A DNA stretch of 64,000 bases. Source: Gemmatimonadales bacterium. GTDB lineage: Bacteria > Gemmatimonadota > Gemmatimonadetes > Gemmatimonadales > GWC2-71-9. Each line of letters opens with the position of its first letter. Position 1 is the first letter of the stretch. The translations under genes were made by a program, and so were the position numbers. Below are positions 1-64,000 of this stretch, piece by piece. The stretch is taken from contig DASYCE010000015.1 in assembly GCA_036500345.1 (NCBI GenBank), positions 124,001 to 188,000 of the forward strand, given 5' to 3'. Under the pieces are notes generated by a model. That model saw only the letters and a list, made by a program, of their open reading frames with translations. It had not been told where the DNA came from and did no database searches.

Positions 1-2
1 AC

Positions 3-584
3 CGCCCCGACATCGCCACGGCGCGCGAGTCGCTGGTGCCCAACGGGAACCGGCTGCTGGTGCACGTCTCGAATTTCCGGGAAGTGAAGCGTGTCAAGGA
101 CGTGGTGCGGATCTTCGCCCGGCTTCGCCGCGCCATGCCGGCGACGTTGATGCTCGTCGGCGACGGTCCCGATCGCAACGATGCCGAGCAGGAGGCGCGC
201 GACCTCGGCGTGAGCGATGACGTCCTCTTTCTCGGCAGGCTCGACAGTGTCGCACCGCTGCTCGCGGCCGCTGATCTCTTCATCCTGCCGTCGCAGACCG
301 AGTCGTTCGGTCTCGCGGCGCTCGAATCGATGGCGTGCGGTACACCGGTGCTCGCGTCGCGCGTGGGAGGAATTCCCGAGGTGATTACCGACGACGTGGA
401 AGGATTGCTCGAGCCGGTCGGCTCGGTCGAAGCGATGGCCCGCCGTGCGATCGATCTCCTCCGTGACACGCCGCGTTATGCGCGGATGCGCGACGCAGCG
501 CTTGCACGCGCCCGCGAATTCGGGACCGACGCCGTGGTGCCGCAGTACGAAGCGTACTATCAGCAGATCCTCAACCGCCGATGA
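3..584 (+). CDS. bshA: GT4 glycosyltransferase, BshA-like, 3' part (cut by window start)
   Basis: The frame is open from base 3, so the start codon and the N-terminal Rossmann half lie before the window; about 193 residues remain. They form the nucleotide-sugar-binding half of a GT-B retaining glycosyltransferase: a HVSNFREVKRVKDVV segment at the domain start, a DGPD loop, the EX7E motif (ESFGLAALE) and GGIPEVI. The HVSNFR..KR segment is typical of BshA, which joins GlcNAc to L-malate in the first step of bacillithiol synthesis in the cytoplasm. Another GT4 enzyme is possible. The stop overlaps the uppP start (ATGA). Confidence 0.75.
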   Translation, partial: RPDIATARESLVPNGNRLLVHVSNFREVKRVKDVVRIFARLRRAMPATLMLVGDGPDRNDAEQEARDLGVSDDVLFLGRLDSVAPLLAAADLFILPSQTESFGLAALESMACGTPVLASRVGGIPEVITDDVEGLLEPVGSVEAMARRAIDLLRDTPRYARMRDAALARAREFGTDAVVPQYEAYYQQILNRR

Positions 585-1405
585 TTCTTCCCGCACTCGT
601 TGTCGCGGCGATCCTCGGACTGGTCGAGGGGATCACCGAGTTCCTGCCGGTGTCGTCGACGGGGCACCTCATCGTCGCGGGCTCGCTCCTGTCGTTCACC
701 GGCGAACGCGCGGCCACGTTCGAGATCGTGATCCAGGTCGGCGCGATCTTCGCCGTGATCTGGCATTACCGCGCGCTTCTCGGCGAGCTGTTGATGCGAT
801 GGTTCCAGTCGCCGGCAGAGCGACGCCTCGGTGGCAGCATTGTCGTGGCGTTTCTTCCGGCGGCGCTGGTCGGCCTCGGGATGCATCGCTGGATCAAGTT
901 GCACCTCTTCACCCCGGTCACCGTTGCCGGCGCATTCATCGTCGGCGGCATCGTGATCCTCATCCTCGAGTGGCGCCGGCCGGCGGTCTCGACCGATCAG
1001 GTGCACGGGATCTCCACCAAGCAGGCGCTGGGGATCGGCTGCGCCCAGGTGCTGGCGCTCTTTCCGGGGACGTCGCGCTCCGCGGCGACGATTCTCGGCG
1101 GATACGCGCTCGGTCTCTCCCGCGCCGCGGCGACGGAGTTCTCCTTCCTTCTCGCCATCCCGACGCTGATCGCCGCCGCCGGCTACGACATCTTCAAGAG
1201 CCGACACCTCTTCACCGCAGCAGATATTCCGATGTTCGCTGTCGGCATCGGCGTGTCGTTCGTCGCCGCGCTCTTCGTCATTCGCGGCTTCCTTCGCTAC
1301 GTCCAGCGTCATTCGTTCACCGTCTTTGCCTGGTATCGCATCGCGTTCGGTGTACTGATCCTGGGACTTGCCGCGCTGCATCTCCTCCGGATGGATGCCA
1401 CCTGA
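581..1405 (+). CDS. uppP: Undecaprenyl-diphosphatase UppP (BacA)
   Basis: Integral membrane phosphatase that converts undecaprenyl diphosphate to the monophosphate, recycling the lipid carrier for peptidoglycan and O-antigen. At 274 aa it has the family's usual length. Both conserved regions are visible: EGITEFLPVSSTGH near residues 16-29 and FPGTSRSAAT around residue 165, followed by GLSRAAATEFSFLLAIP. Several hydrophobic helices cover the rest. The ATG at 581 overlaps the upstream stop. High homologues of this family confer bacitracin tolerance when over-expressed. Confidence 0.95.
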   Translation: MILPALVVAAILGLVEGITEFLPVSSTGHLIVAGSLLSFTGERAATFEIVIQVGAIFAVIWHYRALLGELLMRWFQSPAERRLGGSIVVAFLPAALVGLGMHRWIKLHLFTPVTVAGAFIVGGIVILILEWRRPAVSTDQVHGISTKQALGIGCAQVLALFPGTSRSAATILGGYALGLSRAAATEFSFLLAIPTLIAAAGYDIFKSRHLFTAADIPMFAVGIGVSFVAALFVIRGFLRYVQRHSFTVFAWYRIAFGVLILGLAALHLLRMDAT

Positions 1406-2105
1406 GCTGATCCGGGCAGCGGAGCTGCCGAGCACAATGGAGGCGGCTCACAGCCTGGCGCAGGAGGGCGCGGCGCATGGTACGGCCGTCGTGGCGGCGC
1501 GCCAGACTGCCGGGCGTGGCACTCGCGGCCGGAACTGGTCGTCAGAACCCGGTGGCCTCTGGCTTTCGGTCGTGGCGCGCCCCGCGCGCGCCGATGCGCT
1601 CGAGGCACTGTCGCTTCGCATCGGTCTCGCGCTCGCGCTCGCCCTCGAGGCTGCGTCGCCGGCGCTCCCTCGGCTCGATCTCAAGTGGCCGAATGACATC
1701 GTCGTCGACCGTCGCAAGCTGGCCGGCATACTCTGCGAAGCACGCTGGGCAGCGGGGAAGTGCCAGTGGGTCGTGGTCGGCTTCGGCCTCAACGTCCGCA
1801 ACCCTATTCCCGATGACTTGAAGGAAATGGCGGTCTCGCTGTCGACCTGGGATCCTCGCGCCGATCCGGCCGAGCTCGCCGCTCCGGTCGCCGGCGCGAT
1901 TGCGCTGGCGGCGCGCGAAGCGGGACCACTCACGCCAGCCGAACTGGCGGCGTTCGCGCTGCGTGATGCACTGGCCGGCGCGCGGGTCACCGAGCCGGTG
2001 GTCGGCACCGCGGCCGGGATCACCCCGCTCGGCGCGTTGCAGGTCCGGACTGACGTCGGCACGATGACCGAGGTCATCGCCGGGGTGGTGATGAGCCCAA
2101 AGTGA
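1395..2105 (+). CDS. birA: Biotin--[acetyl-CoA-carboxylase] ligase, single-domain type
   Basis: Transfers biotin through biotinyl-5'-AMP to the lysine of biotin carboxyl carrier domains. Visible motifs are GRGTRGRNWSSEPGGLW (biotinyl-AMP loop), KWPNDI, KLAGIL and GFGLNV, followed by a small C-terminal beta domain. The protein is 236 aa and lacks the N-terminal helix-turn-helix of E. coli BirA, so it is a group I ligase without the repressor function. I chose the ATG at 1395, which overlaps the uppP end by 11 bp, because the family similarity begins there; an upstream ATG at 1368 would add nine residues. Confidence 0.92.
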   Translation: MPPELIRAAELPSTMEAAHSLAQEGAAHGTAVVAARQTAGRGTRGRNWSSEPGGLWLSVVARPARADALEALSLRIGLALALALEAASPALPRLDLKWPNDIVVDRRKLAGILCEARWAAGKCQWVVVGFGLNVRNPIPDDLKEMAVSLSTWDPRADPAELAAPVAGAIALAAREAGPLTPAELAAFALRDALAGARVTEPVVGTAAGITPLGALQVRTDVGTMTEVIAGVVMSPK

Positions 2106-2120
2106 CGCGAGATTCCTGAC

Positions 2121-2900
2121 ATGCTCCTCGTGATCGACGTCGGCAACACCGAGACGACGTCCGGCCTGTTCGACGGCGACGAACTCCTGGCGCGCTGGCG
2201 GCTCACCAGCGGGGTCGAGCGCACGCCCGACGAATGGGCCCTCGCGCTCGAAGCGCTCATCGTCCGCGCAGGCCACTCGCCGGCCGAGATCCGCGCGTCG
2301 TGCGTCGCGTCGGTGGTGCCGCATGTGACGCAACCGCTCCTTGACGCACTCCGCGATGCCGTGCACCCCAACATCGGTCTCGTCGAGCCACGCGCCGCCT
2401 TGCCGCTCACCCTCGATGTCGACGAGCCGCTGGCGGTCGGTGCCGACCGGATCGCCAACGCCCTTGGCGCACTCGATCGCTTCCCCGGCGACAGCGTCGT
2501 CGTCGGATTCGGTACGGCAACGACATTCAACTGCATCACCGCCGACCGCCGCTTCATCGGCGGGTCGATCATGCCGGGCGTGAGAACCTCCGCCGATCAG
2601 TTGATCCGGAAAGCCGCGCGTCTCGGCGCCACCGAGCTCGTGGCGCCATCGCGAGCGATCGCGCGGAACACCGAAGACAACATCCGCGCCGGCGTCCTCC
2701 TTGGCGCCGCCGATGCGGTGGACGGGATGATCGCACGGATCCGGGCTGAGTGGCCGGGAGCGGGGACACCCCAGGTGATTGCGACCGGAGGCCTTGCAAC
2801 GCTGATCGCTCCGCTGACTCGATCGATCGCGCAGGTCGATCCCGATCTCACGCTGCACGGGCTCCGCGTGGCAGCACAGGCCATGCACCTGCTCGGATGA
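2121..2900 (+). CDS. coaX: Type III pantothenate kinase
   Basis: Phosphorylates pantothenate with ATP in the first step of coenzyme A synthesis. The ASKHA fold shows in the N-terminal IDVGNTETTSGLFDGD phosphate loop, the GADRIANALGA segment and the GTATTFNCI / GGSIMPGV loops. Length (259 aa) matches the family. It lies 15 bp after birA, an association seen in many bacteria, and its stop overlaps the next start (ATGA at 2897). Confidence 0.95.
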   Translation: MLLVIDVGNTETTSGLFDGDELLARWRLTSGVERTPDEWALALEALIVRAGHSPAEIRASCVASVVPHVTQPLLDALRDAVHPNIGLVEPRAALPLTLDVDEPLAVGADRIANALGALDRFPGDSVVVGFGTATTFNCITADRRFIGGSIMPGVRTSADQLIRKAARLGATELVAPSRAIARNTEDNIRAGVLLGAADAVDGMIARIRAEWPGAGTPQVIATGGLATLIAPLTRSIAQVDPDLTLHGLRVAAQAMHLLG

Positions 2901-3790
2901 GCGCCGTTCAGAGCGTGGGCCACCGGTCGGGCGTGAGCCCGTATCTCCTCCATCTGCGCCCGGCCGAGTGGCCGATCATGGCCGCGCATTGTGCCGTGGG
3001 ATGGTTGCTGGCGGTCGGATTCCACTGGCCCGATTCCGCCGCGATTCTCGGCATCGGCAGCTGGGTGGTTCTCCTCAACGGCGGGACGCTGGCGCTCAAC
3101 TCCGCGTTCGACAAGGACGTCGGCGATATCGCCTTCCTGCGCAACCCGCCGCGCCCGCCGAAGTATCTGGCGCAATACGCCGCGCTTCTGATGGCGGCTG
3201 GCCTGGCACTGACGTGGCGTCTGCCGATCCGCTACCGTGAGTTGTACTTCGCGTGCGCGGTGCTGTCGGTGGCGTATTCCGTCCCGCCGTTCCGGCTGAA
3301 GTCTGTCGCTGGCGCCGATTGGGTCATCAACATGTTCGGATTCGGCACCCTCACGGCGTACGCGGGGTGGGCGATCACCGGCCGGATCCTGCACGGCCCG
3401 CTCGGACCGGTCCTCTTCGCGTTCACCCCGCTCTTCGCGGCGCTCTACCCGCTCACGCAGTTGTATCAGATGGACGAAGACCGCGCGCGTGGCGATCGGA
3501 CCTTCGCCATCCGGCTCGGCCTTCGGCGGTCGCTGACGGTGGCGATCTTCTGCGTCGGCGTGGCGTTCGGCATGTTTGTCATGGCGGCGTGGGAGAGCGG
3601 CTGGACCGCGCGGGACATGCTCAAGTGGGCGGCGCTCGGTGTCGCGGCGCTGGCATGGGTCGCCGTCCTCGGACCGTGGCGCGCACATGCCAGAGTCTGG
3701 TCGTCACGCGAGCACCAGCGAGCGATGTACCACGCGCTGATCGCCTGGGCGCTGACCGACATCGCGATCCTGATCGGCTGGGCGGCATAA
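2897..3790 (+). CDS. UbiA-family prenyltransferase
   Basis: Membrane-bound aromatic or (digeranyl)geranylglyceryl-type prenyltransferase of 297 aa. The two Asp-rich Mg-diphosphate sites are visible: NSAFDKDVGD near residues 60-70 and QMDEDRARGDRTFAIRLG near residue 190, between about eight hydrophobic helices. The substrate cannot be read from the sequence; menaquinone, tocopherol or carotenoid/chlorophyll-type reactions are all possible, and no pathway neighbour narrows it. The ATG at 2897 overlaps the coaX stop; a longer frame upstream is only a shadow of coaX. Confidence 0.85.
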   Translation: MSAVQSVGHRSGVSPYLLHLRPAEWPIMAAHCAVGWLLAVGFHWPDSAAILGIGSWVVLLNGGTLALNSAFDKDVGDIAFLRNPPRPPKYLAQYAALLMAAGLALTWRLPIRYRELYFACAVLSVAYSVPPFRLKSVAGADWVINMFGFGTLTAYAGWAITGRILHGPLGPVLFAFTPLFAALYPLTQLYQMDEDRARGDRTFAIRLGLRRSLTVAIFCVGVAFGMFVMAAWESGWTARDMLKWAALGVAALAWVAVLGPWRAHARVWSSREHQRAMYHALIAWALTDIAILIGWAA

Positions 3791-3865
3791 CGGGATGCTG
3801 TCCGTGGCGTCCATCCCCTCGCTCCACTAGTTTTTGGGAACCATCCGCTCAATCTGGAGATGTGC

Positions 3866-4495
3866 ATGGCGACCGCGGTCCAGGTGGACTCCCGCTTCGA
3901 TCAGATCAAGATCGCACCGATCGTCCGCGCCTCGGCAATTCTGGCCATCGTTCAATCGCTGTGCGTCGTCGTGGTGTCGATCATCACGCGCTCGCTCAGC
4001 GGGACGATCGAACACGCCCTGACGGGGATCGTGGTCTACATCGGTGCGATGATCACGATCTTCTGGCCCGGCACGCGCATCCGGCCGAGGCAGATCGACG
4101 GGATCTCGGCCGCGGCCGGAATCGGGCTCGGCGCCACCTGGTTCTTCGTCCCGATCGACGCCTTGATCCTCCAGCCTCTCGGCATGTACACCAATCGGTG
4201 GCATGAAGTCGGCGGCGGATCGATCTGGTGGTACATCCCGGTGTGGTGGATGGCCGGGACCTTCATCACCTGGCAGGGATCGTGGATCCTCGCGCACCAG
4301 GCCAATCGAACCGGTCAAGCGTCCGTGCCGCAGGCGATCGTCCTCGTGACCGTTGTCTCGGCGATCGTCGGAGCGCTCGCGGCAGCGGTGCATTTCCCAC
4401 TCGCCGGGTGGAACGTTCCCACCTTCGCTGTCGCGTTGATGCCGGGTCTCGTGGTGGCAAACGCCATCAGCGCGCTCGGCAGCAGGCGCGGCTGA
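3866..4495 (+). CDS. Six-TM membrane protein of unknown function
   Basis: About 209 aa with six hydrophobic helices, rich in Trp around SIWWYIPVWWMAGTF near the middle. I do not recognise the family. The ATG at 3866 is preferred because GGAG at 3856-3859 sits six bases before it; the ATG at 3860 would be too close. The 75-bp gap after the prenyltransferase gene suggests a separate or weakly linked transcript; only a poor hairpin (GGGATG..CATCCC, 3793-3818 region) is seen there. Confidence 0.7.
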   Translation: MATAVQVDSRFDQIKIAPIVRASAILAIVQSLCVVVVSIITRSLSGTIEHALTGIVVYIGAMITIFWPGTRIRPRQIDGISAAAGIGLGATWFFVPIDALILQPLGMYTNRWHEVGGGSIWWYIPVWWMAGTFITWQGSWILAHQANRTGQASVPQAIVLVTVVSAIVGALAAAVHFPLAGWNVPTFAVALMPGLVVANAISALGSRRG

Positions 4496-4502
4496 CGCCT
4501 GC

Positions 4503-4823
4503 ATGTTCCGCGGCGCAGCGCGATTCGTTCTTCGCGTCGCGGGTTGGCTGCTCACTCCGCTGATCCTGCTCGTGGCCGCCGCGGTCGGTGCACTCGGCGG
4601 CCTCGTCGTGACCCGCCGGATGGCGTCGACAACTTCGCTCGAAGTGACCTTCGCCCTGGCGTTCATCGTTGCGGGAATCGTCCTGCGCCTCTGGATGCGG
4701 CTACTGCGGAACCGGCCCGAGCTGCGCCACACGCTCTCGATGACAACCGAAGGAATTCCCGAAACCGAACTGGTGGAGCGACTGGTCAACCCGCCGGAGC
4801 CACCGCAATCCAATGCCCGGTGA
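4503..4823 (+). CDS. Small two-TM protein of unknown function
   Basis: A 106-aa protein with two hydrophobic segments (about residues 14-36 and 46-66) followed by a charged cytoplasmic tail ending in PPEPPQSNAR. No family recognised. It starts 7 bp after the preceding membrane protein and overlaps the next gene by 11 bp, so it is probably co-transcribed with both. Confidence 0.6.
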   Translation: MFRGAARFVLRVAGWLLTPLILLVAAAVGALGGLVVTRRMASTTSLEVTFALAFIVAGIVLRLWMRLLRNRPELRHTLSMTTEGIPETELVERLVNPPEPPQSNAR

Positions 4824-5829
4824 AGATTTCCAGGCTCGGCGCGGCCGCCCTCACGGACCCATCGGCCTGAGGCGAAGCGCCGCCTTCGCATCCTGCGCGC
4901 TTCTCATGATGGCGGCGCCGCTTGCCGCGCAGGATGGCGTCTTTCTCACCGCCGGACGCGTCCTCGCCGGAACTCCATCGGAGGCAAGCTGGCGGCTCAC
5001 CCTCGAGCGCGACATCACCGGCCCCCTCGGCGTCGATGGATCGTTGCTCGAACTTCCCGGTGCCAGGCCGGCGACCGGCGATCTTTATGGCGCCGGCGCC
5101 GACCTCACGCTCTTCAGCGCCGCGCACGGCGTCCCGACGCTGCTGGTCGGAGTCGCCGGCGGAATCGGCATTGGTGGCCAGTCCAAACTCTGGGCCGCGG
5201 GATCATTTGGCGTCCGGATGCCGATCATCGTCGCCGGACCGTTCCGGGTGATGGCCGAAGGACGGTGGCGGTCGCTCACGGTCACCGGCAGGAACGGCAT
5301 CGAGATCGGCGCCGTCATCGGGTATCGGTCTCGCCGGCACGAAGTACCGCCGCCGAAGCCGGAGGCCGCAGGGCTGTGGGTCCCGCCGCCGATCGCCGAC
5401 ATCCTGCGATCGCGAGGGATCCCCGACGCGAAAGCGCGGTTGCTCAGCAACGTCGTGGGTACGGCGATCGAGGAGATGGGCCAGCCGTACGTCTGGGGAG
5501 GGACCGGCAACGGCAGCGGCGGCTTCGACTGTTCCGGGCTGATCCAGTACGCCTACACCCGGTACGGAATCCGGATTCCGCGGACCGCCGCTGGTCAGGC
5601 CACGGCGGGCGTCGCGATCGAGCGGAGCGTCGAGTCACTGCTCCCCGGGGATATCCTCGTCTTTTCGGAGCGCGGTGACGTCCCGACGCACGTCGGACTG
5701 TACGTCGGCGAGGGGCGATTCATCCACAGCGCCTCGCGCGGTGTCTCCCTTTCGCAGCTCTCGGACGCCGACACCGAAGGACGGGGTTGGCTCCGCCGGT
5801 GGATCGGCGTCCGCAGGATCGTGGAGTAG
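4813..5829 (+). CDS. Secreted NlpC/P60 hydrolase with N-terminal beta-rich domain
   Basis: Putative gamma-D-glutamyl-meso-diaminopimelate (or related) peptidoglycan endopeptidase of 338 aa. A signal peptide is visible at about residues 19-40 (LLMMAAPLAAQ). The C-terminal NlpC/P60 domain starts near residue 205 and has the nucleophile Cys240 (GGFDCSGLIQYAY), His293 (PTHVGLYVG) and His305 (FIHSASRG). Residues 45-180 are glycine-rich with alternating hydrophobic residues, like strands of a small outer-membrane barrel or a beta sandwich. The long N-terminus before the signal peptide suggests the true start may be an internal non-ATG codon. Confidence 0.85.
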   Translation: MPGEDFQARRGRPHGPIGLRRSAAFASCALLMMAAPLAAQDGVFLTAGRVLAGTPSEASWRLTLERDITGPLGVDGSLLELPGARPATGDLYGAGADLTLFSAAHGVPTLLVGVAGGIGIGGQSKLWAAGSFGVRMPIIVAGPFRVMAEGRWRSLTVTGRNGIEIGAVIGYRSRRHEVPPPKPEAAGLWVPPPIADILRSRGIPDAKARLLSNVVGTAIEEMGQPYVWGGTGNGSGGFDCSGLIQYAYTRYGIRIPRTAAGQATAGVAIERSVESLLPGDILVFSERGDVPTHVGLYVGEGRFIHSASRGVSLSQLSDADTEGRGWLRRWIGVRRIVE

Positions 5830-5831
5830 CG

Positions 5832-6869
5832 CTACTCCTTCTGCTGCGGGATCTCTCCCATCCCGACAAGCCGGGCAACATCCTTCTTCCAATCGGCGTC
5901 GCCGGTGTTGAGCGCCGGCCACCGATCGGGATGGTCAGGAACGTAGAGGAGCGCCATGTGCAGCATCGCCCCTTTCTCGATCGACTTCCCGGTCGGATTG
6001 TTGTAGGTCCCCACCAGACGGTAGCGATGCGAGTCCTGCAGCCGGATCCCGTCGCCGGTGATCCCCGGCAAGGTTCGCTCGACCGATTCGATATACCCCT
6101 TCGGCGCCAGCTTGATCTGCAGGTTGACGACCTGCTTCGGCTTCGACGAATCGGTGACATCCTGAAGCATCAGCCCGGTGGCGAAATCGTGCGCGTGCCC
6201 GCCGGCGCCGATGATCCGGCCGCTCAACGGGAGCGAGAAGTCGCGATGCCATGAGGTATGGCCGGCCGGGAGATCGAAGTCGACATCCTGGCCAACAGGG
6301 TTCATCACGTCGAGGTAGACCGGAAGGACGCTGACCGGCTTCGGCACCAGGTTGGTGGGGGAATACTCCACTGTCATCTCGAATGACACGCCCTTGATCA
6401 TGTTGGCACTGTGATTGTGCCACATCACCAGCGCCGCCATCGGCATCCCGGTCGTGACCGGAATCCCCACGGTTGCCGGGACGCGAATGTCCTCGGTCTC
6501 CTCGCCCATCGCGATCATCCGTTCGGGGATCGCGTAGAAAAGCTGCCGCCGCCCGAAATTCACCACGTTGATGTGGTGGACCAGCTTGCGCGAGAGCGGC
6601 TTGCCGTCGGCGTCGACGATCCGCAGGCGCACGCCGCGAACCCACCCCGTCACCGGCCAGGTGAATCGGAGCAGCGATGAGCTCTGCATCTTCATCATCC
6701 CCATCGGCATTCCCGGCATCTCGTCGGTGGCCGGCGCGATGTCGTACTGCCCGCCGATCAGTGTCACGGTGTGCTGCGAGCTGTTCACCCGGACGATCAG
6801 TCCGTGCTCGACTGATGCCGGGGGATGAACGGGACCGGCGAGGGCAAACAGGAGGGGCAGGGCGAGCAT
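5832..6869 (-). CDS. Secreted copper protein resembling type II ascorbate-dependent monooxygenases (PHM fold)
   Basis: The product is 345 aa with a short signal peptide (MLALPLLFALAGPVHPP). Candidate copper ligands are His98-His99 (VHHIN), His151/His153 (WHNH), His225-x-His227 (GGHAHDF) and Met302/Met305 (AMLHM). Their order and spacing mirror peptidylglycine monooxygenase (HH, about 65 to H, about 70 to HxH, about 70 to M). A Met-rich stretch (MPGMPMGMMKM, near residue 51) could also bind copper. A -10-like TATATT lies at 6921-6926 on this strand. The frame extends 34 codons upstream, but the signal peptide supports the ATG at 6869. Activity is inferred; it could be a non-catalytic relative. 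Confidence 0.6.
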   Translation of the reverse strand: MLALPLLFALAGPVHPPASVEHGLIVRVNSSQHTVTLIGGQYDIAPATDEMPGMPMGMMKMQSSSLLRFTWPVTGWVRGVRLRIVDADGKPLSRKLVHHINVVNFGRRQLFYAIPERMIAMGEETEDIRVPATVGIPVTTGMPMAALVMWHNHSANMIKGVSFEMTVEYSPTNLVPKPVSVLPVYLDVMNPVGQDVDFDLPAGHTSWHRDFSLPLSGRIIGAGGHAHDFATGLMLQDVTDSSKPKQVVNLQIKLAPKGYIESVERTLPGITGDGIRLQDSHRYRLVGTYNNPTGKSIEKGAMLHMALLYVPDHPDRWPALNTGDADWKKDVARLVGMGEIPQQKE

Positions 6870-6949
6870 CGACGCACCTTCGAATCGGGGTGGAGTGGAA
6901 TGGCGCGAACGCGACGCGAAAATATATCCCGGTCCGGCGGAGGTCCGGC

Positions 6950-6977
6950 TTGACAGTCTCGTCGCCATCACTACGTT
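6950..6977 (+). promoter_or_regulatory. Candidate sigma70-type promoter of groESL
   Basis: A perfect TTGACA (6950-6955) is followed after 16 bp by TACGTT (6972-6977). The predicted start near 6984 falls at the left edge of the CIRCE-like operator, as in HrcA-controlled groE operons. Confidence 0.6.
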
Positions 6978-6985
6978 TGGGCCCG

Positions 6986-7012
6986 GTAGCAGTCGAATGC
7001 TACGACTGCCAA
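6986..7012 (+). promoter_or_regulatory. CIRCE-like HrcA operator
   Basis: The sequence is GTAGCAGTC (6986-6994), nine bases, then GACTGCCAA (7004-7012). It matches the CIRCE consensus TTAGCACTC-N9-GAGTGCTAA at 14 of 18 positions with the exact N9 spacing. The C-to-G change in the left arm is mirrored by G-to-C in the right arm, so dyad symmetry is kept. HrcA regulation is inferred; no hrcA is in the window. Confidence 0.65.
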
Positions 7013-7064
7013 CTCATTGCAATATCGTTACTTACCGTACACCGTTCAAGTTGGAGGTTGTGAC

Positions 7065-7373
7065 ATGGCTGGCGCCAGCAAGAGCAAGCACAAGCTCACC
7101 CCCTTGGAAGACCGCGTGGTCATCCTTCCCACCGAAGAGGCCGAATCGATGCGCGGTGGCCTCTACATCCCCGACACTGCCAAGGAAAAGCCGACCCAGG
7201 GCGAAATCATCGCCGTCGGTCCGGGCCGCTTCGAGAAGGGCGCGCGGGTTCCGCTCGATCTCAAGGTCGGCGACAAGGTGATCTACGGAAAATACAGCGG
7301 CACGCCGTTCACGATTGAAGGCGACGAGGTCATGATCATCAAGGCCTCCGACGTTCTCGCCAAGCTCGGTTGA
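7065..7373 (+). CDS. groES: Co-chaperonin GroES
   Basis: Heptameric lid of the GroEL chaperonin, 102 aa. Family features are [12 protein letters not shown], the mobile-loop region around [19 protein letters not shown], and the C-terminal [23 protein letters not shown]. The ATG at 7065 has a strong GGAGGT Shine-Dalgarno at 7053-7058; the 16-codon upstream extension runs into the operator and is not coding. It is followed 30 bp later by groEL and is preceded by a CIRCE-like site, pointing to heat-shock control. Confidence 0.97.
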
Positions 7374-7403
7374 TCCACACCTACTGATCCGGAGAGAGAA
7401 GCA

Positions 7404-9038
7404 ATGGCTGCAAAGGAATTGATGTTCAACGTGGACGCGCGGGCGAAGCTCAAGAAGGGCGTCGACGCGCTTGCCGAGGCGGTCAAGGTGACCCTCGGCC
7501 CCAAGGGCCGGAATGTCGTCATCGACAAGAAGTTCGGCTCGCCCACTGTCACCAAGGACGGCGTCACCGTCGCCAAGGAAGTCGAGCTCGCCGATCCGAT
7601 CGAGAACATGGGCGCGCAGATGGTGAAGGAAGTCGCCACCAAGACCAGCGATCTCGCTGGCGACGGCACCACCACCGCGACGGTCCTGGCGCAGGCGATC
7701 TTCCGCGAAGGGCTGAAGAACGTCACCGCCGGTGCCAACCCGATGGAACTGAAGCGCGGCATCGACAAGGCGGTCGAGGCGCTGGTGAACGAACTGAAGG
7801 CGCTGTCGGTCCCGACCAGCGGCAAGAAGGACATCGCCCAGGTCGGCACCATTTCCGCCAACAACGACTCCGAGATCGGCAAGCTCATCGCCGAGGCGAT
7901 GGAGAAGGTCGGCAAGGAAGGGGTCATCACGGTGGAGGAGGCGAAGGGGCTCGCCACCGAGCTCGACACCGTCGAGGGGATGCAGTTCGACCGCGGCTAT
8001 CTCTCGCCGTACTTCGTCACCGATCCCGAGGCGATGGAGGCGGTGCTCGAGTCGCCGTACATCCTGATCCACGACAAGAAGATCTCGTCGATGAAGGAAC
8101 TCCTCCCGGTGCTGGAGAAGGTTGCCCAGTCGGGGAAGCCGCTCCTCATCATCGCCGAGGATGTCGAAGGGGAGGCGCTCGCGACGCTGGTCGTCAACAA
8201 GCTGCGCGGCACCCTCAAGGTCGCCGCGGTCAAGGCGCCAGGGTTTGGTGATCGCCGCAAGGAGATGCTCCGCGACATCGCGATCCTCACCGAAGGCCAG
8301 ACGATCTCGGAAGAAGTCGGCTTCAAGCTCGAGAACGCGACCCTCAACGAGCTCGGTCAGGCGAAGCGCGTGGTGATCGACAAGGACAACACCACCATCG
8401 TCGACGGCAAGGGGAAGAAGGATTCGATCCAGGGGCGGATCGCCGAGATCCGTGCCGCGATCGACAAGAGCACGTCGGATTACGACAAGGAGAAGCTGCA
8501 GGAGCGGCTGGCGAAGCTTGCCGGCGGCGTCGCGGTGATCCACGTCGGTGCGGCGACCGAGACCGAGATGAAGGAGAAGAAGGCTCGCGTCGAGGACGCG
8601 CTGCACGCCACGCGCGCGGCGGTCGAAGAGGGAATCGTCCCCGGCGGCGGTGTGGCACTGATCCGCTGCCAGTCGGTGCTCGACCGCGTCAAGGCGAGCG
8701 GTGACGAGAAGATCGGCGTCGACATCATCCGTCGCGCCATCGAGGAGCCGATCCGCGCCATTGCGATCAACGCCGGTGTCGAAGGGTCGATCGTCCTCGC
8801 CAAGGTCAAGGAGTCGAAGGACAAGGCCTTTGGCTACAACGCCGCGACCGATGAGTACGAAGACATGATGAAGGCCGGCGTCATCGATCCGACCAAGGTG
8901 ACGCGGACCGCGCTGCAGAACGCGGCGTCGATCGCGTCGCTGCTGCTTACCACTGAGTGCGTGGTGGTGGAGCGGAAGGAAGACAAGCCGGCGACGCCGA
9001 TGGCGGGCGGTGGTGGCGGCATGGGCGGGATGTACTGA
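7404..9038 (+). CDS. groEL: Chaperonin GroEL
   Basis: The 544-aa 60-kDa chaperonin forms the double-ring folding chamber. The ATP site is evident ([30 protein letters not shown] within residues 28-60, and [12 protein letters not shown] near 86-97), as is the [13 protein letters not shown] signature near residue 410. The C-terminus is the usual Gly/Met tail ([10 protein letters not shown]). SD GGAGAGA lies just before the ATG. It shares the groES promoter; the stop codon lies within a perfect hairpin. Confidence 0.98.
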
Positions 9039-9061
9039 TCAGCCCGACGGGCTGATCAGTA
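9033..9061 (+). terminator. Perfect 13-bp hairpin overlapping the groEL stop codon
   Basis: TACTGATCAGCCC (9033-9045) pairs with GGGCTGATCAGTA (9049-9061) across a GAC loop. The groEL stop TGA (9036-9038) is in the left arm. No T-tract follows, so it may stabilise the mRNA 3' end or assist termination rather than act as a classical terminator. Confidence 0.55.
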
Positions 9062-9120
9062 TCCCGCTCGTCCCGAGCGCAGCGAGGAAGGCGAGAAGAG
9101 CCGAAGGATCGCTTCGCCTG
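9061..9120. repeat. Palindromic intergenic sequence resembling dispersed GC-rich repeats
   Basis: CGCTCG-TCC-CGAGCG (9065-9079) is a short hairpin, followed by GCGAGG and an imperfect AGGCGAGAAG / CTTCGCCT palindrome with GAAGGATC between. The pattern CCCGAGCGCAGCGAGG..GAAGGATC resembles short dispersed intergenic repeats I recall from Gemmatimonadota, Acidobacteriota and Chloroflexota. There is only one copy in this window. Confidence 0.35.
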
Positions 9121-9135
9121 CGTTGAAGGCGCAAC

Positions 9136-9174
9136 ATACAAAGGGCCCCGTCGAATCGACGGGGCCCTTTGTGT
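9136..9174. terminator. Bidirectional terminator between groEL and the converging lipoprotein gene
   Basis: ACAAAGGGCCCCGTCG (9138-9153) and CGACGGGGCCCTTTGT (9157-9172) form a perfect 16-bp stem with a three-base loop. The arms end in AAA/TTT, so each strand gives a short U-rich 3' side. It lies in the gap between convergent genes. Confidence 0.85.
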
Positions 9175-9193
9175 ACTTATCCGGGCGATAGTC

Positions 9194-9667
9194 CTACTTC
9201 CACGTCGTGAACGAGATGCTGATGTTGTGATCGCCCTCCACGGCGGTCTTGGTCAGCTGAACCTCGGCGTAGTGATTCTGGTCGGTGTGGACGCAGAAGT
9301 AGAGGCCGAGCGGGGCACCGATCAACTCATAGGACGTGGACCCGTATGTCGCCGCGGCGCACGCTGCGTAGTTCGGAGCTGCAGTCCCCATCACAGCGAA
9401 TCGACTGGTGTCGACCACGCTGAGTTGGTCGACGTCACCCGACACCGATTCATTCCAGATGTCTCCATCGGCAAACGTTTCGGACGTCTGCACCGTCCCG
9501 GCATCGAGGTCGGCATCGTATGTCGCCGGTATGTCGAGCGTTCCCGAAAGCAGGATGTCGTGAGGAGTGTTGTCGGTGCCGCCGGTCATGTCATCGGAGC
9601 TGCATGCCGCGAGGCATATGGCGAGTCCGACGGCGAGCACGATCCGCTTGCTGAGGGCAGGTAGCAC
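9194..9667 (-). CDS. Small lipoprotein of unknown function
   Basis: The product is 157 aa: a signal peptide with lipobox (VGLAICLAACSSDD), then a Gly/Asp-rich linker and a beta-rich domain with two later cysteines (NYAACAAATYG, LYFCVHTDQN). I do not recognise the family. I chose the GTG at 9667 because GGGAG lies about seven bases upstream and the signal peptide follows at once; the frame extends a further 68 codons with no sign of coding. It is divergent from the M28 peptidase gene. Confidence 0.7.
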   Translation of the reverse strand: MLPALSKRIVLAVGLAICLAACSSDDMTGGTDNTPHDILLSGTLDIPATYDADLDAGTVQTSETFADGDIWNESVSGDVDQLSVVDTSRFAVMGTAAPNYAACAAATYGSTSYELIGAPLGLYFCVHTDQNHYAEVQLTKTAVEGDHNISISFTTWK

Positions 9668-9701
9668 GAGGTCTCCCGGTGACAGGTTCTCAGTCCCGGC
9701 G

Positions 9702-9730
9702 AGTATCGGCCTCGGGACCGGGATCGTGAA
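9702..9730 (-). promoter_or_regulatory. Candidate promoter of the 9667 lipoprotein gene
   Basis: On the minus strand TTCACG (9730-9725) and GATACT (9707-9702) are separated by 17 bp, each 4 of 6 to consensus. The start would lie about 28 bases before the GTG. Confidence 0.35.
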
Positions 9731-9814
9731 TGAGCGACCGCTCGTCGGCCTCAGGATTGGCGCCGGCACACCCTCAAGCTTTCTTTCCGCTCCGCCCTTC
9801 CAGGGAGTGGTTTC

Positions 9815-11503
<1,689 letters not shown>

Positions 11504-11509
11504 CCGCCG

Positions 11510-12925
11510 ATGACCGAAGCGCTCGAACCAGTCCCGGCAACGGCGACCGCCTGGTCGACGATTCGCGAAGCGTTGCGCGGATCGCACCAGGATTTTACCG
11601 AGGGGCCGATCGGCCGCGCGGTGGTGCTCCTCGCCATTCCGATGGTCCTGGAAATGGTGATGGAGAGCATCTTCGCCGTCACCGACATGTTCTTCGTGTC
11701 GCGGCTCGGTGCCGACTCGGTCGCGGCGGTCGGCCTCACCGAATCGGTGCTGTCGCTCGTCTACGCGATCGCGATGGGCCTCTCGATGGGCGTCACCGCG
11801 CTCGTGGCGCGCCGCATCGGCGAGAAGGATCACGCCGCCGCGTCACGGAGCGCGGCCCAGGGAATCATGCTTGGCGGATCGATGGCGCTGGTCCTTGGCG
11901 TGGCGGGCGTCATCTTCGCGCCCAACCTGCTGCGCATCATGGGTGCTTCGCAGGCTGTGATCGGCGCGGGAAGTGGTTACACCCGAGTCATTCTCGGTGG
12001 CGACGCCACCGTCGTTCTCCTCTTCGTGCTCAACGCCGCATTTCGTGGCGCCGGCGATCCGAGCATCGCAATGCGGGTGCTGTGGATCGCCAACGGGATC
12101 AACATCATCCTCGGCCCGTGCCTGATCTTTGGTGTTGGTCCATTTCCGCACCTTGGAGTGACCGGCGCCGCGGTCGCGACGACGATCGGGCGCGGGACCG
12201 GTGCGATCCTGGCGTTCTCCGCGATGCTGCGGCCGGGTGGCCGCCTGCGGGTGCGGCTCCGCCAGTTCATTCCCGACAGCCACCTCCTGCGCCAGCTCGT
12301 GACGCTCGGGTCGTCTGCGTCGCTACAGTTTCTTGTCGGCACCGCAAGCTGGATCGGGCTGACCCGATTGCTCGCGACCTTCGGCAGCGAGGCCGTCGCG
12401 GGCTACACCGTGGCGCTGCGGATGGTGATCTTCGCGATCCTTCCGGCATGGGGACTCGCCAACGCCGCCGCGACGATGGTGGGGCAGGGACTCGGCGCCG
12501 GCAAACCGGACCGTGCAGAAGGCGCGGTCTGGACCGCCTGCCGGTACAACTTCGCCTTCCTCACGCTCCTCGGCATCATTTTCCTCGTCGCGGCACCGGT
12601 GCTGGCCGGGCTCTTCGGCCACGACCCGGTGATGACCCGCTATGCCGTGCGCTGCCTGCGGATTATCGCCCTCGGCTTCCCGCTCTATGCGTTCGGAATG
12701 GTCCTGACCCAGGCGTTCAACGGTGCCGGTGACACCTGGACGCCGACCTGGCTCAACTTTCTGATCTTCTGGTGCTGGGAAATTCCCCTGGCATGGGTAC
12801 TGGCGAAACCGCTCGGCATCGGCAGCGACGGCGCATTCATCGCGATTGCGGTGGCGTTCTCGACGCTGGCAGGCGCGTCGACGATCATCTTCCGCCGTGG
12901 CACGTGGAAGGCGGCGGTGGTGTAG
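11510..12925 (+). CDS. MATE-family multidrug efflux transporter
   Basis: Cation-coupled exporter of 471 aa with about twelve hydrophobic helices in two related halves. The first half opens with GRAVVLLAIPMVLEMVMESIF and contains the VAAVGLTESV and ALVARRIGEKD signatures; the second half contains GLANAAATMVGQGLGAGKPDRAE. Substrate unknown. No linked regulator is visible; it follows the M28 peptidase gene by 6 bp. Confidence 0.92.
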   Translation: MTEALEPVPATATAWSTIREALRGSHQDFTEGPIGRAVVLLAIPMVLEMVMESIFAVTDMFFVSRLGADSVAAVGLTESVLSLVYAIAMGLSMGVTALVARRIGEKDHAAASRSAAQGIMLGGSMALVLGVAGVIFAPNLLRIMGASQAVIGAGSGYTRVILGGDATVVLLFVLNAAFRGAGDPSIAMRVLWIANGINIILGPCLIFGVGPFPHLGVTGAAVATTIGRGTGAILAFSAMLRPGGRLRVRLRQFIPDSHLLRQLVTLGSSASLQFLVGTASWIGLTRLLATFGSEAVAGYTVALRMVIFAILPAWGLANAAATMVGQGLGAGKPDRAEGAVWTACRYNFAFLTLLGIIFLVAAPVLAGLFGHDPVMTRYAVRCLRIIALGFPLYAFGMVLTQAFNGAGDTWTPTWLNFLIFWCWEIPLAWVLAKPLGIGSDGAFIAIAVAFSTLAGASTIIFRRGTWKAAVV

Positions 12926-12957
12926 TTTCCTGCCGATCAATTCCCCGGGAGCGTGGT

Positions 12958-13332
12958 GTGGTTCGTGGAATCGTCCCCCTGCTGGTTGCTCAATTCGTGC
13001 TTGCGCCGCCGATGCAACATCCGCCCGCGATCACCGGAACGTGGCGCGTCGATGCCGGCACCGACACGAAGAATGGTCCGCGTGAAGTGATCATCCGCGC
13101 GGACTCGTCGGCGTCGTGGGGGAAGGAGACGGTGCGGTGGCGGCTCAACAACGATCGGATTTCGATCGTGCTCGGCGGCGAATGGGAGACCTACAAGCTC
13201 AAGGTCCGCGACAATGCGCTGACTCTTTCGGGAGGCGATCTCCAGAAATCGGTGACCTTGAAGCGCGTCGGTCCTCCAACGCCGCGTCCCGCCGGCGCCC
13301 GGATTCCGCCTGACCCGGATGCCGGCGGCTGA
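12958..13332 (+). CDS. Small secreted protein of unknown function
   Basis: A 124-aa protein starting at GTG 12958, with GGGA about eight bases upstream. It opens with a hydrophobic export signal (IVPLLVAQFVLAPP) followed by a compact beta-rich domain (ITGTWRVDAGTD, RWRLNNDRISIVL, SVTLKRVG) and a Pro-rich tail. Lipocalin-like or DUF-type families look similar, but I cannot assign one. It converges on the DinB gene with 9 bp between stops. Confidence 0.55.
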   Translation: MVRGIVPLLVAQFVLAPPMQHPPAITGTWRVDAGTDTKNGPREVIIRADSSASWGKETVRWRLNNDRISIVLGGEWETYKLKVRDNALTLSGGDLQKSVTLKRVGPPTPRPAGARIPPDPDAGG

Positions 13333-13341
13333 CCAGCGCAA

Positions 13342-13842
13342 CTACATGAACGGATTCTCATCGGCCGTCGGCCCGTACACTGACGGCAGCGGTACGTCGA
13401 GCATTCGGAGATAGACGAGCAGCTGGCCGCGATGGTGGTACCAGTGGTTGAACATCAGCGCGCGCACCAACGCGATCCGCGGCGCGGCGATCACATCCTT
13501 CCCGCCAACGCTCATCGTCCAGATGAAGTTTGCGCGCTCCGGCGTCAGTCCGCTGATCATCGTCCGGGCCGTTGCCACGCTGCCGTCAAGCGCGTTGAAC
13601 ATCTCGGCCTGGCTCGTTGCCTCGGGCTGCGTGAACGCGGGTGGCGTGATGGAATCCGGCGTCAGCAGTCCCGCGAGCGCGCCCGGTATGGACGCCGTGT
13701 GCAGGCCAAGCTGGCCGAGCGAGTAAGACTTGGGATGCGGCTTCCACGAGAGCTTTCCCTCGGGAATACGCTCAAGCACGCGACGGGTCGTTTGCGCTTC
13801 GGTGTCGAGCTCCGTCAGGAGCGGATCGGTCATCGGATTCAC
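13342..13842 (-). CDS. DinB-family metal-binding protein
   Basis: A 166-aa four-helix-bundle protein of the DinB/YfiT superfamily, which includes thiol S-transferases and many uncharacterised stress proteins. Candidate metal ligands are the His in GQLGLHTAS and two His in FNHWYHHRGQL, the usual three-His pattern. Reaction unknown; bacillithiol S-transferases belong here, which would fit the BshA-like gene at the window start, but this is inference. Confidence 0.85.
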   Translation of the reverse strand: MNPMTDPLLTELDTEAQTTRRVLERIPEGKLSWKPHPKSYSLGQLGLHTASIPGALAGLLTPDSITPPAFTQPEATSQAEMFNALDGSVATARTMISGLTPERANFIWTMSVGGKDVIAAPRIALVRALMFNHWYHHRGQLLVYLRMLDVPLPSVYGPTADENPFM

Positions 13843-13872
13843 TGGTGGTCCTTGGATGAAGGGTCGCAGGAA

Positions 13873-13900
13873 GGCATACCCCAGGGCGGATCGGCGTCAA
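13873..13900 (-). promoter_or_regulatory. Candidate promoter of the DinB-family gene
   Basis: On the minus strand TTGACG (13900-13895) and TATGCC (13878-13873) are separated by 16 bp, about 30 bases before the ATG at 13842. Confidence 0.4.
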
Positions 13901-13945
13901 GCGAATCCGGGTCACAAACTCGTCAACAATTGTGGAGCGGGCTGG

Positions 13946-14743
13946 TCAGGCAAAGAGCGTTCGCTGCGCCGGACCGATGATCCGCAGTGCAGTCATCGGA
14001 CCATCCTGCACCGCAACGATGATGTCGCCGCGATACCCGCGCGCCGCAAGCGCAGGCTCGATCACCGCTCGCAATGCACCGTCGCTATTGCACCGCTGAC
14101 TCACATGGGCCAGCACCACGACGGCGAGCTCCTCGTGGTGGATCTCGTCGAGGAGCCGGGCGGCATCGGCGTTCGACAAGTGTCCGCCGGGGCCGGCAAT
14201 CCGCTGCTGCACCACGATCGGGTACCCGCTGGTTCGCAGCATCGTCTCGTCGTGGTTGGCTTCGAGAATCAGGCAATGGCGGTCGCGGAGAAACCAGCGC
14301 ACCGCCTGGGTCGGGCGCCCCAGGTCGTAGGCCGCGCCGATCGACACGCCATCGGCGATCACGCCGATCGCAATCGGTTCCGCAGCGTCGTGCGAGGTCG
14401 GGCAGGCGCTGACCGCGAACGGTCCTACGGTCGCCGTCGCGGCGGTGCCGAGCGGGATGAAGTCGCACGATTCGCCGCTGCGGCGGAGTGCAGTCCAGGT
14501 GCCGAGCGATGTGAGGACGGGAACGTCATGCCGCGCGGCGAGCTTCACCGTGCCCATCGCGTGGTCGCCGTGTTCGTGCGTCACGGCAATTCCGGCGATG
14601 GCCGCGGGGGCGAGACCGGCGGCTTCCATGCGACGTTCGATCTCTCGCGGCGAGAATCCGGCATCGATGAGGAGAATCGCGCCACCACTCTGCAGCGCAA
14701 ACGCATTTCCCTTCGAACCGGACCCGAGAACGGTCAGATGCAT
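13946..14743 (-). CDS. MBL-fold metallohydrolase, YycJ/WalJ-like
   Basis: Metallo-beta-lactamase-fold protein of 265 aa with the family's LGSGSKGNAFAL N-terminus, the THEHGDHAMG zinc motif near residues 54-63, a second His in CPTSHDA and a C-terminal LAHVSQ motif. This matches the YycJ type of MBL hydrolases, thought to be DNA exonucleases or cell-wall-linked enzymes. The start overlaps the upstream GlmU-like gene by 10 bp, so it ends a four-gene minus-strand unit. Confidence 0.88.
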   Translation of the reverse strand: MHLTVLGSGSKGNAFALQSGGAILLIDAGFSPREIERRMEAAGLAPAAIAGIAVTHEHGDHAMGTVKLAARHDVPVLTSLGTWTALRRSGESCDFIPLGTAATATVGPFAVSACPTSHDAAEPIAIGVIADGVSIGAAYDLGRPTQAVRWFLRDRHCLILEANHDETMLRTSGYPIVVQQRIAGPGGHLSNADAARLLDEIHHEELAVVVLAHVSQRCNSDGALRAVIEPALAARGYRGDIIVAVQDGPMTALRIIGPAQRTLFA

Positions 14744-15897
14744 CGCTGATGCAGCGCGCGGAGCGACCGCTCCATCTCGGCGTCAACCGCGACGTCACGG
14801 CGCGGCAGGATCCGTCGTGCCATCTCGACGAACTGATCGGCCCCGATCATGGTACCCGACTCACCACCCCACGCGAACGGCGCGGTGTATTTGGCCGCTC
14901 TGACACCATCGAACAGGTTTGCCCCGGCGCCGATCACTGCTCCGGTCGGTAGCAACGTTCCGATGGCGGTCCTGGCGTGGTCGCCGATCAATGATCCGAG
15001 ATTGGCGCGCCCGGTCTCGATCCGCTCGCCGTCGATATCGAGGCGGACCGGCCCGTAGGTGTTCTTGAGATTGGACGTGATCGTGCCGGCGCCAAGATTG
15101 ACCCATTCGCCGATGACCGAGTGCCCGACGAATCCGTCGTGACTCTTGTTGGCAAATCCCGAAAAGACCGATGTGCTGATCTCGCCGTGCAGCCTGCAGT
15201 GCGGTCCGGCGCTCACGTGCCGCAGCTGGCCGCCGACGATGAACGTCCCCTCGCCGATCCACATCGGCCCTTCGAGCCGGCTGCCGCTTCTCACCTGCAC
15301 GCCGCGCTCGAGGATGATGGCGCCCTTTCGCACGTCGAGCGTCACGCCCGGTTCGATCTCGGCGCCGTGCAACGCGACCGCGGCGGCGTTACCGATCACC
15401 GTCACACCGTCCGGAATCGACGACGTGGTCTCCGCCAACGCCGCCACGGTGTCGGCAAAGAGGAAGAGCTCGAGTGCCGTGATGAGGTCATGGGCGCCGG
15501 CGAGCTGCCGCCCTTCGACCACGAGTCCGTCGCCTTGCTCGAACGGACCGGTCCACCGCTGGCCCGGATCGAGCCGCCACGCCACGGTGCGACCGCCGTG
15601 CAGCAACCGTCGCGCTCCGCCAAGGGGCCGCATCGGCAACTTCGGCGCGAAGGTCGCGTCGGCGACCCATGCCGGGCCGACGAGGGTGTCGGCGGCAACG
15701 AGCGGTGGCCCGTGAAGCTGGTAATGCCCGGTGGCATGCGGCGCCACGATGCCCGCGGCGCGTGCGTTGAGGGCCTGGCTCCAGCGTTCGCGCAACCGCC
15801 ACATGCCGGCGCGCAGCTCGCTCAGCGGTGTTGCGCGCGCGAACGGCATCCATGCCGCGCCGGGTGCTTCGGGTTCGAGCAGGAAGAGGGAAGTCAT
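14734..15897 (-). CDS. GlmU-like sugar nucleotidyltransferase/acyltransferase with left-handed beta helix
   Basis: About 387 aa. The C-terminal half carries hexapeptide repeats (IPDGVTVIGNAAAVALHGA, GEGTFIVGGQL) and a GlmU-type segment (HSVIGEWVNLGAGTITSNLKN) typical of UDP-GlcNAc acetyltransferase-like proteins. The N-terminal half is a degenerate nucleotidyltransferase region without the GxGTRM loop, as in the NTP_transf_4 family. It lies one base downstream of a mannose-1-phosphate guanylyltransferase gene, so a role in activated-sugar metabolism is likely. The ATG at 15897 is where the family similarity starts; the upstream frame is a shadow. Confidence 0.75.
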   Translation of the reverse strand: MTSLFLLEPEAPGAAWMPFARATPLSELRAGMWRLRERWSQALNARAAGIVAPHATGHYQLHGPPLVAADTLVGPAWVADATFAPKLPMRPLGGARRLLHGGRTVAWRLDPGQRWTGPFEQGDGLVVEGRQLAGAHDLITALELFLFADTVAALAETTSSIPDGVTVIGNAAAVALHGAEIEPGVTLDVRKGAIILERGVQVRSGSRLEGPMWIGEGTFIVGGQLRHVSAGPHCRLHGEISTSVFSGFANKSHDGFVGHSVIGEWVNLGAGTITSNLKNTYGPVRLDIDGERIETGRANLGSLIGDHARTAIGTLLPTGAVIGAGANLFDGVRAAKYTAPFAWGGESGTMIGADQFVEMARRILPRRDVAVDAEMERSLRALHQRCI

Positions 15898-15898
15898 G

Positions 15899-16927
15899 CT
15901 ATTGCAGCTCGCGCACGTCGGGGGGAAGCGCGTCGAGCGTCCGCTTGAGGTCGGGCGCGCGCGGCCGGTCGAGGACCAGGGTGCGGTCATTGGCGTGCAC
16001 CACGACGAGATCGCGCACGCCACTCAGTACCATTGGAGATCCGTCGTTCCAGACGATGCAGTCACTGCAATCGACCAGCGTGACGCGACCGTGGGTCACG
16101 TTGCCGCGGCGGTCCCGTGGCCGTACCCGCGCCAGTGCTTCCCAGGTGCCGATATCATCCCAGGCGAAATCGCCCGGGACGACGGCGACGGCAGCGCTCC
16201 GCTCGAAGACGCCCACGTCGATCGACACTTCGCGCACGTCGCGGAAGAAACCGGCGATGTCACCGGCGTCGAGGCGGTCGAGATATGGGGCGATTTCGTC
16301 GGTATGGGCCATCACTTCATGGCGCAGGTCGTCGGCACGCCAGGCGAAGAGTCCGGAATTCCAGAGCGCCCCGTCCGCCATGAGATCGAGCGCCTTGGCG
16401 GCGTCGGGCTTTTCGACAAACCGCCCCACCGCGCGCGCCGCAGAGTCGAGTCGTTCGCCCGGGACGATATATCCGAAGCCGGTCTCAGGGCGAGACGGAA
16501 CGATCCCGACCGTCACCAGCCGCCGATGGCGCGATGCCGTATCCAGCGCAGTGGCTGCCGTGGCGACGAACGCCGCCGGATCGCGGACGATCCAGTCGGC
16601 GTGCATCGAGACGACCGTGGCGTCGGGGTCACGACGGGCCGCTTCGAGCGTGGCCCAGACGAGCGCCGGCCCGGTCGATGCCGCCCGCGGTTCCACCAGG
16701 TAGTTCTCGGCCGGCAATGCCAGCCTCTCCGCCAGGCGCGCGGCGAGCGACGCCCCGGAAACGACCAGGATCCGTTCCGGCGGGATGAACCCCGCCAGCC
16801 GATCGACGGCATCTTCCGCGCTCGACCGCGGACCTGCCAGGGGGAGGAGCTGCTTCGGGCGGGACGGCGAGGAGAGGGGCCAGAATCTGGTCCCGGAGCC
16901 GCCGGCGAGCAGGATCGCCCATTGCAC
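15899..16927 (-). CDS. manC: Mannose-1-phosphate guanylyltransferase
   Basis: Makes GDP-mannose from mannose 1-phosphate and GTP. The 342-aa protein opens with the nucleotide-binding signature AGGSGTRFWPLSSPSRPKQ, and has VVSMHADWIV (metal site region), ETGFGYIV and FVEKPD. It lacks the C-terminal mannose-6-phosphate isomerase domain of bifunctional AlgA/ManC, so it is the short single-function type. It sits between the roadblock gene and the GlmU-like gene in a tight minus-strand unit. Confidence 0.92.
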   Translation of the reverse strand: MQWAILLAGGSGTRFWPLSSPSRPKQLLPLAGPRSSAEDAVDRLAGFIPPERILVVSGASLAARLAERLALPAENYLVEPRAASTGPALVWATLEAARRDPDATVVSMHADWIVRDPAAFVATAATALDTASRHRRLVTVGIVPSRPETGFGYIVPGERLDSAARAVGRFVEKPDAAKALDLMADGALWNSGLFAWRADDLRHEVMAHTDEIAPYLDRLDAGDIAGFFRDVREVSIDVGVFERSAAVAVVPGDFAWDDIGTWEALARVRPRDRRGNVTHGRVTLVDCSDCIVWNDGSPMVLSGVRDLVVVHANDRTLVLDRPRAPDLKRTLDALPPDVRELQ

Positions 16928-16941
16928 CGGTCAGTGACCTG

Positions 16942-17295
16942 TCACAGGAGCGGCGCAAGCGCCGGCGCGTGGCGGCGCAAGTCGTAGAGCAAGGTGCCGA
17001 GGTCGCCGTCGGGAGCCGCAAGCACCAGCAGGTTGGCCCCGGACGGGAGTCGCTGGATGACGAAGGTTCCGGTGGCGCTCTCCGTGACCGCGAGATGCAG
17101 CTCGCCATGCTGCGCGGCGCGGGCAAGTGCCGCGAGAGTCCGCCCGGCGCTGGTGGTCAGCGCAGCCAGCTCTTCGGCATCGAATTGTTCGGAGAGGGAC
17201 GACTCGACCACCAGCCCGTCATCGCTTACCACGACGGCGGCGGCAACATCGGCCCGGTCGGCGAGCGCCATCAGGACGGATCGAAGAGGCTGCAT
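16942..17295 (-). CDS. Roadblock/LC7-domain protein
   Basis: A single-domain protein of 117 aa with the roadblock pattern: LRSVLMALADRADVAAAVVVS, a central helix with FDAEELAALTT, and FVIQRLPSGANLLVLA. Bacterial roadblock proteins often regulate small GTPases of the MglA type, but no GTPase gene is nearby. It heads a minus-strand unit with the sugar-nucleotide genes; SD GGGAG lies about ten bases before its ATG. Confidence 0.82.
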   Translation of the reverse strand: MQPLRSVLMALADRADVAAAVVVSDDGLVVESSLSEQFDAEELAALTTSAGRTLAALARAAQHGELHLAVTESATGTFVIQRLPSGANLLVLAAPDGDLGTLLYDLRRHAPALAPLL

Positions 17296-17326
17296 CTGAT
17301 CGGCTCCCGAATGGCGTGAGGACGCG

Positions 17327-17356
17327 AAGCTAGGGCGCCAACCGCGGCGAAGTCAA
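17327..17356 (-). promoter_or_regulatory. Candidate promoter of the roadblock-manC unit
   Basis: On the minus strand TTGACT (17356-17351) and TAGCTT (17332-17327) are separated by 18 bp, followed by a leader of about 25 bases to the ATG at 17295. It is back to back with a plus-strand promoter at 17371. Confidence 0.45.
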
Positions 17357-17370
17357 GCAACGGCACCGGG

Positions 17371-17399
17371 TTGCCGCGATCTGGCGAGCGGTCTAACCT
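17371..17399 (+). promoter_or_regulatory. Candidate leaderless promoter of the 17407 lipoprotein gene
   Basis: TTGCCG (17371-17376), 17 bp, then TAACCT (17394-17399). The ATG at 17407 is only seven bases after the -10 box, where transcription would begin, and no Shine-Dalgarno is present. Confidence 0.4.
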
Positions 17400-17406
17400 T
17401 CTCAGC

Positions 17407-17958
17407 ATGGGCGGACGCTTTGCACTCCTTCTGGGAATCGTCGTCGTCGCGGGATGCGACGCCAATCAGCTGGCGCCCGCGACGATCGTGAACCAGGCCG
17501 ACACGGTCACGATGGGCGCCCTGACCGGCGCCGCGCTGCGATTCCCGTCGGCATTTGACGTGACCGTCGGTGAGCCGGTGCGAACCGACCAGACCTCGTC
17601 GTTCGATTTCATCTACGACATCGACTCGACTGGCCGGCATCTGTTCATCCCGCTGCACGCCCTGCCGGACCTTGGCAGCGCGACCGGTGTCAATCCCGGC
17701 TTTCTCCGCGAGACCGGCTCGTTCGATCAGCTGACCAACGCACCCTCCGACCCCTATCAGACGACCGATTCGCTCGTCATCGCGCCGGGTGATCTCTTTT
17801 ACGTGCGGTCGCGCATCGCATGTTACCTCAGTGTTCCCCAGTACGCCAAGATCCAGGTCATCGATTTCGACGATGTCGCGAAGACCGTCCGCCTCGAAGT
17901 CATGGCGGACATCAATTGCGGCTACAAGAATCTGCAACCCGGCATTCCCGCAAACTGA
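17407..17958 (+). CDS. Lipoprotein of unknown function
   Basis: A 183-aa exported lipoprotein: signal peptide MGGRFALLLGIVVVAGCDAN with lipobox VAGC, then a domain with two later cysteines (RIACYLSV, DINCGYKN) that may form a disulfide. No family recognised. The ATG at 17407 starts the signal peptide; an upstream start at 17371 overlaps the candidate -35 box and is not credible. serS follows after 4 bp. Confidence 0.65.
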   Translation: MGGRFALLLGIVVVAGCDANQLAPATIVNQADTVTMGALTGAALRFPSAFDVTVGEPVRTDQTSSFDFIYDIDSTGRHLFIPLHALPDLGSATGVNPGFLRETGSFDQLTNAPSDPYQTTDSLVIAPGDLFYVRSRIACYLSVPQYAKIQVIDFDDVAKTVRLEVMADINCGYKNLQPGIPAN

Positions 17959-17962
17959 TTCG

Positions 17963-19246
17963 ATGATCGACGTTCGCCGCGTCCGCCACGATCCAGACGC
18001 CGCGCGGGCCGCCTTGGCACGTCGACGCGATCCGGTTGCGATCGCACAACTTGATCAGGTGATCGAACTCGACACGCGGCGCCGCGAACTCGTCACCGGC
18101 GTCGAGCAGTTGCAGGCGCGCCGGAACGCGCAGTCCGGCGAAGTGGCGCAGCGGAAGAAGAATCACGCTGCCGCGGACGATCTGCTCGCCGAGCTCAAGC
18201 AATCGGGCGAGGAAGTCCGTGCCCTCGAGGCGGACCTCAAGGACGTCGAGGCACTCCTCGACGAACATCTGCTCAACGTTCCCAATTTTCTGCTTGCGCA
18301 TGTGCCGGATGGCGAGGCCGATGCCAATCGCGTGGTGCGTACGTGGGGAACGCCGCCGCATCACGATTTTGCGCCCAGGCCGCACTGGGAACTGGGAGCC
18401 GCGCTCGGTCTCTTCGATCTGCCGCGGGGGGCAAAGCTCGCCGGGTCGGGCTTTCCGCTGTTCACCGGTGCCGGCGCGAGGCTGGTTCGAGCGCTCGCCA
18501 ATTTCATGCTCGACCTGCACACCCGCGAGCACGGCTACCTCGAAGTGCAACCACCGTACCTCGTGAATCGCGCGTCTCTCACCGGCACCGGGCAGCTGCC
18601 GAAATTCGAGGACGATCTCTACCGCACTACCGGCGACGACCTCTTTCTCATTCCCACCGCCGAGGTCCCGGTCACGAACATCTATCGGGACGAGATCCTC
18701 GACGCCGCCACGCTGCCGGTCGCGATGGTGGCGTACACGCCGTGCTTCCGGCGGGAAGCGGGGGCGCACGGCAAGGACACGCGCGGTCTGATCCGGGTGC
18801 ATCAGTTCGACAAGGTCGAGCTGGTCCGGCTGACGGCGCCGGACGCGAGTGACGATGAGCATCAACGACTGACCGGCCACGCCGAGACGGTGTTGCAGCG
18901 CCTGGGGCTGCCGTATCGGGTATTGGAACTGGCGTCAGGCGATACCGGCTTCCACAGCGCGTGCACCTTCGATCTCGAGGTGTGGTCTGCCGGCGTCGGT
19001 GCATGGCTCGAGGTGTCGAGCGCGAGCACGTTTACCGATTTCCAGGCACGGCGGGCCAATATCCGGTATCGGCCGTCGCCGACCGCAAAACCGGAATTCG
19101 TGCATACGTTGAATGCGTCGGGGGTCGCGCTGCCGCGCGTGATCGTGGCGCTCCTCGAGAATGGCCAGCAGGCCGACGGCTCGGTCGTCCTTCCTCAACC
19201 GCTGGTCCCCTATGTCGGGACCGATCTCCTCACCTCCGCGTCGTAG
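17963..19246 (+). CDS. serS: Seryl-tRNA synthetase
   Basis: Class II synthetase of 427 aa that charges tRNA-Ser. The N-terminal coiled-coil arm spans about residues 28-100. The class II motifs are visible: motif 2 with CFRREAGAHGKDTRGLIRVHQFDKVE and motif 3 with NASGVALPRVIVALLENGQ. The TAEVPVTN (Ser-binding) segment is also present. The ATG at 17963 begins the family N-terminus MIDVRRVRHDPD; a longer frame upstream overlaps the lipoprotein gene. Confidence 0.97.
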   Translation: MIDVRRVRHDPDAARAALARRRDPVAIAQLDQVIELDTRRRELVTGVEQLQARRNAQSGEVAQRKKNHAAADDLLAELKQSGEEVRALEADLKDVEALLDEHLLNVPNFLLAHVPDGEADANRVVRTWGTPPHHDFAPRPHWELGAALGLFDLPRGAKLAGSGFPLFTGAGARLVRALANFMLDLHTREHGYLEVQPPYLVNRASLTGTGQLPKFEDDLYRTTGDDLFLIPTAEVPVTNIYRDEILDAATLPVAMVAYTPCFRREAGAHGKDTRGLIRVHQFDKVELVRLTAPDASDDEHQRLTGHAETVLQRLGLPYRVLELASGDTGFHSACTFDLEVWSAGVGAWLEVSSASTFTDFQARRANIRYRPSPTAKPEFVHTLNASGVALPRVIVALLENGQQADGSVVLPQPLVPYVGTDLLTSAS

Positions 19247-20396
19247 CGACAGGCTTCAGCGCCTTGCCCCGGCGGTGGCGCTGCTGCTCGTCGCGCTGCT
19301 CGCCGGCCTCGGTGTCGGCTCGAGCTGGCTCGTGGCGCGGCATTTCGCCAGCGAAGCGGTCACTGCCTCGCGCCTCTACTCGACAGCGTTTCGTGGCCTC
19401 GCCGATCCGGCATCCGACGCGGCAAATTCAGCGCTGCTCGACGTCGGCGCGCGGGTCCGCAAGCTCGGATTGCCGCTGATCCGCACGGACGCGCACGGCC
19501 AGGTCACCGATACGGCCAACATCCCGTTCACCGCGCCACTCAGCGATCCGCGAATGCAGCGGTATGTCGCGCGGCTCGACGCGATCAATCCGCCGATCGT
19601 GGTGCCCAACGTCGGCGTGGTGCATTACGGCGCGATCCCGCAGACCCGCATCCTGATTGCCTTGGGCGTGCTGCAGGCGGTGACGATCCTGATCATGGTG
19701 ACGGTGGCGATCGTCGCCTACCGGAACGCAAACCACGCCCAGCGCGACCGGATGTGGGTCGCCATGGCGCGGGAAGCGGCGCACCAGATGGGGACGCCGC
19801 TCACGTCACTGCAGGGGTGGATCGAGCAGCTGCGCGCGGCCGGAATGTCGCCGACAAAGGTCGCGGAGTTCCTCGACGCCGATGCGGAGCGACTCCACCG
19901 CGTTGCGCAGCGATTCGAACGGATCGGGAACCCCGCTCGCCGTGATCCGGTTGCCCTGGGCGCGCTGGCCGAACGGGTCGGAGGCTATTTTCGACCGCGG
20001 CTCCCGCGACACGCCAATGCGATCCAGCTGCAAGTGCGGGCGCCGAGTGCCGGCCCGGTGATTCTCGGTGATCCGGTGCTCCTCGAATGGGCGCTCGAGG
20101 CGATGGTCAAGAATGCCATCGATGCGTTGCAGGGGCGCGGCGGCACCATCACCCTTGCCACCGATGTGCGCGACGACGCGGCGTATGTGCGCGTCACCGA
20201 CGACGGCCCGGGCGTGCCCCGCGAGATTCGCCGGACGCTGTTCCAGCCGGGGATCACGACCAAGCGCGGCGGGTGGGGAATCGGGCTCGCCCTGGCGCGG
20301 CGGGTCATCGAAGATGCGCACCAGGGCGCCCTGACACTTGAACCGACTACCCATGGAACCACGTTCCTGATGCGCTTTCCGCTCGCTGCAGTCTGA
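19212..20396 (+). CDS. Membrane sensor histidine kinase
   Basis: About 394 aa with two TM helices (about residues 18-40 and 150-172) bounding a small periplasmic domain. The phosphoacceptor region is AREAAHQMGTPLTSLQGW, and the ATPase boxes are N (AMVKNAIDAL), G1 (DDGPGVP) and G2 (GGWGIGLALARRV). No response regulator gene is adjacent, so it is an orphan kinase. The ATG at 19212 overlaps serS by 35 bp; the stop overlaps the helicase start by one base (TGATG), suggesting co-translation. Confidence 0.88.
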   Translation: MSGPISSPPRRSDRLQRLAPAVALLLVALLAGLGVGSSWLVARHFASEAVTASRLYSTAFRGLADPASDAANSALLDVGARVRKLGLPLIRTDAHGQVTDTANIPFTAPLSDPRMQRYVARLDAINPPIVVPNVGVVHYGAIPQTRILIALGVLQAVTILIMVTVAIVAYRNANHAQRDRMWVAMAREAAHQMGTPLTSLQGWIEQLRAAGMSPTKVAEFLDADAERLHRVAQRFERIGNPARRDPVALGALAERVGGYFRPRLPRHANAIQLQVRAPSAGPVILGDPVLLEWALEAMVKNAIDALQGRGGTITLATDVRDDAAYVRVTDDGPGVPREIRRTLFQPGITTKRGGWGIGLALARRVIEDAHQGALTLEPTTHGTTFLMRFPLAAV

Positions 20397-22696
20397 TGGA
20401 CGACACCAGGGATCTGTTGCGCGGGTTGAATCCCGCGCAACGCGAAGCGGCCGAACATCTCCACGGACCGATTCTCGTCGTGGCCGGCGCCGGATCGGGC
20501 AAGACGCGCGTGCTCACCGCGCGGATCGCCCACCTGATCGATGCGCACGGCATCCCCGCGGCGCGGATCTTCGCCGTCACGTTCACCAACAAGGCCGCCC
20601 GGGAAATGCAGACCCGGATCGGCGACCTGCTCCAGCGCGATCCCGCGGGGCTCTGGATCGGGACATTCCACTCGCTCTCCGCGCGGCTCCTCCGCCGCGA
20701 AGGGACCCGGCTCGGCTTCTCACCCGACTACACCATCTACGACGAAGACGATCGGCTGTCGCTGGTCCGGCGCGTCATGGAAGAACGCGGGCATTCGGTT
20801 CGCGTCTTTCCGCCGAAGTTGATCCAGAACCTGATCTCGTCGGCGAAGAACCGGATGCAGAGTGCCGATGCGCTGGCCGCCACCGCGCCGTTCGACGAAG
20901 CGGTGAAGATCGCCGCCGATGTCTACGGCGCCATGCAGCGGGCGCTCCTCGCCGCCAACGCCATGGATTTCGACGACCTGATGCTCCATCCGCTGGCGCT
21001 CTTCCGGCAGCACCCGGATGTCCTCGCGCGATGGCAGCAGCGGTTCGACTATCTCCTGGTCGACGAGTTCCAGGATACCAATCGCGCCCAGTATGAGCTG
21101 ATCAAGTATCTGGGGTCGAACCACGGCAACGTCTTCGGCGTTGGAGACGAGGATCAGAGTATCTACGGCTGGCGCGGTGCCGACCTGAAGAATCTCCGCG
21201 ACCTCCAGCGGGACTTCGGCGAGGCGCGCGTCGTCAAGCTCGAGGAGAATTATCGATCGACCCGGCCGATCCTTGACGCGGCCAACGCCGTCATCACCAA
21301 CAACGTCGGGCGCATCGTCAAGAACCTCCGGACGCGGCGGCCCGGTGGTGAGTCGATCGTCGTCCTCGCCGCGGCCGACGAGCGGGACGAAGCGGAATGG
21401 ATCGCGCGCGAACTGGAGCGGCGGCGCGCCGGCGGGACGTTGCCGGCCGAATGCGCCGTGCTCTATCGCACCAACGCGCAGTCGCGCGCCATCGAGGAAG
21501 CGATGCGTCGCGCCGGAATCCCCTATCAGATCGTCGGCGCGATTTCGTTCTACGACCGGCGCGAGGTGAAGGACATCCTCGCCTATCTGCGGCTGATCGC
21601 CAACCCGAGCGACGACGAAGCGTTCCTGCGCGCGATCGGCGTGCCGCGTCGCGGCATCGGCGACGTGGCGCTGGCAACGCTGGCGGCACAGGCCCGGACC
21701 TGGAACATTCCGATGCTTGCAGCAGCCGGTCGCGCCGATGCGATTGCGGCACTGCGTCCCAACATCCGGCAGGCGCTGCACGCCTTTGCGCAGCTGATCG
21801 ACGGACTGCGCGCCCGCTCGCGGGAGGCGCTGCCGGTCACCGTGATGGAAGATGTCGTTCAGGCCATCGACTACGAGACGATCCTCGCGGCGGAAGGAGT
21901 CGAGGGAATCGAGCGCTGGGAGAATGTCCGCGAGCTGATCGCCGCCGCGGCCGAATGGTCGGAGGTGATCGCCGAGGACGACGAGCCGTCGACGCCGCTG
22001 CAGCGCTTCCTCGCCGAAGCGGCACTCTTGTCGGCGATCGACACCAGCAACGGCAAGCCCGACGGCGTGACGCTGATGACCCTCCACACCGCCAAGGGAC
22101 TGGAGTGGCCGGTGGTCGTGATCGCCGGGGTCGAGGAGGGATTGTTCCCGTCCGCGCGGGCACTCGAATCGCCGAACGGCCTCGAAGAGGAGCGCCGGCT
22201 TTGCTACGTTGGGATCACGCGGGCGAAGGACGCGCTCATCATGACATGGGCGCGGGCCCGGCGCCGGGGTGGTGAACTCCGTCCCGGCGCGCCATCACGC
22301 TTCCTGCGCGAGCTCCCGCCCGAACTGATCGAGGAGAAGCGCACGTCGTTCGGGGTGAGCGGGCTGGGTGCGTGGGGCGGCGGCGGCGGATGGTCGGGTG
22401 GCCGCGGCCGCAGCGTCGAACCGTCTCGCCGCACGGAGTATTCGCGCAGCCAGCCGGCAGAGCGTCGCGCGCCACCTCCACCGCCGGCAGATTTCGTGTC
22501 GGAAGATCAGGATGCGCCGCGCTACGTGAAGGGAGAGCGGGTCCGGCACCGCCGCTTCGGTTCGGGAGCGATCCTCGGACTCACCGGGGCGGGGAAGGAC
22601 CTCAAGGTGTCGGTGGCGTTCGATGACCCCGAGATCGGAACCAGACAATTGCTCGTCGCCGCAGCCGGGCTCGAGCGCGAGTGGGAGAGTGCATGA
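20396..22696 (+). CDS. pcrA: UvrD/PcrA-type 3'-5' DNA helicase
   Basis: Superfamily 1A helicase of 766 aa for repair and replication-fork maintenance. Motifs in order: Q motif LNPAQREAAEH, Walker A AGAGSGKTRVL, FTNKAAREM (Ia), DEFQDTN (II), GDEDQSIYGWRGA (III), ENYRSTRPI (IV), LMTLHTAKGLEWPVV (V) and EERRLCYVGITRAKD (VI). After about residue 650 comes a Gly/Arg/Pro-rich linker, then the Tudor-like C-terminal domain (GERVRHRRFGSGAILGLTG) through which PcrA/UvrD contact RNA polymerase. Its stop overlaps gatC. Confidence 0.96.
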   Translation: MDDTRDLLRGLNPAQREAAEHLHGPILVVAGAGSGKTRVLTARIAHLIDAHGIPAARIFAVTFTNKAAREMQTRIGDLLQRDPAGLWIGTFHSLSARLLRREGTRLGFSPDYTIYDEDDRLSLVRRVMEERGHSVRVFPPKLIQNLISSAKNRMQSADALAATAPFDEAVKIAADVYGAMQRALLAANAMDFDDLMLHPLALFRQHPDVLARWQQRFDYLLVDEFQDTNRAQYELIKYLGSNHGNVFGVGDEDQSIYGWRGADLKNLRDLQRDFGEARVVKLEENYRSTRPILDAANAVITNNVGRIVKNLRTRRPGGESIVVLAAADERDEAEWIARELERRRAGGTLPAECAVLYRTNAQSRAIEEAMRRAGIPYQIVGAISFYDRREVKDILAYLRLIANPSDDEAFLRAIGVPRRGIGDVALATLAAQARTWNIPMLAAAGRADAIAALRPNIRQALHAFAQLIDGLRARSREALPVTVMEDVVQAIDYETILAAEGVEGIERWENVRELIAAAAEWSEVIAEDDEPSTPLQRFLAEAALLSAIDTSNGKPDGVTLMTLHTAKGLEWPVVVIAGVEEGLFPSARALESPNGLEEERRLCYVGITRAKDALIMTWARARRRGGELRPGAPSRFLRELPPELIEEKRTSFGVSGLGAWGGGGGWSGGRGRSVEPSRRTEYSRSQPAERRAPPPPPADFVSEDQDAPRYVKGERVRHRRFGSGAILGLTGAGKDLKVSVAFDDPEIGTRQLLVAAAGLEREWESA

Positions 22697-22992
22697 CGAT
22701 TGATGCGAACGCCGTGCGGCACGTGGCACAGCTCGCCGAACTGGCGGTCCCCGACAGCGGCCTCGACTCGCTGGCGACACAGATGGAAAGCATCGTGAAC
22801 TTCGTGGCGCAGCTTGGCGACGTGGCGGTGCCCGACGACGGCGCACCGGTGACGATTGGGCCGGCACGCACCCGCCTGCGCGATGATCGCGTCGATCCGA
22901 TTCCGATGTCGCGCGCGCCGGCGGAAATGGCGCCCGCGTTTGAACAGGGGTTCTTCGTGGTGCCGCGTCTCGACGGGATGGCGGGGGAATGA
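22693..22992 (+). CDS. gatC: Glutamyl-tRNA(Gln) amidotransferase subunit C
   Basis: Small scaffold subunit (99 aa) of GatCAB, which converts Glu-tRNA(Gln) or Asp-tRNA(Asn) to the amidated form. Family features are VRHVAQLAELAVPD and, near the C-terminus, LRDDRVDP and APAEMAPAFEQGFFVVPR. I chose ATG 22693, which overlaps the helicase stop and has GGAGAG just upstream; a GTG/ATG four codons earlier is possible. gatA overlaps its stop. Confidence 0.93.
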   Translation: MTIDANAVRHVAQLAELAVPDSGLDSLATQMESIVNFVAQLGDVAVPDDGAPVTIGPARTRLRDDRVDPIPMSRAPAEMAPAFEQGFFVVPRLDGMAGE

Positions 22993-24365
22993 CGCCGCAC
23001 GATCTCGCTGTCGACACCGGGAACCGGCTCACCGCTGCCGCCGGGCTCAATGCGGCACTGCACTGGTCGCAGCAGCTTCTCGACGCCGAAGCGAAGCGAC
23101 TGGAACAAGCGGGTCCCGCGCTGTTGACCGGGCAGTCGGTCGCGATCAAGGACAACCTGGTGACGCACGGTCATCCGACCACCTGCGCGTCGCGAATGCT
23201 CGAAGGATATCAGTCGCCGTTCGAAGCCACCGCCGTGCGGCGCGTCCGCGACGCCGGTGGAATGGTCGCAGCCAAGGCGAACCTCGACGAGTTCGCCATG
23301 GGTTCATCCACCGAGCACTCGGCCTTCGGCCGCGTGATGCATCCGCTCGATCCTGCGTTGGTTCCCGGGGGATCGAGCGGCGGATCGACTGCGCTCGTCG
23401 CCGCCGGAGTCACCACCACCGCGCTCGGATCAGAGACCGGCGGATCGGTGCGGCAGCCGGCATCCTTCTGCGGTGTCGTCGGGATCAAGCCGAGTTACGG
23501 GCGCGTCTCCCGCTTCGGGCTGGTGGCGTTCGGATCCTCGCTCGACTGCATCTCGACCGTTGGCCGCACCACGCGCGACGCGGCGAAACTCCTTGCATCG
23601 ATCTCCGGGCACGATCCATTCGATGTCACGACGCGCGCGGAGCCGGCGTTCGAAGTTCCTGCCGCGATGGATCTGCGCGGACGAGTCGTCGGATTGCCCC
23701 GCGAGTATTTCCCCGACGATCTGCATCCCGGAGTGCGTGCCGGCTGCGAGCGCACCATCGAGATCCTGCGGGCGTCGGGCGCGACGATTCGCGAGGTCTC
23801 GCTGCCGCATTCGCGGTTCGCCGTGCCGGCCTATTACATCATCAATCCCGCTGAAGCCGCGGCCAACCTCGCCCGCTTCGACGGCGTCCGCTACGGCATC
23901 CGGCGCGTCGGTCCCGACGGCGACGTGCGGGCTCTCTACCGCGCGACGCGAGGCACGGGCTTCGGACCGGAAGTGCGCCGGCGCATCCTGATCGGGACCT
24001 TTGTGCTGAGTGCCGGCTATAGCAACCAATACTACAGCAGGGCGCAGGCGGTCCGGCACCTGATCATCGACGATTTTGCGCGGGTCTTCGCCGGTGGCGT
24101 CGACCTCCTCTTCACGCCGACAACGCCGACCCCGGCGTTCCGGGCGGGCGAGAAGACCGCTGATCCCGTCGCGATGTATCTGGCCGACATCTTTGTCTGT
24201 CCGGCGTCGCTGGCCGGGATCCCGGCGTTGTCGCTGCCGATCGGCCGCGACCAGGGCCTTCCGCTCGGGGGGCAGCTGATCGCAGCCGACTGGAACGAAT
24301 CGGCAATGATCGGCGCCGCGATGACGCTTGAAGGCGCCATCGATGCCACGGCGGAGGTGCGGTGA
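22989..24365 (+). CDS. gatA: Glutamyl-tRNA(Gln) amidotransferase subunit A
   Basis: Amidase-signature subunit (458 aa) that releases ammonia from glutamine for GatB. The Ser-cisSer-Lys triad can be placed at Lys54 (VAIKDNLVT), Ser129 (PGGSSGGS) and Ser153 (GSETGGSVRQPA); the 24-residue Ser-Ser spacing matches characterised GatA. ATGA overlaps link it to gatC and gatB. Confidence 0.96.
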   Translation: MTPHDLAVDTGNRLTAAAGLNAALHWSQQLLDAEAKRLEQAGPALLTGQSVAIKDNLVTHGHPTTCASRMLEGYQSPFEATAVRRVRDAGGMVAAKANLDEFAMGSSTEHSAFGRVMHPLDPALVPGGSSGGSTALVAAGVTTTALGSETGGSVRQPASFCGVVGIKPSYGRVSRFGLVAFGSSLDCISTVGRTTRDAAKLLASISGHDPFDVTTRAEPAFEVPAAMDLRGRVVGLPREYFPDDLHPGVRAGCERTIEILRASGATIREVSLPHSRFAVPAYYIINPAEAAANLARFDGVRYGIRRVGPDGDVRALYRATRGTGFGPEVRRRILIGTFVLSAGYSNQYYSRAQAVRHLIIDDFARVFAGGVDLLFTPTTPTPAFRAGEKTADPVAMYLADIFVCPASLAGIPALSLPIGRDQGLPLGGQLIAADWNESAMIGAAMTLEGAIDATAEVR

Positions 24366-25789
24366 TGGACTGGGAAACGGTCATCGGCCTCGAAGTGCAC
24401 GTGCAACTCGCCACCCGGAGCAAGATGTTCTGCGGGTGCGCGACAACCTACGGCGCCGTGCCCAACACCAACGTCTGCCCGATCTGCCTCGGACTCCCCG
24501 GCGCGCTTCCGGTGCCGAACGCCGAGGCGATCCGGCTCGGCACGGTGGGGGCACTGGCGCTCGGGTGCAGCATTCATGACACCAGCATCTTCGCCCGGAA
24601 GAACTACTTCTATCCCGACCTTCCCAAGGGATATCAGATTTCGCAATTCGATCGCCCATTGGCCACCGGCGGTGCCGTCGCCGTCGAGTCTCCCGACCGC
24701 GGGGCGATCACCATCTCGATCACCCGGCTCCATCTGGAAGAGGACGCGGGAAAGTCGCTGCACGACCGGGTCCCCGGCTTCACGGCAGTCGATCTCAATC
24801 GCGCCGGCACGCCGTTGGCCGAGATTGTCAGCGGCCCCGACATCCGGTCCCCCGCCGAGGCGCGCGCGTACCTGGCGACGTTGCGGCAGCTGCTGATCTA
24901 CGCCGGAGTGAGCGACTGCTCGATGGAGAAGGGATCGCTTCGCGTCGATGCCAATCTCTCGGTCCGGAAGCCCGGCGCGCCGCTCGGCACCAAGACCGAA
25001 GTCAAGAACATGAATTCGTTCGCCAACGTCGAGCGAGCGCTTCACGCCGAGCGTGAGCGGCAGATCGCCCTGCTCGAATCGGGGGAACGGGTGCAGCAGG
25101 TGACGCTGACCTTCAACGCCGCGAACGGCACGGTGAAGCCGCTCAGGGTGAAGGAGGATTCGCATGATTATCGGTACTTCCCGGATCCGGACTTGCCGCC
25201 GCTGGTGCTCGAACCCGCATGGATCGCGGCACAGGAAGGGTCGCTTCCCGAACTGCCGGCCGCTCGGATCGCCCGGTACATGAGCAGCTACGGAATCACG
25301 GCGTACGATGCGCGCGTGCTGACGCAGGAACCTAGGTTGTCACTGTACTTCGAGAAACTCGTTGACGAAGAGATCGACCCGAAGGTGGCCGCTAATTGGG
25401 TGATGGGAGAACTACGTGCACAATGGCCTGATCTCACTCTAGAACCACCAGTGGAAGCCGGTCCTCTAAGCTCACTGATTCGGTTCACCACTCAGGGATT
25501 CGTCAGTGGATCCGCGGCGAAGCAGGTCTTTGAAGAGATGGTAGCGAGGCCATTGGAAACGCCGGCTGCGATCATAGAGTACCGTAATCTTCGTCAGGTG
25601 AGTGACAACGATGCGCTCGGCGCGTGGATCGACGCCATACTCGCGGATCATCCGAAGGAAGTCGAACGATACCGCAATGGTGAGACCAGGTTGATCGGAT
25701 TCTTTGTCGGACAGGTGATGAAGCGGAGTGCGGGGAAGGCCGACCCGAAGGCGATCCAGCCGATCATCGTCAAACGGCTCGCACCATGA
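24362..25789 (+). CDS. gatB: Aspartyl/glutamyl-tRNA(Asn/Gln) amidotransferase subunit B
   Basis: Kinase/amidotransferase subunit (475 aa) of GatCAB. The N-terminus has EVHVQLAT and the zinc-site CGCATTYGAVPNTNVCPICLGLPG; KNYFYPDLPKGYQIS and HDYRYFPDPDLPP follow; the tail domain (about 295-475) is YqeY-like. Roughly 25,320-25,720 of the coding strand is distinctly less GC-rich than its surroundings and uses codons rare here (CTA, TTG, AGG, ATA), although the frame and family features continue. Because GatCAB is complete, the organism probably lacks GlnRS, AsnRS or both. Confidence 0.96.
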   Translation: MMDWETVIGLEVHVQLATRSKMFCGCATTYGAVPNTNVCPICLGLPGALPVPNAEAIRLGTVGALALGCSIHDTSIFARKNYFYPDLPKGYQISQFDRPLATGGAVAVESPDRGAITISITRLHLEEDAGKSLHDRVPGFTAVDLNRAGTPLAEIVSGPDIRSPAEARAYLATLRQLLIYAGVSDCSMEKGSLRVDANLSVRKPGAPLGTKTEVKNMNSFANVERALHAERERQIALLESGERVQQVTLTFNAANGTVKPLRVKEDSHDYRYFPDPDLPPLVLEPAWIAAQEGSLPELPAARIARYMSSYGITAYDARVLTQEPRLSLYFEKLVDEEIDPKVAANWVMGELRAQWPDLTLEPPVEAGPLSSLIRFTTQGFVSGSAAKQVFEEMVARPLETPAAIIEYRNLRQVSDNDALGAWIDAILADHPKEVERYRNGETRLIGFFVGQVMKRSAGKADPKAIQPIIVKRLAP

Positions 25790-27015
25790 CGGCCTTCGCG
25801 TCGGTCGAGTCGATTCGCGCCGCGTTTCCGGCGTTGCGGCGGATCGTCGGGGCGCACCCGGTCGCGTATTTCGATGGCCCCGGGGGGACCCAGGTGCCTG
25901 CGGTCGTGGCCGACGCGGTCACCGACTACCTGCTGCATCACAACGCCAACACGCACTGGGCATACCCCACCAGCGCGGAGACCGATGCCGCGCTCCTCGA
26001 CGCACGCGATGTCTTCGCCTCGTTCATGGGTAGCGCGGCCGACGAGATCTCGTTCGGCAATAACATGACCACGATCACCTTCCACGTGGCGCGCGCGCTC
26101 GCGCGGGACTGGAAGCCGGGCGACGAAGTGATCGTGACGGAGATCGACCATCACGGCAACATCGCGCCGTGGCAGGCGATCGCGCGCGACCATGGCATCA
26201 TCCTCAAATGGCTTCCGCTCGACACCGCGACCGGCCTGCTGCGACTCGACGAGTTGCCGCGATTGCTCGGCCCGAAGACGAGGCTCCTCGCGATCAACGC
26301 CGCGTCAAACATCCTCGGCACGATCAGCGACGTCGCCTCGGCGGCGCAGCAGGCGCATGCGGCCGGTGCGCTCGTCTTTGTCGATGGTGTGCACTTCGCG
26401 CCGCATCAGTTGCCGGATGTTCATCGGCTCGGTGCCGATTTCCTGGCGGTGTCGGCGTACAAGTTCCACGGACCGCACGTCGGAGTGCTCTGGGCGCGGC
26501 GTGATCTGACCGAACAACTCGATGTGCCGCGACTCGAGCCGGCTCCCGAGACGTCGCCCGAGCGGTGGGAGACCGGGACCCAGAATCATGAAGGCATTGT
26601 CGGGGCCGCCGCCGCGGTGCGGTGGCTCGCGGGATTGGCGGGTCCGGGCGAACTGCGGTCGCAGCTTGCCGCGGCCTATGCCGAAATCCATCGGCGCGAA
26701 ATGGTCCTCTTCGCGAGGCTTTGGGATGGCCTTGGAGCGATCCCCGGCGTCACGCGCTACGGCCTGCCTCCGGATCGTGATCGAACGGCGACGGTGTCGT
26801 TCACGCTCAGTGGAGTACCATCGGAGCAGGTCGCCCGCACGTTGGCTCGATCGGGGTGCTTCGTATCGCACGGGGACTTCTACGCGGCGACGGTCGCCAG
26901 GCTGCTCGGTTGCGAGCGGGACGGCCTGGTGCGCATCGGTGCGGCGTGCTACACCACGGCGGGCGAGATCGAGCGCGTGTTGCAGGGAATCGAGGACGTG
27001 GCTGCCCAGCGGTGA
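25786..27015 (+). CDS. Cysteine-desulfurase-like class V aminotransferase
   Basis: PLP enzyme of 409 aa. The PLP-lysine is in SAYKFHGPHVG and the upstream FVDGVHFAPH supplies the Asp and His of the cofactor site. It has YFDGPGGTQVP and the THWAYPTSAETD segment near residues 25-65, which match the TIGR01976-type subfamily rather than IscS or SufS. No iron-sulfur scaffold gene is nearby, so the substrate is not clear. It overlaps gatB by 4 bp. Confidence 0.85.
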   Translation: MTAFASVESIRAAFPALRRIVGAHPVAYFDGPGGTQVPAVVADAVTDYLLHHNANTHWAYPTSAETDAALLDARDVFASFMGSAADEISFGNNMTTITFHVARALARDWKPGDEVIVTEIDHHGNIAPWQAIARDHGIILKWLPLDTATGLLRLDELPRLLGPKTRLLAINAASNILGTISDVASAAQQAHAAGALVFVDGVHFAPHQLPDVHRLGADFLAVSAYKFHGPHVGVLWARRDLTEQLDVPRLEPAPETSPERWETGTQNHEGIVGAAAAVRWLAGLAGPGELRSQLAAAYAEIHRREMVLFARLWDGLGAIPGVTRYGLPPDRDRTATVSFTLSGVPSEQVARTLARSGCFVSHGDFYAATVARLLGCERDGLVRIGAACYTTAGEIERVLQGIEDVAAQR

Positions 27016-27063
27016 TGATCGGAGACGCTGAGCCGTCACCTTGGCAGTTCGGAGGAGCACCCA

Positions 27064-27471
27064 ATGGCTTCGGTACAGGTCCGCTACATCGTGCACGACG
27101 TGGACGCGGCGATCGCGTTCTACACCGAACACCTCGGCTTCACGCTGGTGATGCACCCCGCACCGCCATTCGCGATGCTCACACGCGGCGATCTCCGGCT
27201 GGTGCTGAGTGCGCCGAATCCATCCGGCGGTGGCGGGCAGCCGATGCCTGACGGCAGGATTCCCGCTCCCGGCGGCTGGAATCGTTTCGCGATTCAGGTC
27301 GACGATCTTGCCGCGATCGTCGCGAACCTTCGCGACCAGCGCGTGCATTTCCGCAACGACATCGTGACCGGCGTCGGCGGCAAGCAGGTCCTGCTCGACG
27401 ATCCCTCGGGAAATCCGGTCGAACTCTTCGAGCCGACTCGTCCCGAGGCCCGACTCGGCGGGACGACGTGA
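27064..27471 (+). CDS. VOC-family (glyoxalase/bleomycin-resistance fold) protein
   Basis: A 135-aa protein with the vicinal-oxygen-chelate pattern: VRYIVHDVDAAIAFYTEHLGF at the N-terminus, NRFAIQVDDL in the middle and LLDDPSGNPVELFEP at the end. His12 and the C-terminal Glu could be metal ligands. Substrate unknown. GGAGGA precedes the ATG closely. Confidence 0.88.
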   Translation: MASVQVRYIVHDVDAAIAFYTEHLGFTLVMHPAPPFAMLTRGDLRLVLSAPNPSGGGGQPMPDGRIPAPGGWNRFAIQVDDLAAIVANLRDQRVHFRNDIVTGVGGKQVLLDDPSGNPVELFEPTRPEARLGGTT

Positions 27472-28040
27472 GCGGATTCACCCTCGGAGCGGCCGTCGGG
27501 CTGACATGGCTCGCGTGGCTGATCTACTGGTATGCATCTGCGCGAAACCTCAAGCCGGAGCGTTGGCATGAGTCGCTCCTCTCCGGATTGGGTCACCGTG
27601 TTCCACTGATCCTGGCTGCGATCATGATGTCGTCGCCGAGTGTTCTTCCCGCTGCGGCGCGCGCGCGCTTCGTACCAGTGAGCGTCGTGGTCGACGTCGT
27701 TGGCGTGCTGCTCCTGGTGGCCGGGCTGGGATTCTCTATTGTGGCCAAGCGGCAGCTGGGAGCCAATTGGAGCGCTGCTGTCACCGTGAAGGAGCATCAC
27801 TCGCTGATCCGCACCGGTCCGTACCGGTTTGTCCGGCACCCGATCTACACCGGAATTGTCGTGGCCTTTGCGGGATCGGCGCTGGTGATTGGCGAGTGGC
27901 GGTGCATTGTGGCGGTGATTCTGGTGTACGCCGCGTTCATCTACAAGAGCCGGATCGAGGAGCGGCGGATGCAGGAAAACTTTCCTGAATACCGCGACTA
28001 TCGCGAGCACACCTCCGCCATCATTCCGTTTCTCTACTGA
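27468..28040 (+). CDS. Isoprenylcysteine carboxyl methyltransferase-like membrane protein
   Basis: A 190-aa integral membrane protein with about five TM helices. The C-terminal signature GPYRFVRHPIYTG and EERRMQENFPEYRDY match the ICMT/PEMT (NnrU-like) methyltransferase fold that binds S-adenosylmethionine in the membrane. Prokaryotic members mostly have unknown substrates. GTG start overlaps the VOC stop (GTGA). Its 3' end overlaps the converging phospholipase gene by 20 bp. Confidence 0.82.
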   Translation: MSGFTLGAAVGLTWLAWLIYWYASARNLKPERWHESLLSGLGHRVPLILAAIMMSSPSVLPAAARARFVPVSVVVDVVGVLLLVAGLGFSIVAKRQLGANWSAAVTVKEHHSLIRTGPYRFVRHPIYTGIVVAFAGSALVIGEWRCIVAVILVYAAFIYKSRIEERRMQENFPEYRDYREHTSAIIPFLY

Positions 28041-28917
28041 TCGAACGGTCGATCTCGGCCGGCGGCAGCCCGAAGTGCGCCTCGGCGACGGTCGCGATCC
28101 ACTCCGGCCCGGCGTTCTGGTGGCCGCGGAGCGCGTCGCGACGGACCGCCTTGCTTCCCATGATTGCGCGTTCGCCATTGGGGTCGGACCGATACACCGG
28201 TGACAGATCGCTGGAGAGTACAGCCCGGACGTATTCGACGGCGCGATCGAGATGCACCGTGATCAGTGTGGTGGGAAGTTCCCAGCGGCTCTGATCCTGC
28301 GCGACCTGCAGTCCGGCCTGCCAGGCGCGCGAATCGGTGAGGCGGACCATGCCGCGGAAGAGGCGTCGGTTGGTGCGCACCGAGAAGATTGTCGGCGACA
28401 GGATCCGTTCGAGGTGCGCATCGGCCGCACGATGGTCGAGGCGAATCAGGTCGCGAGCAGCCTGGGGTACGGCATCACCGAGATGCAGCTCGGCGCGCAT
28501 CTCCCACCAGGTGTGCCCCATGGCACGAGTCGAACTGCTCACCACCAGCTGGCGTGGCACGTAGTAGTTGTGCGCCACCACATCGGCGGCGAGATGGGCG
28601 AGATAGCCGAGCCCGAAGGCGCGCAACGCATCGTTCGGCGCGAGGTCGCGGACCTCCAGCCCGACGTGCCACGCGTGGCAGTGGCGATCGGCGGGGGCAA
28701 ACTTCTTGGCCATCGTGGTGTCGGCGGCGATGTTGCCATAGAGAAAGTCGTACGGGAAGGCGCGCAGCAGTTCGGCGACCGACCCCGGGAGAGTCTGCAG
28801 CGAACTCAGCATCCGCTCGCCGAGCACCACGTGGGTGCCGGGAGTCCAGGCATGCAGCGCGTGCGGAAAGCAGAGGAAGCCGAGGCCGACCAGAAGCAGG
28901 GCAACCGGCAGCTTCAC
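28021..28917 (-). CDS. Secreted zinc-dependent phospholipase C-like protein
   Basis: A 298-aa exported protein (signal peptide ending at ALHAW). The zinc-dependent phospholipase C fold is suggested by AWTPGTHVVLGE, YGNIAAD, HCHAWHVG, the metal helix GYLAHLAADVVAHNYYVP and GHTWWEMRAE. The mature protein would begin at or near the Trp of AWTP, which in the family coordinates zinc with its free amino group. Activity toward phospholipids is inferred. It overlaps the upstream DUF948-like gene by 4 bp. Confidence 0.8.
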   Translation of the reverse strand: MKLPVALLLVGLGFLCFPHALHAWTPGTHVVLGERMLSSLQTLPGSVAELLRAFPYDFLYGNIAADTTMAKKFAPADRHCHAWHVGLEVRDLAPNDALRAFGLGYLAHLAADVVAHNYYVPRQLVVSSSTRAMGHTWWEMRAELHLGDAVPQAARDLIRLDHRAADAHLERILSPTIFSVRTNRRLFRGMVRLTDSRAWQAGLQVAQDQSRWELPTTLITVHLDRAVEYVRAVLSSDLSPVYRSDPNGERAIMGSKAVRRDALRGHQNAGPEWIATVAEAHFGLPPAEIDRSISRETE

Positions 28918-29372
28918 GCGGCGCCGCGCCTCCGCGGTCGGATCAGCCGACGAAACTGGTTGATGACGCCGGCACCGGTACGAGCGTTCCGAAGGACGGT
29001 GGCCACGTCGACGACCGCGGCGTCGACTTCCTCCTGTGCCACCTCGACTACGGCATCGAGGTCGGCGAGCCGCCGCTTGGCACGCTTGACGCCGCGCTCG
29101 ATGTCGTAGCGGACCCGCCGCGTCGTTTCGATGATTTCCTGCGCCTCATCGCGGGCCATGCGGGCGACCTCGGTGCCGCTTTCGCCAAACTGCTTCACCG
29201 CTTCGAGAGTCGGCGCAAGTTCGAGTCGGAGCTGCGCCACTTCGCGCGCGAGCGAGGCGGTCCGCTGCTGCGCCTCGCGGAGCGCGGCGAAGATCATCAC
29301 TGCGACAAGCGCGATCGCGGTGGCGATCACCACGAGCGAGAGTGCGATCACCGGTCCCACCCATCCAGCCAT
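28914..29372 (-). CDS. DUF948-like single-TM coiled-coil protein
   Basis: A 152-aa protein with one N-terminal TM helix (about residues 8-32), then a long helical region with heptad-like pattern (AQLRLELAPTLEAVKQFG) and a basic C-terminus (RRLIRPRRRG). It resembles the DUF948/YtxH-type envelope stress proteins. Function unknown. It is divergent from murA. Confidence 0.65.
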   Translation of the reverse strand: MAGWVGPVIALSLVVIATAIALVAVMIFAALREAQQRTASLAREVAQLRLELAPTLEAVKQFGESGTEVARMARDEAQEIIETTRRVRYDIERGVKRAKRRLADLDAVVEVAQEEVDAAVVDVATVLRNARTGAGVINQFRRLIRPRRRGAA

Positions 29373-29388
29373 GGTCGCCTCGGTGCTG

Positions 29389-29416
29389 TTGATCGTGAAG
29401 AGCCGAAAGCTAACGC
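29389..29416 (+). promoter_or_regulatory. Candidate promoter of murA
   Basis: TTGATC (29389-29394), 16 bp, then TAACGC (29411-29416). It leaves a leader of about 45 bases containing a short GACCGC-TT-GCGGTC palindrome. No Shine-Dalgarno is obvious before the murA ATG. Confidence 0.35.
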
Positions 29417-29467
29417 TGACGCTCCGGACCGCTTGCGGTCGCCACCGGGCGAGACGAGCTTTGCCCG

Positions 29468-30751
29468 ATGCCTCCGCGTTTCGTGGTGACAGGTCGCCAG
29501 CCGCTGGCCGGAACGATCCGGCCGGCCGGCAACAAGAACGCGGCCCTGCCGGTCATCGCAGCCACGCTCCTGGCAGCCGAGCCTGTCACGCTGCACAACA
29601 TTCCCCGCATCCGCGACGTCGAGACCCTCCTCGATCTGCTGGTCGACCTCGGCGCCACGGTGGACTGGGCGGCCAGCAACACGCTGCGGGTCGATACCCG
29701 CGGAGTGCGCCCCAAGCCGCTCGACCCGGTCCTCTGCACCCGGATCCGCGCGTCGATCCTCCTCGCCGGCCCGCTCCTCGCCCGGTTCGGCAAAGTCGTG
29801 CTCCCCCCTCCGGGAGGAGACGTCATCGGGCGGCGTCGCGTCGACACCCATTTCCTCGCGCTCGAGCGCCTCGGCGCGGCGGTCACCCTCGGCGACAGCT
29901 ACACGATCGAGGCGAAACGACTCAAGGGGACCGACCTCTTTCTCGACGAACCCAGCGTCACCGGGACCGAAAACGCCCTGATGGCGGCGGTCATGGCCGA
30001 GGGCCGGACCACCCTTCGGAACGCCGCGTCCGAGCCGCATGTCCAGGACACCGCGCGCTTTCTCGTGGCGATCGGCGCGTCGATCGAGGGAATCGGCAGC
30101 AACACCTACACGATCGACGGCGGCAAGGCGCTGCGCGGCGGTGAGTACACCATCGGTCCGGACCATATCGAAATCGGCTCGTTCATCGGCCTGGCGGCGG
30201 TGACGAACGGTGATCTCACCATCACCCACGTTCGCCCCGATGACCTTCGCAGCACGCTCCTCGGCTTCGAGCGGCTCGGTGTCCGCGTCCGCATCCGCGG
30301 GAGCGAACTTCATGTGCCAGCGGGTCAGGAGCTGCGGGTCCATCCCGACCTCGGCGGCCATGTGCCCAAGCTCGAAGATGGTCCGTGGCCGGCGTTTCCG
30401 GCCGACGTCATGTCGATTGCGGTCGTCGCGGCGACGCAGTGCGAGGGGATGGTGCTGATTCACGAAAAGATGTTCGAGTCGCGGCTCTTCTTCGTCGACA
30501 AGCTGATCGGCATGGGGGCGCGCATCGTCCTGTGCGATCCGCATCGCGCGGTGATCAGCGGCGCCGCGCGGTTGCACGGCGGCAAGGTCGAGTCGCCCGA
30601 CATCCGCGCCGGCATGGCGATGGTGATCGCTGCGCTCGCGGCGGAGGGGCGCAGCGAAATCCACAACATCGGACAGATCGAGCGGGGATACGAGCGGATC
30701 GACGAGCGGCTGCGGGCCCTCGGCGCCGCGATCGAGCGTGTCGACAACTGA
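29468..30751 (+). CDS. murA: UDP-N-acetylglucosamine 1-carboxyvinyltransferase with Cys-to-Asp active site
   Basis: Transfers enolpyruvate from PEP to UDP-GlcNAc, the first committed step of peptidoglycan synthesis; 427 aa. Family features are [36 protein letters not shown] and a final [10 protein letters not shown]. In most MurA proteins the loop reads PGGC-x-IG-x-RP; here residue 118 is Asp ([13 protein letters not shown]; codon at 29819-29821). This same change makes mycobacterial and chlamydial MurA insensitive to fosfomycin while active. Confidence 0.96.
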
Positions 30752-31502
30752 CGAAGTTCGCCTTCCGGGACCGGTGCCGCGCTGGGAGGTTCCGGGGTGG
30801 CGTGAGCGGTTCGGCATCAGCGCCGGGATTACCGGCCGCGGCGAGGACCCAGCCGATCCATTCGACCTCGGACTCTGGACATCGCAGCCGGTCGCGAAGG
30901 TGATGGAGCGGTGGCGCCAGTTCCGCTCGACCTTCCCGCCCGACTCCTCCTTCGTGATGGCGCACCAAGTCCACGGCACAGCGGTTCGCTGGCACGATCG
31001 CGCGCCCGCGTCAGGCGGATGGACGATCCTGGAGGGATTGGATGGTCACGCGACCGATACCCCGGGACTGATCCTGCTGGTCACGGTCGCCGACTGCGTA
31101 CCGGTGTATGTCGCGGCGCCGGAGCACGGAGTGGTGGCGCTGCTGCACGCCGGATGGCGCGGGACCGCCGGGAGAATTCTGGAGCAGGGAATTCAGCGGA
31201 TCCGCGAGGCGTGTGGCGCAAATGCAGATGAGACCGTAATGCATTGTGGCGTTGCGATTTCCGGTCCCTGTTATGAAGTGGGTTCCGAAGTAACATCCGC
31301 AGTGGGAATTCCCACAACGGCCCCGGCGAAGCAGCATCTCGATCTCCGTTCGATCCTCGCCGAACAGGGGCGCCAGCTCGGGATCGGGGAGGTCACGGTC
31401 AGCGGACACTGCACCGCGGTCGAGTCCCGGAGTTTCTTCTCGCATCGGCGCTCGGGCGGGAGTGACGGCAGGATGATCGCGTGGCTCGGGATCGAACGGT
31501 GA
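30738..31502 (+). CDS. pgeF: PgeF/YfiH-family (multicopper-oxidase-like fold) protein
   Basis: A 254-aa protein of the laccase-domain YfiH family, reported as a peptidoglycan-editing or purine nucleoside phosphorylase-like enzyme. Metal motifs are [20 protein letters not shown] and [12 protein letters not shown], plus a C-terminal [11 protein letters not shown] start at 30738 overlaps murA by 14 bp. Bases 31,201-31,320 are less GC-rich (about 55% by hand count) than the surroundings. Confidence 0.88.
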
Positions 31503-31530
31503 GGGACGGTCCGGAGCGGTGATTCGTCAG

Positions 31531-31560
31531 TTGACGCCCCTGCTCGCAGTGAGCTATCTT
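31531..31560 (+). promoter_or_regulatory. Candidate promoter of the nusA-infB operon
   Basis: TTGACG (31531-31536, 5/6), 18 bp, then TATCTT (31555-31560). It gives a leader of about 140 bases before nusA. I see no coding gene in the leader; the 62-codon frame at 31519 does not resemble RimP. Confidence 0.5.
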
Positions 31561-31706
31561 ATGGTGTTGGGGCAACTTGCGCAGGTCTGCGAGGTGTCGG
31601 GTGTCCCCCGGCACTTTTTCTTTCTCCCCGCACATTGGCCCCTGTTCCGTTCGGCTCCGCGGCATCGCCGGGACCGGCACTGTAACTGGGAAGCAGGAGA
31701 AGTCTG

Positions 31707-33032
31707 ATGGCGACATCGGCCGACTTGGTATCCGCATTCCGCGAATTGTCGAATGCCAAGCAACTGGACCGCTCGGAATTGCTCGATTTGCTGCGCGACG
31801 GAATTCACGCCGCGCTGATGAAGAAGTACGGGCCCAATGTCCGCTTCGAGCTCAACGTTGACGAGTTGCAGGGGACGCTGCAGGTGATCCGGCTGCGCCA
31901 GGTCGTCGAGACGATCGAGGACCCGAGTTCGCAGATCGGAATCGACGAGGCGCGGTTCGAAGATCCGGACTTCCAGGCCGGCGACATGCTCGAAGAGGAA
32001 GTCCCGTTCGAGGTCCTCGGCAGGCTCGCGGTCCAGGCGGCCAAGCAGCGGATCATCCAGCGGGTGCGCGAAGGCGAACGGAACCGGATTCGTGACGAGT
32101 TCGCCAACAAGGTCGGCGATCTCCTCTCCGGCGAAATCCAGCAGATCGAACGCGGCAAGTTTGTGATCATGCTCAACAAGTTCCGCGAGGCGGAAGCGAT
32201 CGTACCATATCGCGAACAGAACCATCGCGAACATTTCCATCAGGGCGACACTATCCGTGCCGTGCTCAAGCGGCTCGAGGAGACGCCCAAGGGTCCGCGG
32301 CTGATTCTTTCTCGCGGGGATCCGCTCTTCGTCATCGCGCTGTTCAAGCTGGAAGTGCCCGAGATTCAGCAGGCAATCGTCGAAGTGCGCGGCATCGCTC
32401 GCGAGGTCGGCAGCCGGACCAAGGTTGCGGTGATCTCCCGCGACGATGCGATTGACCCCGTCGGCGCGTGCGTCGGTCTCAAGGGGTCGCGAGTCCAGGC
32501 GGTCGTCAACGAACTCGGCGGCGAACGGATCGATATCGTGCCGTGGTCGCCCGATCCGGAGCGCTTCGCCCGGCTGGCATTGGCGCCGGCACGGGTGGCG
32601 AAGGTCTTCTCTGATCCCGCCAGTAAGACGATCCAGGCGGTGGTGGATGAGGACCAGCTGTCGCTGGCGATCGGTCGCAACGGGCAGAACGTGCGACTGG
32701 CATCGGAACTGACCGGTTGGAAGATCGACCTCTACTCGAGCCGCGAGTGGCGGGAGCGGGGTGGAGAAGGGCCGCTGTTCGCACTCCCCGCGGTGGAAGA
32801 AGAGGCGGAGACTGTCGTGCCGCTGGCGCAGCTCGAGGGGCTCTCGCCCGAGCTGGTCGCGGTGCTCGATCAGGCGCGCTACACCACGCTGCAGGACGTC
32901 ATCGACCTCGAGCCGGAAGAGATCGCGAGAATCCCCGGCATGACGCCGGCGACGACCGAAGAACTGGTGAAGTTCCTCAGCGAACTGACCGAAGAGGAGC
33001 CAGACGGTGGCGACGCCGGGCGCACCGCATGA
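31707..33032 (+). CDS. nusA: Transcription termination/antitermination factor NusA
   Basis: RNA polymerase-binding factor of 441 aa. Order of domains: N-terminal RNAP-binding domain (about 1-125), S1 domain with RGKFVIMLNKFREAEAIVPYREQ (about 130-200), two KH domains (IDPVGACVGLKGSRVQAVVNELGGE region; SLAIGRNGQNVRLAS), and a C-terminal helix-hairpin-helix region (about 370-435) that includes EGLSPELVAVLD. GGGAAGCAGGAGAAG precedes the ATG. It heads a translation/export operon; rimP, usually upstream, is absent here. Confidence 0.97.
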   Translation: MATSADLVSAFRELSNAKQLDRSELLDLLRDGIHAALMKKYGPNVRFELNVDELQGTLQVIRLRQVVETIEDPSSQIGIDEARFEDPDFQAGDMLEEEVPFEVLGRLAVQAAKQRIIQRVREGERNRIRDEFANKVGDLLSGEIQQIERGKFVIMLNKFREAEAIVPYREQNHREHFHQGDTIRAVLKRLEETPKGPRLILSRGDPLFVIALFKLEVPEIQQAIVEVRGIAREVGSRTKVAVISRDDAIDPVGACVGLKGSRVQAVVNELGGERIDIVPWSPDPERFARLALAPARVAKVFSDPASKTIQAVVDEDQLSLAIGRNGQNVRLASELTGWKIDLYSSREWRERGGEGPLFALPAVEEEAETVVPLAQLEGLSPELVAVLDQARYTTLQDVIDLEPEEIARIPGMTPATTEELVKFLSELTEEEPDGGDAGRTA

Positions 33033-33336
33033 GGCGCTGCTTGGCCTGATCGGCCTCGGGGTTCGAGGCGGACTGGCGCTGCCCGGTGTGGAATTGACGC
33101 GGGCGTGGATTCGTCAGGGGAAGTGTGAAGCGGTGATTCTGGCGGCGGATGCCTCGCCGCGCGCGCGCCTCAAGGTGGCCCGGCTCGCGGAACGGACTGG
33201 GGTTCCCATTGTCACGGGGCCCGATGCGACAACTCTCGGGGCACGGCTCGGCCGACCCCCTGTCATGGTGGTGGGTGTGCGGGACCGGTCGCTGGCGGCG
33301 GGGATCATTGCCGCGGCGGCGCGGGCGACGGATTGA
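33007..33336 (+). CDS. L7Ae-like (YlxQ) RNA-binding protein
   Basis: A 109-aa L7Ae/L30e-fold protein between nusA and infB, the usual place of ylxQ. Features are LIGLGVRGGLALPG, VILAADASPRAR, and GVPIVTGPDATTLGARLG. GTG start overlaps the nusA end by 26 bp. The partner ylxR gene that often lies here is missing. Confidence 0.72.
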   Translation: MATPGAPHEALLGLIGLGVRGGLALPGVELTRAWIRQGKCEAVILAADASPRARLKVARLAERTGVPIVTGPDATTLGARLGRPPVMVVGVRDRSLAAGIIAAAARATD

Positions 33337-33347
33337 CGGAGGAGTGA

Positions 33348-36137
<2,790 letters not shown>

Positions 36138-36143
36138 GGCGTC

Positions 36144-36515
36144 ATGGCAGGACACGGTTCCTCACGGCGGCCGGAACAGGTCGCGGAAAGCGTTCGCGCG
36201 ACGCTGGCGAAAGCGCTCCTTCGCGGCGAGGTGCGTGATCCGCGGGTAACGATGGTGACGGTCAGCGGCGTGGAAGTCACCCGCGACCTCGGACATGCCA
36301 CGATCCGTGTCGTACCGCACGGCACGCCGGAAGAGAAGGATGCCGCCGTCGCCGGACTGCAGAGCGCGGCCGGCTACCTGCGGCGGATGGTGGCGAAGAC
36401 GTTGACGACGCGCACGGTACCGGAGCTGCACTTTGTGCTCGATCGCGGCCTGGAGCACGCGCGCCGGATCAATGAGCTCCTTGCAGGACTGAAGCGGGAT
36501 GGGGAGGCCTCCTGA
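36144..36515 (+). CDS. rbfA: 30S ribosome-binding factor RbfA
   Basis: KH-fold 16S maturation factor, 123 aa. Features: RRPEQVAESVRATLAKAL at the N-terminus, VTVSGVEVTRDLGHATIRV, and RTVPELHFVLDRGLEHARRI near the end. It lies 6 bp after infB in the usual order. Confidence 0.95.
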   Translation: MAGHGSSRRPEQVAESVRATLAKALLRGEVRDPRVTMVTVSGVEVTRDLGHATIRVVPHGTPEEKDAAVAGLQSAAGYLRRMVAKTLTTRTVPELHFVLDRGLEHARRINELLAGLKRDGEAS

Positions 36516-36529
36516 TCAAGGAGGATGCG

Positions 36530-37387
36530 GTGATCGGTGGTTTGCTCATTGACAAGCCGGCTGGATGGACGTCGCACGATGTCGTGGCGGCGGTGCGGCG
36601 CGCACTCGGGACGCGTGCTGTGGGGCATGCCGGGACGCTCGATCCGTTTGCAACCGGCCTGCTGATCGTGCTGGTGGGGAAGGCGACGCGACTGGCGCGC
36701 TATGTCGAGGCACTCCGCAAGCGGTACCTCGCGACGGTCCGCTTTGGCAGCGCGACCGACACGGAGGATCTCACCGGCACGGTGATCGCCGCCTCCACGC
36801 CTGATGCCTGGCCCGCGATGGATGCGATGTGCGATGCTGCGTCGTCGCTGGTCGGATCGCGGTCGCAGCGACCGCCTGCGTTTTCGGCCAAGCACGTCGG
36901 CGGCACGCGGAGCCATGTGCTGGCACGGCGCGGCGAAGCGGTGACCCTCCGTGACGTCACGGTGCAGGTGCACGAGGTGACGGTCGAACGGTGGAGTCCG
37001 CCGGATCTCGACATGGCGGCGGTGGTTGGTCGCGGAACCTATGTGCGGGCGATGGCGCGAGAACTGGGAGAGCGGTGCGGCATCCCGGCGCATTGTGCGG
37101 CATTGCGGCGCGCGGCGATCGGCCCCTTTTCGGTGGAACAGGCGATCGCGCCGACGGCGGTCAACCGATCGCATCTGATCCCGGCAGCGGCGCTGCTGCC
37201 AGCATTGCCGTCGGAACGGATTGATGCCGCGGCCGTGCGCGAGATCTCGTTTGGCCGGGCGATCCCCCAGCGCGAGAATGCTCAGGGGACCGGCGCCCTG
37301 CTCGGCGAGGATGGACGCCTCATCGCCACGGCGGACGGGCGTGACGGGATCTGGCATCCGGTGGTCGTGTTCGAGGCACCGGGTTGA
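36530..37387 (+). CDS. truB: tRNA pseudouridine-55 synthase TruB
   Basis: Converts U55 of tRNA to pseudouridine; 285 aa. The catalytic Asp lies in GHAGTLDPFATGLL (motif II), preceded by LLIDKPAGWTSHDVV and followed by KRYLATVRFGSATDTEDLTG. The start is GTG 36530. The stop overlaps ribF. Confidence 0.95.
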   Translation: MIGGLLIDKPAGWTSHDVVAAVRRALGTRAVGHAGTLDPFATGLLIVLVGKATRLARYVEALRKRYLATVRFGSATDTEDLTGTVIAASTPDAWPAMDAMCDAASSLVGSRSQRPPAFSAKHVGGTRSHVLARRGEAVTLRDVTVQVHEVTVERWSPPDLDMAAVVGRGTYVRAMARELGERCGIPAHCAALRRAAIGPFSVEQAIAPTAVNRSHLIPAAALLPALPSERIDAAAVREISFGRAIPQRENAQGTGALLGEDGRLIATADGRDGIWHPVVVFEAPG

Positions 37388-38316
37388 TGGCTTCGGCGAG
37401 CGTGGTAACGGTTGGCACCTTCGACGGTGTGCATCGCGGGCATCATGCCGTGCTCGAATCGGTAGTGGAGCGAGCCCGTCGGCGCGGGATGGAAAGCGTG
37501 CTGGTCACCTTCGAGCCGCATCCGCTCGACGTGGTGAATCCGCAGGCGGCGCCGCCGCGATTGACGACGGCGCTCGAACGACTTGAAGCGGTCGCCACCA
37601 GCGCTATCGATCGCGTCGTGGTGCTCGCCTTCGACCGGCGGATGGCGACGCAGTCCCCGGAGGAGTTCGTCGACCGAATCCTCAGGGAACGATGCGCGAT
37701 GCAGGAACTCGTGATCGGGCACGACCACGGATTTGGGCGGGGACGCGCCGGCGATGTCGATACCCTGCGGGCGCTGGGGAAGGTGCGGGGCTTTCCCGTC
37801 GACGTGGTGGACGCGGTGTCGATCGACGGTGTACCGGTGTCGAGCACCGTGATCAGGCGGGCCGTCGCGGGCGGCGATCTCGGCGGTGCCGCGCGGTGGC
37901 TCGGGCGACGCTATGCGCTGAGCGGGGTGGTGCAGCACGGAGCGAAGCGGGGACGTGTCCTCGGCTTTCCGACGCTCAATCTTGCGGCGCCCGCCCGCAA
38001 GCTGCTGCCGCCCGACGGCGTCTATGCGGTGGTCGTGGAGACGCCCGCCGGACGATTCGGCGGCATGATGAATCAGGGGCACCGCCCGACGTTCGATGAT
38101 GGAGGTCGCCTGCTCGAGGCGCACCTCTTCGGGCTGGACCGGGAGCTGTACGACTGTGCGGTACGCGTGGAATGGGTCGCGTATCTGCGCGAGATTCGCC
38201 GCTTCGAGGGCGTGGCGGCGCTCCAGCAGCAGCTGGAGGGTGATCGCCTGCATGCCGTGGCCGCACTGGCCGCCGCACGCGTGGACCTTGACGCGCCGCT
38301 TGTGGCGCCTGAGTGA
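37387..38316 (+). CDS. ribF: Bifunctional riboflavin kinase / FAD synthetase
   Basis: Makes FMN and then FAD; 309 aa. The N-terminal adenylyltransferase domain has TVGTFDGVHRGHHAVL (HxGH motif), VTFEPHPLDVV and the VSSTVIRRAV segment. The C-terminal flavokinase domain has LGFPTLNL (PTAN-like) and the PPDGVYAVVVE / LYDCAVRVEW strands. ATG 37387 shares its first base with the truB stop; a TTG at 37384 is the only upstream alternative. Confidence 0.95.
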   Translation: MASASVVTVGTFDGVHRGHHAVLESVVERARRRGMESVLVTFEPHPLDVVNPQAAPPRLTTALERLEAVATSAIDRVVVLAFDRRMATQSPEEFVDRILRERCAMQELVIGHDHGFGRGRAGDVDTLRALGKVRGFPVDVVDAVSIDGVPVSSTVIRRAVAGGDLGGAARWLGRRYALSGVVQHGAKRGRVLGFPTLNLAAPARKLLPPDGVYAVVVETPAGRFGGMMNQGHRPTFDDGGRLLEAHLFGLDRELYDCAVRVEWVAYLREIRRFEGVAALQQQLEGDRLHAVAALAAARVDLDAPLVAPE

Positions 38317-38318
38317 CG

Positions 38319-40001
38319 ATGCTTTCGACGATTCGCAATCGCATGATTCTGATCGGGCTGCTGATCCTGGCATCGATCATCTATCTCATCCCGCGCAACG
38401 TCACCGTGCGCCAGCGGGACGCGCAGGGCGGACTGCACGATGTGCAGCATCGTCAGGTGCCGATCAAGTACGGGCTCGATCTGCAAGGCGGGATGCATCT
38501 CTCGCTGGGGCTCGACACCACCGTCAAGAAGGTGTCCGATCCCGCGAACGCCATCGACCTCGCCCTGATCGTGCTCCGCAAGCGCATCGACGATTTCGGC
38601 GTCGCAGAGCCGTTGATCCAGAAGCTCGGCAACGATCAGATCGTCGTTGAGCTCCCCGGACTTACCGAACCCGATCGCGCCATCGGCATCGTGCAGAGCC
38701 AGGCGTTCCTCGAGTTCCGCCTGACCGACAAAACCGGCGCGCTCGACGCCGCACTTCCCCAGATGGACCGCGCCCTGACCCGGCTCGGCATCAAGGGAAC
38801 CGGCCCCGCGCCCAAGGCGAGTGGCGTGGCGGCGTTGCTCGGATCGGATACCAGCAAGAAGGGAACGCTCAAGTCCGACAGCGGCAAGAAGACGCACGCC
38901 GACTCCGTGGCCTCCGACACCACGACGGCGCAGGCGATCCTCAGCTCGCTGATCCATCCGGCCAGCGATATCGGTGTACAGGCGCTTCCGGGCGAATACG
39001 CTGTCCTCGAAACGGCATACAACCGGGTCGATACCCTGCTGAACATTCCCGACGTGAAGAGACTCTGGCCGCGCGGCGTGGAGTTCAAGTGGTCGCAGGA
39101 CCCCATCTCGGTGGGAACGCAGAGCTACCGGATGCTGTATGCCCTCTCCGACAAGGCGATTGTCGACGGATCGCACCTCACGCATGCGGCAGCGCAGATC
39201 GATCCGCTGACGCAGAAGCGCGTCGTCACCTTCACGCTCGATCGTTCGGGCGGACGGATCTTCGGCGCGGAAACCGGCCGGCATGTCGGCGACTACATGG
39301 CGATCGTGCTGAACAACAAGGTGCAGGGGCCGCCGCCGGTCATCGAAAGCCAGATCAATCAGAACGGCCAGATCGAACTCGGCAATCGCTCGCTCGCCGA
39401 TGCGCAGGATCTGGCGCTTACCCTGAGTGCCGGCGCCCTCCCGGTGCCGCTCAAGGTCCTCGATGAGCGCCAGGTCGGCGCCTCCCTCGGCGCCGACTCG
39501 ATCCACGACGGCATGGTGGCAGGGCTGGTCGGTACGCTGATGGTCATCATCATCATGGTCGGCTACTACCGCTGGTCTGGTGTGCTGGCCGTAGCGGCGC
39601 TGGGACTCTACGTCCTCTTCACGCTGGCGGGGCTCGCGGCGGTGCAGGCGACGCTCACGCTCCCCGGACTCGCCGGTCTGGTGCTGTCAGTCGGCATAGC
39701 GGTCGATGCCAACGTGCTGATCTTCGAGCGCATCCGCGAAGAATTGATCGCGGGTCGTTCGGTCCGCGTGGCCGTCGACGAGGGATTCAAGCACGCGATG
39801 AACGCCATCGTCGATTCCAACGTGTCGACTGTCGTCACCGCGCTCTTCCTCTTCCAGTTCGGCACCGGCCCGGTCAAGGGATTTGCCGTGACGCTCATCA
39901 TGGGTATCGCGGCCTCGATGGTCACCGCGGTGTTCGTGACCAAGACTTTCTTCCTGCTGTGGCTGCAGCGCCGGCCCACGGCTACAACGCTGAGTATCTG
40001 A
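38319..40001 (+). CDS. secD: Protein translocase subunit SecD
   Basis: RND-type membrane protein (about 560 aa) that with SecF drives late Sec-dependent export. Features: one N-terminal TM helix, KYGLDLQGGMHLSLGLD, the periplasmic P1 region, a charged Lys/Ser/Asp-rich insert near residues 185-215, VIESQINQNGQIELG, and five C-terminal TM helices with GLAGLVLSVGIAVDANVLIFERIREEL. GTG 38313 is an alternative start overlapping ribF. No yajC gene is between ribF and secD. Confidence 0.95.
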   Translation: MLSTIRNRMILIGLLILASIIYLIPRNVTVRQRDAQGGLHDVQHRQVPIKYGLDLQGGMHLSLGLDTTVKKVSDPANAIDLALIVLRKRIDDFGVAEPLIQKLGNDQIVVELPGLTEPDRAIGIVQSQAFLEFRLTDKTGALDAALPQMDRALTRLGIKGTGPAPKASGVAALLGSDTSKKGTLKSDSGKKTHADSVASDTTTAQAILSSLIHPASDIGVQALPGEYAVLETAYNRVDTLLNIPDVKRLWPRGVEFKWSQDPISVGTQSYRMLYALSDKAIVDGSHLTHAAAQIDPLTQKRVVTFTLDRSGGRIFGAETGRHVGDYMAIVLNNKVQGPPPVIESQINQNGQIELGNRSLADAQDLALTLSAGALPVPLKVLDERQVGASLGADSIHDGMVAGLVGTLMVIIIMVGYYRWSGVLAVAALGLYVLFTLAGLAAVQATLTLPGLAGLVLSVGIAVDANVLIFERIREELIAGRSVRVAVDEGFKHAMNAIVDSNVSTVVTALFLFQFGTGPVKGFAVTLIMGIAASMVTAVFVTKTFFLLWLQRRPTATTLSI

Positions 40002-40005
40002 TATC

Positions 40006-40983
40006 ATGGTTCGCATCTTCGCAGACGCTGCCTACGACTTCATCGGTTTCCGTCGCCGCGCGATCTTTGCCACGATCATCCTCTTTTGCGTCGGGGTGAT
40101 CGCGATGATCGTCCGGACGCCGGCGATCAACTACTCCGTCGAATTCACTGGCGGCACGCTGGTGCAGGTCACGATCCTGCAGGGGAATCCGTCGCAGGCC
40201 GATCTCCGCACCGGTCTTGAGCGCGCGTCGCTCGTCGATCCCGAGATCACGCCGTTCGGACCGAAGCAGTACGTGATCCGCGCGCGCACCGCGGTCGGCA
40301 ACGATCCCGACAACACGCACGTCACCGCCAAGGCGATCTCCACCGGCCTCGACAACGTGGTGGGCGCGGGGCACTATCGCGTGGACGACACCGAAGCGGT
40401 CGGCCCCAAGGTCGGCAAGGAACTTCGCACCAAGGCGTTCCTCGCGATCTTCCTCTCGTTCTTCGCGGTGCTGGCCTATCTCGCCTACCGGTTCGAATGG
40501 CGCTTCGGACTCGCCGCCGTCGTCGCAACGTTCCACGACATCGTCCTCACCATCTGCTTCATCGCGGTGATGCGGATCGAAGTGTCGCTCGTCGTCGTCG
40601 CGGCGGTGCTGTCGATGGTCGGGTATTCACTCAACGACACCATCGTCATCTTCGACCGCGTTCGCGAGAATCTCCGCAAGAATCGCCGTGACCACCTCAT
40701 CGAGGTGATGAATCGGTCGATCAACGAGACGCTGCCACGATCGGTGCTGACCCACACCACCGCGCTGGCGACGCTCTGCGCGCTGGCGATCTTCGGCGGC
40801 CCGGTCATCCGTCCGTTCGCGCTGGTCATGTTCTTCGGTGTCTTCACCGGCACCTTCTCGTCGGTCTTCATCGCTGCGCCGGTGCTGCTGATCATCGAAG
40901 GCCGGTGGCCCGGAGTCGACGGACGCGGCGTCAAGGTGGGCGGCAAGACCACCTCGACGAGGGGCCGCACCCAGCCGGTCTGA
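40006..40983 (+). CDS. secF: Protein translocase subunit SecF
   Basis: Partner of SecD, 325 aa. Features: INYSVEFTGGTLVQV after the first TM helix, and the signature VAAVLSMVGYSLNDTIVIFDRVRENLRK with five further TM helices. A short basic tail (TSTRGRTQPV) follows. It starts 4 bp after secD, as an adjacent pair. Confidence 0.96.
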   Translation: MVRIFADAAYDFIGFRRRAIFATIILFCVGVIAMIVRTPAINYSVEFTGGTLVQVTILQGNPSQADLRTGLERASLVDPEITPFGPKQYVIRARTAVGNDPDNTHVTAKAISTGLDNVVGAGHYRVDDTEAVGPKVGKELRTKAFLAIFLSFFAVLAYLAYRFEWRFGLAAVVATFHDIVLTICFIAVMRIEVSLVVVAAVLSMVGYSLNDTIVIFDRVRENLRKNRRDHLIEVMNRSINETLPRSVLTHTTALATLCALAIFGGPVIRPFALVMFFGVFTGTFSSVFIAAPVLLIIEGRWPGVDGRGVKVGGKTTSTRGRTQPV

Positions 40984-40986
40984 CCG

Positions 40987-41748
40987 GTGCTGGTCGATAC
41001 CCACTGCCATCTCACCGATCCGGCGTTCGCGCCGGATCGGGACGCCGTGGTCGAGCGGATGCGGGCGGCAGGCGTCACGCGGGGTGTCGTGATCGAAAGC
41101 CAGCTCACGGAGCTTGATGCCACACTCGCCTGGGCGGCCGGTCATCCCGATCTGGCGATTGCAACCGGTTGTCACCCCCACGATGCGCAAAGCTGGAATC
41201 CGGAGATTCGTGAGCGGCTGGTTCGCGCCTGGGCCGCACCAGTCGTGCGAGCAGTCGGCGAAATCGGTCTCGATTACCACTACGACCACTCGCCGCGCGA
41301 TATTCAGCGACACGTCTTTGCCGAACAGCTCGCACTTGCGGGGTCCGCCGGGAAGCCGGTGGTCATTCACGCGCGCGAGGCCGACGACGATGTCGTCGAC
41401 GTCCTCCAGGCCCACCCCTCCGCGACGGTCGTCCTCCATTCATTTTCGAGCGGGCGCACGTTGCGCGAGGCAGGACTCGACGACGGCTGGTATTTCTCGT
41501 TCAGCGGAATGATCACGTTCAAGTCGTGGACGCAGGTCGAGACCGTGCGCGATATCCCGATCGACCGGCTCCTCGTCGAGACCGACGCCCCGTACCTCGC
41601 GCCGGTCCCTCACCGCGGCGCGCGCAACGAGCCGGCATTCCTGGTGCACACGATCGAGCGTCTCGCCGAGATCAGGGGCGTGGCGGTCGAGGAGATCGCC
41701 GCGGTGACGACGGCGAACGCGCTGCGGCTATTTTGGGGCGTGCACTGA
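40987..41748 (+). CDS. tatD: TatD-family metal-dependent hydrolase
   Basis: TIM-barrel 3'-5' exonuclease/DNase-like hydrolase of 253 aa. Metal motifs: VDTHCHLTD (first two His), AVGEIGLDYHYD (Glu), VIHAREADDD (His), LHSFSS (His), and LVETDAPYLAP (Asp). GTG 40987 begins the family N-terminus. It follows secF by 3 bp; known family members process DNA, possibly in repair or cell-death degradation. Confidence 0.94.
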   Translation: MLVDTHCHLTDPAFAPDRDAVVERMRAAGVTRGVVIESQLTELDATLAWAAGHPDLAIATGCHPHDAQSWNPEIRERLVRAWAAPVVRAVGEIGLDYHYDHSPRDIQRHVFAEQLALAGSAGKPVVIHAREADDDVVDVLQAHPSATVVLHSFSSGRTLREAGLDDGWYFSFSGMITFKSWTQVETVRDIPIDRLLVETDAPYLAPVPHRGARNEPAFLVHTIERLAEIRGVAVEEIAAVTTANALRLFWGVH

Positions 41749-41779
41749 CGCACGCGCCACACCTCAACTCCGAGCGACC

Positions 41780-42154
41780 ATGCAGATCATTGCCACCGCC
41801 GACGCGCCCAAGGCGATCGGGCCCTACTCGCAGGGCATCGTGATGAACGGATTCCTCTTTACGGCAGGACAGATTGCCCTCGACCCGGCCACGATGGAAG
41901 TCGTCACCGGCGGGATCACCGAGCAGACCGAGCGGGTCTTTCTCAACCTGAAGCAGGTCCTTGCCGCCGCCGGGCTCGATTTCAACCATGTGGTGAAGAC
42001 GACGGTCTTCCTGCAGGACATGTCGGAGTTCACCGCGATGAACGAGATCTACGCGCGTTTCTTCGGCACCCATCGGCCGGCGCGGTCCACCGTTGCCGTG
42101 GGGGGACTTCCGCGCGGTGTCCGCGTCGAAATCGAACTGATCGCTGCCAGGTAG
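41780..42154 (+). CDS. ridA: RidA-family enamine/imine deaminase
   Basis: A 124-aa trimeric protein that hydrolyses reactive enamines/imines released by PLP enzymes. Features: APKAIGPYSQGIVMNGFLFTAGQIALDP, VFLNLKQVLAAAG, and the active-site Arg in PARSTVAVGGLPRGVRVEIE. Standalone position after tatD. Confidence 0.95.
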   Translation: MQIIATADAPKAIGPYSQGIVMNGFLFTAGQIALDPATMEVVTGGITEQTERVFLNLKQVLAAAGLDFNHVVKTTVFLQDMSEFTAMNEIYARFFGTHRPARSTVAVGGLPRGVRVEIELIAAR

Positions 42155-42188
42155 CGGCGCTCCGGCACCGTCTGCCTATCTTGCGACG

Positions 42189-42650
42189 ATGCGTGCTCTT
42201 CTGGCGGCCGCGCTCATCGCGGTGGTCCCGGCAACGCTCCCGGCACAGGTGCCTGTCCAGGGAACTCTGGCGCCCACCGACTCGGTACATCACCGGCCGA
42301 GTCCGATGAACTATTTCTGGCGGTCGGCGCTCCTTCCTGGATGGGGCCAGGCATCGACCGATCGCAAGCTGACTGCCGGGCTCTTCATCGGATTTGAAGG
42401 TCTCGCCCTGGGCATGGCCATGAAGGCCACGGTGGAATTGAAGTATCTCGATCGGACCGACACCCTCACGGCGTCATCGCGCCGGGGTGAACGACAGGAC
42501 TGGATCGTCCTCCTGGCGTTCAACCATCTCTTCTCCGCGATGGAGGCGTATGTCTCCGCGCACCTGATCGATTTTCCCGGTGATCTCAAGATGCGCGCGA
42601 TGCCGGGTGGTCGCACCGGGATCGGCTTCACGATGCCGATGCCGCACTGA
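42189..42650 (+). CDS. Predicted membrane protein, DUF5683-like
   Basis: A 153-aa exported/membrane protein: signal peptide (LLAAALIAVVPATLPAQ), then SALLPGWGQASTDRK, a motif of DUF5683-type proteins, and two further hydrophobic helices. Function unknown. A -10-like TATCTT (42177-42182) ends six bases before the ATG and there is no SD, so a leaderless transcript is possible. murI overlaps its stop. Confidence 0.65.
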   Translation: MRALLAAALIAVVPATLPAQVPVQGTLAPTDSVHHRPSPMNYFWRSALLPGWGQASTDRKLTAGLFIGFEGLALGMAMKATVELKYLDRTDTLTASSRRGERQDWIVLLAFNHLFSAMEAYVSAHLIDFPGDLKMRAMPGGRTGIGFTMPMPH

Positions 42651-43489
42651 TGCGCGACGCACCGATCGGGATCTTCGATTCGGGAATCGGCGGGCTCACC
42701 GTGGCCCGTGCGGTGCACCGTCTCCTCCCCGCAGAATCCACCGTCTATCTCGGCGATACGGCGCGCGTTCCGTACGGACCGAAGTCGCCCGACGTCGTGC
42801 GGCGGTATTCCCGTGAAATCCTGGCGTGGCTCCTGACGCAGCAGGTCAAGGCAGTCGTTGTCGCCTGCAACACGGCAACGGCGCACGCGCTGTCCGATCT
42901 GCAGGCGCGATCGCCGGTGCCGGTGATCGGCGTGATCGAACCAGGCGCGCGCGCAGCGGTCGCTGCGACCCGAAGCGGGCGGGTCGGCGTGATCGGGACC
43001 GCCGGCACGATTGCCTCCGGCGCCTATCGTCGCGCACTCCTCGCCGAACGAACCGACCTCGAGGTCTTCGAGCAGTCGTGTCCGCTCCTCGTGCCGCTTG
43101 TCGAGGAGGGGTGGTTCGATCGCCCTGCGACGCGGATGATCGCGGAGGAATACCTCGCGTCGCTGCAGTCGGCCGGGATCGATGTCCTCGTGCTCGGCTG
43201 CACTCACTACCCGATGCTGAAACCGTTGATTGCGCAGATCATGGGACCCGGCGTCGCGCTGATCGACAGCGGTGACGAAACCGCGCGAGCGGTCGCTGCG
43301 GTCCTGCACGAACGCAATCTCGGCGCGGGGCCGGAAGATCGGCCGGTGCAGCGCTGGATCGCCACGGATGACGCCGCTCGCTTCGCACGGGTCGGCGCGA
43401 TCTTCATGGGGGGTGGCCCCGCGCCGGTCGAGGTGGTGAACCTGGAGAGCGTGCCGGCTTCAGCCGAAGATGTGCCCGGTCGTGTCTGA
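42650..43489 (+). CDS. murI: Glutamate racemase
   Basis: Cofactor-independent enzyme producing D-glutamate for peptidoglycan; 279 aa. Both catalytic cysteines are visible, in VVACNTATAHAL and VLGCTHYPML, as are IGIFDSGIGGLTVARAV and LGDTARVPYGPKS. The stop overlaps the converging LpxH-like gene by 30 bp. Confidence 0.97.
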   Translation: MRDAPIGIFDSGIGGLTVARAVHRLLPAESTVYLGDTARVPYGPKSPDVVRRYSREILAWLLTQQVKAVVVACNTATAHALSDLQARSPVPVIGVIEPGARAAVAATRSGRVGVIGTAGTIASGAYRRALLAERTDLEVFEQSCPLLVPLVEEGWFDRPATRMIAEEYLASLQSAGIDVLVLGCTHYPMLKPLIAQIMGPGVALIDSGDETARAVAAVLHERNLGAGPEDRPVQRWIATDDAARFARVGAIFMGGGPAPVEVVNLESVPASAEDVPGRV

Positions 43490-44188
43490 TGGCGTGACCA
43501 CTGCATACCGCTTTTCCTCGAGCCATGGCCCCGGATTCATGTACCACCGTCCTGGTGCCGCTTCCAGCGTTGCCCGGCGATGGGTATGTCCCATCAGGAG
43601 CAGGTCGATCGCGGGGTCGCGCGCCAGTTCGCGCTTCGCCCACGCCAGTTGGCGCGTCGCGGCGTCATCGACGATCTCGGGATGCGCTGCCGCTGACGCC
43701 GGATTGTGGCCCAGCCGCTTGGCAATCCGGAATCCGACGACCGTCGGAAGGGCGTTGAAGGCGGCGATGACGAGGCGGGTGTCGAGTGCGCGGTTGAGCA
43801 TCGCGGCGACGGGACGCTCCTCGTGGAGTCCGTCGCCGTGAATCGCCACCACCGTCCTGCTCCCGACAGCGAAGCGCAGCGTCCGCGGCGCGAACGTGAC
43901 ACCGGTTTCCGCGCCCCAGAACGTGTCGCCCCAGCGGTCGTGATTGCCGCCGACCATCAGGATCGGCAGCCGTCGCGCCAGTTCGACGATTCTCGCGGTG
44001 ACTCGGATGCAATGCCGCGGGATCAACCGGCGATAGGTGAACCAGAAGTCGTAGATGTCGCCCAGCAGCAGCAGGGAGTCGCCCATTGACGGCACCGCAT
44101 CGAGAAAGGCAAGAAATGCCTCCTCGTCCGCGCCGGGGTGCACTCCGAGATGGGCGTCGGCAACTACCACGAGCTGGTCAACGATCAC
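43460..44188 (-). CDS. LpxH-like UDP-2,3-diacylglucosamine diphosphatase (calcineurin fold)
   Basis: A metallophosphoesterase of about 242 aa. Metal motifs are VADAHLG, GDIYDFWF, GGNHDRWG, IHGDGLHE and MGHTHRRA, with WYMNPGPW near the end; this pattern is typical of LpxH-type lipid A enzymes. Start is uncertain: GTG 44188 is my choice because similarity begins near it, but ATG 44248 is in frame. Its 5' end lies 16 bp from the divergent thioesterase gene, and its tail overlaps murI. Confidence 0.8.
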   Translation of the reverse strand: MIVDQLVVVADAHLGVHPGADEEAFLAFLDAVPSMGDSLLLLGDIYDFWFTYRRLIPRHCIRVTARIVELARRLPILMVGGNHDRWGDTFWGAETGVTFAPRTLRFAVGSRTVVAIHGDGLHEERPVAAMLNRALDTRLVIAAFNALPTVVGFRIAKRLGHNPASAAAHPEIVDDAATRQLAWAKRELARDPAIDLLLMGHTHRRATLEAAPGRWYMNPGPWLEEKRYAVVTPSDTTGHIFG

Positions 44189-44204
44189 GGCGGAAAGGTG
44201 GACG

Positions 44205-44651
44205 ATGACGGAACGACAGGCAACCGAGCCCGGCACGATCACCACCATCCGCCGGCGGGTCGACTACTCCGAGACCGACCAGCAGGGGGTGGTCTACCAC
44301 GCGCGCTATATCGTCTGGCTCGACGTGGCCCGCACCGAACATCTGCGGGTCAACGGCATGTCCTACCGGTCGATCGAAGAACAAGGCTATCGCCTGATGG
44401 TGTCCGAACTCAGCATCCGCTACCGGCAGCCGGCTCGGTACGACGACCCGGTGCGAGTCCGGGCGTGGGTGCGCGCCGCGGAGTCGAGGCGGGTAACTTT
44501 TGGCTATGCGGTTGAACACGACGAGACGGACCTCCTGATGGCGACAGCCTCGACGGCGCTTTTTGTCCTCGACAACTCCTTGCGCCTGGCTCGGTTTCCA
44601 GCCGAGGTCTTTGCGCTGCTCCGGCCGATCACCGACCCGGTGCGACTCTGA
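44205..44651 (+). CDS. Acyl-CoA thioesterase, YbgC/4HBT hot-dog fold
   Basis: A 148-aa single hot-dog-domain thioesterase. The signature RVDYSETDQQGVVYHARYIVWLD contains the Asp/Gln-His pattern of the YbgC/4-hydroxybenzoyl-CoA group, and a later VRVRAWVRAAESRRVTFGY strand is present. AAAGGTGG just upstream of the ATG is the SD. YbgC homologues are linked to Tol-Pal or phospholipid metabolism; here the partner is the next, overlapping gene. Confidence 0.85.
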   Translation: MTERQATEPGTITTIRRRVDYSETDQQGVVYHARYIVWLDVARTEHLRVNGMSYRSIEEQGYRLMVSELSIRYRQPARYDDPVRVRAWVRAAESRRVTFGYAVEHDETDLLMATASTALFVLDNSLRLARFPAEVFALLRPITDPVRL

Positions 44652-46675
44652 TGCGCCTCCGGCTTGCTGTCGTTCTGGCGATGGTCGCGGCGCTCTCGGC
44701 GGCCCGGCGCGCTCACGCCCAGGACCCCGCCCAGGTCGAAGCAATGGCGCCACTTCTCCAGGTGGAGGATCGGCGAGACTTCGATCCGCAGGTCCTGACT
44801 CGTGGGCTGACCGATCCCGACGCCGCGGTCCGCACCATCGCCGTCCTCGCCGTAGGGCGGATCGGAGATCGGCGCGGCGCGTCGCTCCTCCGGCGGTTGC
44901 TTGTCGATCCCGATCCCGATGTCGTGGCGAACACTTTTTTTGCCCTTGGGCTGATTCGCGACTCCGCGTCGGCTGATGCGATCGTCACTCGCTTGCGCAG
45001 CACCGATACGCTCACGGCCGCTGCAGTTGGCGAAGCAGCGACGGCGTTGGCACGGATCGGCGGATCTGCTGCGGCGCGGTTTATCGGCCAGGTGCTCTCG
45101 GGTTCGACGGACATCACCCCCGCGCGCCAGGGCCAGTTCATCCCCAATGCGCTCCTTGATAGTTGGCACCTCGGCGCGCTGACTCCGGCGCAGGCGATTC
45201 TCCACTATACCACCGATACCTCGTCCGATCTCCGCTGGCGCTCGGTGTACACCCTTGGCCGCATCCGTGCTCCTGCAGGAGCGCGCGCCGTGATTTCCGC
45301 CGCGCGCGACCAGGTCCCGGTGATCCGCGAAACCGCGATCAAGTGGTTGACCCGGCAACTGGCCGACAGCGCCGGCCTTGCGCCGACGGCGGTGATTCCC
45401 GCGCTGACCCGCGCGCTGGACGATGAACAGCCGGGGATCCGGGTCAACGCCGTCATGTCGTTGGCAACATTCGGAGATTCGGCAACGAGCGCCCGGATCG
45501 CGGCACTGCTCAGCGATCCGGATCTCAACGTCCGAGTGGCCGCGGCATCGGCCCTCGGCAGCACCCGCGGAGCTGCCGCGGCCCGTGCCCTCGACCTCCT
45601 CATGGACAAGCACGATGTCTGGGCGGTACGACGCGCGGAAATCACGGCACTGGCTCGCGTCGATACGGCCATCTTCGCGCGCCGAGTCGTGCCGTGGATC
45701 GCGGGAACCGACTGGCGCGACCGTGCGGCTGGAATTCAGGCATGGGCCACAGTTCCCGGCGGTAACCCGGCCGTCTTTCGTACCGCGCTCGCCGATCCTG
45801 ATGCTCGCGTTCAGGCCGCCGCCCTCGCCGCCTGGCGTAGCGTGCGCGGCGACACGACCGTCGCCGGGCTGGCACGCGCACGACTCAACGCTCCCGACAT
45901 CCAGCTTCGCGCCGCCGCGGTCGCAGCACTGCGGCCGTTCGTTGCGGCTGGGGACATCGACCCGTTGCTGGCGTGCTGGCGCTTGAGTCATGACGATGCG
46001 GCCACCGACGTCCGTCTCGGGATCGTCGCCGATCTGCACGCACTGGCGCGCCGGGATTCCGCGCTGCTCACGCGGATGCAGGATCCCGCAAGGCGCGACT
46101 TTCTCGAACGTCCCGCCGATCCGGTCGTCCGCGCCGACGCCGCGCGCACCTGGCCGGAACTCGCCGAGCAGTGGGGCGACAAGTGGCCGATCGATACGCA
46201 CCGATCGCTCGCTGACTATCGCGCCGTGGTGCGCACCTATCTCCTCGCCTCCGACGACCCGCACGTGACGATCGATGTGGCCGGTCGCGGCACCATCGAC
46301 GTGGAGCTCCTCGCGCACGAGGCGCCGCTCACCGTCGCGAATTTCCTCCAGTTGGTCGACCGCCATTATTTCGACGGCAATCAGTGGCATCGCGTCGTCC
46401 CGAACTTCGTGGTCCAGGACGGTGATCGCACCGGCACCGGCGACGGTGGCCCCGGATGGTCGATTCGCGATGAAATCGACCGTGAGCGCTACGCCGGCAC
46501 GATGCTCGGCATGGCGCTTTCGGGCCCGGACACCGGCGGCAGCCAGTGGTTCATCAACTTGAGCGCGCAACCCCATCTCGACGGGATCTATACCATCTTC
46601 GGCAAGGTGACCGGTCCGATCACGGCGCTGACGCGTATCGTGCAAGGTGACGTGATCCGGTCGATCCACCGGTGA
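44651..46675 (+). CDS. Secreted HEAT-repeat/cyclophilin-type peptidyl-prolyl isomerase fusion
   Basis: A 674-aa protein: signal peptide (MRLRLAVVLAMVAALSAARR..AQ), about 470 residues of HEAT-type repeats with recurring Asp-Pro turns (GLTDPDAAVRTIAVLAVGRI, LLVDPDPDVVANTFFALG, LLSDPDLNVRVAAASALG), then a cyclophilin domain from about residue 530 (VANFLQLVDRHYFDGNQWHR, VVQDGDRTGTG, GMALSGPDTGGSQWFIN, IFGKVTG). The cyclophilin active-site Arg is in the HRVVPNF region. It probably folds envelope proteins; such HEAT-PPIase fusions are unusual outside a few phyla. Confidence 0.85.
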   Translation: MRLRLAVVLAMVAALSAARRAHAQDPAQVEAMAPLLQVEDRRDFDPQVLTRGLTDPDAAVRTIAVLAVGRIGDRRGASLLRRLLVDPDPDVVANTFFALGLIRDSASADAIVTRLRSTDTLTAAAVGEAATALARIGGSAAARFIGQVLSGSTDITPARQGQFIPNALLDSWHLGALTPAQAILHYTTDTSSDLRWRSVYTLGRIRAPAGARAVISAARDQVPVIRETAIKWLTRQLADSAGLAPTAVIPALTRALDDEQPGIRVNAVMSLATFGDSATSARIAALLSDPDLNVRVAAASALGSTRGAAAARALDLLMDKHDVWAVRRAEITALARVDTAIFARRVVPWIAGTDWRDRAAGIQAWATVPGGNPAVFRTALADPDARVQAAALAAWRSVRGDTTVAGLARARLNAPDIQLRAAAVAALRPFVAAGDIDPLLACWRLSHDDAATDVRLGIVADLHALARRDSALLTRMQDPARRDFLERPADPVVRADAARTWPELAEQWGDKWPIDTHRSLADYRAVVRTYLLASDDPHVTIDVAGRGTIDVELLAHEAPLTVANFLQLVDRHYFDGNQWHRVVPNFVVQDGDRTGTGDGGPGWSIRDEIDRERYAGTMLGMALSGPDTGGSQWFINLSAQPHLDGIYTIFGKVTGPITALTRIVQGDVIRSIHR

Positions 46676-47397
46676 AGCGTCCGATCGCCGCTGCGCGCCG
46701 ACTCATCGCTCCATCCGCGCTGGCGCTTCTCACCGCGTGCGCCTCCGCCTTTCCGTCAGCGCCGGTCCCGGCCGGGTTGCGGCCGATGTCGGTGACCGAC
46801 GCGCGCAGCTGGGCTGCGACAACGGAGCCGTCGTCCCGCACCCAGTTGCAGATGCACTGGACCTTCTACGATCAGGCCGGTGACGGCGGCCGCACTGCGG
46901 GGCGCGGTGGACTGCGCCTGTCGCTTCCGGATTCGCTGCGTCTCGACTATCGCGGTCCGCTCGGCTTCGGCATCGGCGCGGCAGCGGTCGTCGGCGATAC
47001 TGCGCTCTGGGCCCAGCCGCAGGATCAGTTCCAGAAGCTGGTCCCCAATTACCCGTTGTTCTGGGCGATGCTTGGCATCGCGCGACCGCCGTCTGCGGGA
47101 TGGAGTGTCGCCGGGTATCAGGATCCGCGATCGACGGCGTGGCGATACGCGCGCGGCGCCGACACCATCGACTACGTCGTCGCCACCACGACCAAGTCGC
47201 GCGTGTTCGAGGCGTACATCCGGCAGGGCGGCAAGGCGATCGGGCGGGTCACGACAGTGTTCGACCTGACCGGCACACCACTGCGGTCGCGGCTCCAGGT
47301 CCTGGGCTCGCCAGCGCGGCTCGACATCACCTTCACCAAGGTCACGCACCCTGCAACGTTTGACGCCGACATCTGGAATGCGCCGCACGATCAGTAG
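46672..47397 (+). CDS. LolB-like outer-membrane lipoprotein
   Basis: A 241-aa lipoprotein (lipobox LLTACAS) with a beta-rich half-barrel domain of the LolA/LolB or DUF4292 type: GGLRLSLPDSLRLDYRGPLG, a Trp-rich region (SPAGWSVAGYQ-like), and FDLTGTPLRSRLQV. Role in lipoprotein handling is an inference. GTG start overlaps the upstream gene (GTGA). Its last 20 bases overlap the next gene's signal peptide region. Confidence 0.65.
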   Translation: MKRPIAAARRLIAPSALALLTACASAFPSAPVPAGLRPMSVTDARSWAATTEPSSRTQLQMHWTFYDQAGDGGRTAGRGGLRLSLPDSLRLDYRGPLGFGIGAAAVVGDTALWAQPQDQFQKLVPNYPLFWAMLGIARPPSAGWSVAGYQDPRSTAWRYARGADTIDYVVATTTKSRVFEAYIRQGGKAIGRVTTVFDLTGTPLRSRLQVLGSPARLDITFTKVTHPATFDADIWNAPHDQ

Positions 47398-47884
47398 CCT
47401 CCTCGCGCTGGCAGTCGCCGGCTGTACCTTCGGCTTCGCCGGGGGAGGCTTGCCGCCTAACATCCGGACCGTCGCGGTCATGCCCTTCGACAACATCACC
47501 GCCGATCCGACACTTGCTCAAGCGGTCAATCTCGCCGTCAAGCAGGCAATCGAATCGCGCCTCGGCTTGCATGCCGCGCCGAAGGATCAGGCCGACGCCC
47601 TGGTGACGGGGAAGATCACGCGATATCAACCCGACGAGCCGCTGCAATACGTCGGCAGTCCCAGTACCGTCGGCGCCGCGAATACCGTCAACGTGACCCG
47701 CCGGCAGGTCGAGCTCTCGGTGGACATCACGGTGGTCGATCAGGCGACCGGCAAGGTGCTCTGGGATGGCAGAAACCAGACCGTCCAGGGCGATTATGAC
47801 CCCGGCCGAGAGCAGGACGGCCGGAAGAAGGCACTCGATTTGCTAGTCAAGAAGGTGATCGACGGCGTTCAACAGAATTGGTGA
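47378..47884 (+). CDS. lptE: LptE-like LPS-assembly lipoprotein
   Basis: A 168-aa lipoprotein (lipobox ALAVAGCTFGF) resembling the LptE-type family that supports LptD during LPS insertion. Features: IRTVAVMPFDNITADPTLAQAVNLAVKQAIESR, a pattern of these proteins, followed by VDITVVDQATGKVLWDG and a C-terminal amphipathic helix. I chose ATG 47378 because the signal peptide starts there. Confidence 0.72.
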   Translation: MRRTISSLLALAVAGCTFGFAGGGLPPNIRTVAVMPFDNITADPTLAQAVNLAVKQAIESRLGLHAAPKDQADALVTGKITRYQPDEPLQYVGSPSTVGAANTVNVTRRQVELSVDITVVDQATGKVLWDGRNQTVQGDYDPGREQDGRKKALDLLVKKVIDGVQQNW

Positions 47885-47888
47885 GGTC

Positions 47889-48251
47889 ATGACCGATCGA
47901 GCCGGACGCAGCAATATCGGGTGCCTGGGGACGATCCTTGTCCTCGCCTTCATCGGATTTCTGGCGGTCCGCATCGGCCCGCCCTGGTTCCGGTACGAGC
48001 AGTACGCCGCCGAGATGCGCTTCAATGCGCGCTTCGCGAGCACCTTGCCCGATTCACAGATCCGCGTCCGCCTATCCCTGCAAGTCGACTCCCTCGGACT
48101 CCCGGCCGCCGCCCGGAAGGTCTCGATCAAGCGCCACGGAACCCATCCGCAGCTGATCACGATTCGCGCCGAGTACGATGAACTGGTCAATATCCCGATT
48201 TTCGGCGTGAAGAAGGTGCATTTCGCACCCCACGCTGAGGAGCCGCTCTGA
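47889..48251 (+). CDS. Single-TM protein of unknown function
   Basis: A 120-aa protein with one N-terminal TM helix (GCLGTILVLAFIGFLAVRIG), then about 90 residues of mixed helix/strand. It may be DUF4845-like. It lies between lptE and the heptose gene; tight spacing suggests one transcript. Confidence 0.55.
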   Translation: MTDRAGRSNIGCLGTILVLAFIGFLAVRIGPPWFRYEQYAAEMRFNARFASTLPDSQIRVRLSLQVDSLGLPAAARKVSIKRHGTHPQLITIRAEYDELVNIPIFGVKKVHFAPHAEEPL

Positions 48252-48256
48252 CGCCG

Positions 48257-48736
48257 GTGACCGGGAGCGCGGCGAAGATCCTCTCGGTCGAGGAAGCGGT
48301 TCGTTGGCGGGCAGAGGCAGCATCCCCGGTCGTATTTACCAACGGCGTCTTCGATCTTCTTCATGTCGGTCACATCGCCATTCTTGAGGCGGCACGAGCC
48401 CTCGGCGCGTCGCTGATCGTCGGAATCAACAGCGACGCATCGGTTCGATCGCTGGGCAAGGGGAGCGACCGTCCGTTCGTGCCGGCCGCCGACCGTGCCC
48501 TCGTCGTCGCCGCGATCGGAGCGGTCGATTGCGTCGTCCCCTTCGAGGAGCCGACACCGCTTGCCGTGATCACCGCGCTTGCGCCCGACATTCTCGTCAA
48601 GGGAGCGGACTATCTTCCCGAGACGATCGTCGGCGCGGACCTGGTGCGCGCCCGCGGCGGCCGCGTCGAAGTCATTCCGCTGGTCGCAGATCGATCGACC
48701 ACCCGACTTCTGGAGCGACTTCGTGGCACGTCCTGA
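48257..48736 (+). CDS. D-glycero-beta-D-manno-heptose 1-phosphate adenylyltransferase
   Basis: Activates heptose 1-phosphate with ATP for LPS inner core synthesis; 159 aa, equal to the RfaE domain II (HldE C-terminal) alone. The HxGH motif is in [15 protein letters not shown], followed by [12 protein letters not shown] and [12 protein letters not shown]. The kinase half (HldE domain I) is not in the window. GTG 48257 start; the stop is overlapped by rph. Confidence 0.9.
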
Positions 48737-49433
48737 TGGCCGCAATCCGAACGACCTGCGCCCTGCGGTACTCGAACGCCGAGCCAATCCTTTTGCCGAA
48801 GGGTCGTGCCTGGTCCGGATGGGCGGCACCCTGGTCCACTGTACCGCCAGCGTCGAAGAGGGTGTGCCTCGATTCAAGAAGGGATCCGGCGAGGGATGGG
48901 TCACCGCCGAATACGCGATGCTGCCGCGGGCCACGTCGGAGCGCAACGATCGCGAGCGCCACGGCCCCGGCGGTCGGACCTACGAAATTCAACGGCTGAT
49001 CGGCCGGTCGCTGCGTGCCGCGATGACGACCTTCGCATTCGGTGAATTCACCATCAAGGTCGATTGCGATGTCCTCGTTGCCGACGGTGGGACACGGTGC
49101 GCCAGCATCACCGGTGCGTGCGTCGCACTCCACGACGCCTGCGCCTGGCTCGCCGAGCGTACCGGACGGCCATCGCCGTTCGGCAGGTTGGTCGCAGCGG
49201 TATCGGTGGGAAAGGTCGCCGGCGAACATCGACTTGATCTTGCCTATCTCGAGGACCGCGATGCCGAGGTTGATGCCAACGTCGTGATGCTCGAACCTGA
49301 TGCCTTTGTCGAAGTGCAGGGAACCGGCGAGCACGGTACCTTCGATCGCCGCGAGCTTGATGCACTGCTCGACCTGGCCGATCGCGGACTGCAGCAGCTT
49401 TTTCAACTGCAGCGAGCGGCCCTCGGCGGATGA
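48723..49433 (+). CDS. rph: Ribonuclease PH
   Basis: 3'-5' phosphorolytic exoribonuclease that trims tRNA 3' ends; 236 aa. Features: [62 protein letters not shown], and [13 protein letters not shown]. The GTG at 48723 is in the overlap with the preceding gene; the family similarity starts there. Confidence 0.96.
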
Positions 49434-50044
49434 AGAGCGTGCTGGTCGCCACGCGAAGCGTGGGCAAGCAGAAGGAATTCCGGACCCTCCTTCGGCCCAT
49501 CGCAGGCCAGATCCTCTTTCCTGATGATTTCGGCATCGATCCCTCCCCCGACGAAGCACTGATCGAATCGCATGCCACCTTCGAAGCCAACGCCGCCGCC
49601 AAGGCGCGCTGGTTCGCGCGGCAGGTCAGCATACCCGTGATCGCCGACGATTCCGGGCTCGAGGTCGATGCCCTCGGCGGCGCGCCGGGGGTGCGGTCGA
49701 AGCGATTCGCCGGACTCGATGGCCCCGACGAGGTGGTCGCCGAGCGAAATGTTGCGGCACTCCTCGATCGACTCGCCGGCATCCCCGACCGCGACCGGAC
49801 GGCGCGGTACCGGACTGTCCTCGTGCTGGTGCGGGCAGCATATCCGGACCGGATCGTCGCCGGATCATGCGAGGGAAAGATTCTCGACGCACCGCGCGGG
49901 ACCGGCGGATTCGGCTATGACCCCGTCTTCTACTCCAGCGACCTGCAGTGCACCTTCGCGGAAGCGTTGCCGGAAGCAAAAGGTCGCGTCTCCCATCGCG
50001 CCCGCGCGGTGGCAGCGATGGTCGAAGCGCTTCGCGTCGGCTAG
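49430..50044 (+). CDS. rdgB: XTP/dITP diphosphatase (RdgB/HAM1)
   Basis: Removes pyrophosphate from non-canonical purine nucleotides to keep the pool clean; 204 aa. Features: [70 protein letters not shown] and [14 protein letters not shown] overlap with rph, an association common in bacteria. Confidence 0.96.
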
Positions 50045-50100
50045 ACGTTCCCGCGTCGCACCGCTGCAACGCGCCGTGCCGCCTGGCGTGACCCCTTGCA

Positions 50101-50141
50101 CTTCTACAAGACAACCGATATCTCTCGCCTTCCTGTAGAAG
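50101..50141 (+). promoter_or_regulatory. Candidate PadR operator (CTTCTACA..TGTAGAAG)
   Basis: CTTCTACA (50101-50108) and its exact inverse TGTAGAAG (50134-50141) flank the sequence upstream of the PadR start (50162), with 25 bases between them. One-base-mismatched extension to ten bases is possible. It may be the regulator's own operator. Confidence 0.4.
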
Positions 50142-50161
50142 CATCATGGGGAGCGCCGCAG

Positions 50162-50494
50162 ATGACCGACACCCGCCTCGACCTGCCGCAGGGAACGCTT
50201 GATCTCCTGATCCTGCGGACGCTTTCCCTCACGCCGATGCACGGTTGGGCGATATCGGAGCGGATTCAGCAGGTGTCGCGCGACACGCTTCAGGTGCCGC
50301 AGGGATCGCTGTATCCCGCGCTGCACCGCCTTGAGCGCCGCGGATGGATCAAGGCGCGATGGGGAGCATCCGACAACAACCGCAAGGCGAAGTTCTATCA
50401 GCTGACCCGGAGTGGCGAACGCCAGCTGGCGAACGAGACGCGCGACTGGGCGCGACTCTCCGATGCCGTCGCCCTCGTCCTGCGGATGAGCTGA
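50162..50494 (+). CDS. PadR-family transcriptional regulator (first module)
   Basis: Winged-helix repressor of 110 aa: LPQGTLDLLILRTLSLTPMHGWAI (wing/recognition N-terminus), LQVPQGSLYPALHRLERRGW and YQLTRSGERQL. Such small PadR proteins commonly sit just upstream of ADOP-type permeases, as here: the permease starts 4 bp after the stop. Ligand unknown. Confidence 0.93.
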   Translation: MTDTRLDLPQGTLDLLILRTLSLTPMHGWAISERIQQVSRDTLQVPQGSLYPALHRLERRGWIKARWGASDNNRKAKFYQLTRSGERQLANETRDWARLSDAVALVLRMS

Positions 50495-50498
50495 CCGC

Positions 50499-53177
50499 AT
50501 GCTGTCCCGAGTCTGGAGCGACCTGCGCTACCGTCTCCGCGCGCTCATGCGGTCTCGCACCGTGACGCGCGAGATCGACGCCGAACTGCAGTTTCATCTC
50601 GAGCAGGAGGCATCGAAGCATCGACAGGCGGGACTCGATCCGATCGAAGCGCAACGGAAAGCGGCGCTCGGACTGGGCGGCCTCGGCCACGTACGCGAAG
50701 AGGTGCGCGATGCGCATGGTACCGTGCTCGTCACGCGACTGATCCAGGACGCCCGCTTTGCGTTGCGCATGTTGGGGAAGAGCCCGACGTTCACCGTCGT
50801 CGCCGTGCTGGCGATCGCCCTCGGCAGCGGTGCCGTCACGACGATTGTGAGCGCTGCAAACGCGCTCCTCCTCCGTCCGATTCCCGGCATCGAGGCCCCC
50901 GATCGCGTGGTCGATCTCAATCGCACGGCGGGTCCCCAGGGCCGCGAGCCCCGCACCTCCTCGTATCCGCTCTACGTTGCGCTTCGCGATCAGTCCCGTC
51001 TCCTGAGCGGGATTGCGGCGTGGTCGGCCGCGCAGCTCACCATCACCGCTGGCGCACAGGGAACCACCGCGTTCGCGAATCTCGCGTCCGACAATTACTT
51101 CGCCGTTCTCGGCGTTCGGCCGTTGCTCGGGAGATTCTTCGCCACCGGTGACGACAGGGCGCGCGGCGCGCACGCCGAGATCGTGCTGAGCGAAGGATTC
51201 TGGCGGCAGCGGTTTGGTGGCGACTCGGCGTTGATCGGAAAAGCAGTCTCTGTCAACGGCTCGCCGTATGTGGTGATCGGTGTGGCACCTGCCGCATTCC
51301 GCGGCGTCGCGCCGCTGGTACGCACCGATGCATGGGTCCCACTCGGGATGACTGATCAGCTGCGGCCGGCGACCGCACTCCTCTCGAACCCACGCGGGTC
51401 GTGGCTGATGCTTGTCGGCCGGCTCGCGCCCCACGCGACCATCGCGGCGGCGAGCGCCGAGGCGGCGACGATACTCGCGCGACTCAAGGCGACCTCGAGC
51501 GACGTCGATCCCGACGCCGGCATGGCGATCAGCGCTGCCACCGGCGTCCCCGGCGACGCCCACGGCACCCTGGTCTCCTTCATCGCGCTCCTTCTCGTGG
51601 TCGCCACGCTGGTGCTGCTGATTGCCAGCGTGAATGTCGCCGGCATGCTCCTCGCCCGGGCGACGGCGCGACGCCACGAGATGGCGATACGCGTCGCGCT
51701 CGGCGCCGGGCGGCAACGGATCATTGCGCAATTGCTCACCGAGAGCGTGGTGCTTTTCCTCGGTGGTGCGGCTGGCGGCTACCTGATCGCCATCTGGAGC
51801 ACCCGCATCGCGAGCCGAGTCCCGTTGCGCCTCGAAGTGCCCGTCACCGTTGATCTGAGTCCCGACTATCGCGTCCTTGCCATCGCACTCGGCGTCGCGC
51901 TCATCACCGGCGTCGCCTTTGGTCTCGCCCCGGCGTTCGAAGCAACCCGGGTCGATCCGAGCGCTGGCCTCCGTACTGGCACCGCTGGCGCCGGCACGCG
52001 CCGATCATCGCTGCGGCAGGTGCTGGTGACTGCGCAACTCGCGGTCTCGCTGGTGCTCCTCATGTCGGGGGGGCTCTTCCTGCGTGCGCTCTACCGCGGG
52101 TTGCAGGTCCCGACGGGTTTTACCACGACCGGCGTGTCCACCGCAGCGCTCGACGTCAGCAGCGCCGGTTACTCGGACGATCGCGCGCGAGAGTTCTACG
52201 ACCAGCTCAAGACCCGATTGCTCGCGACTGGCAATGTCGCGGCCGTGTCGTTCATCCAGCCGCTTCCGCTCAGCAACTCGGTCTATTCGGAGGACTTTGC
52301 TGTCGAGGGGTATCAGGCGAGGACCGGCGAGCATCCCGACGGTAAGGTCGATCTGGACCTGGCGACGATCGGCGCCGACTATTTCAAGGTCACGGGCATT
52401 CCGATCGTGGAAGGCCGAGAGTTCGGGGTCGATGACAAGGCGACGTCGCCAAAGGTTGCCGTTATCAATCAGACCTTCGCGCAAACCTATTGGCCCGGGG
52501 TCGATCCGATCGGCCGAACGGTGACCGGCGACGAGGGGATGATGACGGTGGTCGGAGTCGCGCGTGACGCCAAGTATGCCTCCCTGAACGAAGCACCCCT
52601 TCCGTTCATCTACCTGCCGCTGACGCAGCACTGGGGAAGCGCGACTCATCTCCTCGTCAGGACATCCGGTCAGGTCGCTGCCCTCGGCACGGCAATTCGA
52701 GACGCGGTGCACGGGATCGATCCGATCTTTCCGCAACCGGTCTCGACCACACTCGACGCAGCAACGAGCGTCGCGCTCCTTCCCCAACGAATCGCGGCGA
52801 TCGTCACCGGTGCGATGGGTGCGCTCGGATTCCTCCTGGCGCTCATCGGACTGTACGGCACGCTCGCGTATCGCGTGAGTCAACGCGCCCGGGAGATCGG
52901 CCTTCGCATGGCGCTCGGCGCCGACCGTGTCGCGGTGATGCGGATGGTGCTCCGCGAAGGAATGCGGCTCGTCGCGATCGGTGGCGCCATCGGCATGGCG
53001 CTCGCTGTCGCCACGACGCGGGTCATGAGTCGCTTCCTGTTCGGAGTGAGTCCGCTCGATCCGCTCGTCTTCGCGGCGATTCCGGCGGCTCTCGTTTGTG
53101 CCGCGTTCCTCGCAATCATCGTCCCGGCCAGGAAGGCCGCAGCGACCAATCCACTCGACACGCTCCGGAATAACTGA
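50499..53177 (+). CDS. ADOP-type (MacB/FtsX-like) ABC-transporter permease without ATPase, first copy
   Basis: An 892-aa permease: N-terminal prefix of about 85 residues (ELQFHLEQEASKHRQAGL), then two repeated units, each a periplasmic MacB_PCD domain and FtsX-type TM helices (SPTFTVVAVLAIALGSGAVTT; LGFLLALIGLYGTLAYRV..REIGLRMALGADR), ending in PARKAAATNPLDTLRNN. This matches the acidobacterial duplicated orphan permease family. There is no ATPase gene nearby, so the power source is unknown. It is paired with the upstream PadR gene. Confidence 0.93.
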   Translation: MLSRVWSDLRYRLRALMRSRTVTREIDAELQFHLEQEASKHRQAGLDPIEAQRKAALGLGGLGHVREEVRDAHGTVLVTRLIQDARFALRMLGKSPTFTVVAVLAIALGSGAVTTIVSAANALLLRPIPGIEAPDRVVDLNRTAGPQGREPRTSSYPLYVALRDQSRLLSGIAAWSAAQLTITAGAQGTTAFANLASDNYFAVLGVRPLLGRFFATGDDRARGAHAEIVLSEGFWRQRFGGDSALIGKAVSVNGSPYVVIGVAPAAFRGVAPLVRTDAWVPLGMTDQLRPATALLSNPRGSWLMLVGRLAPHATIAAASAEAATILARLKATSSDVDPDAGMAISAATGVPGDAHGTLVSFIALLLVVATLVLLIASVNVAGMLLARATARRHEMAIRVALGAGRQRIIAQLLTESVVLFLGGAAGGYLIAIWSTRIASRVPLRLEVPVTVDLSPDYRVLAIALGVALITGVAFGLAPAFEATRVDPSAGLRTGTAGAGTRRSSLRQVLVTAQLAVSLVLLMSGGLFLRALYRGLQVPTGFTTTGVSTAALDVSSAGYSDDRAREFYDQLKTRLLATGNVAAVSFIQPLPLSNSVYSEDFAVEGYQARTGEHPDGKVDLDLATIGADYFKVTGIPIVEGREFGVDDKATSPKVAVINQTFAQTYWPGVDPIGRTVTGDEGMMTVVGVARDAKYASLNEAPLPFIYLPLTQHWGSATHLLVRTSGQVAALGTAIRDAVHGIDPIFPQPVSTTLDAATSVALLPQRIAAIVTGAMGALGFLLALIGLYGTLAYRVSQRAREIGLRMALGADRVAVMRMVLREGMRLVAIGGAIGMALAVATTRVMSRFLFGVSPLDPLVFAAIPAALVCAAFLAIIVPARKAAATNPLDTLRNN

Positions 53178-53264
53178 AGCAGCTCCGGCTCCGGTGTGCG
53201 GTGCGCCAATGGCCGGTGCAGTATATTCCCGCATCCCCCACGATCAACTTTCCGAGAGCTCGCC

Positions 53265-54383
53265 ATGCATCGCGCCGCGTACATCACGCTGTCGCTCGTC
53301 GTTGCCGCAATCCCGGTCACGCCCCTCATCGCGCAGGCGCCGCCGGTCAACAGTGCACCGACCTTCACCGTGGGCACGGCAACGGCCCGGCGCGGCGAAC
53401 GGGCGACTGGCACAATCACCGTCCCTGCCGGAGTCGACTCCGGCTACGTGATGCAGGTCGCGGTGATTCACGGCGCGCGCCCGGGGCCGGTCCTGGCGCT
53501 GGTATCGGGGCAGCACGGAACCGAATACAGCACCATCATCGGGATGCAGCGACTGGTGCCGAAGATCGATCCGAAGACGCTGGCAGGAACCGTCATCATC
53601 ATCCCCGTCGTGAACGTGCCGTCATTCACGTCCATGACGCCGGCGCGCAATCCGACCGACAGGAAATCGATGCTCGGCGTCTGGCCCGGCGACAGCAGCG
53701 GGACCCAGAGCTACCGCGCCGTGGCGATCCTGATGCGCGAAGTCGTCAACCAGGCGAACGTGATCGTCGATTTCCACGGCGGCGATCTCGACGAAGACAT
53801 CGGCATTCCGTTTTCCGCGGCGGTGCGCGGCGGGCGCGCCGGTCCTGATTCCGAGAGCGTTCGGCTTGCGATCGCCTTCGGCCTCAAGCACATCCAGATC
53901 ATCGATCGCGATGCCGCCTCGCCGCGAGTGGGAAGCCGGATCGACGGGCAGGCGCTCCTGCAGGGGAAGCCGGTGATTCTCGTCGGCGTCGGACGAAGTG
54001 GCGTCGTGACCGATGGAGACATCGCCAATGTCGACAACGGCTGCCTCAACCTTCTCGGCGCGCTCAAGATGATCGACCGGCGGCGGACCCCGTCGTATGC
54101 GCCGGTCTGGCTCGACGCCGCAGCACCTCGTATTGCGGCGCAGGGGCCGGGGGCGTTCTTCGCGGCGGTCCCTCACGGTGCCATGGTGAAGAAGGGGCAG
54201 CCCCTTGGCTACACTACCGATCTTCTCGGCGCCCGAACCGGCGACGTGCCATCTCCGATCGACGGACTCGTCGTGTACGTCCACGGCGTCCCTTCGATGC
54301 AGCGGGGAACCACGCTCGCCGAGGTCCTTCCTGTCCTGCCGGGCGTCCCGGCGTGGAAGGCGCCGGCACGGAACCGTCCGTGA
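53265..54383 (+). CDS. Secreted succinylglutamate desuccinylase/aspartoacylase-like protein
   Basis: A 372-aa exported protein: signal peptide (LSLVVAAIPVTPLIAQ), a barrel with zinc site HxxE in GQHGTEYSTI and a second His in VIVDFHGGDLDED, plus the AstE/AspA family segments IIIPVVNVPSFTSMTPARNPTD and GQALLQGKPVILVGVGRSG. The M14-like fold hydrolyses acyl or peptide bonds; substrate unknown. A TATATT (53222-53227) might be the -10 box; no -35 match is seen. ATG 53265 starts the signal peptide. Confidence 0.8.
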   Translation: MHRAAYITLSLVVAAIPVTPLIAQAPPVNSAPTFTVGTATARRGERATGTITVPAGVDSGYVMQVAVIHGARPGPVLALVSGQHGTEYSTIIGMQRLVPKIDPKTLAGTVIIIPVVNVPSFTSMTPARNPTDRKSMLGVWPGDSSGTQSYRAVAILMREVVNQANVIVDFHGGDLDEDIGIPFSAAVRGGRAGPDSESVRLAIAFGLKHIQIIDRDAASPRVGSRIDGQALLQGKPVILVGVGRSGVVTDGDIANVDNGCLNLLGALKMIDRRRTPSYAPVWLDAAAPRIAAQGPGAFFAAVPHGAMVKKGQPLGYTTDLLGARTGDVPSPIDGLVVYVHGVPSMQRGTTLAEVLPVLPGVPAWKAPARNRP

Positions 54384-54421
54384 TGGCGCCTCCCCTCGCT
54401 CTTCGCTGAGCGCGCCGCGGC

Positions 54422-54991
54422 CTACGCCTTCTGCGGAGCCCACTTCGGCGCTTCCACACCGAACTCCTTCGAATAGCGGGCGAGTAGCTGCTGCCACGCG
54501 GGGAGCTTCATCGTCTCCATCCCGGCAGTGCGGCCAATCGGCTCTCCACCAAGGAAGCGGTCGAGCACATCGAGACAGACGTGCCATCCGGCGGCCCCCA
54601 TCGCGATGAATCGTTTGTCGATATGGTGCCAGAGGGTGAGCCGCGTGCCGCCATTCGCAAGCGGCTCGAGCTCCCAGCGCAGATCCTGATCACCGCCGCC
54701 CCAGTTGAACTCCAGCGCGCGATTCGCCTCGGCGACCTTGACCCGCGTCTCGGTGACCTGGGGTGATGGCGCGCCAACGGTGGTCAACGTGACCGGTCCG
54801 ACGCTGCCCATGTCGCGATCGGCATCGAACGGAGCCCATTCGCGCAGTTCGGATGGATCGGTCAACGCGCGCCACACCTTGTCGGGGGCGTAGGGGAGTT
54901 CTCGCCGAACAATCAGCGTCCAGACTTCGGCCGACTTGTCGACCTCGGCGTGAACTGCATCACTCGGCGTGTACTTCGTCTGTTCGTTCAC
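54422..54991 (-). CDS. SRPBCC/AHSA1-family protein
   Basis: A 189-aa START-like domain protein (SRPBCC superfamily): VWTLIVRRELPYAPDKVWRALTDPSELREW and ALEFNWGGGDQDLRWELEPLANGGTRLTLWH show the typical alternating pattern. GTG 54991 has AAGGA upstream and overlaps the ArsR stop (GTGA), so the two are one unit, an arrangement often seen for ArsR-linked Aha1-like proteins. Confidence 0.85.
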   Translation of the reverse strand: MNEQTKYTPSDAVHAEVDKSAEVWTLIVRRELPYAPDKVWRALTDPSELREWAPFDADRDMGSVGPVTLTTVGAPSPQVTETRVKVAEANRALEFNWGGGDQDLRWELEPLANGGTRLTLWHHIDKRFIAMGAAGWHVCLDVLDRFLGGEPIGRTAGMETMKLPAWQQLLARYSKEFGVEAPKWAPQKA

Positions 54992-55326
54992 GGTTTCCTT
55001 CTTCCTTTCGCGGTGTGGGCCTTTTCCATCCGGCCGAGATGTTGCTCGAGGGCATCGACGTGCCGTGACCAGTGCCGGCGGAACTGCGCCAGCCAGCTGT
55101 CGATTTCGCGGAGCGGTTCCGGGCGCAGCCGATAGAGCCGGTGCTGCGCATCGACGCGCGCCTCGACAAAGCCGGCCTCGCGGAGGACGCGCAGGTGCTT
55201 GGAGACCGTCGGCTGCGGCAGCTGCAGCGCACGCTCGATCTCCCCGACGGAGCGGTCCGAGGCGGCAAGGAGGGTCAGGATCGCCCGGCGGTTCGGTTCC
55301 GCGACGACGGTAAACGTGGATACCAT
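54988..55326 (-). CDS. ArsR-family transcriptional regulator
   Basis: A 112-aa winged-helix protein: FTVVAEPNRRAILTLLAASDRSVGEIERAL, LPQPTVSKHLRVLREAGFV (recognition helix) and DAQHRLYRLRPEPL. No metal-binding Cys motif of ArsR/SmtB is present, so the inducer is unknown; it may repress the SRPBCC gene with which it overlaps. The ATG 55326 lies about seven bases after a strong -10 box, with no SD, suggesting a leaderless mRNA. Confidence 0.9.
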   Translation of the reverse strand: MVSTFTVVAEPNRRAILTLLAASDRSVGEIERALQLPQPTVSKHLRVLREAGFVEARVDAQHRLYRLRPEPLREIDSWLAQFRRHWSRHVDALEQHLGRMEKAHTAKGRRKP

Positions 55327-55330
55327 GGCA

Positions 55331-55362
55331 GGTATATACCGACATTGGCATATACGAGTCAA
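55331..55362 (-). promoter_or_regulatory. Promoter and palindromic operator of the ArsR-SRPBCC unit
   Basis: On the minus strand TTGACT (55362-55357), 18 bp, then TATATA (55338-55333). The -10 is inside the perfect palindrome GGTATATACC (55331-55340), a plausible ArsR site. The start of transcription would fall at the ATG 55326. Confidence 0.55.
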
Positions 55363-55395
55363 GGGAATGCGCGGGAAGGGGATCCCCGGACCCCC

Positions 55396-58056
55396 CTATT
55401 CCTCCCGGAGCGCGGCCATCGGATTCATCCGCGATGCGCGCCTCGCCGGTATCGCGGCGGCAACAAGCCCAACGAGGAGGAGGACCGCGATGGCGCCGAC
55501 CCACGTTGTCGGATCGTTCGCGGTGAGCCCGAAGAGAAAGGATGCAATGAACCGTGTGGCGACGAGTGCCAATGCAACGCCGCCGACGATCCCCGCGACG
55601 ACCACCCGGCTCACTTCGCCCAGCACCATTCGCACGACCCGCCGGCTCGCTGCGCCGAGCGCGATGCGAATCCCGATCTCGTTGCGTCGCCGGGCGACTT
55701 GATACGCCATCGTGCCGTACAAGCCGATCAGTGCCAGCAGCAGCGCCAATCCGCCGAAAAATGTCGCAAGCGTCGCGAGGAGTCGGTCGCGGCTCAGCGA
55801 TCGCGCCACCAGCTCCTCAAGCGTGCTGAACTCGAGGCTGGCGGTGGGCGCCATGTCGGCCATGATGCTCTTCATGCCGTTCACGAGTGCGCCCGGCGGA
55901 ATGTCGCTGCGAAGCTCGATGTTGAAGTTCTTGACCGGTGACCCACGTTGCGCGGCCGGAATGTAGATCACCATCCCGACGCTGTCGCGAAGCGAGCGGA
56001 ACTTCGAGTCCTCCACGACTCCGACGACCTCGAACTGCGGGTTGGTGTTGTTCCCCATGCTCCGGCGGAACTGCCGGCCGATCGGGTCGAGCGTACCGAA
56101 CAGTCGTCGTGCGACGGTCTCCGTGATCAGTGCGACGCTGGACGACCCGGCGCCGTCTCCAGGACCAATGTCGCGGCCGCGAAGTAGGCGCGTGCCCACC
56201 GTCGCGAAATATCCGGGACTCACACGATTCACCCAGGCGAGCGCATCCATCTTGTTGGCGGGATGAAAGCCGTCTGCGCTGAGGAGTCCATTTTCACCCC
56301 GACTACCCATCGGGGTCATCGATGACAACGCCGCGGAACGAACGCCGGGGAGCGCGCGCATTCGCTCGAGGATGGCATCGGTAGAGACGGGAGTGTCGTC
56401 GACCAGGTCGGCTTGCATCAGCAGGACACCGGAACGCTGAAAGCCGGCGTGTCGTGTCGTGAGATTCCTGAACGAACCGAGGAGCAGACCGGCTGAGGTG
56501 AGCAGCACGAACGACAGTGCCACCTGGCCGGCGACCAGCACCCAGCCAGCCTGACGGCGCCCGCGGCCGACGACGCTGCGGCCATGCGCCTTGAGTGCGG
56601 CCTGCGGATCGGTACGCGCCGATTGCCACGCCGGCGCGAGACCGAAACAGGCGCCGCTCACCAGCGCCACCGCAGTGGTGAAGGCCAGGACCCGCCAATC
56701 GATGCCGAGGGCGAGCCACGCCGTGCTTCCACCGGCGGAGAGGAAGCTGGTGATGAGGTTGGCGCCCCAGCCGGCGAAGATCACGCCGAGAGCGGCGCCC
56801 GCGAGCGACAGCAGCATCGCTTCGGTCAGCATCTGGCGAATCAATCGAGCGCGCCCCGCGCCGAGTGCCAGTCGGATCGCGGCTTCATGTTGACGGACGG
56901 TGGCACGCGCCAGCAGGAGATTCGCGACGTTGGCGCAGGCAATCAGCAGCACGAGCGCCACCACGACCATCAGCACGCGGAGCGCCCCGGCGTATTGCAG
57001 CCGCAACGAGGAGAACCCGTTGGCTTCGGGCGTGACGGTGAGGGTCCGTTTGAGATAGCTCGACTGCAGGTCCGGTGGCCAGTCGGAAGGGAGCGTTGCC
57101 GTCATGATGCTCGGCGCGAGGGCGGCGAGGCGGGCACCGGTTTGGGCCGCGGTGGCGCCTGCGACGGGCCGAACCATGATATTCAGCCACCAGTTGCTCC
57201 GGCCGTCGAGGCCGTCCTGGCCGCCGTCGACGATCGGCTCGCTGCAGATCGGCAGATAGAGTTGCGACTGTCGGCCGACGGTCATGCCGAAGAAGCTCGG
57301 GTCGAGCACACCGGCCACTGTGAACGGATGCGAATTCACCGTCAGCGTCTTGCCGATCGCGCTCCTGGCGCCGCCGAACTCCGTCTGCCAGAGCCCGTAG
57401 CTGATCACCGCGATCGGCGCGCAGCCGCGAATGTCATCCGACAGGGCGATGGTGCGCCCGAGAATTGCCGGGACGCCCAGCGACGAGAAATAGCCGCCGC
57501 TTACCCATTCACCGCTGACGTTTCGTGCTTCGCCGCCCGTGGCGAGATTGAACCGGTCCTGCCCGTAGGCAAAAGGCCCCTGAAAGAGATCGTTGTGTCT
57601 GCGGATCTCCTCCCAGAGGGGGTTCGTGAATGTGTTGTCCTGACCGTTGCTCATCGCCACCTGGAGTAGCGTCTCCGGATGCCGGACCGGCAGCGACCTC
57701 AGCATCACCGCATTGATCAGCGAGAAGATCGCGGTGTTGGCGCCGATGCCCAGCGCGAGGGAGATCACTGCGACGAGTGCAAAACCACGATTGGCGCGCA
57801 GGCCTCGCAGCGTCAACCGCAGGTCGGCGATCAGCGCATCGAGCCAGGCGAAGGTGTCGGCGTCTCGCGTCCGTTCCTTGAGGCCGGTGCGATTGCCGAA
57901 GCGGCGTGTCGCTTCCGCGCGCGCGGCATCGTCGCTGAGGCCCGACGCCGTCAGATGATCGGCGCGCTCCGCCAGATGAAAGGCGATCTCGCGATCGAGC
58001 GCGGTCGAGTGGCGATTGGAATGCAGCAGGTTGCGAAGACGGTCGAACCATGCCAT
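55396..58056 (-). CDS. ADOP-type (MacB/FtsX-like) ABC-transporter permease without ATPase, second copy
   Basis: An 886-aa permease with the same architecture as the copy at 50499: prefix (EIAFHLAERADHLTASGL), first unit with GFALVAVISLALGIGANTAIFSLI and FLSAGGSTAW, second unit with LALLLALIGLYGTMAYQV and ending ARRASRMNPMAALREE. MacB_PCD domains and FtsX TM segments alternate. No ATPase is present. It is 27 bp downstream of its PadR gene. Confidence 0.93.
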   Translation of the reverse strand: MAWFDRLRNLLHSNRHSTALDREIAFHLAERADHLTASGLSDDAARAEATRRFGNRTGLKERTRDADTFAWLDALIADLRLTLRGLRANRGFALVAVISLALGIGANTAIFSLINAVMLRSLPVRHPETLLQVAMSNGQDNTFTNPLWEEIRRHNDLFQGPFAYGQDRFNLATGGEARNVSGEWVSGGYFSSLGVPAILGRTIALSDDIRGCAPIAVISYGLWQTEFGGARSAIGKTLTVNSHPFTVAGVLDPSFFGMTVGRQSQLYLPICSEPIVDGGQDGLDGRSNWWLNIMVRPVAGATAAQTGARLAALAPSIMTATLPSDWPPDLQSSYLKRTLTVTPEANGFSSLRLQYAGALRVLMVVVALVLLIACANVANLLLARATVRQHEAAIRLALGAGRARLIRQMLTEAMLLSLAGAALGVIFAGWGANLITSFLSAGGSTAWLALGIDWRVLAFTTAVALVSGACFGLAPAWQSARTDPQAALKAHGRSVVGRGRRQAGWVLVAGQVALSFVLLTSAGLLLGSFRNLTTRHAGFQRSGVLLMQADLVDDTPVSTDAILERMRALPGVRSAALSSMTPMGSRGENGLLSADGFHPANKMDALAWVNRVSPGYFATVGTRLLRGRDIGPGDGAGSSSVALITETVARRLFGTLDPIGRQFRRSMGNNTNPQFEVVGVVEDSKFRSLRDSVGMVIYIPAAQRGSPVKNFNIELRSDIPPGALVNGMKSIMADMAPTASLEFSTLEELVARSLSRDRLLATLATFFGGLALLLALIGLYGTMAYQVARRRNEIGIRIALGAASRRVVRMVLGEVSRVVVAGIVGGVALALVATRFIASFLFGLTANDPTTWVGAIAVLLLVGLVAAAIPARRASRMNPMAALREE

Positions 58057-58083
58057 CGGAGCCGCCGGGGGTAGGAGGAAAGA

Positions 58084-58419
58084 TCAGGCGTAGCGCAGCA
58101 CGCGGCGAACGCCACTCGTCAGCCGCGCCCAGCTCGCCTCTTCGTCGGTGAGTGCCTGTCGGCCGGCGGGAGTGATGGCGTAGAAGCGGGCCTGGCGATT
58201 CTTCTCGGTGATCCCCCATTCGGCACGCACCAGCCGCTGCTGTTCCATGCGGTGGAGGGCGGGGTAGAGCGATCCCTCCTCGACGCGCAGCAAGTCGGCC
58301 GAGACGTGCTGGATGTGCGCGGTGATCGCGTAGCCGTGGAGCGGGCCGCGACTCGCCAACGTCTTGAGGACGAGGAGGGCGAGCGTGCCCTGGAGGATGT
58401 CGTTCTTCGGTTTCGCCAT
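58084..58419 (-). CDS. PadR-family transcriptional regulator (second module)
   Basis: A 111-aa winged-helix repressor: ILQGTLALLVLKTLASRGPLHGYAI, LLRVEEGSLYPALHRMEQQ and FYAITPAGRQAL. It is 27 bp upstream of the second ADOP permease. A perfect 10-bp inverted repeat lies 12-42 bases before its ATG. SD AGGGG is present. Confidence 0.93.
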   Translation of the reverse strand: MAKPKNDILQGTLALLVLKTLASRGPLHGYAITAHIQHVSADLLRVEEGSLYPALHRMEQQRLVRAEWGITEKNRQARFYAITPAGRQALTDEEASWARLTSGVRRVLRYA

Positions 58420-58431
58420 GAGTCCCCTGCC

Positions 58432-58461
58432 TAGCTATACATATCTATCTCTGTATAGCTA
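58432..58461 (-). promoter_or_regulatory. Perfect 10-bp inverted repeat, candidate PadR operator
   Basis: TAGCTATACA (58432-58441), ten bases, then TGTATAGCTA (58452-58461), both arms exact. It is just upstream of the PadR start (58419) and includes the likely -10 region (TATGTATAGCT on the minus strand). Confidence 0.65.
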
Positions 58462-58596
58462 CCGTGGGGCGTGGTGGGCGTCAAGGGGATGTCGGAGGGG
58501 TGAAGATGCAGGCGCGGGCTGAACGCCGTTTCGGACGGTGAGCGTCGGCGTTTTCGGCGGGGGTGGGGCGGTGTAACTTCACCGTCGCACGATCGA

Positions 58597-58670
58597 CGGG
58601 GTGTGGCGCAGTCCGGTAGCGCGTCCGCTTTGGGAGCGGAAGGTCCCGGGTTCAAATCCCGGCGCCCCGA
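58597..58670 (+). tRNA. tRNA-Pro (anticodon TGG)
   Basis: All stems close: acceptor CGGGGTG/CGCCCCG (one G-T wobble), D-stem GCGC/GCGC, anticodon stem TCCGC/GCGGA with loop TTTGGGA (anticodon TGG at 58631-58633), T-arm CCGGG-TTCAAAT-CCCGG and discriminator A. CCA is not encoded. A weak -10-like TAACTT lies at 58574-58579. The 3' part from 58626 is copied at 62706, so the gene is the attachment site of the adjoining element; the tRNA itself is intact. Confidence 0.97.
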
Positions 58671-58674
58671 TCAG
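58626..58674 (+). repeat. attL: 49-bp direct repeat in the tRNA-Pro 3' part
   Basis: Identical to 62706-62754 over 49 bases, from the anticodon stem to four bases past the tRNA end. The flanking bases differ (C/T before and G/C after). Confidence 0.9.
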
Positions 58675-58728
58675 GTAACATCAACAATAGCAATGCATTC
58701 AGGAAGAGGCGCTGATCGCCAGTTTGCT

Positions 58729-58755
58729 GTAGTCACAAGGTCGTAGTCACAGACA
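58729..58755 (+). repeat. Tandem GTAGTCACA repeats, left element end
   Basis: GTAGTCACA at 58729-58737 and GTAGTCACAGACA at 58743-58755, 14 bp apart. The same pair occurs in the same orientation near the right end. Confidence 0.8.
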
Positions 58756-58766
58756 TTGGAGGACAA

Positions 58767-58970
58767 ATGGCAGAGGTCATCGGCGACTCGGGCTGGGCGG
58801 CCGAACAGCGTCGCCGGCGCCTGGCCGAACGCCCAGAGCACGAGCGACTCGAAGCGCTCAACAACGTCAATCCGGCCGCAGTCTGTGCGATCGAGGGGCA
58901 CGAGTGGATCAGCCCGACCGAGTCGTCGGAGCCATTCTGCAAGCATTGCGGTGCGCCGCGGCCGGCTTAG
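58767..58970 (+). CDS. Small zinc-ribbon-like protein
   Basis: A 67-aa protein with a charged N-terminal helix (AAEQRRRRLAERPEH) and a C-terminal C-x4-H-x12-C-x2-C pattern (Cys40, His45, Cys58, Cys61). It could bind zinc. GGAGGA is the SD at 58758-58763. First gene of the element's plus-strand unit; no family recognised. Confidence 0.6.
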   Translation: MAEVIGDSGWAAEQRRRRLAERPEHERLEALNNVNPAAVCAIEGHEWISPTESSEPFCKHCGAPRPA

Positions 58971-58974
58971 GTCG

Positions 58975-59640
58975 ATGAGAGCAAGCTGGGAGAGGTTTGG
59001 CCCAGCCACGCTGATTAGCGTGGCGATCGTGGCCGCCGGCGCCCTTGCGGCGGGAGCCATCCTCGTCGTGGGCATTCTCACAAGACCGGAGTCATGGGCG
59101 CCGCTGGCGGAAGCGGCAGCAACGGTGCTGCTCGCCGGATTCGCCGGCGTCCAGTTGTGGCTAGATCACGTAAGAAAGAACGAGGAGCGGCTCGCAGCGG
59201 GGGTAGAGGCGCGCGCGATCGCTGTGCTCCTCCGACGCCAAATGTTCAGCTGGTCCGCACCTGGAATCGCGGGGCAGCATCTACGCGAATGGACCGGCCG
59301 TGCCACGCGACGCGGGATGCTCGGTCAGCATATGGATCGCGCCGAGGCCCGAATGACGAAACTCGCTGTGCTTGCCGGCAGTCTTGGAAGTAACCAGCGG
59401 ATGGCCATTGATGCGTTGTTCCAGTCGTTCCTCTCCGCGACCGCGACAATCGTTGAGGAAGGCGACGCATTTTCGGCGATCATGGAAATGCGAGCCGACC
59501 CTGGCGGCTCAGACGAATTATGGAGGGACGTTGCATGGGACATCCGGCAGTGTATCGGGGTACTGAACAACGCGATTATTGAGCCGAAGCCAGCGACCGC
59601 CGCAGATGTTCACAAGGGACGGGAAATGGGGCGCCAATGA
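58975..59640 (+). CDS. Two-TM element protein A, related to protein B
   Basis: A 221-aa protein with two TM helices (about residues 10-35 and 43-62) and a long helical cytoplasmic region. It aligns with the 62586 protein without gaps: residues 43-93 versus 42-92 share 19 of 51, residues 121-162 versus 119-160 share 14 of 42, and Glu105-Trp106 coincide in both. No annotated family recognised. It starts 4 bp after the zinc-ribbon gene; the next gene overlaps its stop (ATGA). Confidence 0.7.
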   Translation: MRASWERFGPATLISVAIVAAGALAAGAILVVGILTRPESWAPLAEAAATVLLAGFAGVQLWLDHVRKNEERLAAGVEARAIAVLLRRQMFSWSAPGIAGQHLREWTGRATRRGMLGQHMDRAEARMTKLAVLAGSLGSNQRMAIDALFQSFLSATATIVEEGDAFSAIMEMRADPGGSDELWRDVAWDIRQCIGVLNNAIIEPKPATAADVHKGREMGRQ

Positions 59641-60050
59641 AGATTCGATTCACGTTGTTAGCCGACGCCGCAAACATCTCCCAAGAAGGGAAGTTGAACA
59701 TCCTCGGCGAGTTCAACGCGATCCGGGCGACCGCTTACCCGATGATGTGGGGCGGATTTGTTTATGTCGCTTCGATGGAAGTCGGTGCAGCTGAGATCGG
59801 CGCGCAAGTGGATCTCGATCTCAGGCTCGTGGACGCAGACGGCGGACTTCTTGCTCCCCCACTGCCGGTCCATCTCACGATTTCCCAAGTCGGCAACGCC
59901 CCAGAGCTTGAAGGCGAGATGGAGAATCATCCGATCATTATCTCGATCAGCCAACTCACCATCCCCCAAGCGGGGAAATACTCGTTTGATCTCTGGCGAG
60001 AGGGGTCGCAGGTCGATACGTGCGGGTTTTACGCCGTTCTCGTAAGATGA
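59637..60050 (+). CDS. Small DUF6941-like protein
   Basis: A 137-aa beta-rich protein: KIRFTLLADAANISQEGKLNI and ILGEFNAIRATAYPMMWGGF are reminiscent of DUF6941 proteins. Function unknown. Overlaps protein A by 4 bp and the HicA-like gene by 4 bp, so it is part of one plus-strand unit. Confidence 0.65.
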   Translation: MKIRFTLLADAANISQEGKLNILGEFNAIRATAYPMMWGGFVYVASMEVGAAEIGAQVDLDLRLVDADGGLLAPPLPVHLTISQVGNAPELEGEMENHPIIISISQLTIPQAGKYSFDLWREGSQVDTCGFYAVLVR

Positions 60051-60304
60051 ATCACTCGAAGGCGTTATCGACGCTGAACGAATGGCTTTCGGGAAAGGCA
60101 ACGGGTGTGCGCTATTCCGAATTGGCGTCGACGCTTAGGGCGTTGGGCTGGCAGGAATCTGGCGGCGGCGGGTCGCACCGAATATGGTGGCACGAAGACT
60201 GCCAAGCTGTGATCCAGTCAGTAGATAAGGGCACTGGCCAGCTGCTTCCAGTGTATGTTAAGCGAGCGGCGAAGGTCGCTCTTGCTCAGGGGAGAGAGAA
60301 ATGA
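60047..60304 (+). CDS. HicA-like toxin (double-stranded-RNA-binding fold)
   Basis: An 85-aa protein. The GVRYSELASTLRALGWQESG helix-strand and GSHRIWWHEDC segment, with the family's conserved Gly-Ser-His (His44), match HicA mRNA interferases. About 20 extra residues precede the usual start. The HicB-like gene follows with a 4-bp overlap, in toxin-antitoxin order. Confidence 0.72.
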   Translation: MNHSKALSTLNEWLSGKATGVRYSELASTLRALGWQESGGGGSHRIWWHEDCQAVIQSVDKGTGQLLPVYVKRAAKVALAQGREK

Positions 60305-60627
60305 CCGAAACCGGAATTGATAGGGCGATCCTCTTTGCCGCTTGGACATTCCGTGGCGGCCCCGACCTCGACGGATCGGGCGCCTATGTGATCGAGATCG
60401 ACGAGCTCCCAGGCTTTTTCGTCGCGGCAGACACTGAGGATGAAGCAATTCACGAATTGACGCCTGCATTGGCCGCGCATCTTACGACGCTCGCGAGGCT
60501 CGGCAGAGATGTTCCCCGGCCGGCCCATCCCGGGTGGTTGCCGGAGGTTCGGCGGACGCCGACCCCGTCCAATGCTCGTCTCGAGGTCACGCCGCGAATT
60601 CCGGAGCTTCGACTCCAAACCGCCTGA
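60301..60627 (+). CDS. HicB-like antitoxin
   Basis: A 108-aa protein with the HicB partial RNase H fold: GAYVIEIDELPGFFVAADTEDEAIHELTPAL and LARLGRDVPRPAHPGW. The C-terminal 30 residues (RTPTPSNARLEVTPRIPELR) are not a clear ribbon-helix-helix or HTH, so DNA binding and autoregulation are uncertain. SD GGGGAGAG is present. Confidence 0.72.
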   Translation: MTETGIDRAILFAAWTFRGGPDLDGSGAYVIEIDELPGFFVAADTEDEAIHELTPALAAHLTTLARLGRDVPRPAHPGWLPEVRRTPTPSNARLEVTPRIPELRLQTA

Positions 60628-60638
60628 CGGCGAGCCAA

Positions 60639-60854
60639 CTACTCTTTTTTGAGCGATTCGACGGCAAGCTTCACAAGCGGTGTCACATATTCATCCGAAA
60701 TCTGCTGCATGGTAATACCACCTGGCCGCGCCGGCGCGTGAAGATCGATCTTGATTGTCTGCGATCCATCTGCATACAGTTCGACCGTAATTTCGACCTC
60801 CGTTCCGTCCGGTGCGCTGACGCGTCGCTTGGCACGTCGAACTGGGTCGCTCAT
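60639..60854 (-). CDS. Small 71-aa element protein of unknown function
   Basis: A 71-aa protein with SAPDGTEVEITVELYADGSQTIKI and QISDEYVTPLVKLAVESLKKE, a beta hairpin followed by a helix. No family recognised. It converges on the HicB-like gene with an 11-bp gap. ATG 60854 is chosen; a frame start at 60881 would add nine residues. Confidence 0.5.
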   Translation of the reverse strand: MSDPVRRAKRRVSAPDGTEVEITVELYADGSQTIKIDLHAPARPGGITMQQISDEYVTPLVKLAVESLKKE

Positions 60855-61006
60855 ACTGATCACCGGTCCTCTCAGCACCATAGATGCAAGTAAGATCGCT
60901 CAATGTAGCTCGCGCGACCAAACGAATCGCAGTCAGCGCGAGACTAACCGCGTCGAGAGTTATCGGCGTGTTCGGGACGGTTCGCGACGTTCCGCAGGCA
61001 GCGCTC

Positions 61007-61891
61007 CTATTTCGTCAGGTCGACCTTGATTCGATTGCCCTTGAACATGACGATCGAACCGTCCACAACATCCTGGGCAGTGATGTCCGCTCGCGAGAAC
61101 TTCGCGGCCAAATCCGCCGGGACATAAATCGTCAGGCGGTCCTCTGCCGTTGAGTTGAGCCATGAATACCGCCCGGCCATGTCCTTGTGCTTGACGACGA
61201 TCACGACTGCGAACCCGGCACCCGGAATGGAATCGGTGACCGCCGCGCCAAGTTTCTTGATGAGGGGGAAAGCAACTTCATTGATAGTTCCGGCGTTGCG
61301 CTCTGCTTCATTGGTCTGGTTGTTGTTGTAGGTGTATTTCGGTTCTGGCGCCATCACCCACAGGTAGCGCGTTCCGCGCCATGATTCGACAAGTGTGTCC
61401 CACGGCGAGCGGGCAATACCAACGGCAATGAGCGCGTGGCCGTGCTTTACGCCGCTTGGCGAATGATCCCCGGAGAGCCACGCTGCAGCGGAATCCAGGT
61501 CGCGGTCAGATGCGAGTTGAGCGTTTTCTCCCGCGTCGAAAAGGCGGTGGAATGCGCGCGCGGTATCCAAGACATTTACATCGATGAGGACGTCACTCAC
61601 TTCACCGCCTCCGCCAAGATGCACAATAACCCGCCCGGTCGACTTGTCGGTGCTGACGTCCTTGACTGAAAACGGCACGGGAATGAGCGGACTGCGCGTG
61701 TGCCGGGAAGAGGAATCGTCGACAGTGAGCGAGTCTCCGCGGAAACTTACCGAGCCGTGGTATTTCGAGTCCTTGAATCGAAGCGCCGAGAGCGGAACGA
61801 GGAGCGCTACATGCTGGCCCTTAGCAACGTGCGCGGACTGCGCTGACAGCGGCGCCGCGAGAAACAGCGCACCAGCAAGGAATAGCTTCAC
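61007..61891 (-). CDS. Secreted element protein of unknown function
   Basis: A 294-aa exported protein: signal peptide (KLFLAGALFLAAPLSAQ), then a mixed domain with SLTVDDSSSRHTRSPLIPV, a Gly-rich turn (VHLGGGGEVSDVLIDV), SWRGTRYLWVMAPEPKYTY and a final VDGSIVMFKGNRIKVDL. GTG 61891 has GGAGG seven bases upstream and overlaps the stop of protein B (GTGA). No family recognised; because it is exported while the others are cytoplasmic or membrane-bound, it may work in the periplasm. Confidence 0.6.
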   Translation of the reverse strand: MKLFLAGALFLAAPLSAQSAHVAKGQHVALLVPLSALRFKDSKYHGSVSFRGDSLTVDDSSSRHTRSPLIPVPFSVKDVSTDKSTGRVIVHLGGGGEVSDVLIDVNVLDTARAFHRLFDAGENAQLASDRDLDSAAAWLSGDHSPSGVKHGHALIAVGIARSPWDTLVESWRGTRYLWVMAPEPKYTYNNNQTNEAERNAGTINEVAFPLIKKLGAAVTDSIPGAGFAVVIVVKHKDMAGRYSWLNSTAEDRLTIYVPADLAAKFSRADITAQDVVDGSIVMFKGNRIKVDLTK

Positions 61892-62586
61892 TTCGATCCT
61901 CCAATGATGGGCCACGCGATCGGGATCCGAGTCGCACCAGTCATGAAAGCATCGACCCCGGCGGTAACGCGGTCCGCGGCCGCCATCTCGTCGGTCGCGA
62001 GGGCCACCTCGATAAGCTCACGATCTAAGAGCGAGATCAATTCGCTGAACGAATAGAACGTCTCGGCGATCGATCGAATCCCGTCGACGTGAGCGCGCTT
62101 CTCGATCTCCTGATTGACGAAGCCGGTGGCGCGAAGAAATAGGACCGTAGCTTGTCGCGCGGCCTCCCGACGTGGGCCGTGCAGGGATGTGGTCAAAGCA
62201 GAGATCTCATCCACCCGCTTCTCTGCCACGTCGACGGCGATGCCATACCGCTCGTGGTTTTCCAAGGCCCATTCAAGAATGTCGGTGACCGGCGCCTTTC
62301 GTTGCCGATGCCACGAGCGGATTTCGCGCGCGAGATTGTATGCGAGGAAACTGACGCGCTGTTCGGCCGCCTCTCGCTTGTCCGCCTTGCGTTGTTCCTC
62401 ATTCCTCCAGGTCAACCACGCGAAGATCGCAATTGCGACAGTCGCCGCGGATTCGGCAACGGCCTGGGCGGGCTGGGGCCAGCGGCCAATCGCAAACCCC
62501 AAGACAGCAGCACCGAAGATGAGGATCGGATTGATTCCCACTGTAGCGGTCTGGCCGGTAGATGCTCGTGGGTCAGCGACAGTCAT
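61888..62586 (-). CDS. Two-TM element protein B, related to protein A
   Basis: A 232-aa protein with two TM helices (about residues 18-35 and 42-60) and a helical region. See protein A (58975) for the shared segments; the two are distant paralogues on opposite strands. ATG 62586 has a GAGG just upstream; a GTG at 62592 is in frame. The last bases overlap the secreted protein gene, so it heads a minus-strand unit. Confidence 0.7.
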   Translation of the reverse strand: MTVADPRASTGQTATVGINPILIFGAAVLGFAIGRWPQPAQAVAESAATVAIAIFAWLTWRNEEQRKADKREAAEQRVSFLAYNLAREIRSWHRQRKAPVTDILEWALENHERYGIAVDVAEKRVDEISALTTSLHGPRREAARQATVLFLRATGFVNQEIEKRAHVDGIRSIAETFYSFSELISLLDRELIEVALATDEMAAADRVTAGVDAFMTGATRIPIAWPIIGGSK

Positions 62587-62603
62587 GTGCACCTCGATGC
62601 GGA

Positions 62604-62628
62604 GTAGTCACAGAAGTAGTCACAGACA
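62604..62628 (+). repeat. Tandem GTAGTCACA repeats, right element end
   Basis: GTAGTCACA at 62604-62612 and GTAGTCACAGACA at 62616-62628, 12 bp apart. Same orientation as the left pair; between this pair and attR (62706) there is no gene. Confidence 0.8.
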
Positions 62629-62705
62629 GACCGATTTTGCCACAGTGTGACGAGCGATCACCGGGCTACAACCCGCTTGCCAGCGCTTATTAGGACTCGC
62701 AATCT

Positions 62706-62754
62706 CGCTTTGGGAGCGGAAGGTCCCGGGTTCAAATCCCGGCGCCCCGATCAG
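62706..62754 (+). repeat. attR: 49-bp copy of the tRNA-Pro 3' part
   Basis: Exact copy of 58626-58674. It lacks the tRNA 5' half (acceptor, D-arm), so it is not a second tRNA gene. Confidence 0.9.
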
Positions 62755-62822
62755 CAGCGATCAAATCCCGCTTCATGGCGCGCACCGGGAACCGGCCGCG
62801 CTAGCAATTCATCAATCCCGCC

Positions 62823-63626
62823 TCACCGCCCACCTCGCCCGCCCGGCACCGGCACTCCCATATTCGACGTCCCACCGAACAGATCCTTCAGCGGTCCCAC
62901 CCACCTCGGCAGCCGGTACGGCATCGGATCGAACAAACCCGGTTCGACCGGCAGGTCGAGTTTCGGCTCGCTGAAATCCTCCGCGATCGACAACTGGTTC
63001 CCCAGGTACACCCGCACGCTTCGCGGCAGCCAGCCGCTGCCGGCGCGCTTGTAACCGCTGATCCGCGCATCGAGCGGACGCCGCGGGTCCATGTTCTTCT
63101 CGATCATCCGCACCATCACGAGACGATCGCGGTCGAGCCAGAACTGATTCGAGATGGTGTCGCCGGCAAGCGCGCCCACCACGATCACTGGCGCGCCTTC
63201 CCACTTGTCGTGGTGCACCTTGGTCAGGTCGAAGCCGTATCGTCGCAGCATGGCAATCGTCTGCGCCGGCGGCGCAGTCTGCAGATCATTCAGCAGCAGG
63301 ATATAGGGAAGGACCCCTTTCGCCGCCGACCGGAGCCGACCACCACCGATTTCGTAGGTAGTGTCGTTCTGGTAGATGACGGCCCGCCCGGTCGCCGACG
63401 GCGCCACGTCGATCCGCATGTGGTCGGGCGGTTGCACGGCGACATACCAGGTCTCGACGCGTTGATCCGCGGGGAGGACCGTGCGCTGGACATAAAACGC
63501 CGAGTGAAACCACTTTCCGCGATACTTGTCGAACGCCTGGTGAACCACCGCTTCTCCCGGCGGACCGACCCGCGAGCCACCGTGAAGCAGCGAGACCATG
63601 GCAAGCAGCGCAGCACCAACGAGCAT
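62823..63626 (-). CDS. LolA-like outer-membrane lipoprotein-sorting protein
   Basis: A 267-aa exported protein with a LolA/LolB-type half-barrel: signal peptide, FDKYRGKWFHSAFYVQRTV, PPDHMRIDVAPS, a Trp/Tyr-bearing strand set and a C-terminal Pro/Gly-rich tail (GVPVPGGRGGR). The family's outer-membrane role is inferred. It is divergent from mscL. Confidence 0.65.
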   Translation of the reverse strand: MLVGAALLAMVSLLHGGSRVGPPGEAVVHQAFDKYRGKWFHSAFYVQRTVLPADQRVETWYVAVQPPDHMRIDVAPSATGRAVIYQNDTTYEIGGGRLRSAAKGVLPYILLLNDLQTAPPAQTIAMLRRYGFDLTKVHHDKWEGAPVIVVGALAGDTISNQFWLDRDRLVMVRMIEKNMDPRRPLDARISGYKRAGSGWLPRSVRVYLGNQLSIAEDFSEPKLDLPVEPGLFDPMPYRLPRWVGPLKDLFGGTSNMGVPVPGGRGGR

Positions 63627-63723
63627 TTCTGACCTCTATCCCGAATGGCATACTGGTGTCGGCAACATGCTGTAGATTGGTAGCCGTTCCCCCCTCAGAG
63701 ACCTGCACCCGGAGGTTGGCTCC

Positions 63724-64000
63724 ATGGCCATGATGCGCGAGTTCAAGGAGTTTGCCGTCAAGGGAAACGTAATGGACCTCGCTGTGGCCGTCATTATCGG
63801 CGCAGCGTTCGGCAAGATCGTTGATTCCGTCGTCAACGACCTCATCATGCCGGTCGTCGGGCGCGTCGTTGGGGGCCTCGATTTCTCCGACCTGTTCATC
63901 CCCCTCAAGGATGTCCCGCCGGGTACCGCACACTCGCTCGCCGCCATGAAGACCGCCGGGATTCCGGTCTTTGCCTACGGGAATTTCCTCACCGTCTCGC
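63724..64000 (+). CDS. mscL: Large-conductance mechanosensitive channel MscL, 5' part (cut by window end)
   Basis: Opens as a pentameric pore under membrane tension to release solutes after osmotic downshock. Visible: [43 protein letters not shown], written here as overlapping segments of the first TM helix, and the periplasmic loop start. GGAGGT (63710-63715) precedes the ATG. About 92 residues are in the window; the second TM helix and C-terminus are beyond it. Confidence 0.95.

Follow-up and report, generated by a model that had tools for sequence, protein, structure and literature searches.

A solitary 4.1-kb island at a tRNA-Pro gene of a Gemmatimonadales bacterium, with two apparently complete attachment sites and no recognisable integrase

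How does an element come to lie in a tRNA gene when it carries no gene for the enzyme that would have put it there? The question is raised by a 4.1-kb stretch within a contig segment of a Gemmatimonadales bacterium (the window, i.e. the whole 64,000 nucleotides analysed here). A first-pass annotation had noted two identical 49-bp sequences, 4,080 bp apart, the left being the 3′ part of an intact tRNA-Pro and the right a bare fragment of it, and had read them as the att structure of a site-specifically integrated element without an integrase, either trans-mobilised or a shrunken remnant. A repeat search recovered both copies as 49-nt direct repeats (58626-58674 and 62706-62754; 100% identity, spacing 4080). 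The sole tRNA gene of the window is a tRNA-Pro(TGG), called by ARAGORN and backed by Rfam RF00005 (68.2 bits). The left copy covers it from its anticodon stem onwards and reaches 4 bp beyond its 3′ end, and the right copy is without the tRNA 5′ half. The copies lie exactly where they had been described, with the tRNA 3′ end directly repeated at both boundaries and one tRNA intact. Since the runner-up among direct repeats of the 6.5-kb region measures only 22 nt with 73% identity, a 49-bp repeat with one copy in a tRNA gene is not a chance occurrence. The exact 49-bp core was found in no genome of another species. The features that define the site are as follows.

58597 to 58670, + strand: intact tRNA-Pro(TGG), the integration target, its 3′ part supplied by the island's copy (ARAGORN, Rfam RF00005)
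58626 to 58674, + strand: left 49-bp core (attL), identical to 62706-62754
62706 to 62754, + strand: right 49-bp core (attR), a bare tRNA-Pro fragment (repeat search)
62823 to 63626, − strand: right-flank host gene, adjoining tRNA-Pro in island-free relatives (homologue beside the tRNA in G005 and G012)

To see the site without the island, we turned to eight relatives (G001-G007 from the same genus, G012 from the same family), in each of which the examined stretch contains the tRNA-Pro 3′ end once only. In G005 (locus L047) and G012 (L052), the next gene after the tRNA is the homologue of the right-flank gene, at a distance of about 63 and 22 bp, respectively; in G005 it is followed by mscL, which is also the order of the window. 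G006 has mscL after the tRNA without a homologue of the right-flank gene, while in G001, G004 and G007 other genes intervene and no intact second core is seen. The single core copy and the order of the neighbouring genes show that the 4.1 kb is missing from the tRNA-Pro site in all eight relatives. The stretch is a real insertion at tRNA-Pro, and the att structure proposed in the first-pass annotation is borne out, as is the empty site that it had suggested looking for in related genomes. It had also suggested a search for the island at other tRNA genes; in the organism's own genome (G000; 3.3 Mb in 32 contigs, 96% complete) there is no second copy of the 4.1 kb at another tRNA.

The composition of the island is foreign. 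Its GC content is 59.7%, compared to 66.2 ± 1.2% in equal-size stretches elsewhere in the window (minimum 62.9%), and its tetranucleotide distance is 0.305, compared to a background maximum of 0.219. These data also bear on the idea that the second core reflects misassembly, or a tandem duplication of the tRNA in place, instead of an insertion. A misjoin is conceivable in a draft genome in this number of contigs, but the composition shifts exactly between the two copies, the right copy has no tRNA 5′ half, both flanks match the gene order of island-free relatives and the interior is bounded by paired repeats described below. No tandem tRNA duplication was seen, and we consider this explanation barely credible.

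The island contains eight plausible genes, of which five point rightward (58767-60627) and the other three (60639-62592) leftward, so that two groups converge. Its coding density is 91% with the ORFs intact, and no pseudogenes or integrase fragments were found in it.

58767 to 58970, + strand: 67-aa ORF, possibly a small zinc-ribbon protein; no family match
58975 to 59640, + strand: 221-aa protein with a hydrophobic N-terminus, paralogue of 61888-62592 (28% identity, E 1e-8); no family
59637 to 60050, + strand: DUF6941 protein (PF22091, E 2.4e-21)
60047 to 60304, + strand: HicA-like toxin (PF07927, E 4e-6; PHROG 353)
60301 to 60627, + strand: HicB-like antitoxin (PF15919, E 3e-6; PHROG 497)
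60639 to 60881, − strand: 80-aa ORF; no family match
61007 to 61915, − strand: 302-aa protein with a signal-peptide-like N-terminus; distant homologues on contig C31 of the same genome and in the congener G009; no family
61888 to 62592, − strand: 234-aa protein with a hydrophobic N-terminus, paralogue of 58975-59640; searches of plasmids, phages and viral contigs gave no relative

The paralogous 221-aa and 234-aa proteins are encoded at opposite ends of the island. The homologues of the 302-aa protein in the same genome and in G009 suggest that at least some of the cargo comes from the local gene pool. Searches for relatives of the cargo gave none in plasmids (three proteins) or phages (two proteins) and nothing useful in viral contigs; a weak match of the 234-aa protein in genome G115 overlaps an integrase ORF on the opposite strand and is probably spurious. 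The predicted structures of the 302-aa and 234-aa proteins have mean pLDDT values of 35 and 47, respectively, too low to be of use. No island protein had a PADLOC match to anti-phage defence, the eight genes had no family match to a relaxase, coupling protein or VirB4, and their PHROGs matches were limited to toxin-antitoxin families and chance-level hits, with no other phage signature. A phage satellite was considered and rejected, the island having neither an integrase of its own nor recognisable genes for phage interference, replication or packaging.

Is the integrase truly missing? No recombinase was detected among the eight genes by hmmscan against Pfam, PHROGs and NCBIfam, these family scans being the sole coverage of serine recombinases and transposases. 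A whole-genome search with PF00589 gave no match on the island's contig, and a six-frame scan of the island with a locally built integrase profile returned noise only. The earlier claim that no integrase or serine-recombinase domain lies between the repeats thus stands, with the reservation that the island's type of integrase could escape the libraries used. No excisionase was recognised in the island either.

The ends of the island carry a further feature. The 9-bp sequence GTAGTCACA occurs exactly four times in the 64 kb (0.02 expected), with one pair just inside each end of the island.

58729 to 58751, + strand: left GTAGTCACA pair, 5-nt gap, putative integrase arm sites (count in the 64 kb; layout like that of integrase-bearing elements)
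62604 to 62624, + strand: right GTAGTCACA pair, 3-nt gap, putative integrase arm sites (same grounds)

Both pairs are oriented as the tRNA-Pro, and they lie 55 and 69 bp from the left core and 102 and 90 bp from the right core. Integrase-bearing elements at tRNA-Pro in the same genus provide a comparison. The organism's own genome has a 16-kb one on contig C11, inserted in tRNA-Pro(CGG) with a 47-bp core from the same part of the tRNA. In the congener G009, a gene for a tyrosine integrase (L045, 9880-11037) lies 97 bp downstream of an intact tRNA-Pro(TGG), and a different contig (L044) carries the core again as a bare 47-bp copy; the tRNA-Pro(TGG) of G009 thus hosts a different, integrase-bearing element, and the tRNA-Pro site is an integration hotspot. 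In these elements (C11 of the same genome; C13/C4 of G009), GGTGTCC repeats are found 74, 86 and 107 bp from the left core and 125 and 113 bp from the right core (C11), or 73 and 85 bp and 124 and 112 bp, respectively (G009). Like the island, they use the same part of tRNA-Pro as core and have the same layout and orientation of arm repeats; unlike the island, they encode a tyrosine integrase beside attL, have GGTGTCC as their repeat and share no gene with it. The ends of the island therefore have the anatomy of tyrosine-integrase att sites with a different repeat motif and look complete, the role of the repeats as arms being suggested by their position, orientation and linkage.

An alternative is that the GTAGTCACA pairs are operators rather than arm sites, through which an island protein (e.g. 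HicB) controls both gene groups. The first start codon of each group (58767 and a likely ATG at 62586, respectively) indeed has a pair about 16-18 bp upstream of it, and HicB-type antitoxins often regulate their own operon. However, the pairs point the same way with respect to the att cores and consequently in opposite directions with respect to the two gene groups, the same layout is seen with GGTGTCC in integrase-bearing elements, and GTAGTCACA recurs beside tRNAs in unrelated genomes (see below). We therefore think it improbable that the pairs serve as operators instead of arm sites, but the two roles could coexist.

To follow the motif beyond the window, we scanned about 85,000 species genomes for GTAGTCACA pairs, yielding 31 loci, many of which are simple repeats. 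A pair lay within 200 bp of a tRNA in 3 of the 31, whereas 0.19 would be expected for positions drawn at random from these loci (P 0.0006); proximity to an integrase across all 31 was not significant (3 vs. 2.2). In view of this, and of the many simple-repeat loci, the linkage of GTAGTCACA to integrases rests on the tRNA-associated cases. Two of these come from unrelated genomes and have the repeats between the tRNA and the integrase gene: in L099, tRNA-Pro(TGG) is followed by three GTAGTCACA repeats, a small HTH gene and a tyrosine integrase, and in L112, tRNA-Leu is followed by GTAGTCACA repeats, a gene with a start resembling an HTH of excisionase type and an integrase-like ORF in divergent orientation. 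It should be noted that the repeats of both are inverted relative to the tRNA compared to those of the island, which counts against the parallel. Among 21 viral contigs with a GTAGTCACA pair, two have it about 200 bp past the 3′ end of an integrase gene (L080, L083) and two beside tRNA-Lys (L064, L066). A Porticoccaceae locus (L131) was rejected as a second integrase-less GTAGTCACA island, its second core being imperfect and its right end without repeats. Our literature search for this motif in connection with an integrase found nothing relevant.

Could an integrase encoded elsewhere in the genome serve the island? PF00589 has five matches in the organism's own genome: two Xer-like proteins (C26, C16), one truncated (C7) and two tRNA-associated integrases, on C11 at tRNA-Pro(CGG) and on C8 at tRNA-Ile, both with GGTGTCC repeats. 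None of the five has GTAGTCACA repeats, and a resident helper was accordingly rejected. The genome contains no other GTAGTCACA pair, even with three mismatches allowed at the 3-nt spacing, and no pair besides those of the island, and hence no helper or parent, was found in 288 genomes of the order or 395 of the phylum. As neither the host genome nor the genomes sampled from the order and phylum yielded a GTAGTCACA-type integrase, the island is probably stranded and immobile at present.

These data could be accounted for by a dead remnant: a larger GTAGTCACA-type element would have entered tRNA-Pro and an internal deletion would have removed its integrase, excisionase and transfer genes, leaving ends that have not yet decayed and no mobile future. 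Deletion is the accepted origin of cis-mobilizable elements (CIMEs; PMC7563491, PMC5704250), and the absence of a helper from the genome and from the sampled order and phylum fits this view, as does the fact that integrase-bearing relatives have their integrase just inside the left repeats, where the island has the 67-aa ORF. Against it, the island has no pseudogene or integrase fragment at a coding density of 91% and its ORFs are intact; its 49-bp cores are identical and its four 9-bp repeats exact, even though only the left core is under tRNA selection. Paired repeats at both ends and dense coding without pseudogenes speak for att sites that have been preserved and not for a stump in decay, without implying present mobility or dating the loss of the integrase. 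We consider a dead remnant possible, although not probable.

The explanation we favour, and hold to be probable, is that this is a solitary, non-autonomous CIME-like island that needs an integrase from outside. A tyrosine integrase would have recombined its circular form with the core of tRNA-Pro(TGG), from the anticodon stem to the 3′ end; the tRNA would have been completed again by the island's own copy, with the displaced 3′ fragment left as attR. The island retains two att sites that look complete, each a 49-bp core with a GTAGTCACA pair as putative arms. It would then move only if an integrase specific for GTAGTCACA arms were provided by another element, either in trans or inserted beside it at one of the att sites. 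The two convergent gene groups are its cargo, in which the HicAB-like toxin-antitoxin pair may help to retain the island. The two origins offered by the first-pass annotation, a trans-mobilised element or a shrunken remnant, are still the right choices; the data fit an island that lost its integrase through deletion as well as one that arrived without it. A bolder version, in which integrase-free islands with full att sites (core and GTAGTCACA arms) form a satellite class that spreads solely through the integrases of others, as a tRNA-island counterpart of MITEs, seems doubtful to us.

Elements of this kind are already known. Classical CIMEs, mainly described in streptococci, keep attL and attR, lack integration and transfer genes, carry cargo and measure 1.2-13 kb (PMC7563491, PMC5704250). 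The island resembles them on each of these counts, retaining attL and attR with no integration module and no conjugation or mobilization module, having a size within their range and using the 3′ end of a gene as its site. It differs in being alone rather than in tandem with an ICE or IME, and no parent ICE or IME was found in the sampled genomes of the order and phylum. Islands at ssrA in Dehalococcoides similarly occupy an RNA-gene hotspot without an integration module and have been suggested to be cis-mobilizable (PMC3146451); those are arrayed in tandem with islands that bear an integrase and share their site, whereas here there is a single island and the integrase-bearing elements of the genome are at other tRNAs. 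MITEs and CALINs are moved by a recombinase from other elements (PMC11389934). The island shares with them the retention of its ends, the absence of a recombinase gene and a presumed dependence of any movement on a helper, but they use transposase ends or attC, and the island a tyrosine-integrase att site in a tRNA gene.

What the island adds, in a little-studied bacterial group, is the arm-site evidence and a putative helper specificity that matched no integrase found in this genome. By its own account, the method of the streptococcal survey misses single CIMEs (PMC7563491), and integrase-less islands are therefore probably under-counted. The present case shows that a solitary CIME can be recognised with nothing more than a tRNA core, an empty site and paired arm-like repeats. 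In GTAGTCACA, it also provides a short motif for seeking the helper integrase and for testing if islands of this type are regular hitch-hikers or dead remnants.

In the own genome (32 contigs), the tRNA-Pro(CGG) gene on contig C11 is occupied by an element of 16 kb that carries an integrase gene and has 47-bp cores (L005, 1656-17612). Since this element encodes an Hsp70-like protein, an AAA ATPase with IetA-like matches and an AAA_21 ATPase, its cargo may serve in defence. On contig C31, a PycC cyclase and a PycTIR effector make up a Pycsar-like pair (L124, 9391-11066), which lies about 0.5 kb from a tRNA-Met and adjoins a distant homologue of the 302-aa protein encoded by the tRNA-Pro(TGG) island. 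Contig C7 (L060, 8270-8875) carries a truncated Xer-like integrase and, directly after it, an ORF whose N-terminus is hydrophobic; together, these are possibly what remains of a further element.

In G001, a relative from the same genus, a 25-bp piece of the tRNA-Pro anticodon arm (92%; L046, 6154-6178) is found 2.2 kb downstream of tRNA-Pro, the two being separated by a transporter-like gene. This fragment could be an old and decayed attR.

A Porticoccaceae MAG (G477) has a tRNA-Leu followed by a pair of GTAGTCACA, the 9-bp repeat paired inside each island end; the pair is oriented as it is in the window (L131, 3180-5280). The second core copy, 1.9 kb away, is imperfect (36 bp, 92%), and the interval between it and the tRNA-Leu contains a single large ORF and no integrase. 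This locus might represent a decayed island of a kind similar to that in tRNA-Pro of the window.

Follow-up and report, generated by a model that had tools for sequence, protein, structure and literature searches.

Cis-mobilizable elements (CIMEs) and the att sites of phage lambda, whose arm consensus resembles AGTCAC, are the points of reference for the locus described here. CIMEs related to ICESt1 of Streptococcus thermophilus are presented, in the portions of PMC5704250 and PMC7563491 that deal with them, as elements at a fixed target that keep attL and attR, with the genes for integration and transfer absent. The sections of PMC3203893 on attP organization describe, for the mycobacteriophages CrimD (tmRNA), Giles and L5, a core from a tRNA or tmRNA gene with a pair of short repeats to either side; the arm repeats of Giles and L5 are in direct orientation, and related integrases can differ in their arm sequences. 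According to the outline of the method in PMC4383910, Islander islands have ends marked by a tRNA gene and a similarly oriented, displaced fragment of its 3' end. A literature search, to which most subscription journals were out of reach, found no report of the islet described below.

The islet at tRNA-Pro(TGG) and its cargo

Examination of the window (the whole stretch of 64,000 nucleotides analysed) reveals an intact tRNA-Pro(TGG) gene (58597..58670, + strand; ARAGORN; Rfam RF00005, 68.2 bits), which would be an integration target restored at attL. Its 3' part is the left of two 49-bp cores: the attL core (58626..58674, +) is a direct repeat 100% identical to the attR core, a tRNA-Pro fragment at 62706..62754 (+), and the two lie 4,080 bp apart, which is the size of the island. 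Outside it, 68 nt from attR, is a right-flank gene coding for a 267-aa protein (62823..63626, -), homologues of which adjoin the tRNA in relatives; at two empty sites the distance from tRNA-Pro(TGG) to this homologue is 63 nt (L147, genome G080) and 24 nt (L197, genome G054). The GC content of the island is 0.597, against 0.663 in the 10 kb to its left. Two features of lambda-type att sites are present at this locus, namely a core common to the 3' end of the target gene and short repeats on both arms.

The islet contains eight ORFs, all of them open, including a HicAB pair, a DUF6941 protein and two paralogous membrane-type proteins. The leftmost, a 67-aa ORF (58767..58970, +) with a possible zinc ribbon (CKHCG) recognized by eye, starts 15 nt past the left arm pair; it belongs to no Pfam or NCBIfam family and has weak PHROGs matches only. 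The adjacent 221-aa protein (58975..59640, +) and the 234-aa protein at the opposite end (61888..62592, -) were both classed by eye as membrane-type and are paralogues (BLASTP 28%, E=1e-8), the first start codon of the latter lying 11 nt inward of the right arm pair. Between them are encoded the DUF6941 protein (59637..60050, +; PF22091, E=2.4e-21), a HicA-like toxin (60047..60304, +; PF07927, 27.2 bits with a cut-off of 27; phrog_353), a HicB-like antitoxin (60301..60627, +; PF15919, 27.7 bits with a cut-off of 27; phrog_497), an 80-aa ORF (60639..60881, -) with no family in Pfam, PHROGs or NCBIfam, and a 302-aa ORF (61007..61915, -) with no Pfam or NCBIfam family and with distant relatives elsewhere in its own genome and in G076 and G043. 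The DUF6941 protein is found in 69 of the 102 family genomes; being so common, it is no marker of the islet. PADLOC and NCBIfam have no match in any of the eight ORFs. Relatives of the 302-aa protein were found neither in viral_contigs nor among plasmids; viral_contigs also has none of the membrane protein pair or of a 24-base piece from the left end, and phages have none of the 221-aa protein or of the island DNA.

A profile search of ORFs of at least 30 aa detected no integrase across the island, and Pfam and PHROGs assign none of the eight ORFs to an integrase, relaxase or conjugation family. The island was seen in a single copy, and hence nothing points directly to its movement.

Paired repeats between the att cores

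The earlier note on this DNA had described pairs of GTAGTCACA inside attL and attR, 14 and 12 bp apart, in the same orientation and followed by GACA, and the exact positions agree with this description. The motif occurs four times in the window, always exact and on the + strand (58729, 58743, 62604 and 62616), forming a left pair (58729..58755, +) of the form GTAGTCACA-N5-GTAGTCACA-GACA with a start-to-start period of 14 bp, and a right pair (62604..62628, +) of the form GTAGTCACA-N3-GTAGTCACA-GACA with a period of 12 bp; in both, GACA directly follows the second copy. The bare count of near-matches (at most one mismatch) is not unusual, being four in the window against a shuffle mean of 4.44, and all four are exact and paired. 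The whole genome (3.32 Mb) has five exact copies, the fifth at C7:50920, and eight of the reversed-pattern control; pairs with a gap of 0-20 bases number two, one at each island end, and zero for the control. Thus, the many unrelated copies that the same note had named as grounds for doubt are absent. When the window was tiled into 852 segments of 150 nt, 13 of the 362,526 segment pairs were found to have a tandem 9-mer in common, nine of them neighbouring and four linking the left and right of the island, and GTAGTCACA is the sole tandem 9-mer common to non-neighbouring segments.

Similar pairs accompany integrases in relatives. In G040 and G043, the same tRNA-Pro(TGG) is followed, after 70-71 nt versus 58 nt here, by pairs of GTGGTCAC that have a 12-bp period, the orientation of the island pairs and an integrase beside them; the second copy continues as GTCACAGACG in G043 and as GTCACAGACA here, and the G043 integrase is represented by just its last part on a short contig. 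These are the only two genomes used from a family search allowing three mismatches, which matched 34 of the 102 genomes, the controls being at least as full (judged by eye). A profile of both membrane proteins matched only one other genome among the 102, G087, in which a relative of the 221-aa protein is encoded at the same tRNA-Pro(TGG), within an island of 8.8 kb that also has an integrase and Prim-Pol; among the seven ORFs scanned in that island Prim-Pol is present and conjugation families are absent. The nearest parent candidates of the islet are integrase islands. Other short repeat-bounded tRNA-Pro intervals (G041, G025, G068/G046 and G081) were rejected as islets of the same kind, no clear paired arms being visible by eye at both ends. 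The interval of G041 has an AGTAACA pair and that of G081 a GGTGTCC-type pair at its right end only.

Across a reference set from the phylum, comprising 21 loci with a tRNA and an integrase, tandem repeats of about 9 bases at a period of exactly 12 bp occur between the tRNA and the integrase in 17, with other periods at 0-2 and shuffles at about 0.3; the remaining four (L004, L142, L210 and L212) have no 12-bp repeat at the threshold. The repeat sequences vary from locus to locus and the layout recurs. The right pair of the islet has this 12-bp period and the left pair, at 14, departs from it. Together, the position and orientation of the pairs, the right-hand period and the same layout in integrase islands give good support, at the level of sequence, to their identification as putative arm-type integrase sites.

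A search for integrases adjoining identical repeats was negative within the own genome and the phylum sample: GTAGTCACA is absent from all five loci around integrase matches in the same genome, the exact pair is confined to the island among the 102 genomes of the family and the 395 of the phylum, and the phylum sample yielded no cognate tRNA-Pro integrase whose arms are exactly GTAGTCACA, such that the cognate enzyme is one that we only infer. The claim that it acts or acted on this DNA divides: past action would follow from the arm-site reading, whereas the island and the five loci offer no candidate with such arms for present action. Farther afield, 31 stretches of genome_contigs contain a GTAGTCACA pair and eight of these an integrase ORF, a raw count without matched control; the pair occurs together with an integrase and a tRNA gene in L069 and L082, and with an integrase and a 22-bp tRNA-Leu end in L071. 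The scan of viral_contigs gives no support to the arm-site reading, with exact pairs in six stretches versus 14 for the reversed control and no integrase found by profile in either group.

A model for the islet and its alternatives

We propose, as the probable explanation of the locus, that the GTAGTCACA pairs are integrase arm sites and that the islet is a CIME-like, integrase-less, att-complete and non-autonomous element. The repeats would be bound by a lambda-type tyrosine integrase, through which the 4.08-kb island would have entered the 3' part of tRNA-Pro(TGG); it would now be devoid of an integrase, yet retain both cores and both arm pairs. The cognate enzyme could be supplied by an incoming phage, satellite or island using the same tRNA, its N-terminal domains contacting the GTAGTCACA pairs while the catalytic domains engage the 49-bp cores. 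In its presence the islet might be excised or re-integrated in trans, an element landing beside it might mobilise it in cis, and HicAB would favour its retention. A bolder and unlikely version of the model is that the islet is a true non-autonomous element, an integrase counterpart of a MITE, which would never need its own integrase and would ride any tRNA-Pro integrase of GTAGTCACA specificity, with att sites and a stability- or defence-like cargo of HicAB, DUF6941 and the paired membrane proteins at both ends. In this version, occupancy of the arms by an integrase might in addition control the cargo, because both terminal genes start right beside them.

The islet looks like a mobile element relying on an enzyme made elsewhere, or like a very well preserved relic. 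As an inert relic, it would be an autonomous island that lost its integrase by deletion, whose arms survive for want of time and which nothing moves now. The left period of 14 rather than 12, the own genome in which no cognate integrase was seen, the decayed neighbours in G045 (an arm pair at tRNA-Pro with no integrase match nearby) and G049 (short integrase pieces), and the description of CIMEs as decayed elements in passages of PMC5704250 and PMC7563491 are consistent with such an origin; nevertheless, it appears somewhat unlikely, given that all the ORFs are open, no integrase fragment was detected, distances of 15 and 11 nt separate the arms from the starts of the terminal genes, and the four 9-mers are all identical.

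It is improbable that the pairs serve as operators, unconnected with integrase, through which a regulator controls the two terminal genes: each immediately precedes the start of a terminal ORF (58767 and 62592), but they point in the same direction along the island and hence oppositely with respect to these genes, the same layout stands beside integrases with different repeat sequences, and neither pair has a sigma-70-like site, the one in the region being at 60829. A resident integrase, that of the tRNA-Pro(CGG) island with GGTGTCCGTT arms, is encoded in the same genome beside a related tRNA-Pro; that it moves the islet is very improbable, as the arm sequence at either end of its island is not GTAGTCACA and, in the treatment of arm binding in PMC3203893, arm sites are recognised by the N-terminal domain of the integrase. 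Coincidence of short repeats is scarcely credible, the ordinary frequency of 1-mismatch matches in the window being set against exact copies almost confined to the islet and a GTAGTCACA sharing unique between distant segments.

Comparison with described elements

Islander, as its selection steps are laid out in PMC4383910, requires an integrase ORF of its candidates, so that islets of this kind are filtered out; island finders with such a requirement miss integrase-less islands (PMC4383910), the number of which is therefore poorly known. If the GTAGTCACA pairs are arm sites, such sites alone could flag an integrase-less islet and specify the sequence to be recognised by the missing enzyme. The 12-bp rule, combined with repeats that vary across the phylum, likewise provides paired integrase and arm data for working out arm-site recognition.

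The ends of the islet resemble those of Islander islands as characterized in that outline, with a tRNA gene at one end and its displaced 3' fragment, oriented alike, at the other; unlike them, it has no integrase ORF inside. With CrimD, Giles and L5, as depicted in PMC3203893, the islet has in common a repeat pair to either side of the core, directly oriented as in Giles and L5; those phages encode the integrase beside the site, whereas the islet does not. The own-family islands of G040 and G043 have the same target tRNA and the nearest arm motif, and the Prim-Pol island of G087 has the same target tRNA and a membrane protein family in common; in contrast to the islet, they encode an integrase. 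Like a CIME, the islet occupies a fixed target, retains attL and attR (the 49-bp perfect repeat and the arm pairs) and is without integration or transfer genes in its eight ORFs. Unlike a CIME, it has no known parent ICE or IME, stands alone rather than in tandem, and displays visible arm pairs at both ends.

Boundaries and contents of the islet

A perfect 49-bp direct repeat (attL core, 58626-58674; attR core, 62706-62754) bounds a 4,080-bp interval, the islet, that holds all four copies of GTAGTCACA; the tRNA-Pro(TGG) gene at the left is intact, and its 3' part is the left repeat copy. In two relatives a homologue of the right-flank gene (62823-63626) adjoins tRNA-Pro(TGG), at 63 nt in genome G080 (L147) and 24 nt in G054 (L197), while in the window 68 nt separate this gene from attR. 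The GC content of the islet (0.597) is also lower than that of the 10 kb to its left (0.663). Read from these sequence comparisons, the interval is an insertion.

The earlier note had placed one GTAGTCACA pair inside each end, and this description proved exact: the four perfect copies all lie on the plus strand with start-to-start distances of 14 bp on the left (58729, 58743) and 12 bp on the right (62604, 62616), and GACA directly follows the second copy in both pairs. The motif is also scarce elsewhere, the bacterium's own genome (3,319,001 bases, 32 contigs) containing five exact copies, four of them inside the islet, and two pairs, both belonging to the islet. Among 395 phylum genomes this one alone has an exact pair with 3-5 intervening bases, and among 102 family genomes just one has an exact pair with 0-20 intervening bases. 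One-mismatch matches in the window do not exceed those in shuffles; what is unusual is the exactness, pairing and place of the copies, not the number of near matches.

The islet encodes eight ORFs: 67 aa, 221 aa, DUF6941 (E 2.4e-21), HicA-like and HicB-like (both scoring barely over the Pfam cut-offs), 80 aa, 302 aa and 234 aa. The 221-aa and 234-aa membrane-type proteins (58975-59640 and 61888-62592) are paralogues (28% identity, E 1e-8) that are located near opposite ends and face inward, with 15 nt on the left and 11 nt on the right between arm pair and terminal ORF start. The first and last genes also share a 15-bp perfect inverted repeat (58796-58810/62357-62371). None of the eight ORFs could be assigned with confidence to an integrase, relaxase or structural phage family, and an integrase profile had no match among islet ORFs of at least 30 aa. 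Elsewhere, locus L180 (G061:C19, 2938-8449) carries a DUF6941 gene with a HicB-like ORF after it and, farther along, a helicase-like and OLD-nuclease-like ORF pair, which we take to resemble the Gabija system.

A 12-bp period at tRNA-integrase loci

For comparison we used loci in which an integrase gene ends near a tRNA gene, as in the genome's own tRNA-Pro(CGG) island (L005/L052), drawn mainly from a tRNA-Pro search and from a search with the integrase of G040, which matched 46 of 395 phylum genomes, the bacterium's own not among them, and of which the best 30 loci were examined. Scanning 24 tRNA-integrase intervals at 21 loci for tandem 9-mers (at least 8/9 matching, periods 9-20) recovered period 12 at 17 loci (L005, L011, L012, L023, L032, L206-L209, L211, L216, L220, L223 and L230-L233), against about 0.3 per period in shuffled intervals. 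Periods 9, 13 and 16 occurred once each, 15 twice and the rest never; L004, L142, L210 and L212 had no period-12 tandem at this threshold. The repeat sequence varies among islands (GGTGTCCGT, TGTTGTGAG, GTGGTGCCA, CGGTAACGA and others) while the period is constant, so that these islands provide ready-made data on how arm sites are recognized. Where readable, the far end has the same repeat in the same orientation (own L052; L040 of G001; L046/L045 of G076, two contig ends taken for one island). The own island (L052, G000:C11, 1625-17610; 15.9 kb) has GGTGTCCGTT-type arms at both ends, those at the right in both orientations.

Among the best 30 tRNA-Pro loci, five besides that of the window (L011, L012, L023, L031, L032) have a period-12 tandem 8-mer at most 280 nt after the tRNA; among 20 further stretches, some from the same genomes, only L185 does, and this is the place already counted as L031. 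The tRNA-Pro sites examined look mostly empty. L185 (G028:C59) has a perfect 12-bp tandem TCGGCCTGATTG directly after tRNA-Pro (464-537) and no integrase match from there to the contig end 1.1 kb on, a possible second integrase-less case. The nearest motifs, also at tRNA-Pro(TGG) and oriented as in the window, are GTGGTCACG/GTGGTCACA in G040 and GTGGTCACA/CTGGTCACA in G043, both of period 12 and accompanied by an integrase reading towards the tRNA. They lie 70-71 nt from the tRNA versus 58 in the window, and the second copy continues with GTCACAGACG in G043 versus GTCACAGACA in the window. In L138 (G040:C81, 847-2289) the integrase frame extends through the arm pair into the tRNA, placing the arms in its coding 3' end.

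By sequence, the islet has the layout of the integrase islands, with GTAGTCACA replacing their motifs, and the earlier reading of the repeats as arm sites appears well supported by this comparison. The spacing of the right pair agrees with the 12-bp period; that of the left pair (14) departs from it.

Related cargo and GTAGTCACA pairs elsewhere

Searched with a profile built from the two membrane proteins, the 102 family genomes gave matches in two, the own and G087 (E 1.9e-5), and the 395 phylum genomes in four. The matching G087 gene comes last in a satellite-like island of 8,828 bp at tRNA-Pro(TGG) (L242, G087:C185, 654-9555) whose ends are identical over 42 bp and which also encodes an integrase and a Prim-Pol/AAA protein; AGTGCCCA is repeated at 12 bp near the far end of this island, and its near end has no pair above threshold. 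Therefore a relative of the islet membrane proteins, albeit one with weak pairwise scores (E 1e-3 and 1e-5), travels on an integrase-bearing island with the same target.

In genome_contigs (84,980 species) an exact GTAGTCACA pair occurs in 31 stretches, several Nocardiopsis ones being mutually related. A local profile detected an integrase ORF in eight (L061, L069, L071, L074, L076, L077, L078, L082), a count that has no matched control and is an upper reading because the L074 integrase is 3.5 kb away and the first L071 score was weak (3e-5). Three have a tRNA gene (L059, L069, L082), and the L071 pair adjoins a 22-bp stretch of a tRNA-Leu 3' end. In L069 three GTAGTCACA copies at 12 bp lie by tRNA-Pro, in the opposite orientation relative to the tRNA from those of the window, and both an integrase and an HTH protein are encoded there too. 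Eight Nocardiopsis stretches (L061, L064, L076-L079, L085, L086) display clusters of GCGTAGTCACAG-like repeats in 12-bp steps, four with an integrase ORF nearby. L059 (1068-1240; contig titled Porticoccaceae) and L071 (3097-3195; Pseudomonadales) have TTTGTAGTCACA pairs in common by tRNA-Leu or its 22-bp end. In viral_contigs the pair was not commoner than its reversed control (6 versus 14 stretches), and the profile found no integrase in those six.

Mobility and known precedents

In lambda-type integrases a single protein binds arm and core, as passages of PMC2951348 and PMC4880445 describe. By analogy, a tyrosine integrase with GTAGTCACA specificity probably inserted the islet, and a matching integrase, if supplied, could likewise move it. 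Of the earlier proposal that a cognate integrase acts or acted here, past insertion is the part that we infer; present action lacks a cognate integrase in the own genome or the phylum sample. This absence, the left period of 14 and the lack of a second islet copy in a sample of one genome per species all speak against present mobility; an inert relic is the less likely reading. The cores, arms, empty site, missing integrase and layout shared with integrase islands are direct observations, and we favor, as the probable reading, an islet that has its att sites complete, lacks an integrase and could still be moved by a matching one.

Islander discards candidates without an integrase ORF, according to a section of PMC4383910, and integrase-less islets escape standard island finding of this kind. 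Mycobacteriophages, in the account excerpted from PMC3203893, have paired arm repeats either side of a tmRNA core, with arm sequences that change between related integrases. The named precedent for the islet is the cis-mobilizable element (CIME), which in the relevant passage of PMC5704250 has lost its integration and transfer genes and kept attL and attR, and which part of PMC7563491 reports as prevalent.
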